From assembly GCF_910592395.1 (NCBI RefSeq), contig NC_088315.1, forward strand, positions 2,296,501 to 2,360,500: DNA of 64,000 nt, given 5' to 3'. The notes under the pieces were generated by a model. That model ran no database searches. It worked only from the letters and a program-made list of their open reading frames with translations, and was not told where the DNA came from. This stretch comes from Lineus longissimus. Taxonomy: Eukaryota; Nemertea; Pilidiophora; Heteronemertea; Lineidae. Below are positions 1 through 64,000 of this stretch, piece by piece (the first letter of the stretch is position 1; each line of letters opens with the position of its first letter). The translations under genes were made by a program, and so were the position numbers.

Positions 1-74
1 GCCCTCAAGTGCTGAACATTTGGTGCAGCAGCCATGGGTCAGACACTTGAGATGAGGGATGTACTGACCTCTCT

Positions 75-3000
75 CTAACTGTCAGAATCAGCACGACTCC
101 GCTTATGTTTGGAGCCAGATTTTGATGTCTTCCTGTACTGTTTAGGCTGTAAAAACAAACACCTCACTGAGAAGTTTCGTTTCTGATCACCCGAACTCAA
201 TCAAAGGAAAGAGGGTTCGGGCAGTTATCCTTGGCAAACTTTTAAATGAGAACTTCCTTTTGCTCATCAACTCTTTGACAGTGAAGTTGTAGATGAAAAG
301 TTTGCAAGCTGGGTGGCTGGCCAAATAATTGCACATCAATGCCCCAGTGCATGCCAGGATTACAAGCAAGGATATAGCCTCATAAGATATGTAGGGAGGG
401 AGCACCTTGAATTGGAATCAAATCATACATATGTACAAGGATGATGAGAGAACAAGTAGGTGTAACATACTCCTCAATTAGAAATGCCCCTAACACACCT
501 TGAAAGATTCCCTTTCAGCCTCATGAATACATGCTTTCCCGGATCACCACCAAAGTCAGCATTGCTGAGTGTGATCAGTCGGTCGATGGGTGAGCATGCA
601 TTATCAAGTATACTTACAGGATTATCGTCCTCGCTGTCAGTTTCTGTGGCCTCAACACGACTCCTCTTATGCTTCGACTTTGAGTCATTGCGTTGCCGGT
701 ACTGTTTCGGCTGAAAGATTCAAGGAATGAGTAAAGGATGATAAAGAATCTAGTTTTCTCACATCGTTAACTGTTACCCGCAAATGTTCTGCAGCCCCAC
801 ATTCTAATTTGCTTTTACCGCAAAATTTGACATTTTGAGTATGTGAGCCGTTTCCACAGAAACTTTTTTAGGGTCTCCAGCAGGGCTCCAAAAGGTGACT
901 CAGCCAGGAGTCGATCCCACATCCTCTTTATCATGAGGCCAATGCCATCCCCTGTAACTTCACATACAAATTATGGTGAGTATTGGTTGGATTTAGTTTT
1001 GACTAATGATAAATAGGGAAAGGTCTCTCACCACATTCTCATCGCTATCTGAATCCACTTCCACTTTACTCCTCTTCGACTTGGACCGGCCCGATGAAGG
1101 TTTATTACTGCGATATTGCTTGGGTTTCCTGTCTTCTTCACTATCCGCCTGCTTTGCCTGAAAATCAGAAATCAATTGTCAACACTTGACATTGGATTAG
1201 CAAAGCTAACAACATCATGGATCATTAACGTTCACTGAAAACAAGTTCCTTCTGTTGACAAGTGTCATCTCTAATTGACCGAATCGCAAAGCTGACTTTA
1301 GAACTTGGGTTTGTATGTCATGGAAGGGTACCAAAGTTTTCAGGGGACAAGGGAGAAAAGCCTTATTTTGACACTAAAAAGGCTAAGATCTGCATGAAAG
1401 GCATTCATTACACACTATCACCTCCCTCGAGTCGATTAATAGTCATGGCCATGATTTGCTGCCCCAGACCTAACTCAACAGTCAGGTAGTGTCAAAATAA
1501 AGGTGTCTTACCCCTTCGTCGTCATCACTCGCAGAATCAGATGCCTGAATATCCTGGTATCTCTTTGGCCTAGAGTCGTCATAGCCACCTGGTTGATCCT
1601 GAAGGGAGATGAAAATACACTGTAAAGGTAACAGGCAAGTTGACTTTATCCCAGTGGCATAGGATCATTCCAATTTGTACTCACTCACAATATGTAAGTT
1701 CAAACCCTTGTCTTTCAAGGTCAAGCTCAAGTGAAGATTTGTATAAGCAGAATCCAGTGACTGATTTGAATCTACCGTAGTACCAACGCCAGTGATTGGG
1801 GAGACACCTAATGTTGTGTGACTGAATCAAATTGATCTGTCAATCTATGTATTGGGCCGATTCAGTTGGCACTACAAGTGTACCACTTACCGGTTCTACA
1901 TCATCATCGCTATCACTATCAGACCTCGCTGCACGACGCTTCAAATGCTTTGCTTCGTCTACAACCTGATATTCCTGCCGAGGCAACACAAAGGAAAGAC
2001 AAACGGCTGCATTAGTAAAGACAAAGGAAAAACTGTGATGAGTGATGAGTTTCTGGCTGGTCCTTAATAGCATTCCCAAGAAGACTTGGGATGATATTTC
2101 GAAAAAGTGCTTCAATCCAAAATACAACACTTAAAATAGCTTACCGCGCCATCAAGATCACTACCGGAGGGACTTCTTCGAGCACGGTTTCTGGCCTTTG
2201 ACTGAAAATAGACAAGGAGGATATCAATGATTCTCACTCACAGATATCAAAACTGAGTAAATAGGTAGGACAGAGGTTTGACTGCATCGGGAGCTGGAAG
2301 ACAACATCACTTACATGTGCCGGATGTGGGTATTCATACTAATTTTGCGATATATGTCCCAATGACTTGCGAGGAAATAAAGAGATTATGACTTTTGATG
2401 ATCAATGTACTCACATCGTATTCATTTTCACTGTCACTGGAATGCTCCACATGGCGGTGCTTCTTTTCCTGCAAGCAGACCAGAACAAGATGTAGTGGTT
2501 AAAGTGAGCAAGGTGGGTCAGATTAAGAACCATCTCACAGTAATTCTGCATTCAACTATCATAACCTCAGGTCATGCGCTGCAACAAATCTGTCGGTTTG
2601 CTGCAGGTTTTCGGAGAAGCCCTGCTATCGGTAATGGCAATGATCTCAGATACTACAAATAGGCCTACTTTCTTTCATGTTCTTCATGAGAACATGCAGA
2701 CTATCAGTAATAAAACATGGCCAAGTACAGTTACCTGCGCTTGCTCGGCTTCATGCAGATGCCATAGTCTATCCTTGACTTTCTCCATTAGAAATATAGC
2801 AACAAGAACTATGCTCAACAAAGATCAGAATTGCAAATTATGCAAATTGTTCAACAACACACGAAGAATTTATTTCCACACAAAATACTGCACACAGTAG
2901 ATTTCTGACATGTATAATGCAATGTGATATCATACAACAGTAAACAAGACAGTCTATACCAGCACTTCAGATAGAACGCAGTATCTACAATGTAGAGGGC

Positions 3001-6000
3001 ATACAAAGTCATGATGATTCATGGTAGAGACAGCTTTTTCGCCCCAACTTTGCCAGACTCTTCAGTACTTTCATGAGCAGTTAAGATTAGTATACAGTTT
3101 CTCCAGGTGGCCCAAGCTACCTTGAGATGAATCGAAACCTTGAAAGAATCGGTTCATAAAAAGTTCAGGTGCAGGATGGTGGAGACATCTATCGTTTTGA
3201 ACATGAACTTCGTTTGAGATCAAGCTGTCGTATCAGAATATGACAGGTAGACTTCGAGGCAACAGAGAATAGCCCCAACCAAGACATGAGGTATAGAGCT
3301 CTGGCAAGCTGAGCAATGTATGACTAAGGGTGGCATTCAGAGAACCATCACTTTTGAAACCCCCCCCTCGCCCCCTCCCCGAGTCCCTGTGACTGATCGA
3401 AAACATAATACTGTTTTAACATATATTTCTTACTTTCTTCCTCTTCTTCCTGTCGCTGTCATTATCCCAGTACGGGTCAGGAGACCCACGCATGACTCGA
3501 CCCTCTGCCAGTGGGCTATCATTGCCATCTCGTTCACGTCCACCTAAAATCAAAATACAGAACACGTAAATCAACTGTCAGCATTTTGGACAGATGGATG
3601 CATGGTCTGGCCAACCGTGATCCTTTCTCAAGTGGTTTGTGGAAAAGATGCAATTTATGAACATTACACATACATCTGGCATCTGATTGGACTTAAAACT
3701 AGGTTTATGGATCTATCCTCTAAAATTGTTTCGATTTCTTACACACTGTATACATTTTTGAATGAAATATGTTATCGGGACAAACTCTGACTCTGTTATA
3801 AGTAATTTAGCATGAAAAGTCTGAAATGCTTTTGGCCACAAACATGATGTCTGAACAGGGCTTGTAAATGTTAAGAATATCATCCAAACTCATGCAATTA
3901 AACTAATAATTTAACACAAAGAAAGCAGCGGACACAGAGCACTGCAAAATAGCTTATTACTTTACTCAAATTATACTATAGCTACAATGTATCATGCCGC
4001 CATAAAAAACGTAAAAAAGTAAACTTGGTTCATATTTAGACCTGGCAAGTCAAGAACTAGTGATGATGAGCTTACATCAAAGAAAAACTGACGAATGATA
4101 TTAAAACAAGTAAACTATGGGCTTTTCCAGAAGTACGTTGTAAATCACTAAATTGAAGATGACATCTGTTATTGCCATTTTGAAAAATTTGAAGTTTCAC
4201 TGAAAATGCATTGGAAATTTTTTATCTATCATAAGTATTGGGGGACATAACAAATTTAAAACAAAACAACAATCAAAGCAGGACACTCATCTCTTGTCAC
4301 AATGCTTCATGGTGTATACAACACTGAGTGGTAACTGTGTGAATAATACTATGCACTGTGGAAAAGCACAACAGATCAAAATAATCCACTGAAAGCAAAA
4401 TATATCCATTGGGACTTGAACGACGGAGACCCATGAATACTTTGCAAAATGTGCTATACTCAATAAAATATGTAACAGCCACATGCATTAAGATTGAAGT
4501 TATACCTTCACATCCAGGAAACTAGCTTCGGGACAAATCTAAGCCAATAATAAGAAGCTGGCACCAGTCTATGCCGTAAAAGTGTCCTCCACTCCAGACA
4601 GATACCTGACCGCCCCAAGCCAGCGAGACAATGCTAACTTGAGTTTCGACCTCAGTGTATTTGTGAGCCCCAAATGACCGAATTCTGCTATCTAAGTGTT
4701 AACCACTTGGGCTAAAAGTATCGTTTTGCCATGGCAATGACCAAACAAGAAAATGCTTTAGCAGGAAAGAGGCCAATAGGGTTCAGTGCATACAGGGGGG
4801 GATTTTTAAAGGAGACAAAGGAATGTTCTCTGCCTAGCCCTTTTAAAAGGAGGACACAGATTTTCATATTATGCTGACACCTAGATTAGTCCCGAGGCTA
4901 AACTGGCACCAAGCCTCTTGCTCCACTGACAAGACACTGCTAAAGCACCTTACCTCTTGATGTGTGTTTTTCTCTGCCTCTGCCAGAATCATAATCGTCA
5001 CCGTTGTCGTTACGTTGATATCGACTGTAGTTTGATCCACGTCTACGATTAGCTTCGTCCATTCTGAATCCATTAAAATTGAAATAGAGAAAATGTGCAG
5101 AGCCATAACGTTGCCGCGCCCGTTCCAGCGACTACTCGTTTACCCGCACCAACGTTTACGTACGTTACGATGAACGACAAAAATTCCATTACGATTATTC
5201 GAATTTCGATCATCGATTTCCCCGACAAAAATTCCATTTCGATTTCGATTATTCGAATTTCGATCATCGATTTTCGTATAACGATTTGTACCGATTAAAA
5301 ATAATTCTAACCTTTAAAAGAAATATCAATGCATGTGTTAGTTTATTTTCTCGAGTGCGAGATTCCCTTGCCTCTGCCTAGGCAAGAGACAAACCTGGAG
5401 AGGAATGTCATTTAGAACAAATACAAGAATTATGGTACAATGGAGTTAACTCATTTAAATGGAATAAGGCAAAACCTAACCTGTCTAAAAATGTCATCTC
5501 TTACAACTGGTTTATAGGAGGACGCCAAAATTTCTGAATTAACAGGGAAAAAGCTTTGAACAATGAACATTGGACACAACAACAAGTATGTGGCAATGGC
5601 TTTTCATATTTAGAGTAAAAAAGTGTCTAAGTGATCACAATCATTTAATGTATGTGCAGTTAGTGGAAACGCTGCCCAGCAACTTCGAAGTCAGAAATCT
5701 TATTCAGATAACACAGACCTGGATCTTTACAATGATGAATAGCTTTATAGCCAGTAGATCAGTAAACCGACCCTGGTTTTGAGTATAAAGTTACAGGGCA
5801 ACTATTCCACAAAATATGCCACAGAAAACAGAATTACAAGTAGCAGACACCAAGGAAAGGAATTTACCGCATCCACCGGCTACTTGACCATTCTCAGCAT
5901 TAATTTTTTAACCCATAGGATCATCTAACTCTATGCAATGTCTACAATCGTCATTTATAGCATGATAACAATTAATGCAAAATTCACACAAGATTTTGTA

Positions 6001-7765
6001 TAGCGGTGACAATATCAGGGTTCTCCACTGTACTATTTGGCCAGGCACACCAACTGGAGTGATTCTGCTTTCCAATTTAGCACCCAACCAGTACAAAAAA
6101 TTAGCATCAAGACACATTCTTGGAGTTACTATTTTAGAAGACAATGATATTCATATTTCAAATTGTAACATCTCATTTGGCTCAACTTACTTGAACTTTG
6201 AATTGTCTGGGTCCAGGTCCTTCCCAGATCCTTGATGGACGACCTTCATGGATACACCAACCTTGCAGTTCCGTACCTAAATTGAGAAGATGAATGAGAA
6301 AGAGAAGAAAAATTGAACGGCACATTGGAATTCAAGCTGAAATGCAGCAGAACTACCAGAAGATGGCAAGATATTACTGGAAATTGCTTTTAAATTGGAC
6401 TATCTTTAACTACACACGGTGAGTGCAAACACCTAGCGAGTTGTCCTTAGTAATCAAGAACATAGGGCAAAAGCCGAATTCTCATCAGTCACTTGGTTAG
6501 AACAGAACCACGAGGAATGTGAATGGGTAACAATAGAGAAAGATTACTGCTATGGTGCAGCTTTTCACTTTATTTATCGAAGCTGTGCACCACCTACTCT
6601 GCACAGACAGGTAATGCCTATCTGACTTCCCCTCGAAGTATTTGTGAGCCTTTTCTATTGCAATGATATGGATAACCTACATCAACATCTACAACTTTAC
6701 AATAGACTCTCTCGCCAACTCGGATCACTTCTGATGGATGGTTGATCTTAGAGATGCTCATCTGGCTGATGTGACACAACCCTGCAAACAGAATGATTGT
6801 GACAATATCACACAGAAAACTCTTTAAAACTGCAAGATCTTATCAATGTTAACACGTCTCAAAAGTGAAAATATCGATTCCTAATTCTGGCTCTTGATGA
6901 GATGACACATGTACATGTATTACTGTAGTTTGACGGACTAACTGGTAGACAACACATGACAAAGATCCTTGATCAATAGACTGCGACTCAGAATGACATT
7001 CATTATCCGTCTCTTATGAAAACAAATAGTCACCTTCTTTCCGGCAGCCAGGAATCTTTATAAATGCACCATAGGGTTGAAGAGAGATCACCTGAAAAGG
7101 AATAATTCATGGGATTATTAGCAGACATAAATAGCACAATAGCATCTGATCAGAAGACTTCCTGTGTTTGATAACAAGTTCGATTGGTTACGACTTTCCA
7201 AGCAGTACAACTATACGATACAGATCATCATACTGAATTTGTTGATTCCTTCTTCTTCTTCTTGGCGTTTGTTTTTATGGCTTTTGTTTTTATGGCTTTT
7301 GTGTCCTTTTTTCACGGTTTTAAATAACAGAGAGCAAGTGTTGTCAGAGCAGGGGTCATTGTTTACCTCGCCTCTGAAAATTGTGTAAACCTCCGGCAGT
7401 TCTGTTGGGTCCATTTGCATTCGTAGTCTTTTGAAAGGTCCCAATGCGTCTCTGCGGAATCCTCCTCCGCCATATCCACCGCCACCACCACCACCACCAC
7501 CTCCTCTTCCACCTCTGAAACCACCAGAGGAGTAGCCACCCCCAGAGCCATATCTGTCCCTTCCCCCACCAGGGCCCCCACGGTAGTCCCGACGGTCTCT
7601 GCCACTGTCCCTGTACGCATCGCGGTCCCCTCCTCGGCGATCTCGATATTCATCACGGCCACCTTTATCGCGTCTATAGTCATCATAGGAGTTACTTCTC
7701 TCCCGTCTGTAATCATCATAACCACCCCTGTCCCTTCTATAATCATCATAGTCTCTTCTAGACAT
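75..7765 (-). CDS. ZCCHC17: S1 RNA-binding-domain protein, ZCCHC17/pNO40-like (14 exons, 494 aa)
   Basis: Exons on the minus strand, 5' to 3': 7765-7367, 7091-7034, 6781-6681, 6276-6191, 5063-4954, 3543-3434, 2782-2735, 2468-2415, 2201-2145, 1974-1891, 1598-1512, 1157-1032, 710-618, 146-75; they join in frame to a stop. The family is a nucleolar, ribosome- and splicing-associated RNA binder. Residues 1-120 are rich in DDYRR, RDRGG and a poly-Gly/RGG stretch. An S1 domain follows (about 122-210), with the family signatures EVYTIFRGE, YGAFIKIPGCRKEG, LCHISQ, INHPSEVIRVGERVY and SMKVVHQGSGKDLDPD. The rest is a basic/acidic low-complexity tail, KHKRSR and SDSDSDD, in phase-0 exons. I could not find the CCHC zinc knuckle normally expected after S1; it may be in a missed exon or lost. 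The start at 7765 is preferred over an in-frame ATG 22 codons upstream because the repeat-rich head begins there. Exon 7 (2782-2735) is the least certain. Confidence 0.82.
870..955 (-). repeat. Possible tRNA-derived SINE fragment
   Basis: This lies in the last-but-two intron of the ZCCHC17-like gene. Read on the minus strand it has a B-box-like GGGATCGACTCC (907-918), preceded by a tRNA-like GGATGGCATTGGCCTCATG stretch. It is too diverged for an intact tRNA gene. Limits are approximate. Confidence 0.35.
5175..5275. repeat. Tandem duplication of an AT-rich ~48-bp unit
   Basis: Two adjacent copies of a unit begin with GACAAAAATTCCATT (5176 and 5224) and end with TTCGATCATCGATTT. They lie in the intron just upstream of exon 5 of the ZCCHC17-like gene. 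No coding role is seen. Confidence 0.7.
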
Positions 7766-7972
7766 AATTAGTTCTTTGAAAATTGAGTATTTTGATGTGT
7801 TTTTGAATACGTTTCGGGGATTTATTTTCAATCTTTGTCTACAAATCGAATACGAGGCTCCATCGCATTCGACCTTGACCTAGGTCTCAGTAGGGAGTTT
7901 TCCCAAATGTACCCGATGATGACGTGAATATTGGCCATCTCGGCCTAACGCCAACTCGGCCTCGGCCCGGAC

Positions 7973-8090
7973 CAACTCGACATTTTTTTCACCGGTTTTC
8001 TCGCTGCGCATGCGTACCAGCGGAAATCAACAAAAGATGACGCTGGTACGCATGCGCAGCGAGAAAACCGGTGAAAAAAATGTCGAGTTG
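7973..8090. repeat. Perfect 50-bp inverted repeat with 18-bp loop
   Basis: The left arm 7973-8022 and right arm 8041-8090 are exact reverse complements over 50 bp, around an 18-bp spacer (8023-8040). The arms include CGCTGCGCATGCGTACCAGCG, a run of seven T/A and ACCGGTTTTC. The symmetry stops abruptly at both ends. It sits about 210 bp upstream of the ZCCHC17-like start codon. It could extrude as a cruciform or be transcribed as a hairpin. Confidence 0.97.
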
Positions 8091-8321
8091 TTTTATCTTT
8101 GTCCGCGAGTGGCGCTGCAGTTCGGCGTCGAGCTGAGTTTGGCAAGTCAAGTATTGCATGAGGAAAACCCATTTGTGTCGCATATCACTGGAAACGCCCG
8201 ATTCCCCTGATTCTGCAGGATGTTAAATCGGGCATTTTATTTCTTTAAATAAATCATTAGCGTCGTATTTTCTCCTAGCTGTTCACCATCCCAAATGGCA
8301 ATTTGCCAATATTGCCAATTG

Positions 8322-8598
8322 GGCCGGACAATCACGGAAAACCCCAAAATTATACATTTCTTCCTGAATAATTCTTATAGTGACCATTCTCCCGTGAAAA
8401 ACAGTTGCTTACGCTACACAAAAATCAAAAAAAATCGAGGGTCAACCATTGAACTTTTGAGATATGTTGAATTTTGCACAAATCTGCGAAGAACGCACCA
8501 ACTGGCACTGACGGGGCCGACGCACATCCCAATTCAGTGTACACATACGTCGGCAACAACAGTAAGGTGCGTAGTTTCTTATTAGCCGCCTATTGAGT
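8322..8598 (-). repeat. Dispersed repeat copy 1 (inverted partner at 40007-40298)
   Basis: The segment matches the reverse complement of 40007-40298 along nearly its whole length. Shared blocks include CGCTACACAAAAATCAAAAA, GAACTTTTGAGATATGTTGA, ACGCACCAACTGGCACTG and GTGTACACATACGTCGGCAA. The other copy has an extra stretch of about 16 bp near the middle. The identity of the family is unknown to me. Both copies lie upstream of divergent gene pairs. Confidence 0.9.
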
Positions 8599-8784
8599 AG
8601 CACTCCTGGTTTCAGAAACTCCAAAGAAACATATCTATTGTCTTTGCCAAAATAACTGCTAAATCAACACTGGCGTACAGTGAGGACCAAGAAATCAATG
8701 ATCTTTTAGGAACTACAGTTAGGGCTTGGCTGCGCATGAATACAAAAAACTCCCTGATGAGACCCGAAAACACCAAAAATCGAA

Positions 8785-11700
8785 ATGGAGATTATCAAAG
8801 CAGACAACTTGAAGAATTTTGTTGATTCTTTTGACAATTTCCTCTTCGATTGCGATGGTAAACTACTACAGAGCATGATATGATATGATATGATATGATT
8901 AACAACTTGGTTAGGACGACATCGCACAATATCAATAGACAACCTACGCAATGTGAATAAGGGCAAGGCAGAAACTGGTGCCACCCATCATCACTCATCT
9001 ATCAGCCGGCTCTCTGTGTGATTGAATTAACTTCAGAATCAGATTGTACAATATAATCCTTATTTTGATCACAGGTGTTTTGTGGGATGGACCAAGACTG
9101 ATACCTGGTGCGCAAGATGCTCTGCGGCTTCTCAGAAAACTGGCAAGTATTAGGCCTAGTGCTTTCACTTTCCTTTCTTTCCTGTTCAGGAAATAACTTC
9201 TGTTAGTGTTGGGCAAGAAAAAGTTTGGCCATTAGGCTACTGGCCATGCTGGCTAATTACTGATCCAGAGAACAAAATAGAGGGTTAAAATTTACAATCC
9301 CCGATCGGAAATGACGTAGTTTGATCGCATTCAACTATAAATCCATTGAGCAGTGGTGCTTTGTTTGTCAACCGATGACCTTTTTTGGGGTGTGATCGGG
9401 GATTGTAAACTCGTTCCAAATAGAGAGATGATTATTATTATATTAAGCCTATGTGGCTTCATTTCCCTCCCTTTGGATTTATCATAAAACTCTTTTTAAA
9501 ATAGCTTATCATGTACATGTTAGGCCTATAGATTTTCCAGACAGTTGATGCTGATGCTTTTTTCTCTGTTTTGCCAGGGCAAGAAAATATTCTTCATCAC
9601 AAACAACAGCAGTAAGACGAGAGAAGATCTCCTAAAGAAATTCGAGCGACTAGAATTTGAAGCCCATACAGTAAGTTAATACGTACTTCTGATACCCGAG
9701 TAGCCAAAACTAGATTGAAAGATTGAAGAAAATCTGATGATATTATTCCAATGAAAATAACATGGTATAAAGTTTCCTTCAACTGCAACAAGCAATCTTA
9801 GTGGCAAACTCTTCCATTGTCCCTATGGAAAAAAACAGATGCAGATGCCTTGGTGTTATCAACAGAATGTAGAAATTGATGCTTTAGTTGAATGCTTTGG
9901 TAAAAAGGTATAGTGATATCACAATATTTCGTTTCAGGAGGAAATAATATGTACGGCCCATGTCATTGCCTGGTATTTGAAGGAGGAGCTCAAGTATGCT
10001 GGGAAAGTGTACATGATTGGCAGCGTAGCTCTTGGTCATGAACTTGACTGTGTCGGAATCAGGCATTCAGGATTAGGAGTAAGAATCTGGTATATGTAAG
10101 CAGTTTCTGGGCCAACATGTAAATCACAGTGCATATTGTCCTTGCCCTGAAACTGATTAACTGACTAAGATCTAGAAGTTATCATAACAGCCAGATTAGT
10201 TTTAGTTTCCTTTTTGATATCATTGAGAGTGTAACATTTGGTATGCCTATCAGTCTTTTTTCAGTCGAGCATGAAATTTACATTTCCCCTTGAAATATAG
10301 GAACCAGTAGTACATGTAAGTTGAATCGGAATACCTACTAACAACAAATGTTATGTTTAAATACTTTCTGATGAAGTTGACAAAAATAGGAGGTTGAGAG
10401 CTAAGCGTCAGCACATCAATTTCTCTGTTTCATTGTTCAACATTTCTTTGTCATGTTTTATGAATTGTACAGCAGTTCTTTGTTTAAGTTCAATTAGCTT
10501 GCAGCGTTTACTTTACATCAAATGAGATGTCTGTGGCACAAAAGCACCTGGAAGACGATTCTGTTTAAATACGTCTCTTTGGGGCCGGGCACTGGATACT
10601 AAAGTGATCATCTAGTGTTGTTCCCTTGGATACAAATCATGGAACTCTTAATTTTGCCATTTGTAGTGACAACATGGAAACCATAAAGACTATATTTAGA
10701 GCTCAGGATTAGTGTGACTCCATTTAATTTTCTCTTAATCTATAATCTGAGTCATCCGTTTCTCTCAATTCCAGGAGGATGTATTCCCTGAAGGCTTCAA
10801 CTATGACAAGGATTTTATTTTCGAAGTAGATCCAGAGGTATGCTATAAATACAAAATCCCTTTTATGTATTCAGGTATAGATAACTGAAGAAACAAAGTA
10901 GGTTTCGGTGTCCTGCACAAGGACACAGAGATAAAACAGGGCTTGTCCTTCCTGGATGCAAATCCACTACCTCCTGGTTATGAGCCTGGCATGCTCACTC
11001 TGGTACTGATCTTACTTGGCATGTGCAAAATAATCTAGCATTTTAAAAGCAGAAAGAATCTTGAAAACACGATTATCAAACATAAATACACTGACCACGA
11101 TGTTCAAATTCTGAATTCTATTGCAGGTTAAGTGTGTGGTAGCAGCCTTGGATACCCAATTTAGCTACAAGAAGCTTACAAAGGCAACCACGTATCTCTA
11201 TCAGAAGCCTGACACATTGTTCATTGGATCAAACACTGATGCTCAGATGCCAATGAATAAGATTGTTTTGCCAGGTATGACGGTCAGTTCTATGAACGAG
11301 GCAGGAGTTCATGACATGCCCAGGATTTTGAACTCTCCATCTCTCTGAGGCTGGATGGTAAACTGATGAATTTAAGTTTACTTGTTCTCTTGGTCCCAGC
11401 AGGTCTTCTGCCTTCCACCAACTCCAATAGCCTCAAGCTGTTGCCTTAACATACCTCAAAGATATCTGCAATAACTTCCCAAAGTCAGCCTCCACATTCA
11501 TAGATCATTTCCATGTGTTGTTGCATGGGGTTTACCTTCTCTGGATCTTCCTTGCCGATTCATCTGAGGACTGATCTGAGAATGACTAGTCCTGTCTTTT
11601 GCAGGAGGGATTATTCCAGCTTTGACCCAGTGATCCTCACATGGCAATATCAATGATTTGCTCACTAAATACCCGGTCTCTCATTGCAGTAAACACAAAT

Positions 11701-12593
11701 CCAACTTGAACTGTTTCAGGCACTGGTTCGATAGTGAAAAGTGTAGAACATGCTACTGGCCGGAAATCTGACGTCATCGGAAAACCAGAGAAACCCATGT
11801 TCAAGTTTCTGCAGAAGACGCAGAATTTGGATAAAGATAAGACTGTGATATTTGGAGATAGGTGAGTGCTCGTGGATGACAGATTAATTTGTATGCCTTG
11901 TCTCCATGTTATTTGCAGCTAAAGAGATTTATTTGTCCCGTTTGAACTATGATTTACCCAACGGCTGAAGGGGGTGAGGCTCTGCTACACAAAAAGATCT
12001 TCAGTAGGTTGTGCAAAGACAGCAGTCCATGCTGACTAAGAGCTGTTGTGACTGATATGGAGGCAACCATATCTGTCACAACAGCTTCAAACTCTGAATC
12101 CGATGCATTTTTTCCTTGGTTCTGGTCTCTCCTCAATGAGCTGCAGTAGAAGAGACATCCCATCCATCTCTCATTCTTGAATCTGTGGAGCTGATGCCTC
12201 ATGAGTGCTCATGTTCTTATTGTGTCACAATGAGAATGTAGAATGGGTGAGATGTTGAAGCATTTCTTCCAGTCATAATACATATGCTTTGGAACGTCTT
12301 CAAACTTTCTGGCCATCTCTTTTTTGGCACAACTCATGAATGTGACTTTTTGCTGGCGGAGAAATAGGTACCCCAAAATGTAATGACCACTCACCTCTTC
12401 AATTGTATTTTTCAGGTTGGAAACGGACATCAAGTTTGCACGCAATAACGATTTCAAGTCAGTTCTGGTTTCAACGGGTATCCATTCCTTCGAGGACGGG
12501 ATGCGCAACATGTCAAGTAACTCTATTGAACACCAAAAACTTGTTCCTCATTACTTTATGGACAGTGTCGGAGTTCTTAATGAGTATCTGTAG
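8785..12593 (+). CDS. PGP: HAD-family phosphoglycolate/glycerol-3-phosphate (or pyridoxal) phosphatase (8 exons, 301 aa)
   Basis: Exons: 8785-8857, 9075-9142, 9578-9670, 9938-10078, 10775-10837, 11127-11274, 11720-11861, 12416-12593. The product is cytosolic and hydrolyses small phosphate esters (2-phosphoglycolate, glycerol-3-phosphate; PLP in the PDXP sister family). All HAD motifs are present: motif I FDCDGVLWDG (Asp22 nucleophile, Asp24), motif II FITNNSS (54-59), motif III Lys217 in VIGKPEKPMF, and motif IV GDRLETD (241-247), with a C2-type cap between II and III. Its length fits the family (about 296-321 aa). Intron 2 uses a GC donor (9143-9144). The family is clear, but PGP versus PDXP is not settled by what I can see. 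The next feature downstream is intergenic. Confidence 0.93.
8875..8899. repeat. Short (ATGAT)n microsatellite
   Basis: Five perfect ATGAT units lie just inside intron 1 of the PGP-like gene. Confidence 0.9.
9291..9409. mobile_element. Small TIR element (MITE-like), 119 bp
   Basis: 16-bp terminal inverted repeats TTTACAATCCCCGATC (9291-9306) and GATCGGGGATTGTAAA (9394-9409) bound a 119-bp segment without an ORF. It lies in the GC-AG intron 2 of PGP. No clear target-site duplication was identified. Confidence 0.6.
10900..11015 (-). repeat. Possible tRNA-like SINE fragment
   Basis: On the minus strand, a tRNA-like stretch reads GAGCATGCCAGGCTCATAAC and then a B-box-like GGATTTGCATCC (complement near 10965-10976). 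It is an intronic, degenerate copy in PGP intron 5. Confidence 0.3.
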
Positions 12594-14486
12594 GGGAAAA
12601 TAGTGAATTCAGTTCTGTTTTGGCATTATGTCCAATGATGCGCTCTTAGAGCAAGGACATTTCTATAGAAAAGCACCAAGTATAAGAAGACGAACTTAAC
12701 CGTCACTATATTAACAAAAATGTCATAGAGGTCTTGATCTACTTTCTGATGGTACTATGATTTCATGTATTATGCGAAGGCAAATAGATTTACCTCCCAT
12801 CATATTGAGTCTTGATGATTACATTTGGTAAATTACTGTCTGACTTCCAAGATGAGATTGTTTTAAATTCTATATTGTTTAGTAAGTTGATAAAGAATGT
12901 TTCCAACTGATTTTAACATTTAAATAGCATTTAAAAAGTTTTGGTGCTAATGATGTCATCAGCGGCATATCAGGACAAATGTTTCAGTCGATTCAATTGG
13001 AATTGGGTCCAATTTTCACATCAATTGAATGCAGCCTTTCATTTCAATGAAATAATGGGCAACATACTTACTTATTTTCTGCCAAAAGTACGAAGTAGAT
13101 TATTTAGATTAGGAGTCTGTCCAAAGACTGATACTTCAAATGTAATAGATGTCAATTATGTAAAATGTAAATGAAGATGCTTAAGAAGCATAATGATGTT
13201 ATTAAAGACTATCCATGGTAATCAGTTATCAAGTGTTCTTCATGTGTTTTTCGTTCCGCAGGTGTTCCTGGATAACATCTCTCTTGTTGTGTGTTTGCCA
13301 TTGACCCACAGCGGCTTGCGAGCATATCCAAATGACAGTGTTGTTGGTTGCCAATTCGGTTTATTGGCCTCGTCACTTGGTCTTCGGCAGGAGAGAGTCC
13401 AGTCTACTTGGATGAGGTCTTTTATTTACCCAGGTAGGCATAAAAGGCACCTGTTTTATGTCTCATTCAAATGACAAAGCAATGATGGATCAGGTGACGT
13501 TTACTAGGACACCGAACCAAACGGCGAGGATTCTTGGGGGAATTTTAGCCGATTACCTCTGTGAAGGACATTGGAAACCAATGGACCAATCAATATTTTT
13601 CAAACTACAGTGGAACCCCCCTTGGCGAACACCTCTCTATTAAGGACACTAGTTGTGGTACCAAATTGGTATTTTACATTCAATTCAACCTCTAATCAGG
13701 ACAGTACTTGTCAGTCCCGCGGGTGTCCTAAATAGAGAGGTTCTACTGTAACTCGAGAGCTGATTGATGTAAAGATTGCTGTCAAGCAATTAGTTCCAGC
13801 ACTTGGAGCTTGGAGAAAGTGGGGGGCCTGGCAATGAAGACAAAGAAAAACGAAACGATACAATCAAGTTCAAGACATAGTCCAAGTATATTTTTTGTAT
13901 ATGTTGACATCACAATATTTATTTCAAAAATGAAGGACAACACGCCCTGTCTGATCAAGTGAAAAATTTGAGAGTTGTATCCTGATTGTGATAGTATCAC
14001 GTGCCAAAACTCTGGTGAGAATATACATGCAGTTACATGTGGCAAAATACCCAAGTTGATAACCTGTCATGTCATGAGGAAGTAACCTATTTTCCCCTAC
14101 TCACGGATACGCCTATCAAGCACTTGACATGGTCCAGTTATAAATAGCCAGTCCTTATCATAACATCGTAAGCCAATGCTGCCAAGTCAGCTGACCAAAT
14201 ACGGTTCCTATGTCTAAGATACTTGACACACTCCAGTCTTCAAATTAGTCCTTGTGAGAAAATCTAACACATGGAAAAATACTCTAGCTTATAAATTGTC
14301 TCTCATGAAATCAATGAAGTATCTGGCACATGATGTACCGGAGTTCTTCAAATCGAGCCCTGTCATGAACAAGTTGGCAATCATGCCTGACCACGAACAT
14401 GCTTCCAATGGGGTATTTTATCAATTTGAACCCTCATAGTCTTTGAGTTCCATCTTTCAGTGTTCCAGACAAATCCTTTTCCACTA
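12594..14486. other. Convergent intergenic/3' UTR region, PGP to TRDMT1
   Basis: This holds the 3' UTRs of two convergent genes. A variant polyadenylation hexamer ATTAAA is seen at 13201. A pogo/Tigger-like TIR element is at 13608-13748. Short ORFs at about 12941-13643 show no domain, repeat or splice-supported continuation and are not called. Confidence 0.5.
13608..13748. mobile_element. TIR element with TA target duplication (MITE), copy 1
   Basis: It starts CAGTGGAACC and ends GGTTCTACTG, flanked by TA on both sides (13606-13607 and 13749-13750). The interior contains CTCTCTATTAAGGACACTAG and GGTGTCCTAAATAGAGAGG, so the ends form extended inverted repeats. The CAG...TIR with TA duplication resembles non-autonomous pogo/Tigger-type elements. 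Related copies are at 45509-45692, 47412-47491 and 16546-16640. Confidence 0.85.
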
Positions 14487-17400
14487 TCAGCTGGGTATTT
14501 CAGGTAATACCAAAAGTTTTATCAAAGTTGAGCAAACATGAACATTGAGGCTGTTTCCAAGAACACGATAGCACTGGCGTTTGGTGAAATGCTTGGGAAA
14601 CTCTGAAAATACAAATGATGTTGCACGAGAAGATATTTTGAGAGTAAGTGTACATCTCTATTTACAATGAACAATGTACGGCATACCCCTTTAAGCATTC
14701 TCCATTAAGACCTATGACAAATCTGTTAAAATTCTCATCTTTTTTACTTACTATAATCAGATGGGAAGCACATGATTTTAGCGATTTCTCTGGGTGTGAA
14801 GAATCGTAGCTTGAGCTGCCTAACGAGTAGCCATTCTGAATCGCTGAAGTCTTTTTTCTTCAAATGGACGTCTGACTGCAACACAAAGATAAGTTGATAA
14901 AAGTGGACTCATCCCCCCGGTAGCAGTAGAAAATATCCCCTTGGAGCTAGTGTCTGCCCCTATTGTATTCTGACAGATTATGCTGTATGGTTCATTATGT
15001 TATATTGAGACCATTGGTTCCAATATACCTCGGGGACTAAAAGTGCATCACCAAACTTGACCTGGAAGAAGAGATTGTCAGGTTGATAATATCAAGTATG
15101 CCATTTAGGGGTTGATTTTTTTTATTTTGGTGTAATTACCCGATACGAAGAAATCAACTTTTATTGCTACTTCCTCATTAGAGAAATTTGCATAGGTCAG
15201 ACGGGCACGTTTTATTTAGTTAAATGCGGAGTACCGGTACACCAAATCAAAGAATCAAATCAGTGTTTCTTACTGTGGGGTCTGGTCCCTGTTGTAGCAT
15301 AGATCCTGTTCCATTCATGTGGTGACCATAGCTGATAAAAAACAAATAAACAGATGTATAGTTGGTGGGGGAGGGGAGGCTACACACCAGTCATTTGCAG
15401 GATCAAAGTTTGGCCGCCACTACACCAAGTGGTAAAATTTAGAACTTCTGAGGAAAGATTAAGACACCATTTGAAACGTCATGGTAAATATTTTCATCGA
15501 TTGTGTGATAACAAACTTACGCTTTTGTGAAACAAATGCACTTCCTCTCGGTTGGCTTGACCAAATCCATCACAGCCATTCGTTTTAGCTTCTCTTCAGG
15601 GACAAGGTATTCATCAAAATACGCCTCGTCTTTCTGCTCTAAATAATATTGCAATGTCCGACAATGTTTGGTATATTTTGATAATTCTCTCTCCACCATT
15701 TCATGGGCTAATAACTCATCATCAGACAAATCCAGAGAATTTTCATATTTATCACAAATTCCTTGAGAAGTGAATTCTTTCCCATATGAATCATTGTTAA
15801 CACCTTCTTTTTGAGCAGACGGCACCTCATCACAAGCATCAGGTGGTACTTTTTCCCCGTCGGCTAGAGATACATTTCCACAGGCAGCAGCAGAAAAGTT
15901 TTGATTGAATTGAATATCACTGTCTGTTTCACTGCATCTGTTACATCTGCCCATCCACCCGACATCCTCGACACCAGAGGTAACCATGGTAACACTCTCC
16001 TCCGAATTTATTGCATCACTTTGACAAGAACGCGATTCACAATCGACCTGATGCCTCATGAAGATTTTTGCACATTCTGGCAACTCCTCCCAGACCTGAA
16101 GTTTTAAGACAGCATTGATTTTTTAAAGAATTGAGATGGATATCATGCTATCACACCAAATGAAATTTACTCAAAGAAGTCCTAACACCAGTTGTGAACA
16201 CTGATAACTCTCCAATTTGAAATCAGCACTATGTATCTGATCATGATCATGATTCACAGCTGCTTAACTTTTCAGTAGAGGTGCTTAGTTTGTTAAAATG
16301 TATGATCAGGGCTGGGTTGCTTAAATCTCATGTGCTCCAATTCTGCGAACATTCCTCACCTCATCTTTTGCAGTGAAGCTGAAAGAAAGTGGTTTCCTCT
16401 TTGCCAAGAAGTAATATCGAAGTCTCGCATTTGGTATTCCAAACTGAAGTGGACTTAGCAGGAATTCCTGGAAAAAACAGAATTTGAAAGGAATGATAAG
16501 TTTAACATGATATATCGATAACGGATCACAACATGAACTCCAGTTTCAGCAGAACCTTCCTTAGAGGACACTCCTCTATTAGGGACAATTTGACCTCTGT
16601 AATCATGACACATCTCCATTTACAACCATTGCATTCTAATTTTAGGCTCAGAACGCAACGATACTCTCGGTTAACTGACCTGGTGATCATATCCACATTT
16701 CTCCATCGTGTTCACCAGAAGTTCCCGTGCCTGAGATACTTCAAATCCTTTCACATTTTCAAGCAGCAAGTAGTTTGGTAGATTTTGAAGGCTGAATATA
16801 AATGCAACATACTGTTAAATAATGTTAAATACTTTATAACATCTCAACCTAGTTATCAAAAGTTTTGTATCAATCCACACAGAACCTTGTCTCAGCGTAC
16901 CTTTCCAAAACTTTCAAAATGTGTAGGAATGGCTTGGTCCTAATGTCTTCAGTATCCCTCTGAAGACCTACTCTTGTGAACGGCTGACATGGAGGACTCA
17001 TCACTATCATGTCAGCGTTAAACTTCTCAAAATCTTCAACGGACAAGGCCTGTAGGAGAATGAAAGGCGTATAGAGTATTTATGATAAAACATTCGTCCG
17101 TTGATTATCATGAAATCTTCATTCCAGCAGTTAATTTGACTCGTCTTGAAGCTCCAAGGGTTAAAACTCATACATGCTATATTATGAGCAGATCAATTCG
17201 TAATGTTAAACCTTTTAGGTCAAGATGATTGGACAAAGAGAATTTCAAATTGTTTTCATTTTATTTTACCAGGGGCAGGGAACAAGGAGGTTTTTGAAGA
17301 CTTACACAAGGCTAGACCGCTTTCATATCACCAAGTCTAATACAAGTAGTGAAACCGGCAATTCACAATAATGTGGATTTTATGACGTCATAACAGTAGG

Positions 17401-18016
17401 ACAAAATGAAACGAGAAGGTGTTTCCTAATTAGGTTCAATCGTGCAGACTTAGTCCAAGTCTGATATGCAGGTTTTACCTGAATAGCCTTATTGATTATC
17501 CTGGTTGCAGAGAAGTTCAACGTATAAATTTCATTTGCAGTGGTGTTGACATCTGCAGCGGCTATCACATCATGCGGCACTTGACTCTCTGCAGTGTAAT
17601 TGCGAAGTAAACACTAAGTTAATGATATCATAATGTAATATTTCCTGAATCTGTTATAATGTGAATATTGAAATATTCTGTCTGATAACTGAGCATCCCT
17701 CCTCCTGTACTATGGAGAGCATCAATTCACGCCACATAACGTCTTCAAATCATAAACGTAAACGCAATACGTAAGTTGGCGAAACCTCCCTACTGCTGTA
17801 GGCCTACTGATTAAGATAAAAAAGACAAAAATAAAAAATAAAAGACGATTTGCTAGTCGAATAAAACAGATAAATGCCCATCTATTCCCATTAGACCATT
17901 ACTTAGTCTTTAAAGATTGTCAAAGAACCTTCAAGTCCACAATGCCAACCACCTATTCCGCTAAAAAGCTCCAAAACTCGTAGTTTCACCAGATTTTCAG
18001 GGGTGATATTCGCCAT
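14487..18016 (-). CDS. TRDMT1: tRNA (cytosine-38-C5)-methyltransferase TRDMT1/DNMT2 (10 exons, 490 aa)
   Basis: Exons, 5' to 3': 18016-17929, 17588-17479, 17049-16901, 16791-16680, 16467-16360, 16095-15521, 15331-15274, 15061-15029, 14875-14752, 14602-14487. The enzyme transfers a methyl group from SAM to C38 of tRNA-Asp and other tRNAs. All C5-methyltransferase motifs are visible: LELFSGIGG (motif I), SPPCQPFTR with catalytic Cys87 (IV), LLLENVKGF with Glu127 (VI), [12 protein letters not shown] (VIII), the DNMT2-specific Cys-Phe-Thr (377-379), and [10 protein letters not shown] (X, 466-475). Human TRDMT1 is 391 aa. The excess comes from exon 6 (191 codons), which adds an acidic, Ser/Asp/Glu-rich insert before the CFT motif. 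Exon 8 (11 codons) is small but keeps frame. The gene is divergent from the trefoil-like gene A. Confidence 0.95.
16546..16640. mobile_element. Degenerate fragment of the CAGTGGAACC TIR element
   Basis: CAGCAGAACCTTCC, GAGGACACTCCTCTATTAGG and TTTGACCTCTGTAAT resemble one end of the TIR family at 13608 and 45509. The other end is not found. It lies in a TRDMT1 intron. Confidence 0.5.
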
Positions 18017-18741
18017 TGCTCTGATTTCCTAGAAGTGCTCTCGTCCCCAGACACAGCGGGCAACAATATTATGCTGCATGGTTCACGAGTTCACCGTCAG
18101 TAGACGCGACGTTAGAAATCAATAGGAAATGTTGGTGACGAGGGCAGCTTTGCTTGGCGGGAAATTTAAAAATACATTATAATAAATAAATAAAATAAAA
18201 TAAAATAAATGCGTTCGCATGTCTAACCGCGTGACTGCACACCACCTCATCAATACTGCACATTTTCAAATGGAGTCTAAAACCCATGAGAGGAAGGATA
18301 TTCAATCCAAAGACTTCAATCAAGGGAATTCACGTGATGGTTACTTGGTTGTCACCCAAGATAACAATTAATATTGCTTGCTCCCAACTGCTACAATACT
18401 CAATAAAAAAGACCTCATAACATGCATCCTGACGTAATCAGTGGTTTAAAATATACTCTGCCTCTCGATTATAGGAGTCACGGTATTATCATCGGCGACC
18501 TAGTTTCATGGAATAATCTGATTTTAAACTCATAGCCAATCAACATTGGCCTATAGGCATAGTTCGACCCCATTTCTAAAGCCCTCGTTTATCAAGTCAA
18601 CGAACGAGAAATTTGATTGGGTCGCTGGTTTCTCATTCATCTGCAAAAAAATATTTAGGTCATCATACGCCTGATTATCGGCGGGGAAAACCGAACCCAA
18701 GGAAGGCGTCTAATATATAGCAGACAGTCAAGTTGACGCGT
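18017..18741. other. Divergent intergenic region, TRDMT1 to trefoil gene A
   Basis: About 0.7 kb separates the TRDMT1 start from the predicted start site of gene A. It contains an A-rich AAATAAAT tract (about 18180-18213) and, near the right end, the kappaB-like and TATA elements listed separately. No ORF is supported. Confidence 0.5.
18684..18720 (+). promoter_or_regulatory. Putative promoter of trefoil gene A: kappaB-like site plus TATA box
   Basis: GGGAAAACC (18684-18692) fits the Rel/Dorsal consensus GGG(W)4CC. TATATAG (18714-18720) follows 22 bp later. A start site about 25-30 bp further on (near 18742) would give a short non-coding exon ending at 18803, where GTGAGT makes a good donor spliced to the acceptor CAG at 19377-19379. 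Function is inferred from motif match and position only. Confidence 0.45.
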
Positions 18742-19274
18742 CCTTCATCAGGTTTGAGCAGCGTGACGAATTCAACCTCTTACAGCTGTTGACAAAGAAC
18801 AATGTGAGTACATGTATTTTGTTTCTGATTTTTATCTTTATACAGACTCCCTGGGCATGTCCATTGCGTCATCCTAATTTGATCTCGTTAGGGTGAGGGA
18901 CGAGGCCGGTCCACTGCGTCCGGAGTTTACAAAATACGTGATTAGGCGCCTTACGGACTGATTATAAAATCGATGTGATGAGGCGGCCTATATTACTGCT
19001 TGATAGTTATGGCTGCTTTTTGGAGAATGGATGATCAAGAGATGAGGTAGACTCCTATGCAGTCCTTTTCGTCATCCTGATCGTATACCGGGTGACGGTT
19101 AGGAGGTGGCCGGTCAAGTGCGTCCGGCAAAGTGTAAAGAGATGAGGCAGCAAAAGGACAGTTATGACAGTTCCAATGCCATAACAACCCTGTCGGCTGT
19201 GGTTCACAACATGACGGAGACATAAAACATCATGCCGACCATGCCGGCAGTGCATGTCATTCCTAAAGTCTCCT

Positions 19275-19317
19275 GTGAAGGATGGATATAAGCACACCGA
19301 CGGTATATATCGGCATG
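19275..19317. repeat. Short dispersed repeat, copy 1
   Basis: GTGAAGGATGGATATA...CACACCGACGGTA...ATCGGCATG is repeated in the same direction at 21023-21063, with small changes. It lies just before the first coding exon of gene A. Confidence 0.7.
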
Positions 19318-19394
19318 TAAAACATCTTCACAAATACGAGAGCAATACAAAATGACATTCCCTTTATTTTTTGCTTCAGAAAATTATATACAAT

Positions 19395-21458
19395 ATGACA
19401 GAGAATAGGATGCTGCGCGGTGGTTCAGCACTATCACAATGCCATACCTGTGACGCTGATTGTGCGGACGGAGACACTCCCAATGATTTGCGGCACCGAG
19501 ACTCAGCCCAGGGAATACCAGGTGCAAACCCACAGAACAGCTGCACCGAATTGAGGCGGATGTCGACCAGCCTGAACTTTTTCAAATTGTACTCAACTGA
19601 GGCTGTCGGGAATTCAAGGCGGCGTTTAAGTGTTGGAAATATCAACAATCAATATGTCAGTCTCCAGCTTGATGATGAGCTAATCATAATTATTTGTATT
19701 GAACTTGTGGCACAATGTCAAGATGATGACTTATTACCGATTCGCATGGTGTTTAGGAAAACGGCGCCATATACTGGTACCATTCGGTCTGCAGCTGTTG
19801 ACCCAGAGGGCTTTGACTATTACATTTATTATGACGGAAAGAACCTGACAACCAGGGCCATAGGATTTGACAGAACTGATAAAGGATGTAAGTAAGATAT
19901 TTTGTTGCTTCGTCTGGGTTTCCTCCATCCTGAACTTCAGGGCTTTTCACTCGGCACTTATGATTGAGCCCATGTCAGTCACGTGTGCAAGGGGAGGAGC
20001 ATTATACGACTGAACCTGGAATTCGAGGATGGATGGGAATCCTCTAAACTCTCGCTGTCGCTGTCACAATTAACCGAAGTGGGCGGCCAGCCAGATGTTA
20101 CATCATTTGCCATCAAGTGGTTTTAATACTCGGCCTCTCGATATTTCAAACTTTTGTAGGAATAAAAAAAAGAATCTCAGAATGACCATTTGCTGGCTCT
20201 GACAACGATCGGTTTAATTCCATGCGTGAGTATCCCTAGGAAACCAGGGGCTGATTTTCGCTCCTCAGGCTCATTCCAATTTCATACCGGTAAATCTAAT
20301 ATGCATATTTCAGTTTATTTCACGTTGGAGATTTACATTGGCAACACATGGCTACACTGTGACCAGACCGTTCTCGTCGGGATAATCAAGCCTTTCAAAC
20401 AGTCGGACAGCGGAGAAGACATGGTTATATCTGCTGATTCTGAAATTGTAAAAGCCGTGGTAAGTATACAACAAACTGATGGTGTGTTATAGTGATGAGG
20501 TCAGAGCCACCTCCCGCAGAGTCAGGTATTTTTATTTCCGTTCGCTCAGACAGTTACTCTGGATTTGATAAATATGCAGCCATGCTTCATTTTTTAACGG
20601 ATTTACCATTGTTATTTGCCATTTCAGAGTTATTCAACGAGTGGCATAGAAGAGTTGCTTAACGGCGGAGTCATCCCTAAAGAGGACCCTAACCCTTGCT
20701 TCTTCATCTGTAAGAAAATTGGAAAGGGACCCGTGCATGACATTCTTTTAATGTCATGTGATCCTCTAGGTGAGAATTTCTGTCATGACCCCCTCCCCCT
20801 CTCCCCTAACAGGTTTCGTTGACAGCTGGCGCCGGTGTAATGGTTATTGAGTCCCTCAGAAAATGTGTCTTTTATGGTCTGATCGGGGTATCCCGGCTGC
20901 ATGCCGACTAACTGGCAGTGAATGTCAACCTTTCACATGGACGCGTGGAAAAGGAAGGGGATGCAGGGAGACTACCGAAGTAACAGCCTTTCTGACGGCC
21001 GATCAGGGGGAGTTTATCGGCGGTGAAGGATGGATATACGCACAACGACGGTAGATCGGCATGCCCTGCATGCTCGGCTCATCAAATTTGAATGCTGTCC
21101 GCAACTGGAGTATAAATTCATGCATTCCTTGAACTATAATTGTATAATTCAAATTGAGGAGCCTTACATTTCAAAACATGCGGCACGTCACTAATTCCAT
21201 CATGTTGCATTTTCAGGTCGGTATCTAGGGGTTGACAATGACGGACACCTGAAGGTGCTGGAACCCCAAACTGATCAACCAGAAGCGGACTACAGGTTGC
21301 ATTTAATGTTTAAAGAGTCACTATCTTGTTCACACTGTTTCCTCTACGACAAGACAGCCGACGTCCTCCCAGTTGCCCCAGTAACTAACTGTATACACGC
21401 TATACAAGGGCTCAAGAGTATTCCAACGCCTGGTCTCGGTCTGAAGATGTTCTCATGA
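19395..21458 (+). CDS. Beta-trefoil, IL-1/FGF-like protein A (leaderless cytokine candidate; 4 coding exons, 340 aa)
   Basis: Coding exons: 19395-19887 (exon starts at 19380 after CAG), 20314-20459, 20628-20769, 21217-21458; non-coding exon about 18742-18803. No signal peptide or membrane segment is seen. The head (1-100) is Ser/Asp-rich and looks like a pro-region. The C-terminal ~200 residues have an alternating strand pattern: DYYIYYDGKNL, then FYFTLEIYIG, VLVGIIKP, PNPCFFICKKIGKG (Phe238), and RYLGVDNDGHLKV (262-274) followed by DYRLHLMF. This order resembles IL-1 (FxFxK...PxWYxxxxxxxxxL...FxMxF) and the related FGF fold. Gene B (23795-26875) is a paralogue with the same last three intron positions and phases 1-0-1. 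The fold call is inference from pattern; sequence identity to any named cytokine is low. FGF-like or another trefoil family is the main alternative. Confidence 0.7.
21023..21063. repeat. Short dispersed repeat, copy 2
   Basis: This is the second copy of the ~42-bp segment at 19275-19317, in the last intron of gene A. The surrounding sequence differs. Confidence 0.7.
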
Positions 21459-21755
21459 GTATAATTCCGTCCAATACGTAATGCGGGTCCGGCGAAAAAA
21501 CCTACACAGGATTCTATGTAACTTTTTTCGTGTCGTACGGCAATATTGTGTCCAACTATACTGTTAGATGAGACACATTAGTACCCAGCATGCACCGCGC
21601 TGGCGGAGGTTTTGACCGATTCAAAGAGTAGGCAGTTTTATAAAACATGTAATGTTACACAGTGTATGCCTTTTATCATTATTGGCAATATATGTTGGCT
21701 ATATAGCCATCCAAGGTTTTGTCACGACTGTAAATATTGTAATATAGAGGAGCCA

Positions 21756-21769
21756 AATAAACCAATAAA
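21756..21769 (+). promoter_or_regulatory. Polyadenylation signal of gene A
   Basis: Two AATAAA hexamers (21756-21761 and 21764-21769) lie about 300 bp after the stop codon of trefoil gene A, which fits a short 3' UTR. Confidence 0.65.
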
Positions 21770-21977
21770 ACTAATATTAGCCATATACATTTATGTATAG
21801 TTCTGTATTAATAATTGCTTTCCAACTAATTTTCATTGGTACTGATAGTGCCAATATTCTCCCATACTGAACTTCGAGCGGTATATCCTCCGTAGCCTCC
21901 GCCCATGCATTGGGGGACGCACCATTGTATTCTCTCTCTGTCACTGTCCTTTTGGACCTCTGTGCGAAAAACGGTGT

Positions 21978-22117
21978 ATTCCTGTTTCGCCTATTCCTGT
22001 TCCGCCTATTCCTGTTCCGCCTATTCCTGTTTCGCCTAATTCCTTATTCGCCTATTCCTGATTCGCCTAATTCCTGTTTCGCCTAATTCCTCTTTCGCGG
22101 CCTATTCCTGTTTCGCC
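21978..22117 (+). repeat. 15-bp minisatellite array, left member of an inverted pair
   Basis: About nine units of TTCCTGTTTCGCCTA with small variants (TTCCGCC, TTATTCGCC, CTCTTTCGCGG). The reverse-complement array is at 22805-22923. It lies in the DNA between the convergent trefoil genes. Confidence 0.95.
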
Positions 22118-22804
22118 AATACAAATGTATTGCTAACCTCCCCACAGACGTATAGGAATATGAACCGTCCCTTACTGTATAGTCGAAGAGCAAGATTTAT
22201 ATGTGGTTCATATTGATAGTACGTGGATATGTACTGTCCTAAAGAATTCACTAATTCGAATGATAATCCTTAAGTTTTATTCTATTTGTCATTGTACTAT
22301 GCCCTTTGGTGCGACAATAATTAGTCTGATGAATGACGATATCGTCATAAGCTGCACGTGAAATCATATATCATGATATGTATTTTCAACCTTGTTTGAC
22401 TTGATATGTGCTGTACCTACATGTATATCATGACATGGGTTTTACAACTGATTTTGATCAAATAATTATGAGAATGTACAGTATTATGTATTTTTGTCAA
22501 AAACTCACGAATTCCTGTTTTTATAAAATAAACGACTGCTTTACTGTACTTAATCTATAGTCTTTACTGTGTGTCAGTATGGTCATATGGTCAAATAAGT
22601 CCCGGACTGTCCCCGGTTTCAAGGTGACTCTTTCAAAACGGTCATGGCATGGTTTGTTAACAAAGTTGATGGCATTTGATTAGTCAAATTGTCATCACAT
22701 CGTTAACATCATCCAATTGTCCCCTCACATTTTCCCCATAAAATGGACATGCATCCCTAAGGTTCTCCGTGGGAGAGTCGACTTATTGTAGGGGTACTGG
22801 AAAG

Positions 22805-22923
22805 TAGGCGAAACAGGAAGTAGGCGAAACAGGAATAGGCCAAACAGGAAATAGGCCAAACAGGAATAGGCGAAACAGGAATAGGCGGAACAGGAATAGG
22901 CGAAACAGAAATAGGCGAAACAT
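22805..22923 (-). repeat. 15-bp minisatellite array, right member of an inverted pair
   Basis: About eight units of TAGGCGAAACAGGAA, the exact reverse complement of the unit at 21978-22117. The minus-strand reading frame of PIPVSPIPV-type repeats here is a by-product of the array. Confidence 0.95.
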
Positions 22924-23126
22924 GCATAAACCCGAAAAACAACCTTGTGAGTTTATTGATAGACAGGGATTACCTCTTTAATTGCTCGGCTACACAAAAT
23001 TGCCGAATTATTACACTGACTAATAATGGTCATACCCTAGCCTCAAGCTGGATGACAAGACGGCAAATAAAGTAGGGGCCTGACAGGCAGGACATGCTAT
23101 TCCAAAGAAACATTCAATAACTGTGC

Positions 23127-23271
23127 ATTGTACTCGCCGGTCACCGATCCAAAGGTTGACCGCGCTCAACGTTGCTTAACTTCCACTCTGGGGCCAACGC
23201 ACCAACCACTGGGCCATAAAGGAATTCCCTCATGGCCGGCGGGCTAAGCCGTGCCATATACCTGGGGGTAC
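23127..23271 (-). repeat. 5S-rRNA-derived element, copy 1
   Basis: On the minus strand it reads GAAGTTAAGCAACGTTGAGC and then TTTGGATCGGTGACCGGCGA. These correspond to the 5S rRNA internal control region: A box, intermediate element and C box. The 5S 5' half is replaced by other sequence with a tRNA-like GGCCCAGTGGTTGGTGCG. It is not an intact 5S gene; a 5S-derived SINE is the likely origin. Confidence 0.75.
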
Positions 23272-23388
23272 ATCATTCCCCCCTTCGGACAGAGATGGAT
23301 CGTCCTCGATCCTACTAAGCGCTTCATGCGTCTCATTACCGAACTACAAATCCAGAGCTCGCATCGCGTGGGAAGGTCTGCCAGATGT

Positions 23389-23533
23389 ATTGTACTCGCC
23401 GGTCACCGATCCAAAGGTTGACCGCGCTCAACGTTGCTTAACTTCCACTCTGGGGCCAACGCGCCAACCACTGGGCCATAAAGGAATTCCCTCATGGCCG
23501 GCGGGTTAAGCCGTGCCATATACCTGGGGGTAC
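23389..23533 (-). repeat. 5S-rRNA-derived element, copy 2
   Basis: Nearly identical to 23127-23271 (two or three substitutions over 145 bp), in the same direction, 262 bp further on. The 117-bp spacer between copies is not repeated after copy 2. It lies just downstream of trefoil gene B. Confidence 0.8.
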
Positions 23534-23794
23534 TATACAAACTGTATAAAGCGACAATTTCTGATGGCAGTATAAATTCATCTCGAGCAAGTCCGAGAAT
23601 CCAAAACTGTATGATTATATCACGTATCCACTGTTCAATGGCCACACTTAACACTTTAACACAAGTCTTTACCAAAGGTAGAGGCAGTGACGTTATATCA
23701 ATTGAACTCAACCCTGCCCTACAAAAAGTATCTTGGTATGTTTCTAGTTGCAGTTCAAAATGTCTCCAGTAGTCCGAGATTTCCAGCTCTACTC

Positions 23795-26700
23795 TCACAC
23801 ATTCGTCTCGTGAACTATTTCCAACATCCGGTTCTGAATCAACTGAGCCCGCAGAAGCCGCTTGAAGTGGAGACGTCTATCATTTGTGTAGTGGTCAGCT
23901 GGTCGGATAGTCTTAAGTGTACCATCTTCATCAATGCCAAGAAACAGCGCTGAAATGTTAGAAAGATTGAATGTTACAGCACAATGTGGAGTATTACAGG
24001 GGTGCTTCTCAGACGAAACGTGATTATGACGGCATATGAAACACGCTGGCGACTTTGTGGGAAATGTGTCGGTAGCGTGTCAGGATGGAGACGGGAAGCC
24101 GGTGGATCATCTGAATACACTTACATTTGTCTTTCGTCGTCTGAAGAACAATCGAGCCACCCTCGACACGTTTCAGGAAGAACATTCCAGGATCTGGTTG
24201 GTGGATCACCTTGTGGTCTTCGTCTATGTTTTGTTCCGTGGCATTGCCGTCCTAAAAGGAGAAGGCTTATGGTTACCCCTGCATTTTGATTGATTTCCGC
24301 GGTTCATGCGGCTACATGTGTCTGCCCAGAAGTTGTGAGGCACTCATTATCTGATCCGGGCTTGTCGCTCATAAGACAGTTATATGACTCCTTGAATAAT
24401 TGAATGGAAATCTTTTTACCGTGAAGGAGGCCAATGAAGTCCTCTCGTAATGCTCCACATTATCATGTAACTGTTAACACTATACATTGTGGTTCTTAGA
24501 GCGAATCCATCTTAAACAAAATGGGTTCAGATATATATGGCTTGAGGCAAACTGGTACCCGTGTCTCGCGACCAGTGTCAAGTTGGTGTGATGCGAAAAC
24601 CAGACAATGGAATCTTTGTAGTCAATAACAGCATTCAGTTTCAGCAGCATCTGTTCAAGAGTCTATTGTTTCTCTGCCCATTCTCCTCTTAAAAACTTAC
24701 TCTGATATCGACAACTGTTCGCTCTGCAGCAATCACTTTCTCGTTGTCCTCTTCATTGAACGGGAGTTTGATGACCAAAGGGTTCACGCTGTCACCACTT
24801 TGCAAACTGCTCACATGACTCCCTTTTCCCGTGTAGATGCCGTTGTAGATGTACATTGGGAACATGTCTGAAAGCAAGACGAAGTATGCCAGCTTAAATT
24901 TGTTGGTAGATGTTCACAAGTGACGAATGGAACTAGCAAGGCTTCCCAAGAAAATGATGAATTGGCAACCGGAGGGTGTTGGAGGCAAACTACGAAGGGG
25001 GCGATAACGAACTCGCTAGAAGAATGTTCGTTATTTGCACTAGGTGTTGACACAGACGGCTCACGACCGTGCCTGGAGGGATGATAGAAATGACAAGTTG
25101 CAGAGGTGTGAAAGAGTGTGAGTGGTACACGTATCTACAAAACGGGAGGTAACATCTTCAGGCCTATTCGCCAACCAGACCCTTGAACAACCAACAAACT
25201 ATACATGTATGTACCGCTAATAGCTCCAACCTTTAACAGGAGTGAAAAGTGACGATGGTTACCTTCTTATTCGCGGAGGTCGCAGAAAGTTACTTAATCA
25301 CTCAGCAAGAACTTCTATGTACTTACATCCCATTAATTCATCCTCGACCTTCAGGTAACCTCGAACTTTGATGCTGTCTCCATTGTCGCTGAAGATATAA
25401 TAGCTCTGCCCATCTTTCGTATATGCTGGCCTCATGATTACGACTCTGTCTGACGTCAGCAGCCTAACACATTCGACGATGTGGCCATCGTCATCTGTTT
25501 CAGCATTTGCGCATTTTCCCTGACTTTCTCTTACGTAGATATCAGCAAGTGTTCCTGAAGAGGGATAAACAGTTACCTTGGTCCAGCAAGGAGATGAAAA
25601 AGATCATTAGACTTACAGTGTATTTCAAGAACAGGATGGCATCACATGGGATAACAGTTCTTGGTAATATCTTGGCAAATTTCGAGTGTTTGGTTAACCT
25701 TTGAGTTATCACTGATGACGTCTATTACGAGGGTCATCAAATACCTGGTTGGTCATACTCTCAAGGTGTAAGCCACACAAAAAACACCCTGATTTGCGGA
25801 ATAGATGATCGAAGATCAAGAGTCGAGGCTTGAAACCTTTGTCGAAACGTACCAGTTCCATCAGACTTGAATTGCACGAAATAATAGACGCCTTCCTCAT
25901 TCTCGCAAATTTCATGGAATTTCTACAAATGAAAGAAAGACATTTGATTGAAAGATCATATAGCAAAAACCTGATCTCAGGATGCATCCAAGACATCTTG
26001 ATCAGAAATCTCGGCAATTTATTAGTGACCACAAAGCCCCGCAAATGCAGCAAATAATGACGATAAACCGTAGCCTTTTTGAGTTAGAAGGTAAACTTAC
26101 GAAGTTAGCGCTAGATCCCCGGTTTTCCATCCGCTCTCTACATTCTTCAAGCTTCTCAGCCAACGTATTACCATCCATTTCATAAGTCGGGGTTCCAGAG
26201 ATTTCTTCGAAGAGGAATCCGATCCTGAAGAAGAGGGAAGAGAGAGATTGGGTCATAACTCCATCACCAGACTGTTGGTAGGTCTTGACTACACTTCGGA
26301 CGCAGCTGGACCATGCAGCCTCGTCCTATCGCCCGGTATTGAGGAAAGATGATCAGGATGATGAAATGGACTGCATATAGGAGCCTAGTCCTGGTCTGTA
26401 CCATACAGCGGCATTGACATTCATGTGAAATAAGGGGCTCCATCCTCCTGGGATTGGCTGGTGGTTGGCAAGCTTTGTAAGGGAGGTTGACGAGGCAACA
26501 CACGGAGGGAAACCGTATTGTGGAAGTGTTCTGGAGCCAGGACGTTGATGACAAAAAGACACAAATCGACCTCTGGACCTACCTTGCATGAAGTTTATCC
26601 ATGTTGCTGTTGGGGATGACATTGGTTATAACATGGTAGAAGAAAAATGGCTCAACTGGATGAAACTGGTGATTCGGGTCCGGCACAAGAAGTTGGCAGC

Positions 26701-26875
26701 TTCTGATACTCGCTCCCCAATAAGAGCCACGATCCCCCCCTTGGATCAACTGGGGGCCAAAGTGCCCGGCAATGTTCTCCTTTGGCGCAGGGATAACCTC
26801 AATCTCCAACGACGACTCCTCAGTCGAGTTCATGGAGTAATAACCGCTCTCGTTGAGGCCTTCTGGGGCAGACAT
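23795..26875 (-). CDS. Beta-trefoil, IL-1/FGF-like protein B (leaderless cytokine candidate; 7 coding exons, 387 aa)
   Basis: Exons, 5' to 3': 26875-26583, 26224-26101, 25922-25853, 25554-25327, 24867-24701, 24251-24125, 23949-23795. It has no signal peptide. Residues 1-97 form a polar head (MSAPEGLNESGYYSMN...), followed by EEISGTPTYEMD and a short charged helix (AEKLEECRERMENR). The C-terminal half parallels protein A: QSYYIFSDNGDSIKV, MFPMYIYNG, NPLVIKLPF, PGMFFLKRVEGG (317 onward), and SLFLGIDEDGTLKTI (337 onward) followed by RRLHFKRLL. The last three introns match those of gene A in place and phase, which is strong evidence of common descent. The start is the first in-frame ATG, although the frame is open a little further upstream. 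The IL-1-like call is inference; an FGF-like or orphan trefoil identity is possible. Confidence 0.7.
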
Positions 26876-26935
26876 AAGGGTCGTTTGCTTTCGAGGGTCC
26901 AATCCTATGGAAGGCGATTTAGGAAGGCCAGAGGT

Positions 26936-27010
26936 GGTTTTCCCTTCCGTCTGATGTACAAAGCGATTGTGTACGATTGAAGAATTTCATTAGAATTATC
27001 GGTTTATATA
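26936..27010 (-). promoter_or_regulatory. Putative promoter/leader of trefoil gene B: TATA box and kappaB-like site
   Basis: On the minus strand, TATATAAA (complement 27003-27010) would place transcription start near 26977. GGGAAAACC (complement 26936-26944) then falls in the 5' leader, 61 bp before the ATG. The same 9-mer stands just upstream of the TATA box of gene A. Confidence 0.4.
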
Positions 27011-27310
27011 CGACTCTATTATAGGCCTACTGGGAAGAAAAATGGGGTCATACATATCAAGATTCTATAATGAGCTCATTATTTTTGATTTGTTGGACGA
27101 GAGGCAGCCAATCAGACTAACGCTACTGACATGACCTTGCTCAAGAACATCCTTGATGTATAAAGTCTCAATTTGTCATTTGATCAGATGAATTTTCTTG
27201 ACCTCCAGGAAAAGCCCATATCTAAGCTGCTCGTAGATCACGCCTACTGGTGGAGAAAGACTGATTTGGCCTGGCTGTGACCGTCTCATCTCACTCACCT
27301 TGTCAACACG

Positions 27311-27850
27311 GTGGAGCAGAATAGACTAGGGCCGGACACTTTTTCCAGGGGGGCATTTGTTACTGTTACACCGGTTCCAATGACCACTCGTACTCTGGAA
27401 AGAGGGCTGAGATTGCTCTGGGACTCGCTGGTCCCCACAGGCCCGGCTATAAAACACCGGCGCCCCGACATGGCGCCCCCAGAAGGAAAAGGAGACCTAA
27501 TCATAGAGATAGCTGTCAGCTCCGACATACACGTCCTAGCACGTGCGGAGGAGAAACTATCGAAGTGCCAGACGCTCGCAACAGACCTTGCCCGAACCAA
27601 CCCCGGTTGGAGGACCACAGTAGTCCCCATCGTAGTTGGGACCTTGGGCTCGGCCGTATGTTCTATACGGATGGAAGCTGCGAAGCTAGGTAAACTAACA
27701 CGGAGGAAACTCTCAATTGAGGAATGCCAAAGATCAGCAATCTTTGGAACTACACAATCAAGCACCGGGACTAAGAGCTACTGCTACTCCTGTTGTAACA
27801 TGGGTCACCTTTGTCCCCAGGATATTCTTCATCCCCATGGTTCACCTGGC
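27311..27850 (+). pseudogene. Truncated non-LTR retrotransposon (LINE), C-terminal coding fragment
   Basis: An open frame of about 180 codons contains KHRRPDM, LIIEIAVSSD, EEKLSKCQTLATDLARTN and VVPIVVGTLGS. This is the layout of the region downstream of reverse transcriptase in many invertebrate LINE polyproteins (hRPDxVxxD, LIDIAVPxD, VxPVVVGxLG). The RT domain itself is absent, so this is a 5'-truncated copy. It lies between trefoil gene B and the CH-ankyrin gene. Confidence 0.75.
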
Positions 27851-28454
27851 TAAGTTCCAATTCATCTTTTAGCATCAACATCTCCTATGACTCATCTCGC
27901 ACGTTAAAAATGCTCCAGCATGAAGCCTGAGCAGAAATCCCCCTACAAGCAGCCTAACATCAACTTCGAGGACCAGAGTTAGGCCTGGAAGAGTTTCCTA
28001 GCCCAGTGTCAAGAGTCGCAGAACCCCTAGAGCAGCAACCCAATGAAGAGAAGCTGTTAAGGGAAAATATGACCCAACTCCCTTCAAGCAGTGAGACACC
28101 ACTTCGGGGGAACAAGTGTGATGGTCCAAGATAAACACTTGTTTGCAATTGGTTGACATTGCCCTAATCTAACCCACATGCAAAATGTGCCTATTTTTGC
28201 CTATACGTAACCCACATTGGACCCATACATGGCATATTTGACCGTATTGCCCACACAAATACCTATATTGGGCCCACATTATTTGCTATCTGGGTTCGTA
28301 GATAGGAAGGTTTTGCAAGCCATTGTTGAACACCTTTGTTTGAGGGAACATCTCAGCAAGCTCTTGGTGGTTTGAAGAAAGGGCCAGCACGGGTCCATTT
28401 CAGCAAGTGCTTAGTAGCGTGACCATTAATAGACGGAATAAAATGTCAACAGCA
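27851..28454. other. Intergenic DNA after the LINE fragment
   Basis: No gene is seen. A run of CCCACAT/CCCATAC-type motifs (about 28170-28290) looks like a degenerate simple tail, perhaps the 3' end of the LINE copy. Confidence 0.4.
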
Positions 28455-28471
28455 AAAATATGTAAAATAAT

Positions 28472-28477
28472 TTTATT
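28472..28477 (-). promoter_or_regulatory. Polyadenylation signal of the CH-ankyrin gene
   Basis: AATAAA on the minus strand, about 1.05 kb after the stop codon at 29528. The AT-rich DNA between would be the 3' UTR. Confidence 0.5.
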
Positions 28478-29527
28478 TAGCCATCGCTATAAATTCGGAA
28501 CCATTCACAAATTTACACCACAAAAAGCTGTATCTGACAATAAGAATATCGTTAACATGATATCAATATTTTGACACTTAACCCGACCAGATAATTGTGG
28601 CTAACCGCACCATGCCTTCGCTCTGCTATTTGCAGTTAACCATGACTTCAATTACCACTATCAGTATCGACGTTGTAACTACTAAACTGGCTCAATCTTA
28701 AATCTAAATCTTAAACCTAAACCTTTCTGCACAAAGTTCGAATTCGCATGATTTTTTTGCTCCACCATGTTCATGTTTTGGCCCCCTTCTGCCAAAATAT
28801 TAGGCTAATGAAAATAAATGGGTTTACAGTACAAGGTACAATGTACTATTTTCTCTGTCGGCTATAAAAATGAGTATTTGGCAATCTGAATGAACTCAGT
28901 GAGTATCAGTTGTAAAAGGTCTACAGATTTAACATTTGGCAAGATTTGGGTTTGAAAATTGAATATATTCAAACATATTAATCTCATTAACTAGTAATCA
29001 GGGCTAGTAATCTAGCATAAATTGGTTTATAAAGGCATCATGTCTTGATGTAATATTATTTAGGATGTCAACCTATTTACACTATGAAATGGATATGCAT
29101 AAAGTATTGTAGAGAAATGATCATAGATATTTTGGCAATATGATAAAAGTATAAATTTTCATTCAAAATGTTTTCTAAACATTTGTATACAGTAACAGTT
29201 ATAAATTATAATCATAGATTTTATAAAATAATTCATCCTTTCTGAATCAGAAAATCAAACTGGGCAACAGTCCTACCATATCTCACACAGTGACCTACCA
29301 CTTTCTACGATGCAGAAGTTCAAATACACATTATGCAATTTGTGCAATTTTCTAGTTCCCCCAATATTTTGTCACAGCCCTTTATTATGAGTAATAGGCA
29401 TATGTGAAACAGATCGACCCACCAAAACCAGCTCAATTGCTTCTTTTTAGTATCTGTCCGGGTCCCTAATAACTCGAACCGTTCTTGTGTCATGGACTAA
29501 TAAATAAGTGTGATTCACGCATTTGTT

Positions 29528-32500
29528 TCAGTTTATCACATACTGTTGTTTGAGTGGGGGTAAGGACACTGCTGTTCTTGTCTCGGATCTGGGTGTAATA
29601 ACTGAGAACCTGCTCTGCATTGACCGCCCGGTTCTGATCCGACGATGTAAGGGTGTGGTGTTCGGAAGTCCATGGTAGGTGGTGTGGTGATCTGGGAGGC
29701 TGACATGCCCGAGGAAGAACGGGTTGCCCTTGACCTTCTTTGAGATAGCGCGAATAAGATCGCGGGAATGCTTGAGACTGTAGGCTGCAACGGAAGCCAG
29801 AAAATTTCAATGAAATTAGGCAGAAAATGGTAAAATTTATCAAAAATAAAACTGTAACAAATGGTATTTTCAAAAACTACTTATTTTGAGTTTTCCAAGA
29901 AATGGTCAGATAAATACATTCTCAGAATTCTTAAATTTTCAAATATCTGTGTCCAGGACTTGGTAACGAAGAGTTTTTGTTGGCTATCCATAGTCTTGTG
30001 GCTTCATCTCCCCTTCAATTATAGGTCGTGACATCATTCAATTACGTAAATGTGGCTTGTATTAGCTATTACCTTTTAGTCTCGCCTTGATTTCCTCTGA
30101 GAAATAACCACACTCAATCCACTCATCAAAGTCCAGAATACAGTCAAATGCTGTCAGACCTGCAATAGGATGTGAAGAAATAAACCAATTACTGATCACA
30201 ACTAGGAGCTAGGAGTTATCAGACAACAGCGTTACAGATGTTTTCATGGTTCCTGAGGTGGTCATTACCACAGCCCAAGAAGAAGAATGGTAACTCAGTT
30301 CTAGGTGTAGTACTATTTCTGTTGCTTGGAAGTCCTAGTCCTGCATGTAAAACGCCAATCACCCTACCATTAGGTCTACACTACTTTAATGACTTCATCG
30401 CGACGATTCCCAAACAAAACAAAAACCTGAATATACACTTTTACCTTGAACATTCTTACAGCGAACATTTGCTCCATAGTCGATGAGAATATTCGCAGCG
30501 AACTGATTGTTGCACTGTGTTGCAAAGAACAGCGGTGTACATTGGTCATCGTTAATGTCATCAATGTCTGCTCCATATTCAATGAGGAGTTCTAGGACAT
30601 CTGTGGAACCAACCATGCTAGCAGCATAGTGAAGTGCACTGAAATATAAGCAGCGTTGTAGGCTTATCTGCAGACAAAACACCGATTTCAGGCTATAATA
30701 GCATACATCATGACGTACTTGACCCATATACCAGTCCATTGAAGTGAAACCAAATACAGGTCAGTGAAAGGCCTTCCCCACATTTAGGAGCCAGTTGAAA
30801 TACAGCAAAGAACTTACGTATTTCCTCCCACATATCTTGGGCTAGGGTTGGCGCCGTGATCAAGGAGAAAGCGCACAACATCTGTCCTCCTCTTGCTAAA
30901 AATGGAAAGGGGAGAATATCACGAACTTGACCTTGACTTCAAATTGTGTCATTGTGCTCAATTGGTTTCATCATATGCATCAGACCATTGGTATAGCTTC
31001 TATCAAAGCTTTCTCTGTACCATTTTTTGGTGATTTTGTATGAATCATACTTTATCTGAATTTTCTTCAACAATAGCTCAAGTATTTTGATACTTACACT
31101 TTGATCTGCTCCGTGAGGATCCTCTGTAGAAGAATGTCTTGTTCACTATCCTTGAAGTTGATGTCATTGTCAAGCAACCTGGAAAGGATGAGCAATTAGT
31201 CAAGAATATGGACAATTAGCTTTTGTATGGTACTCAGGCTGGTACAAAGTGGACAAAAATCCACTATATCTCCATCATGACTACCTATGAGCATGGCATC
31301 AACACCTTCACCTTTACCAAAAACGCATATGGCGAGCAGCTCGCCTATCAATTCCTGCTTTTACCTACCATGTTGCACAGTCCAAGAAGTCATTGGCAAT
31401 GGCCAGATGCACAAGACTAGGTGGCGTACTGAGTTTCTCCTCCTCTAACGCTGCCTTGATTTTTCCATCAGTGTCGTGGTGAACGAGCAGTTTTATGACA
31501 TCATCGCGACCTTGCATGGCGGCACAATGGATCGGCATCAACGACTGAAAAGTACAAAGTTTGAAAACTTCAAATTCAGGGAAACAATCACATTGGTCCA
31601 CCCTGTGTATCATGGCTCTCTAAGACGGCAACCACCAGAAAATGGAAGTAGAGAGCCAGAAGGTATCTAGAATCTTTGAATTCTATCAAGGAACAACTCT
31701 GGTAATATTGTAACACAAAATGAAGTAAAAATACTTGGTTTTAGTTGTAGTCAATCTGGAATGAATGACGGATCTGAGAATACATATATGTCCCTCCATT
31801 ACATACCCTATGATTTCTAGCAGTAATGTTTGCCTTGTTCTCAAGAAGTAACTTGATGCATTCCGTCTCTGAAGATTTGTCCATTTCGCCGTAGCATTTC
31901 ACATGTAGAGGCATGTTTCCCTCGTGGTCTTCCGAGTTCACTAGGCCACCTGCATCAAGGAGAAGCTGAAAGGACATAGAAAGTGAAGTTGAGTTCATTA
32001 CGGTCTATTCTGAGAGAGCTTTAGATTTAAATCATGACTACACCGACATTGACATGAATTCGTTGGCCACTGGTAACAACCTTGAAGGGAAGAAAGCTGA
32101 AGGCTGATGTCTCCAGATTGAAAAATGTCATATTCTCACCTTTATAGTCTCAACATCCTTGGCCCTATGAAGAGGGGTGGCACCCTTGTAATCCTGTAAG
32201 TTCACATCAACTCTCAACTGCAACAGATCTTCAACGACTTTCACAGCGCCAAAATAAGCAGAAGTATGCAATAGCGTTGATCCATTTACGCATCTGCTTC
32301 TCAAATTGGAGAACTCTTGGACTCCCAAGACGTGGTCACGGACTAGCTTGGCTAATAACTCTGTGTCACCTTCCATAACCTTTGGTACCACTTGAGTGTA
32401 GTGCTCATAAACGCCTTAAATAAAAAGACAAAATGTACTGGTTACCTTTAGCAAAGGAAATAGCAGATTAGGTAATGTACCTGACCATTTCATTCTGGAA

Positions 32501-35500
32501 ACAGCAGACTGGGTAATGTACCTGACCATTTCATTCTGGAAACACCAGACTGGGTAATGTACCTGACCATTTCATTCTGGAAACACCAGACTGGGTAATG
32601 TAGCTGACAATTTCGATCTGGTGATTTAGGAGGAAATGATAAACAATAAACTTAGCAAATATATCAACTTTACTGCATAAACCATTAAGTGGAGTTTACG
32701 GCCAATTGGTTTGTATTACTGTACATAATACTTACTGGTGAGATGATGTCGAAATTCATCATTTTTGATGGCCTCCAATGGTGCGGTCCCCCGAATACTT
32801 TTGATGTGGACGTCACAGCCCCATTCTATGAGAAGCTGGAAGAAAGAGTCATCAAATCTTTGCTCAAATTGAATAAAACATACATGTAAGAGCTTATTCC
32901 TATTACTTTCTAGTGTTCCAAATGAAGCATAAATGTTCAGCTGGAGATAGGCTTTTTCCATGCAAATGGTTTTAGGAGAAATTTAAGTTCCTATATAGTG
33001 CTTTTATACTGTACAGTGACACCAGAGCACCCTATACTCACATGAGCAACACTTCTCTGCATACCTTCAATGGCAGAGAAAAGTGGTGTGTAACGGAAGT
33101 TGTTTTTTGCATCGACCTGCGCACCATTTTCTAGCAGGAACTGGACAATGTGCTGCAATAATGAAGAATATGTCTAGTCCTAGTAGGAAGTAACAGATAT
33201 GGGGGCTATTTTTGCATGTAAAGTACATTGGAAAAAAAGTTATGCCACTTCATAAACAGATTGCTTGGCTTAATGGTTAAGGTTGTCAGCCTCGAGACCC
33301 AGAGGTAGAAGTTTGAGACACAATGGTTCCAAACATCTCCTTTCAATAGGAATGACACAATAATAAACCCAAAGTTTCAGTAAGGAAATCCCACTTACAT
33401 AATGTCCCATCCTAGCTGCCCAATGCAGAGCAGTGTTTCCCGATGGGTGTTCACGGCAATTGATGAAAGACGCATTCGTTCGAAAGAACACAACAAGTTT
33501 CTGCACCGATTCAAACTCGTTGTCACGCGCTGCTCTGATGAACAGACGTTGCCATGTAAACATGTTGCCAGGGAATACTTGGTAGAGGAACTCCGTGCCA
33601 GACTTGAGGGATTTGTTCCTGGATGCGGCCTCGACATATATCTGAGAAAGTAAACAATAGAATGACATGCAGTCTGCTCAGTCAAAATCAGTCGCATATG
33701 GAAGAAAACATATCATTTTAATGGTAATTTTGTGCACAGTCAACTCATGGAAATAGCCCAAAGTCTGTCTTTGATCCAAAAGGCCTATTATTGACAGATC
33801 ACATATCTATGAAATACATGTAAAACATCCAATCATTATTTATATAGCCATACGTACATCATATTGTGGATAGTTTTCAGCATTCAACTCAACTACATCG
33901 TAGGCTGGAAGACGTAGTAAGCGTCGGATAGGCTCTTTGTTCTTTGCCGTAAAATCATCGATGAATTCACCACTGGCTTTGTGCCTGAGGATGATTCTCC
34001 TGGCATCACTAACTTGCTCCTTTTGTGTGACGTGGTAGAATCCAGAACCATTTGTTAAACTCTGAAAGAAGGCAAGACATTTTGTACAATTTGAACGGAG
34101 AGATTAAATGGTAAGGAGTAGATCAGTGGTGGCGGCATTCGTTTCACAATCCAAGAGGTATAAAGTTTGAAACTTGGCCTGTTGGAGTGGTGCAATGGAG
34201 ACATCAGCACCTGTCACCTCTGAGGTCTCGGGTTCGATTCCCTAATGTGCAATGCTTGTTTTAGGGATAAACCTTTTTCCAGTCTGAAAAAACGGTACAC
34301 TCCAGTATGGCTAGACTACCCTGCACTACCCTGCATCTCTTTACAGAGACACAATTGAAACTCAATCCAGTTAAAAGGTCAGAACGTGGAGACATACCAG
34401 GTTGATGACCATGGAGAGACAGATATCATTGATGGTGATATTCCGTGGAACTTTCAGGATATCAAACTTTTCCTTGATTTTCTCCCGAATTAACTTGTGA
34501 GTCTCTTTCTGTACAACGACAATATGGCTCATCCAGTCCTGACAGAACCGGATGTCAAACTTCTTCTCCAGTTCCAGTATGCCTGAAATATGATTAACTT
34601 ATCGTAAGTAAGTTGGTTTATTATAGTATAAGCCCAAATAGACGGGCCAGACAGATTTGACTACTGAGACACTCTTTACTCCAAAACTACTATCTCTAAT
34701 GCCAGAGACCTGGCGAAAAGGCAGTTTCAACAGACATAGTGCATTGCAATACATTACAGTGCATACCAACAATCACAGGCAAGGACAATGTTCCATAGCA
34801 AACTGGATAAATGTTATGCAAAGATTCAATAATCCTATTGTCCTATGTCTACAATGTCACTGATACGATCCACATGGTTGAAGGAACTGATTCAATGGGG
34901 ATTACATACCATCTCTGTATTCATCTTTGAGTTGGTCTAGCTCCTTTTTGCGTTTTAGGTGACTCGGCTGAGATTCTAGATCTAAATGGTCCAGTTCATG
35001 GTTAGCTTCACGGTCCAGCCGATTCAGCCAATCCTGTACAAGTAGAGATGAAATATTGAAAGAAAACAGTATAAATTCTCAACAAAATGGCTATCCACTC
35101 AATGCCCAAGTGTTTTGCAGTTGCCACAGACCTGGCCAATGACTTGAGGTAAACTGGATCCGAACGCATATCGTAAGCCATAATATTACTCTATTACTGA
35201 CATTATGAAGACATACAAACTTACATATCTGTCAACCACCGCCCTGCTCTGCCTGTACTTGTAGCCGACCATAAAGAAGAAACAAAAGTAAGCACACACA
35301 GACATGGGATCGGCCTCGACGAGATCCTCCGAATCAAATGGGTTGTCGGCATACATCATCTTCTCAAAGGCTCGTAAAACTAGATTGATGGTCCACCTGG
35401 GGTAATAAAAGGAACGGTGTAATGCCCATTCAAATATGCTATGAGGTGCCATTGAGGAAGAGGAATGAATTGGGACAGAACCACGTATGACAAGCACTGA

Positions 35501-38410
35501 TCCTTATATCAATCTTGGTTTGTTGATGCCAGAGGATTAATGGCACAAGGTGATGTACCAGGCCCCCTTTCCCTGGCTGTGAGCGTTGTGGCACAGGTGG
35601 ACGAGGCCAGACTTGCGACTCTGGACTCCTGAATGGGAGATTATCTTGTACGGGTACTTGAAAATCCCCCCCTCCCATTCCATTAAACCAGGGTAAAGAT
35701 GATTTGCCAAACTACACAGTGCTGGAAACTCACCTGTCATTGAGTAGGACCTCTGTTGTGAATGTGTTGGGTATAAGAGAGTTAATAAGAGAACACAGAA
35801 CACGGCTATCAACCAACTCATCAATGCTCTAAAAGAAATAGAATTAAAACAAAATCAATGTGATGGTAGTGGCTAAAAGATGCTTCATATGAGGCACAGT
35901 ATGTCAAAACGTAAGTACGGGTGTACACTGAGTGTTTGGTTGGAGAAATGAGAAGACAACGTGACTGTGCTCAGTGATATCATTAAAACTACCTCTTTGA
36001 TCCAGTTTCCATGTTGTAATTCAATCAACAAAATGAAATTATAAGCATTCCGAAGTAAATTTGGTGCATTTAAGGAATTAATTCTTACCACAAGATTGAG
36101 CTTTTTCCCTTCTTTAGTCATCTGCAAAAGAATAAGAGACAAAATAAAGAACAGATCCTTCAAAGTGACGCTAAAAATAATGGTGCCCACATCAAATACC
36201 GACTTAAAACTTGGTTAACACCAAAATAATAAGGGACACAAAAAACTGAGAATTGTCAAAAAAACCTAAAAGTGAACGTTCATCAGAAAGCAACTTCAAC
36301 CATGTTGTAAACCATGCACTTTCATATATTTGGTGAATTTGCCTTACCCTCAATTGAGCGTTCACCATCTCAATAATACAGTCATCAGGAGCAGGCGGCA
36401 ATGCAATGTTCCTCTTCTTTGACTTGTAAGATTTGCATACGTCTGCTCCCGGGAATGGGTCGTACGAATCCATTTGATCAGGCGGCTGGAAGTTAAAAGA
36501 AAAACAAAATTTTAAGATCAACTGACCACCGACCAGGTTCAGGCCAACAACTACAAAGAATTGCATGGCCAAATACAAGCCAAACAAGGAACGGATGTTT
36601 GGATCTATATTCTGCAAATACTGAGTCTTTGAAGTATGAGCAGCTAGTACCATGAGGCCATGTCAAATTAACTAAATTTTCTTCTCACTCCTGCTGTCAC
36701 TGACAGCAACATCTCTTTCCAAATCTGCGATTCCAAAATCGCACAAGAGATGTTAAGAATCATATCCTACCCCATCATCGATGTCCTCATAAACGACACC
36801 TGAAGCACCAAATCCAGAGAGCAGTGACTTTTTGGCTTTCTTGGTCTTTTTCTTAGGAGGAGGTGGCGCTGGTACCCACTGAAACAGATTAGATCAAGTC
36901 AGATAAGTTCATTCAACTTAGGTCCTGGGAATATGTCGGTCATGATCTTTGATTTATTTCACAATGCGAATAATTTTGTCATGATGATGAATCACATCTT
37001 TGCAGTGACAGAGGTTGGCCATGTCTTTGGTCATCTTCAGTATATTAGGATTGCCAAAGTAAGGTTTTGACACCACGAAATGACATCAATGTACAACAGG
37101 CACATGACCACACCACTAATTTAATGGATGGGTCAGGTTACACAAATAGTTAGAGGCATACAGAACCTTCAAAAAATCAGCTCACCTTGAATGGAACCTG
37201 ACATAACACTTCATCGTCTCTGTGTTGGAGGTATTCTGCTCGCTCCCACACAAACCAGATGTCATGGCTGATTAGTCTCCATAGGAGATCAAATATCTGG
37301 AGGAGAAAGTTAATCTGAAGTTGTATTGGGACACCCTGTGATTGTGTAAGGAGACCTCAAACACGTACAGTTAAAGGAAAAATGTAAATTTGAACATTTA
37401 GGAAAAAGAGATTATTTTTGACCCATGATCAATTTAAAGACCCCCTGAAGGAACAATCCATATTCTCCACATGACTACCAATTATGCTTTTGAAAAAGAG
37501 AGCTGAGTGAATACATAACCTTACATTGGAAAAATAAGTCCTGTGAATAAATTCAGTGAATAATATTCAGATCACCTGCTACATGTGTTATCAAATCAAT
37601 TGATCGATCTTTTAAACTGGAAGTGTTACACTCACATGATCAGCACTTCTCATAGCAAACATCCGGGTATCCACATAGATGTCTTCAGGAATAATGTCAC
37701 TGGAAAAGAAAATATTTATGTTACCATTGCATTTGACCACTTCCTAGTCATGTACTGAGGTCAACAACATGCTCCTCTCACTTGCATGTCGCTGAGGTAG
37801 TCACCTAATGAATGACCGCTGCTCCTGATGTGCAAAAACAAGGGATAAGGCGAGGGATGGTTTTGTGTAAAAACCATGATTATCTATAATGGTTTCCGTT
37901 ATTGGTCATCTTACATGTCATCGTATTCAGAGACTATGACAAATAAGTTGGTTGATGCAGCTTACCATTTTCTAAGTTCAGCAACAATCCACTCAACACG
38001 AGTTATCTTCTGTTGTTGAGTAAGGCTGGAATAAAGATCAGATGCTCATAATACGTTGTTAAGGATTTCTTTTGGCTCTTGATTCTAATATTCTGTGTAG
38101 GCAACCCTCAACTGGTTAAATTGCATTAATACATTTCTACAATATAGAGCAGACAAAACTGGTCTAAGTTTACATTATGGGTCTTTATCAGATGTCATTT
38201 ACAGCTGCCAAATAAGAAAACACGGAAGAATACCAACCCATCAAAACTCTGTAGTTTCTTCAAGTCTCGTCCAGTTATACTTTCAATGAGCACTTTGATG
38301 TTCGTCCCAGTGAGCAAGTCCATTAAGACATTGTTAAGGATGAGGTCTGTATGCTTGAGCCGCAGATTCACCCATGCGGTGAACCCGCGTATCCTCGTCT
38401 TCATAGACAT
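29528..38410 (-). CDS. Double calponin-homology plus ankyrin-repeat protein (23 coding exons, 1075 aa)
   Basis: Exons, 5' to 3': 38410-38238, 38025-37966, 37699-37636, 37296-37186, 36878-36771, 36485-36348, 36121-36089, 35828-35734, 35396-35225, 35033-34910, 34582-34398, 34061-33858, 33641-33399, 33152-33042, 32835-32736, 32414-32140, 31965-31807, 31544-31369, 31178-31098, 30895-30818, 30638-30445, 30159-30073, 29784-29528. All phases close. Residues 1-136 look like a CH domain (RIRGFTAWVNLRL, LLTGTNIKVLIESITG, KITRVEWIVAELR), and 205-305 like a second (IIEMVNAQLR, DSRVLCSLINSLIPNTF, LVEADPMSVCAYFCFFFMVG). A Lys-rich linker joins them. Residues ~510-965 hold ankyrin repeats (GNTALHWAARMGH, TPLFSAIEG, STLLHTSAYFG, MPIHCAAMQG, GNTALHYAAS). 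CH pairs usually bind actin or microtubules. I do not recognise a named orthologue. Exon 1 uses a weak GTTGGT donor. A 5' UTR acceptor ends at 38427. Confidence 0.85.
32464..32622. repeat. 41-bp tandem repeat, about 3.8 copies
   Basis: GGTAATGTACCTGACC recurs at 32471, 32512, 32553 and 32594 (period 41). It is intronic in the CH-ankyrin gene. Confidence 0.95.
33265..33345 (+). repeat. Degenerate tRNA-like SINE
   Basis: An A-box-like TGGCTTAATGGTTAAGG is followed about 40 bp later by a B-box-like AGAAGTTTGAGAC. It is intronic in the CH-ankyrin gene. The limits are approximate. Confidence 0.4.
34180..34340 (+). repeat. tRNA-derived SINE
   Basis: A-box TGGTGCAATGGAG (34188-34200) and B-box GGGTTCGATTCCC (34230-34242) are at tRNA spacing, followed by a non-tRNA body. 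No acceptor stem can be formed, so it is not a tRNA gene. It is intronic in the CH-ankyrin gene. Confidence 0.65.
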
Positions 38411-38426
38411 CTTGGCACTTGGTTAT

Positions 38427-40006
38427 CTGAAAATTGAAGACAACACATTCAAATAAACAGGAAGTAATCCATGCTTCTGGAACACCCAAGATCGCAAAAT
38501 GTCCAAAATGACTTCAACCTACAGGTATTAACACAGACCTGCCCCTGGATTAGATGTTTGCTACACGTGTTTGAGCCAACTCCATAAAATGTTGAAGTAT
38601 ACATCAGAATTATTAGAATGGATGAAAATCGAGACAGAAAATCACCCATAAAATTTTTGTTTGCAAAAGAACCTTAAATTTAACTTGAAATTTAAAGTTA
38701 TATCTCTTAAAGTCTATTTGTACTTTACATTATCAGTTTGATAATGAATCACCACAACTCTAGGCAAACGTTCTTGACGTATTTTCCTAACAACATTTTA
38801 CACTGAGAAATCTAGGGTGCTGTTTACCCACTACTTTTAATAATTCACAGTGTATAGACTTGATAAATATTTAGTTTCCCAAGACCAAATCCTGCCTGGA
38901 GCAAAAATGCAAATAGCATGCTGAGTTATTCAAAGGAATGGCCTTACATGTATGTTGGTTATATGAGATTATATTGAAGCTACACAATAACAAAATAAAT
39001 GCAGCATAAACTTGATAAATGTTTTTATTCCAACTTTTTACTGCAAAATTTATTTTTGAATAAACTATGCAGTCGTATTTAAATCAATAATGGGGGGGGG
39101 AGATAGGTACATACCGTACATATGTGTACATTTGTAACACCACACAACATACGTGGTTGCCCAGTTCGATCCTGTAGACAGTAGGCCTATGGTTGATGTT
39201 CATGCTCCATGTGCTCGACAGAGAGGTAGGCAGGCCGATGTCGTTCATGCGCGGTGAACAACACATAGCGATTTGTGTGAAGTTACTTTGAACTCATGCT
39301 CACCATCACCACATCAGGCAAAAATATACATTGTATGCCCTTACTCTACTGTACTCGGGCCTTAGTTATAATCTTAAAGTTAGGCCTACTCTAAGTTAAT
39401 ATAACAGAGGAGTAACCCTTCCTTGCCTTACTCTACTGACGTACTCGACTCGGGCCAGTAGGCTCAGGCCCTATAGTTAGTTATAGTTTAGTTAGAGTAA
39501 AAGAGACAGTCTGCCAGAGGAGTAACCAGCTACAAAACAACAATGATTCATTAGGCTACCTTCGAAAAATGGATAAACTTCCTCAATCACCTGTCACCTC
39601 ATGACACCACCATTGAAACGGTATTCTTACATGTTCACATCACCTACAACTACACAAGCGGAAACTGGTCTCCATGTTGCTGTCAATGTCAACAATAAAT
39701 CGCTCTTGGACGCGATTTGTTACATCCTCGATGTTCACATTGAGGAATTTCGGGGTTCTTCTAGTAATAACAGGTGACGCCACCATTAGTTCAAGCGTTC
39801 GTATACGCGGGAAATACGAGGTCTAGTGTCCAAATGTGGACTAATTATCAAAGAATTTGTTGAAACTGTGATATTTCTAACTAGTCCAAATAATATTCTT
39901 TCACAAAAACTACTTTTATTTGAATGACAATGACAATATCATTCAGTTGTAGGCAAAAATAGTTGGCTCTCTCTCAGACCAACTTTCGTTGATCCAAGAT
40001 GGCACA
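38427..40006. other. Upstream region/5' intron of the CH-ankyrin gene
   Basis: The CAG at 38427-38429 is a likely acceptor for the exon holding the start codon, so an unlocated non-coding exon should lie further upstream. The rest is AT-rich, with one G run near 39093. No coding exon is supported. Confidence 0.4.
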
Positions 40007-40298
40007 ACTCAATAGGCGGCTAACAAGAAACTACGCGTGTTACTGTTGTTGCCGACGTATGTGTACACTGAACTTGGGATGTGCGTCGGCCCCGTGTTGA
40101 AATGCCGTCCAGTGCCAGTTGGTGCGTTTTTCGCTGATTTGTGCAAAATTCAACATATCTCAAAAGTTCAATTTTTGACCCTCGTTTCTTTTTTGATTTT
40201 TGTGTAGCGTAACCAACTGTCTTTCATGGAAGAATGGTCATTGTAAGAATTATTCAGGAAGAAATGTATAATATTTGTTTTTTGGGGATTGTCCGACC
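40007..40298 (+). repeat. Dispersed repeat copy 2 (inverted partner at 8322-8598)
   Basis: The reverse complement matches 8322-8598 over almost all its length. It begins next to CCAAGATGGC and ends at GGGGATTGTCCGACC. It lies in the divergent region between the CH-ankyrin gene and PACSIN. Confidence 0.9.
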
Positions 40299-40344
40299 CC
40301 AGTGTGAAAACTAGAGATTGTGGTCATCTGAGAGATGTGGATTC

Positions 40345-40500
40345 ATCATCATCATCATGTCCCGTAGCCATGCGGCCATTTGGTTGACCCTTAGCTGTTA
40401 ACGCGACGATGCGACACCACACGGTTCTGTCCTCGGCGAGGCAGATCAGGTATTTCTTCCAGTCCAGGTGCGTCATGTCATCTCATCCATCCAAATTCCC
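40345..40500 (-). pseudogene. LINE-like coding tail remnant
   Basis: Read on the minus strand it gives HLDWKKYLICLAEDRTVWCR and then IVALTAKGQPNGRMATG, resembling the extreme C-terminus of invertebrate LINE polyproteins (DWRxxxxDRxxWRxxV). It is too short for certainty. Confidence 0.45.
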
Positions 40501-40798
40501 TTTGGAGGGGGTCGGCATAAGGATTTCAACGTAAAAAAAGTTCCGGGACTGATGATATTGGTTCATTTTGAGCAGAAAAAAAAGAAAAAATATTTGGACT
40601 TAGAAGGTGAAATTTGAAGGTGAAATAAAGGTGTCTAGACGACGTTGAAACTTGGCCAGATGTATTCAAGAAGTGACAAGCTATTCAGAAATGTATAGGT
40701 TTGTGTGAGAGTAGGGTACTGCCAAGTCTACAGCCGTTGGAACAGGGGTATGCATGAAATGACGTCGCGTCAGTTTTGGAGGCAGGTAGGCCTAGCCT

Positions 40799-40841
40799 CC
40801 GCACCGGCTAGTGAGACCTAAGGTCTCACTAGCCGGTGCGG
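40799..40841. repeat. 43-bp palindrome
   Basis: Arms 40799-40819 and 40821-40841 are exact reverse complements (21 bp each) around a single A. The arm core is GCACCGGCTAGTGAGACC. GGCTAGTGATACCTAA at about 40870 echoes part of it. It is roughly 200-400 bp upstream of the first PACSIN exon. Confidence 0.95.
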
Positions 40842-41234
40842 GGAGGGTACAATCCCGACCTGGTCACCACTGGCTAGTGATACCTAAATTTCGGCACTGG
40901 GGCGAGTTTGTAGTCGAGGTTGAAACAATTTGTGCGGGATAATTATTTAACCTAAATCAATCAGATTTATATCAATAAAATTGAAGTTTATTGTTTTTGT
41001 ATGGTCAAATACGTGTCGTTTTTTAATTGTTCAGATTCATTATTTCTTTATGTTATTTTGCCCAATCGCAGCGCAAGAAGCCCGAAGTTCACCCCACCCA
41101 CGAAACCACCATTTTGAACTCGATTTGTAGTTTCCTGGAAGATTTGTCCATTAAAAACACACTTTTCAAGTGGAATCGCTCATATATGAAAGCATCTGAG
41201 GCGCGTGAAAAAGCCTATTGTCGTTTTCTTTTAA

Positions 41235-44200
41235 GTAAGTATATTGTCATTGAATAGCTTCTCGTAATCTTTGCGAAATCCAACATTTAATACCACTCCA
41301 TTTTCCGCTTGTCAAAAGTTGACATTTGAGTGGCTGATGTATGATGTAGTAGCCTACATACAGTCCTTGTAGGCTGTACATGGCATGTTTTTCAGTGTGA
41401 GATGGGATTACATGGATGTTACCTGCTGCTGTTTATCTAAGTTACACATTCAAATGATTTGTACATTCACTGAATCAGCTCTTGCCATGCTTGCCCACTC
41501 GCATCCAGCACTCCCCTTTTGGCTTTGCCTTTGGCTTTTCTTCTTAGTCTTCTTTAAACTTAGAGTTAGAAAAGGCCAAAGGTGGTGGCTGCTGCTACAC
41601 TGTCCGTATGAGCCAATCAAATGAGGGGCGTATGTGTACAATTGATGTCGTTGCTCTCGTTTCAGGTAGGAAGTCTTTCATGTATTTCGATGAAGGCATG
41701 ATCATCTGTTTCAGGTTTCTGTCGTCATGGAAACTAGTAGGCCTACCCAGCAATTAAAATTATACGGTTATCTGAGTCCTGACTGTTAAGTGACTTGAAA
41801 AACAGAAAGTTGTGTCATATTGTCTTGAATGTCATATTCAATGAAGAAACAAAAACATTCTTTTCAGGGCTGGACAGACTTGTTGCTTCACTTCTTAGTC
41901 ACAGTGTATTGATACAGAGTCTAATGACTTCCTTCCAAGTTCCAACAGCAGAGGAAACAAAATAACTTCTCCTGCATGACAGGGTTGTTTGGTAACATGA
42001 AAGTGCCTAGTTATTTCCTGCAGTTGGTAATTGAGTGGGATAACAAATTCATGCCTTAACACTCATCACCAGTGTGAGTGGTTGCCTGCATACCAGTTCA
42101 TTAGTTACCTTAAAAGTTTCACAACCCCAGCGATTGATTGAGGATGCATGCATGATACAGTGCAGTATAGCGCAATTTTTTTAAAGGCAGAGAGAATTCT
42201 CAAGCATATCACGTGACATATTCTCTTCATTGTATATGTGATTTTATTGTGGAATTTTAGTGGAAATGAAGCTCCTGTGACAGATTCTCTTCTGTGCATG
42301 ATTTCCTGTTCGGTCAGCACATCATGAGCGACTTGATATCTTGAGATTACTTCCAGTTTTGCCTTGTGTCATTGTGTACAGTATGCAGTGCCAAATACAT
42401 GTAGATGTATGTATCATGTGTGATGTTCCTTGTCATATGCTAATATCAAAGCACATCACTCTTAGTTCTATACTGCTAGAGAATGGTCAAAATCCAACTG
42501 TAATGCACCATCACACACACCTTTCAGGTGACAGTAATATCTCCAATATTAATAATAGCCGATCTTGTCTTTGATATCTTGACTACACCCGAATGATCAA
42601 TCCGATTTCTGACTTATCAAAATCAATCGGGCTCTGCATTATTGATCCTGAAGGCTATGATCGCCTATTATTGAGCGGAGCCGAAATATTATCCTGGCGT
42701 AGAGGAGTGCTGGAAGTGTAGGTTTCTCTTCTGTGTATCATGTGCATGCAGTGCACAAGGCTAGTGTACCGGCAGGTAGCTATATATGGTGATATCAGTC
42801 ATGACGTCAATAACCCTGTTGCACCAAAGTACATGTACGTGTACGTGTTATCCCTGAAAAACTGATGGCATCAGACATTGCATTAGGAATGTTGAAGCTT
42901 TGAACCATGAATAAAAGCCCCTGGTGTCCAACTCTATACACCTTGACAATTGACACTGCATCATGTTTTGATGCCAGCTTTATTTTCACAGCAAGAAATC
43001 AAAAACCTTTTTAACATTTGACCTTTCGGGATGTTGTTGATGTTCCAATGTAATAATCGCTCTTGAGAGGTTCGATTGAACATGAAGTTTGATAAGAATA
43101 AGATGATTTTTTGGCTTGGATTGGAAGTACATCATTCAGTGAAATTTCCTTGTACAATGTGTTACTGGAAGTCCTACTGATGCCTTGCACTCTGAACACA
43201 GCTACTTGCAGGCTTCCATGTTCTGGCCTAAATGCACACATACGTACGTACCAACCATGCTATTGTCATATTACAACATTAAGCTAGATTGACTATGTAG
43301 GCCGACATATCAAATCAGAATATTGCATGAACTGTAAATAGATAATGTTTGATTTTAGTGTGGTTATTCGGGAAGGGGTGTTGCTCTCCCATGTCTTATA
43401 TTTAGGTCCAGCTTTCGGAGTCAATCTGAATACATGTTCAGATCATATTTCTGCCCTTGCTGCAGACAATGAATGTTGACCACTAACAGCTACGGTTAAA
43501 ACCGTTATCCCTGTTGTGGTATTTGGCTGATACCAAGCGCACTGATTAAAACTTTGTCCGGGGTGTGGCTGTTTACTTGTAAACTTTCTAGCATTCAAGT
43601 TAAAATATCCAATTGTTTAGCCTATCACAGACTCTAGTCATCATGCAGTTCTTTAGCTTGCTGCAACACCGGGGTTCATCAGTGTCACACGGATATTTGC
43701 TTTGAAACATTAGCCATCAATTGTTCGAGAACCAGGAAACAGGAAAAGGAAAATGGACTCAGTCTTTTCCTTTCCTTACACATGAGAAACTGTCATGTCT
43801 AGACTCGTACTTGAATTTGAAGGAAATCCAAAGGTGAAGTTATTCCTACCCATGCTTACACTTGCAGTGAATGAAGTGCACAGGGTTTGCATGTTTGTGG
43901 TTAACCTAAATACCAAGCTGGCATATACACTACTGTATTGTACACTACCAAACTTGAAGTAGGCCCTACTCCCTGTGCAAAGCTCTTGATTTGTTGTGAA
44001 CATCCAACAGTTGTTCCAACAAGTATGTAACTCCCTTTTGGAGAATTATGCCACTTTTGCAATTTTTTTGGTTTTTTTCTTGGGTTTAGATGACTGGTTT
44101 AAGGTCACCCAGGCCCCTCAGCCGGTCTCCTGCAGGACTAAATACGGTGAATGCTAACCCTCGGTCATGACCACTTTCTCAGAACTGTTCTTTATGCACA

Positions 44201-47023
44201 GTGCTCTATCTGCCTGGGGAGTATTTGTGCAAGACGAAACCTTCTAACTTACTCGCAGGAAATGCCCTGGATTCGGTGTCTGTTTTCATGTATCAAAATA
44301 TCACACAGTCCTCTGTGACGTCTGTCTTTACGCAGAGAATTCTTTCATAAACAATAAGATTTGTTCATCAAACATTTCAAATGAGTCTAACCTTGAGTAG
44401 AACATGAGACATGAAAGAGCTTGCAATCTGTGTTGACCTTCCTTGGTGAAATAGGTTCCTCGGATTGCCTAGGTGTGAGTTCATCACATCCGCTTTTCAG
44501 CCTTGCATGATTTCCATTGTGCAATTTATGATTCCTTCAACAGGTCTCTTCACCCTGAAAATGTTCAGTTAGAGGAGGTGCCTCACCCGATCATATTTGG
44601 TTGATAACGCCTAACGGCGGATATCACACTCACAGATCTGCATGGTGAAAAGATAAAATTGCAGGAATTATTAGAAGTGTTCTTTCTTTTGTTGGGTGCC
44701 CCACATGCAATGTTGTGTGGGGAAACTTGGGTCTTGTTGTGCATTGGACTTCTGCTTTGTCTGACTCTGAGATTGTCCCCTCACTATGTAAAGACGATCA
44801 AGGAAATAGCCTCCAACACAGCACAATCATGCATACTTATCAATCATGTATGCAGGTGCACATCATTTGTAACACCGCCCATCCAGTGGCTTCTTTCAAA
44901 TGCCTTACATACTTACTGATGGCTATGGGTGATCAATAAAATCTTGTGTGACCACAAGACCATGTATTCATTCACTGGAGATACTATCAACAGTCACTGC
45001 CTTGGCCAAAACTATAGTATGTCTTTGTGTGCATGTATGTAGGTTCAAATGTGTTGCCACCATTTATCATTTGGTGACAGTTTCTCATAAAAATGCCCAT
45101 CCTGTAACTCCCATTAGCGGTGTTGGGAAGATGGTTTGTGCTGATCGAGGACTAAAAAAAAGATGATAAATTACATATTTCAAATGAATGTTGATGCAAT
45201 TTAGTGACTCGTATGGGTGGATCTGAAATTCGAAATAATGAAGTCAATTCCAAACAGCAGCTGGACCATACACACAACTGACGTCCTTTTTTGCTTTGTT
45301 TAGGTATTGAGTGCACAGGGCGCATGTTGTAATCCATTCAAGGAAATAGACCTATTATTTGACTCAGTTATTGGTTGGTTAACTAATATGTGGTACAATG
45401 GCATCAATAGGATTATATGGAAGTGTGCTCATAGTCAATGTTATCATTCATGACATTCTAAGCATTCTCATCACAATCCTATAAATGTCAAATATGTTTT
45501 GTGTAGTACACTGGAACCTCCCTTAGCGGACACCTTCCTACTAGTACTAAGGACAACCTCTCTTTTAAGGACACTAGTTTTGGTCCCAAATTAGTCGTTT
45601 CCATTCAATTTGACCTCTCTAATTAGGACACCTCTATATTAAGGACAGCAACTGTCAGTCCCGAGGGTGTCCTTAATAGAGAGGTTCTACTGTATATAGC
45701 ATACATACATGTAGAATGATACATAGAAATAACAGATTTCTCTCTTCCGTTTGAATGTGTTCGGCAAGAAATGATTGGCTATGGTGAAATGGGCAAGACC
45801 CCAATACACTACACCAACTATGACTCCCATTAGAATAGTGCTCCTGTTTACATTCATGACACTGTCATCATAACTTTCAAGAACGAGCGCATACCTTTAA
45901 AAACCGTTGTCGTACCCTGTAGGTTTTCATGGTGTGATATCAGCTGCTATGATATAGAGCTGCTAATATCATGATCTGGCTTATCACCACACACCACTTG
46001 CGCCCTTGGGCTGCAGAGCAGTGATGACATCAGCTTGTTGGGTCCACTGACGCAGGAAGCATAATTGGTGTAATTGCCATATGCTGCAGTTCCCTGTTCT
46101 GAGTATTTGTAAAGATATTATTGGCTTTTGTTTTTATTTTCCATGGTTGTATTGTAGCTGTGAGAGCTGTTGCATGCAAGGTACGTTTGGTCTATCCATG
46201 CTTGTCCTTTTAAGGAAGGTGAAAACAATTGTATTACAGACTAACAAGGCAGATCTCGCTGTTCACTTGGGCCACATGGCCAAAGGCTAATGGGCTGTTA
46301 TACAGGAAGAAACCTTGTCTTCTAAATCGGGAATTGTGGTTTGGTATTCAGGTAACATTGTGAGCAGTGCCATCATGTCTGTGTTGTAGTGTTTGACCTT
46401 CTGGTTCAAAGGAGGGAACATAAAAGAGGTTGTCTCCCCATCACTGAGACATCGCTGAAGATCTTTCTCTTCCTGCCCAAAATCCTGATATTTTGCTTCT
46501 TGTACACATTTAAGTTTAGAAGTGCGATTGGAATCGTATGAGAAAGTCAACTAGGAGGACCAAACATAAAAGGCGAAAGTTTTCATTTCCACATTCGACC
46601 TGAATGTGTACTTTGTAGTACACCTGCCGCTATTGCTAATCTCGATAAAAAAGTCCCTTTGAAATACTATTAGTCATTGTACTGGAATTTGTTGAGAGTA
46701 AACTGAATCAGATCTACCAGCTTGGCTGAATTGATGTTTGGGCACCTGGTGGAGGTACTTCACTGTATATTTCTTTTACCTCTTAACTTCAATGGTTCTC
46801 TCAACTGATCAACTACAATCTGAGTTTGCCCATGAGTCATGTAGGCTGACCCCCCCCCCTCGACGTATTGTAATATGACAAGAAGGTCTACTGTCCTTCG
46901 AACAGCCAAAGTACAAAATCTCAGAAGAATATTTTCACTTTCCGGTGTGTCATATTTCTTCAATTCCAAAACATGATTCGAAAATGGCCGATCCTAAAAA
47001 TTCTCATTCTTTTCTCATTTCAG
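41235..47023. other. PACSIN intron 1
   Basis: A 5.8-kb interval runs from the donor GTAAGT at 41235 to the acceptor CAG at 47021-47023. It contains a TIR element (45509-45692) and otherwise unremarkable DNA. Short ORFs show no domain or splice support. Confidence 0.5.
45509..45692. mobile_element. TIR element with TA target duplication (MITE), copy 2
   Basis: It starts CACTGGAACCTCCC and ends GAGGTTCTACTG, flanked by TA at 45507-45508 and 45693-45694. The 184-bp body has repeated CTCT(A/T)TTAAGGACA motifs, as in 13608-13748. Confidence 0.85.
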
Positions 47024-47049
47024 TCTAATGTTTACATGATCGAGTCACC

Positions 47050-55903
<8,854 letters not shown>

Positions 55904-58900
55904 CCAGACACTGAAGAGTGTCAGTGGCAATATCATCATTGTTTGAAGTGATTGTATGTATGTAGGCTTAGGAGTACAGGTCTGACAAGGAGGCCACATT
56001 CTGGGAAGATCATGAATATTCACAAATTTCAAAATGGCCGTTATGACATTGTGATTCAAGGGAACGAGGATGATGAATTTAGATAGAGGCGGTATCATCG
56101 GGGGTGATCTTCCAAATACACTTGTCTCGTCATGGTGTCGTCTTAACCCGCTGTTGTATGTTTTCAAATCACAAAGCATTGGAGTGCCAACTTTAGAGTG
56201 TGTCCATTGCATGTCTGCTTGGTGTGACTCAAGACAAGTTGTGGGGTAACGATGTGTCGTCCAGTTTGAACATTTCAGTTTCTCCGATGGATCATCCAAT
56301 CAGAAGAGCAAAATTCTGCATCTCTGTAGTGCTCTCGTGCTCGATGACATGTAGCGATTAGTGGATATTATTTCTGTACCTTGAGTTTTCTGTGACAAAT
56401 TCACCCAAATACATTAAGATGGCTGATTATCTTTGTAATTTGTCTTTAGTAGAGGGTGAATCTGTTGGTTGCAATTATTCAGTCCATATCATTTTGACTT
56501 GATGGGAATTCGTTGTCTTTTCTGCGACGAATACGTGTCTAGTCAGAATGAATTAGTCTGAAAATGATGTAGAAGGTTGTATTTATTATAAAATACATTT
56601 GTAAATATAATGGTGGTTGAAGAACCTATTCAGCCTAATGTTGATCACATTTTGAGAAATTGAGAGTAGAGAATACTGCATGTGAGAAGAGATGTCACAT
56701 TTGTTGTTCGGTTCAAGTTTTGATTATTTAAGTCAGTTTAAATTGTCACGGGATCTGGGGTACTTGTTAAGACACCAGTTTTATTTGACAATGTAATTGA
56801 CATGGAATCGTTTGAACCGTTGAGTTAACTAGGTCGGCCTATTCTTTACTCTATCTCATCGTAAGATGGCCAGAAGTTTGCCTGTGTATTTGTAAAGTAA
56901 ACCTGTATGTGAGTGCAGTCTATAGCTGTCTGGACTGTAATTTGGTTAAAAAACAACAACAAAAAAGCTTGTTTTGGTGATATTAGTTGGTAGTTTAAAA
57001 TTCTAAAATCCAGGTGATTGTTTGAAACTGACTCCCAAGAATATGTCTCAAAGTCTTAAGGTAAGAGGTGGAGATAGTGATGAGACTGGACTTCGTCCAT
57101 ATCTATTTGTGATCAAGTGGTTGTATTGGAAGGCTGGCATCAGTTTCAGAACAATTCCCAAAATCCATATCCGTAAAAATCTGATTTGATCGTTAAGTGC
57201 AAAGGTAATTATATTCTGATATCGTAATCATTGTACAAAGTGTCCATCAACTTGTTGATTTCAATACTCTCTTTTAATCTGTCGTCATCGGGCATACGGA
57301 AAATATGTGCAGGAAGGGGAAAGTGGACTAATTGGTGAGAAGTGAGGGAATTACCAATCACAAAAACAATTCAACTAAAAGTTTATTTGTTAAATATGCT
57401 TCAATTGTGACATTGTTGCTTCCTCAATGGGTCTGCATTCATGTCATTATTTCTGCAGTTCTGCACATCTTTTTCACCAGGACGCCCTGTGTATCAAGCT
57501 AGTTGATCTGTTAGGAAAGTATCTATTGTATTAAGCATTTGTAAATATGATCATGTCCTAACCGTCCATCTTCTAACTTTTCCCAATGTCCCCTGTTTGT
57601 ATAATGTACTGTTTATAAATTGTCTGATGAACAAGTATTCTGTAAAAGAAACCTCTCCAATCTAACCAAGGGGACAGTTTCTTGAAGTTGTCTGTTGCAT
57701 TGCCAAATTCAGGGATTTTTTATAGCATGTCCTTTTTCCATGTCCTGTACTTGGTGTGAAAAACGTGGGTTGTAATATTCTACAGCGCTGTTGAAAGAGA
57801 GAGGCCAAAAATGTGGTGTTGTGTTGAGCTTGATTCATTGCAAAGTCGGTTACAGCCTTCAGCCTGATAGGGAATTAAGAAATCGATATTTGAAGATGAT
57901 TGAAATCGACATCAGCTGTAAACATTGCCCCTCCTTTCTGTTTGACCAAAATGTGCAGCTTGAAATGTGCTAATTGTTTGTCCTCATTTTGTGCTTCATC
58001 TTGACTAAGTTAGAAGATGGTGGACCCTAGTCACATTATACTATCAGTAGTTTGTTTCCGGAAAGTACGTGTAGATGTATAAATGAGTCTGTCCAGTGTC
58101 TTGACCATTCCAGAATGTAACCGCAACCAATTCGGTAGATTATAACTGAACCAAGTTGTTGCCAAGGTCTTTGTTGGGAATCTAGCACTTCTTTCAAAGT
58201 GCTTCTGCCACCCTATGCTCTGCCCACCTTTACAACTTAGTGGGTAGATTTGGCATCCTGGTAGTCTTTCACAATTCAGCTGGGTCTTTTAAAAATCTGC
58301 CTGATTCCAAAAAAAGATTCAATTTGACAAAATGCAATTATTCTTCAAGTTTCCTTAACCTTATTGCCGATCTTTTACAGGTTTCCCGCCAGAAATGTTT
58401 GAGGTCACTAGATTTGCCTTGTTTCTTTGTCAAGTGCTTTGCAAGAGATGGTGGGATTTTCGTATAACTTTCGAATGAAGGCGAAATTGAGGCTGGCATG
58501 TCAACCCAGCATCAGTGATTATTAGAAGTGATACTACTATGAACAAACAACTTTTCTGCAATTTGCCTCTCTTGCCGACCGTTGGTTAATTTTTTTCAGC
58601 AGACCTCTGGTTGGGTGTTACAATGTAAACCATAACATAAATCCATTTGGTGGCATTCTTACATTTGATAGGTGTTTTGTGAACTTGTGGTATTGTGATA
58701 TTGCCTGGCAATCATCAGCCTGTATCAACAGCAGCATTATATTCTTTACAATGCAAATATTCAATTCTTACAGAGCATGATAAGAGTTCATTTGTACCCA
58801 CCAAACGGCTAATATAACTTATTCTGGATATTAAATTTGGCAAGTTTGTGTTAGTGTTTGTCTGGGCTGTTGTTTTGATGACATTACTTGTCAGTTGACT

Positions 58901-60000
58901 ACTAATACCTTTATATATCTCGCATAGAGGCCTACGTGTGCTGTGATAGTTGCTGCCGAGTAGGCCTGAAGTGCAAAATGCTTTTATTCAGCAAAGTTTA
59001 ATTGAAGGAGCCAAAATGAAGTTTGTGCTGGTCACGAAATGAATACCGGTAGCTCTATTTACCGGTCATCATGTTTATTGGTTGTTTGAAGGGCTTATTC
59101 TATGTTCGTTAGAAAATGACACCGATTTCCAGGTCAAAACTGTAAAAATGGACCAAGTTTCTGACTGATTGCACTTACTTGAACAATGTCGATATATTTG
59201 AGTTTAATATTGATATCGTAGCGGAAATGCCCATTTTATTTATTTTCATCCGCTCGTCTCACAGTTATCTTTGCACTTGTTTATTGTTGATATAACCTCA
59301 TCAATGAAACCAGCTATGAAATTGGTGCGTCCTTCACTGACCAAATTTGTTTGTCATTTGTTAAGTTTGTTTTGATAATGCAGAAAGGGAATTTGTTCAG
59401 GATAGGATGGGCTTACAGGACTGACATCTGGGACTGAAAATACTCCTTGACTCCTAAGGAAAATGACTAGCTCTCCTCACCCCTTTCTGTCTTGTCATCA
59501 TTCTGCGCAACTTAACTCGGCCTAGATTTGTGATGTGAAAATGTAACTTGCTCAAAATCGCTTATCAGTCGATCAATTAATTAAAAACCACCTACAATTT
59601 AATGTAGACTTCACATTTGTAAATCATAAATAAATTCTTACAGAAAGTGTTTTTCTGGCACTTTTGAATTGCTGAATTGTAAATTAAATCAGGAGTTATC
59701 AGATTTTGGGATGAGAATTCTCAGATATTTGGTTCCATTTCTTGAAACTTGTATTTATGGTGTTTATCTCGATTTGGAATCAAATTTTATCGATCGCGAG
59801 CTTGACTACAATATTGGTCAGGTTTGTGAATTGATGAAATATATTGAGTGTATCCAGGAAATCCATTCCATTATCAGATTAACCATGTCCTGCCCAGTCT
59901 AATGTAATTTAATGCAATATAATACGGTTCTCAATTAACACCAATAGCTCTGATAATATTGTGTATGTGGTAGCATGTTTTTACAGAATGGAGAAATAAA
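55904..60000 (+). other. Probable long 3' UTR of PACSIN / downstream DNA
   Basis: After the PACSIN stop there is about 4 kb without a supportable ORF. AATAAA hexamers occur at 59629-59634 and 59995-60000. If either is used, the 3' UTR would be 3.7-4.1 kb. Earlier non-canonical signals are possible. Confidence 0.45.
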
Positions 60001-60581
60001 GAAACCATGTATCAAAGAAAGGTTGTTATGTCTTGTATGTCTCTTGTAGAGACCGTGTCACGACCAATCTCTCCAAATCATGAAAATCAATTGGATCCAG
60101 TGCGCTTAGGCGATGGTGGCGCTGTCTCGCGGCCGACAGTGGAACTGAAATCTTCGCCCTAAACCTTCAGTTCCAATATTTACCGCGAGATAGCACCACT
60201 GTCGCCTTGGCCAATATCCAATGGAATTGAGCAAGCCGTTGTACTTTCCATTTGTCCATCATTTTTAAGGCCTTGAGACATAAGTTGGGAAACCATGTAT
60301 CAAAGAAAGGTTGTCCTGTATGTCTTCTTGTAGAGACCGAGGAGACTGTGTCACAACCAATCGCCCCAAGCCATGAAAATAAATTGATTCCAGTGTCCTC
60401 AGGCGATGGTGGCGCTGTCTCGCGGCCGACAGTGGAACTGAAATCTTCGCCCAAAACCTTCAGTTCCAATTTTTACCACGAGATAGCACTACTGTCGCCT
60501 TGGCCAATTCCTATGAAATTGAGCAAGCCTTTGTACTTTCCTTTTGTCCATCCTTTTTAAGGCCTTTAGACATAAGTTGGG
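60001..60581. repeat. Tandem duplication of a ~290-bp unit with nested hairpins
   Basis: Copy 1 runs 60001-60289 and copy 2 60290-60581, both starting near GAAACCATGTATCAAAGAAAGG. Each holds an outer inverted repeat (GGCGATGGTGGCGCTGTCTC and, opposite, GAGATAGCACCACTGTCGCC) and an inner one (GGAACTGAA / TTCAGTTCC). Confidence 0.9.
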
Positions 60582-61598
60582 GATTTATAGGGCGTTTAAC
60601 CTATTATTCCATATACTAGGCTTGTAAATAAGAAACATAGATCTACCATTTTCATTCATTTCTGAACTGCGTTTCACAGACTTTCCCTCTTGCAGCTCCA
60701 CTTGTTTGGTGGTTGAGCCTTTGAACTGGCTGGTTGGCAAACCAACATCTAGCAAAAACGGTAAGACCTCTTGACCGCATCAAACTTGTGCTGAATTTCA
60801 GTTGATGGAAAACTTAATAACAACCCCTTTATCAGCGTCCTCAAAAAAGATCGGATTTCATTATGATACCTCTTGGTCTCGGACATATGGAACCAAATTT
60901 TGGTACCACCCTATGGCATGGTGTTGCCACTGCTGTAAAATGCATGGTCAGGGGCACATCTGATACTACATGGGTGTCTTTTTGTCCTCGATCACTCCTG
61001 GCCAAGTAGTGCAATTCACAACTGCCGATGCGTGTGGGCTATTATACCACACAAAATGTTCCGATCTTTTAGGTTGAATTGGCCCTTTGCCGAATTGACA
61101 GAATTGTAGGGACAACTATGCACCCCAACAGGGAATAATTGTAGCCATTGTGCTATAGTAGATAGGGACTGGGTAGGTCTTCATACACACTTCGGCCCTA
61201 TGGCTGCATCAGATTATGTCCATCATAGGTTGTGACATTGTCCCATCCATGCCACCAGAGCAAGTGGGCTTAAATTTATGAGGTCAAGAGGTATTTGACC
61301 GAACTTAGAAATTATTTTGATGTGGGACACCGATGCAAATAATACAGGACTGGAGCATATTTTCAGGTATTCTACACCCAAATTAAAAGCACCTTTCAAA
61401 GGTGCTGTTCTGTTTTCCAGGGTACTGGCAGTCAAAGCAAAATTTCTGTTTCTATGCTAGTATCTTGCTTCTTCTGTCGCTCTGGTACTATAATAATAAT
61501 AATAATAATAATAATGATTATTGACCTCATTCACAGAAGAATACAATACATGAACAGACAATAAAAGAATACAAACTAGAGATATCGGATAAAACATT
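60582..61598. other. Intergenic DNA
   Basis: No gene is seen. A (TAA)n microsatellite lies at about 61490-61516. The DNA borders the tandem array at 61599. Confidence 0.5.
61490..61516. repeat. (TAA)n microsatellite
   Basis: About nine TAA units in a row. Confidence 0.95.
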
Positions 61599-64000
61599 TC
61601 TTCATTTCATTTGTAAATAGGCATCGACTATTATTTTTGTTACATTCAATGGACCCAGTCCTACAATCTCTGGAAGAGCCAAGTCTGCACATAATTACTG
61701 GTATGCAGATTTGCCCGCGAGGCAGAACAGACCTGAACATTGCCACTGCTTTAGGAGTGTAGCAACGATATTGCTTCAAAGCAAGAAATGAATCTGCACA
61801 TATTTACTGGTATGCAGATAAGCCAGCAAGGCATCAAAACCTTCGTAAGCCCTTAATGAGCAACTAATTTATAAAATTACAAACAGGATTTATCTTGCAA
61901 CTGTACTGCTCCAAAAAAAAGAGCTAAGTCTGCACATAATTACTGGTATGCAGAAATGTCATCGAGGCAGGCAAGACCTAAACACTGCCACTGCTTCACA
62001 AGCGTAGCAGCGATATTGCTTCAAAGCAAAACTTAAGTCTGCACATAATTACTGGTATGCAGATGTGCCAGTGTTCGACAAAAAGACCCTGAACACTACT
62101 GAGCAACACTAATTTACAATTGACATGAAAGAGTATACAGTTTGAGGGAAAGCCACATAACTATCAGGTATTTTCCCTCTGGACTGGTGACAATCGGACT
62201 GGCCCGAAACTCTCATTATCGACCACTCCTCAGCGGAAATGAATCCAACAAAAAATGGGGTCATTGTATACAGTGGTACTGTATTACCCCGATGAGAAGC
62301 ACTTTACTGATGTCCCCCACTCTCAGCTAAGATATTTGTGCGCGTACCGGTTTGTCTACGGGCTGAAGTTGACGATGTACTCCTGACGGAGCCATTGGGT
62401 GCTTCGCCCGCTCATTGACCGAGGCATGGTGACCTGGAGACAGTGACCGGATTAGCACTAGCTGGTCGAAGGACACTTCACAGGGCGTCAATTCGCAACT
62501 TCTCATCATTTTTAAGGCACGACCCATTCACGTGGACCAAGTTTTACCCACAAACCTACTCCTTACATAGCGTGGGGTACCAACCCACCGCAGATTCAGG
62601 AGTGTGCAATGGTTTATGAATATCCTACACCCAATTGTGCTGCCCATTCGCAATAGGTTTAACCACCGTCATGAACCCCTGACATTGCCATCTCTCAGAC
62701 AGTAACAGGCAATGGTGCAATCAGGCTGCAAATTTTTCCCAGAGGGGCGGGATAATGATTATTTCAGACCGATCAGAGTGTCACAAGTTCAGAGCAAAAT
62801 CACCCGACAGTTACATGGAGTTGCATCAAAATGCAGACTCTTCATTTCATTTGTAAATAGGCATCGACTATTATTTTTGTTACATTCAATGGACCCAGTC
62901 CTACAATCTCTGGAAGAGTCAAGTCTGCACATAATTACTCGTATGCAGATTTGCCCGCAAGGCAGAACAGACCTGAACATTGCCACTGCTTTAGGAGTGT
63001 AGCAACGATATTGCTTCAAAGCAAGAAATGAATCTGCACATATTTACTGGTATGCAGATAAGCCAGCAAGGCATCAAAACCTTCGTAAGCCCTTAATGAG
63101 CAACTAATTCATAAAATTACAAACAGGATTTATCTTGTAACTGTACTGCTCCAAAAAAAGAGCCAAGTCTGCACATAATTACTGGTATGCAGAAATGTCA
63201 TCGAGGCAGGCAAGACCTGAACACTGCCACTGCTTCACAAGCGTAGCAGTGATATTGCTTCAAAGCAAAACTTAAGTCTGCACATAATTACTGGTATGCA
63301 GATGTGCCAGTGTTCGACAAAAAGACCCTGAACACTACTGAGCAACACTAATTTACAATTGACATGAAAGAGTATACAGTTTGAGGGAAAGCCACATAAC
63401 TATCAGGTATTTTCCCTCTGGACTGGTGACAATCAGACTGGCCCGAAACTCTCATTATCGACCACTCCTCAGCGGAAATGAATCCAACAAAAAATGGGGT
63501 CATTGTATACAGTGGTACTGTATTACCCCGATGAGAAGCACTTTACTGATGTCCCCCACTCTCAGCTAAGATATTTGTGCGCGTACCGGTTTGTCTACGG
63601 GCTGAAGTTGACGATGTACTCCTGACGGAGCCATTGGGTGCTTCGCCCGCTCATTGACCGAGGCATGGTGACCTGGAGACAGTGACCGGATTAGCACTAG
63701 CTGGTCGAAGGACACTTCACAGGGCGTCAATTCGCAACTTCTCATCATTTTTAAGGCACGACCCATTCACGTGGACCAAGTTTTACCCACAAACCTACTC
63801 CTTACATAGCGTGGGGTACCAACCCACCGCAGATTCAGGAGTGTGCAATGGTTTATGAATATCCTACACCCAATTGTGCTGCCCATTCGCAATAGGTTTA
63901 ACCACCGTCATGAACCCCTGACATTGCCATCTCTCAGACAGTAACAGGCAATGGTGCAATCAGGCTGCAAATTTTTCCCAGAGGGGCGGGATAATGATTA
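61599..64000. repeat. 1.24-kb tandem repeat array, at least two units, continuing past the window
   Basis: Copy 1 runs 61599-62838; copy 2 starts at 62839 and is cut by the window end after 1162 bp. The offset is a constant 1240-1239 bp, with only a handful of differences. Each unit has four copies of a 26-bp imperfect palindrome (TCTGCACATAATTACTGGTA then TGCAGA) at 61684, 61793, 61929 and 62038. Flanking subrepeats share GATATTGCTTCAAAGCAA. Duplicated short ORFs (62142-62330, 63381-63569 and others) have no recognisable domain and are judged chance frames. Confidence 0.93.

What the first reader, a model, noticed from the sequence alone, without database searches (positions are those of the whole stretch)
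19395..26875. Pair of leaderless IL-1/FGF-like beta-trefoil proteins in an invertebrate
Two convergent genes encode proteins of 340 and 387 aa that lack signal peptides. Their C-terminal strand pattern looks like interleukin-1: a YYIY/YYIF strand, FTLEIYIG or MYIYNG, a Pro-x-FF strand, about 20 residues to a (R/S)xxLG(V/I)DxDGxLK strand, and a final aromatic/aliphatic strand. I recall the IL-1 family as described mainly from vertebrates, so an invertebrate pair would matter for the origin of inflammatory cytokines. Seen: the ORFs, splice frames and shared motifs. Inferred: the fold and function.
Basis: partly seen in the sequence, partly recalled or inferred. Interest (0 to 1): 0.88.

Follow-up and report, generated by a model that had tools for sequence, protein, structure and literature searches.

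The report
Leaderless cytokine-like protein pair in ribbonworm
A marine ribbon worm carries two neighbouring, related genes for proteins without an export signal whose third repeat resembles the beta-trefoil growth factors and whose gene layout matches both FGF and interleukin-1 genes, so they may be distant relatives of these signalling proteins, but which family they belong to is not settled.

Summary
The two genes are real: spliced proteins of 340 and 387 aa, convergent, all 9 introns GT-AG, no signal-peptide-like core. They are paralogues (BLASTP E 6e-9) sharing three introns. The genome is almost certainly the nemertean Lineus longissimus, chromosome 8. A profile of their third repeat finds designed FGF1-type beta-trefoils in the PDB (E 1.1e-5; 47 of 51 hits are FGF1 or such designs); the reversed profile finds none. 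Introns of phase 1 before strand 4 and phase 0 after strand 7 match vertebrate IL-1beta and this worm's own FGF, not its fascin domain 3. The longer gene's phases 2,0,1,1,0 equal the IL-1beta order, plus one extra. IL-1 membership is not shown: no IL-1 profile or solved structure matches, and sequence leans to FGF1- and fascin-type trefoils. These tests lack power, since human IL-33 also escapes the Pfam IL1 profile. Best reading: leaderless cytokine-type trefoil proteins of the FGF/IL-1 kind, exact family open.

The parts
19395..19887 (+). Gene A exon 1: start codon, N-terminal piece and putative trefoil repeat 1; ends in a phase 1 intron
   Evidence: upstream in-frame stop 14 codons away
20314..20459 (+). 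Gene A exon 2: putative trefoil strands 4 to 7 (FYFTLEIYIG ... SEIVKAV); phase 1 in, phase 0 out
   Evidence: strands placed by eye
20628..20769 (+). Gene A exon 3: putative strands 8-9 (PCFFICKKIG ... DILLMSCDPL); phase 0 in, phase 1 out
   Evidence: strands placed by eye
21217..21458 (+). Gene A exon 4: putative strands 10-12 (RYLGVDNDGHLK ... RLHLMF), C-terminal tail and stop
26583..26875 (-). Gene B exon 1: start codon and N-terminal piece; phase 2 intron after it
   Evidence: upstream in-frame stop 38 codons away
26101..26224 (-). Gene B exon 2: N-terminal piece; phase 0 intron after it
25853..25922 (-). Gene B exon 3: N-terminal piece; phase 1 intron after it
25327..25554 (-). Gene B exon 4: putative trefoil repeat 1 (SYYIFSDNGDSIKVRGYLKVE); phase 1 intron after it
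   Evidence: strands placed by eye
24701..24867 (-). Gene B exon 5: putative strands 4 to 7 (MFPMYIYNG ... ERTVVDIR); phase 0 intron after it
   Evidence: strands placed by eye
24125..24251 (-). Gene B exon 6: putative strands 8-9 (PGMFFLKRVEGGSIVLQTTKDK); phase 1 intron after it
23795..23949 (-). Gene B exon 7: putative strands 10-12 (LFLGIDEDGTLK ... RRLHFKRL) and stop

Best explanation
A and B are diverged duplicate genes for leaderless proteins with a C-terminal beta-trefoil of the cytokine type (the FGF/IL-1 kind) behind a long N-terminal piece (about 160 residues in B). Most likely mechanism: the precursor stays in the cytosol, leaves by an unconventional route or on cell damage, perhaps after trimming of the N-terminal piece, and the trefoil binds an Ig-domain receptor. 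Shown: the gene models, their kinship, the lack of a signal-peptide core, the trefoil-like third repeat, the intron layout. Inferred: the complete 12-strand fold, release, receptor, any immune role. The IL-1 and FGF readings below are narrower versions of this one, not additions to it.
For: Third-repeat profile against the PDB: best E 1.1e-5; of 51 distinct sequences, 47 are FGF1 entries (33) or designed trefoils of FGF1 type (14). B's third repeat alone gives E 1.7e-5; the A+B domain profile gives E 0.0075 for designed trefoils, 10 of 17 hits. The reversed profile has 1 hit, tau, E 2.1. Introns of phase 1 at the start of putative strand 4 and phase 0 after strand 7 occur in A and B, in the worm's FGF on C9 and in vertebrate IL-1beta (phases II,0,I,I,0; trefoil in the last three exons; PMC4880838, passages; exact residues from recalled human exon lengths). 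The worm's fascin domain 3 differs: phase 1 about 15 residues before that strand, phase 2 after strand 7. No signal-peptide core. Caspase-domain matches exist in the genome (26, some with stops inside).
Confidence: 0.6

Rival explanations
1. They are true IL-1 superfamily ligands (a narrower form of the best explanation): the precursor is cut or released at damage and the trefoil signals through Ig/TIR receptors of the IL-1R type, which would place the IL-1 kind before the vertebrates.
Against: No IL-1 hit in Pfam, PDB profiles or the genome with PF00340 and PF15095 (no control genome rang). A aligns to IL-18 elsewhere, Z -0.9. Z against the IL-1 profile is 1.4 (A) and 0.1 (B). The recalled IL-1 signature is absent from both (present in 5 of 11 IL-1 proteins). 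The intron pair is shared with FGF. PMC5861070 argues that IL-18 and IL-33 arose separately from IL-1beta (passages).
Confidence: 0.25
2. They are very diverged FGF-family members (also a narrower form of the best explanation; FGF1, FGF2 and FGF11-14 are leaderless too, recalled) that have lost the receptor and heparin motifs.
For: Third-repeat trefoil matches are FGF1-type throughout (47 of 51 hits); 2 of the 33 FGF1 entries (1nzk, 1m16) have their best stretch at residues 85-124, in the third repeat. The intron pair matches the worm's own FGF.
Against: Most of the FGF1 entries match through repeat 1 or 2, many over about 20 residues. PF00167 recognises exons on C9 and C6 but not A or B. The recalled FGF signature, present in 9 of 9 FGFs, is absent from A and B. 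A and B have an extra phase 1 intron in repeat 3 that the C9 FGF last exon lacks. Z against FGF is 0.1 (A) and 1.4 (B).
Confidence: 0.2
3. They are cytosolic trefoil proteins of the fascin/FRG1/hisactophilin kind, working inside the cell, for example on actin.
Against: For B, STI (hhalign) and CBM13 (shuffles) score higher, and reversed B scores the same Z as B. PF06268 finds the worm's fascin locus (5 matches on C1) but not A or B. The fascin domain 3 introns differ in place and phase. A single trefoil after a long N-terminal piece is not the four-trefoil fascin plan (recalled).
Confidence: 0.12
4. The domain is not a trefoil but another fold, perhaps membrane-bound in A; the matches reflect a common hairpin motif (aromatic-L-G-x-D-x-D-G).
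For: Only one hairpin region carries the matches; A alone finds a beta-propeller lectin first; A has a hydrophobic stretch near residue 95.
Against: The reversed profile finds no trefoil; the intron layout fits trefoil repeat boundaries.
Confidence: 0.15

Closest known systems
Vertebrate IL-1 superfamily (IL-1beta, IL-18, IL-33)
   Same: Leaderless precursor with N-terminal piece; intron phases 2,0,1,1,0 in B; phase 1 / phase 0 introns around repeat 2; by eye, an FF strand followed in A by S-x-x-P and a (Y)(L) strand, partly like the FES-PG-WF motif of PMC12108812 (passages)
   Different: No detectable profile similarity; signature absent; an extra phase 1 intron inside repeat 3; found in a nemertean
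Fibroblast growth factors (FGF1/FGF2 type)
   Same: Third-repeat sequence (YL-x-x-D-x-DG-x-L hairpin); the intron pair, also seen in the worm's own FGF
   Different: FGF signature absent; not recognised by PF00167; extra intron in repeat 3; long N-terminal piece
Fascin / FRG1 / hisactophilin trefoils
   Same: Leaderless; (R)YL-x-x-D-x-DG-like motif; best weak profile scores for A
   Different: Intron places and phases differ from the worm's fascin domain 3; not recognised by PF06268; apparently one trefoil per protein

Membership tests
IL-1 superfamily | Profile match to Pfam IL1 (PF00340) or IL33_bt (PF15095) | tested here: not met
   power is low: IL-33 misses PF00340
IL-1 superfamily | IL-1 signature pattern (recalled PS00253) | tested here: not met
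   absent in A and B; present in only 5 of 11 recalled human IL-1 proteins
IL-1 superfamily | 12-strand beta-trefoil | tested here: inconclusive
IL-1 superfamily | Leaderless precursor with N-terminal piece | tested here: met
   (hydropathy only)
IL-1 superfamily | IL-1beta coding intron phases II,0,I,I,0 | tested here: met
   gene B 2,0,1,1,0 plus an extra 1; gene A has only 1,0 plus 1
IL-1 superfamily | Signals through an Ig/TIR receptor | not tested
   TIR family search of the genome did not complete
FGF | Profile match to PF00167 | tested here: not met
   (3 matches elsewhere in the genome, none in A or B)
FGF | FGF signature pattern (recalled PS00247) | tested here: not met
   9 of 9 recalled FGFs, neither A nor B
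FGF | Phase 1 / phase 0 intron pair around repeat 2 | tested here: met
   (worm FGF on C9)
FGF | FGF receptor / heparin binding | not testable with these tools
   needs protein
Fascin | Profile match to PF06268 | tested here: not met
Fascin | Introns placed as in the worm's fascin domain 3 | tested here: not met

The most novel reading that the evidence does not exclude
A protostome pair of leaderless IL-1-type cytokines that keeps the ancestral gene layout shared by FGF and IL-1 and the IL-1 order of intron phases, showing that the IL-1 kind arose from an FGF/IL-1 trefoil ancestor before vertebrates and that earlier searches missed it because the sequences diverge beyond profile recognition.
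Probability: 0.22. Interest if true: 0.92.

Novelty: new variant of a known kind. Interest (0 to 1): 0.6.

Why it matters
PMC9020223 (passages) states that no IL-1 gene orthologues were found outside vertebrates, although IL-1-like activities and IL-1R-like genes are described in invertebrates; PMC9382457 (passages) says IL1 is missing in invertebrates and jawless vertebrates. A leaderless trefoil-like pair with IL-1/FGF gene layout in a protostome is a concrete candidate for a missing ligand, or else an unrecorded arm of FGF-like trefoils. Either way intron positions become a usable marker where sequence fails.

Tried and rejected

More paralogues: in 200 kb of flanks only chance-level hits (best flank tblastn E 0.73; best flank hmmsearch E 0.33 among 7024 ORFs of at least 25 aa from flanks and window). 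Whole genome: B gives 7 matches, all its own exons, and A gives 4, all its own; the two do not find each other at this setting, so distant paralogues could be missed. Viral contigs: 89 pattern stretches, none a relative.

Intron coincidence as proof of IL-1: rejected as specific, since the worm's FGF has the same pair. The chance estimates (0.001 for two trefoil introns; 0.005-0.009 for the phase order) rest on assumed phase frequencies and on strand placement by eye.

Literature: listings, capped at 3 to 20 papers each out of up to 11,577. No listed title or abstract start names an invertebrate IL-1 gene; one (PMC11106378) concerns cytokine-like proteins in a moth and was not opened. Passages only were read of PMC9020223, PMC12108812, PMC9382457, PMC5861070, PMC4880838, PMC8593623 and PMC12225799.
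Full report
Where. The window lies in a 391,118,348-base genome of 30 contigs, contig C8 2296501-2360500. C8 is 20,961,375 bases long. The published Lineus longissimus assembly is 391 Mb in 32 scaffolds, with chromosome 8 of 20.96 Mb (PMC8593623, passages). Other lengths seen are C6 21,663,950 (paper 21.66), C9 20,542,500 (paper 20.55) and C1 29,440,000 (paper 29.45): 2 of 4 agree to 0.01 Mb and 2 are off by 0.01. The species is therefore inferred, with high confidence; the phylum would be Nemertea.

What. Gene A (+): exons 19395-19887, 20314-20459, 20628-20769, 21217-21458; 340 aa. Gene B (-): exons 26875-26583, 26224-26101, 25922-25853, 25554-25327, 24867-24701, 24251-24125, 23949-23795; 387 aa. 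All 9 introns are GT-AG (168-459 bases). No transcript data were available. A and B align at 28% identity over 175 aa, E 6e-9. The three introns of A correspond to introns of B: before FYFTLEIYIG / YMFPMYIYNG (phase 1), after SEIVKAV / ERTVVDIR (phase 0; 2 columns apart in the alignment, exact if its gap is moved) and before RYLGVD / LFLGID (phase 1). This supports both gene models. A also has a strongly hydrophobic stretch near residues 95-106, unexplained: a strand or a membrane segment.

Fold. Evidence for a trefoil is by sequence. phmmer of B against the PDB gives one hit, a designed trefoil, E 0.036; A gives none. The A+B domain profile gives 17 hits up to E 10: 10 FGF1-type designed trefoils (best E 0.0075) and 7 ribosomal S10 sequences. 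The third-repeat profile gives 51: 14 FGF1-type designs (best E 1.1e-5), 33 entries named FGF1 (from E 0.028; many are engineered variants, recalled), and 4 others: a fatty acid synthase DH entry, two transthyretin-like proteins and a designed protein, Cake2 (that the designs derive from FGF1 is recalled). B's repeat alone reaches 1.7e-5, its 12 hits also including parvalbumin, oncomodulin and M7r1 at E 0.89 or worse; A's alone finds no trefoil among 3 hits. Controls: reversed profile, 1 hit, tau, E 2.1. The IL-18/IL-33 third-repeat profile has 31 hits: 21 are IL-18 or IL-33, the rest an anti-sigma factor (E 1.5e-8) and ribosomal proteins; no FGF and no IL-1beta.

Introns. Vertebrate IL-1beta has coding phases II,0,I,I,0 with the trefoil in the last three exons (PMC4880838, passages). 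Gene B has 2,0,1,1,0,1 and gene A 1,0,1. With exon lengths recalled for human IL1B the last two introns fall at QQVV|F SMSFVQ (phase 1) and LQLESV|DPKN (phase 0), by eye the same strand positions as in A and B. The worm's own FGF gene on C9 (found by PF00167) has a middle exon of 110 bases, phase 1 before IVQFIGLA and phase 0 after GILYGH, and no intron in its third repeat; the second FGF on C6 also starts its last exon in phase 0 if the CAG acceptor seen is used. The upstream exon of the C9 gene was not found, so whether FGF also has a phase 1 intron before repeat 1 is unknown. The worm's fascin domain 3 has a phase 1 intron about 15 residues before the corresponding strand and a phase 2 intron after strand 7. 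Hence the intron pair ties A and B to the FGF/IL-1 kind rather than to fascin, and only the fuller order in B points to IL-1.

Uniqueness. In the 391-Mb genome the degenerate pattern for [YF][LF]G[VIM]DxDGx[LF] matches twice, once in each gene; the backwards control once. PF00340 and PF15095 find nothing, and no control genome rang for either, so this does not show absence.

Conclusion. A genuine, diverged, leaderless pair, most likely cytokine-type trefoils (0.6). IL-1 membership is possible (0.25, within that 0.6) but not shown.

Noticed in passing
23124-23271 and 23386-23533: Two 98% identical 148-base copies; from recall they look like a 5S-rRNA-derived SINE, but Rfam found no match at gathering threshold.
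   Followed up: partly
21977-22088 and 22802-22913: Inverted repeat of 112 bases, 91% complementary, rich in CCTATTCCTGTTTCG units, lying between the two genes.
   Followed up: no
19677-19712 (gene A exon 1, residues 95-106): Strongly hydrophobic stretch ELIIIICIELVA (12-residue mean hydropathy 2.63), which could be a strand or a membrane segment.
   Followed up: no
32456-32619: 41-base tandem repeat.
   Followed up: no
30395-33677 (-): Ankyrin-repeat exons (Pfam Ank families).
   Followed up: partly
47050-47259 (+): F-BAR (FCH) coding stretch, E 2e-13; looks like a PACSIN/syndapin gene (name recalled).
   Followed up: partly
61599-63452: Near-identical (98-99%) direct repeats of 300 bases at the window end.
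   Followed up: no
L024, L025 (C9:2357755-2357864 and 2366395-2366613): The worm's FGF gene shares the phase 1 / phase 0 intron pair around repeat 2 with vertebrate IL-1beta, hinting at a common FGF/IL-1 gene layout.
   Followed up: partly
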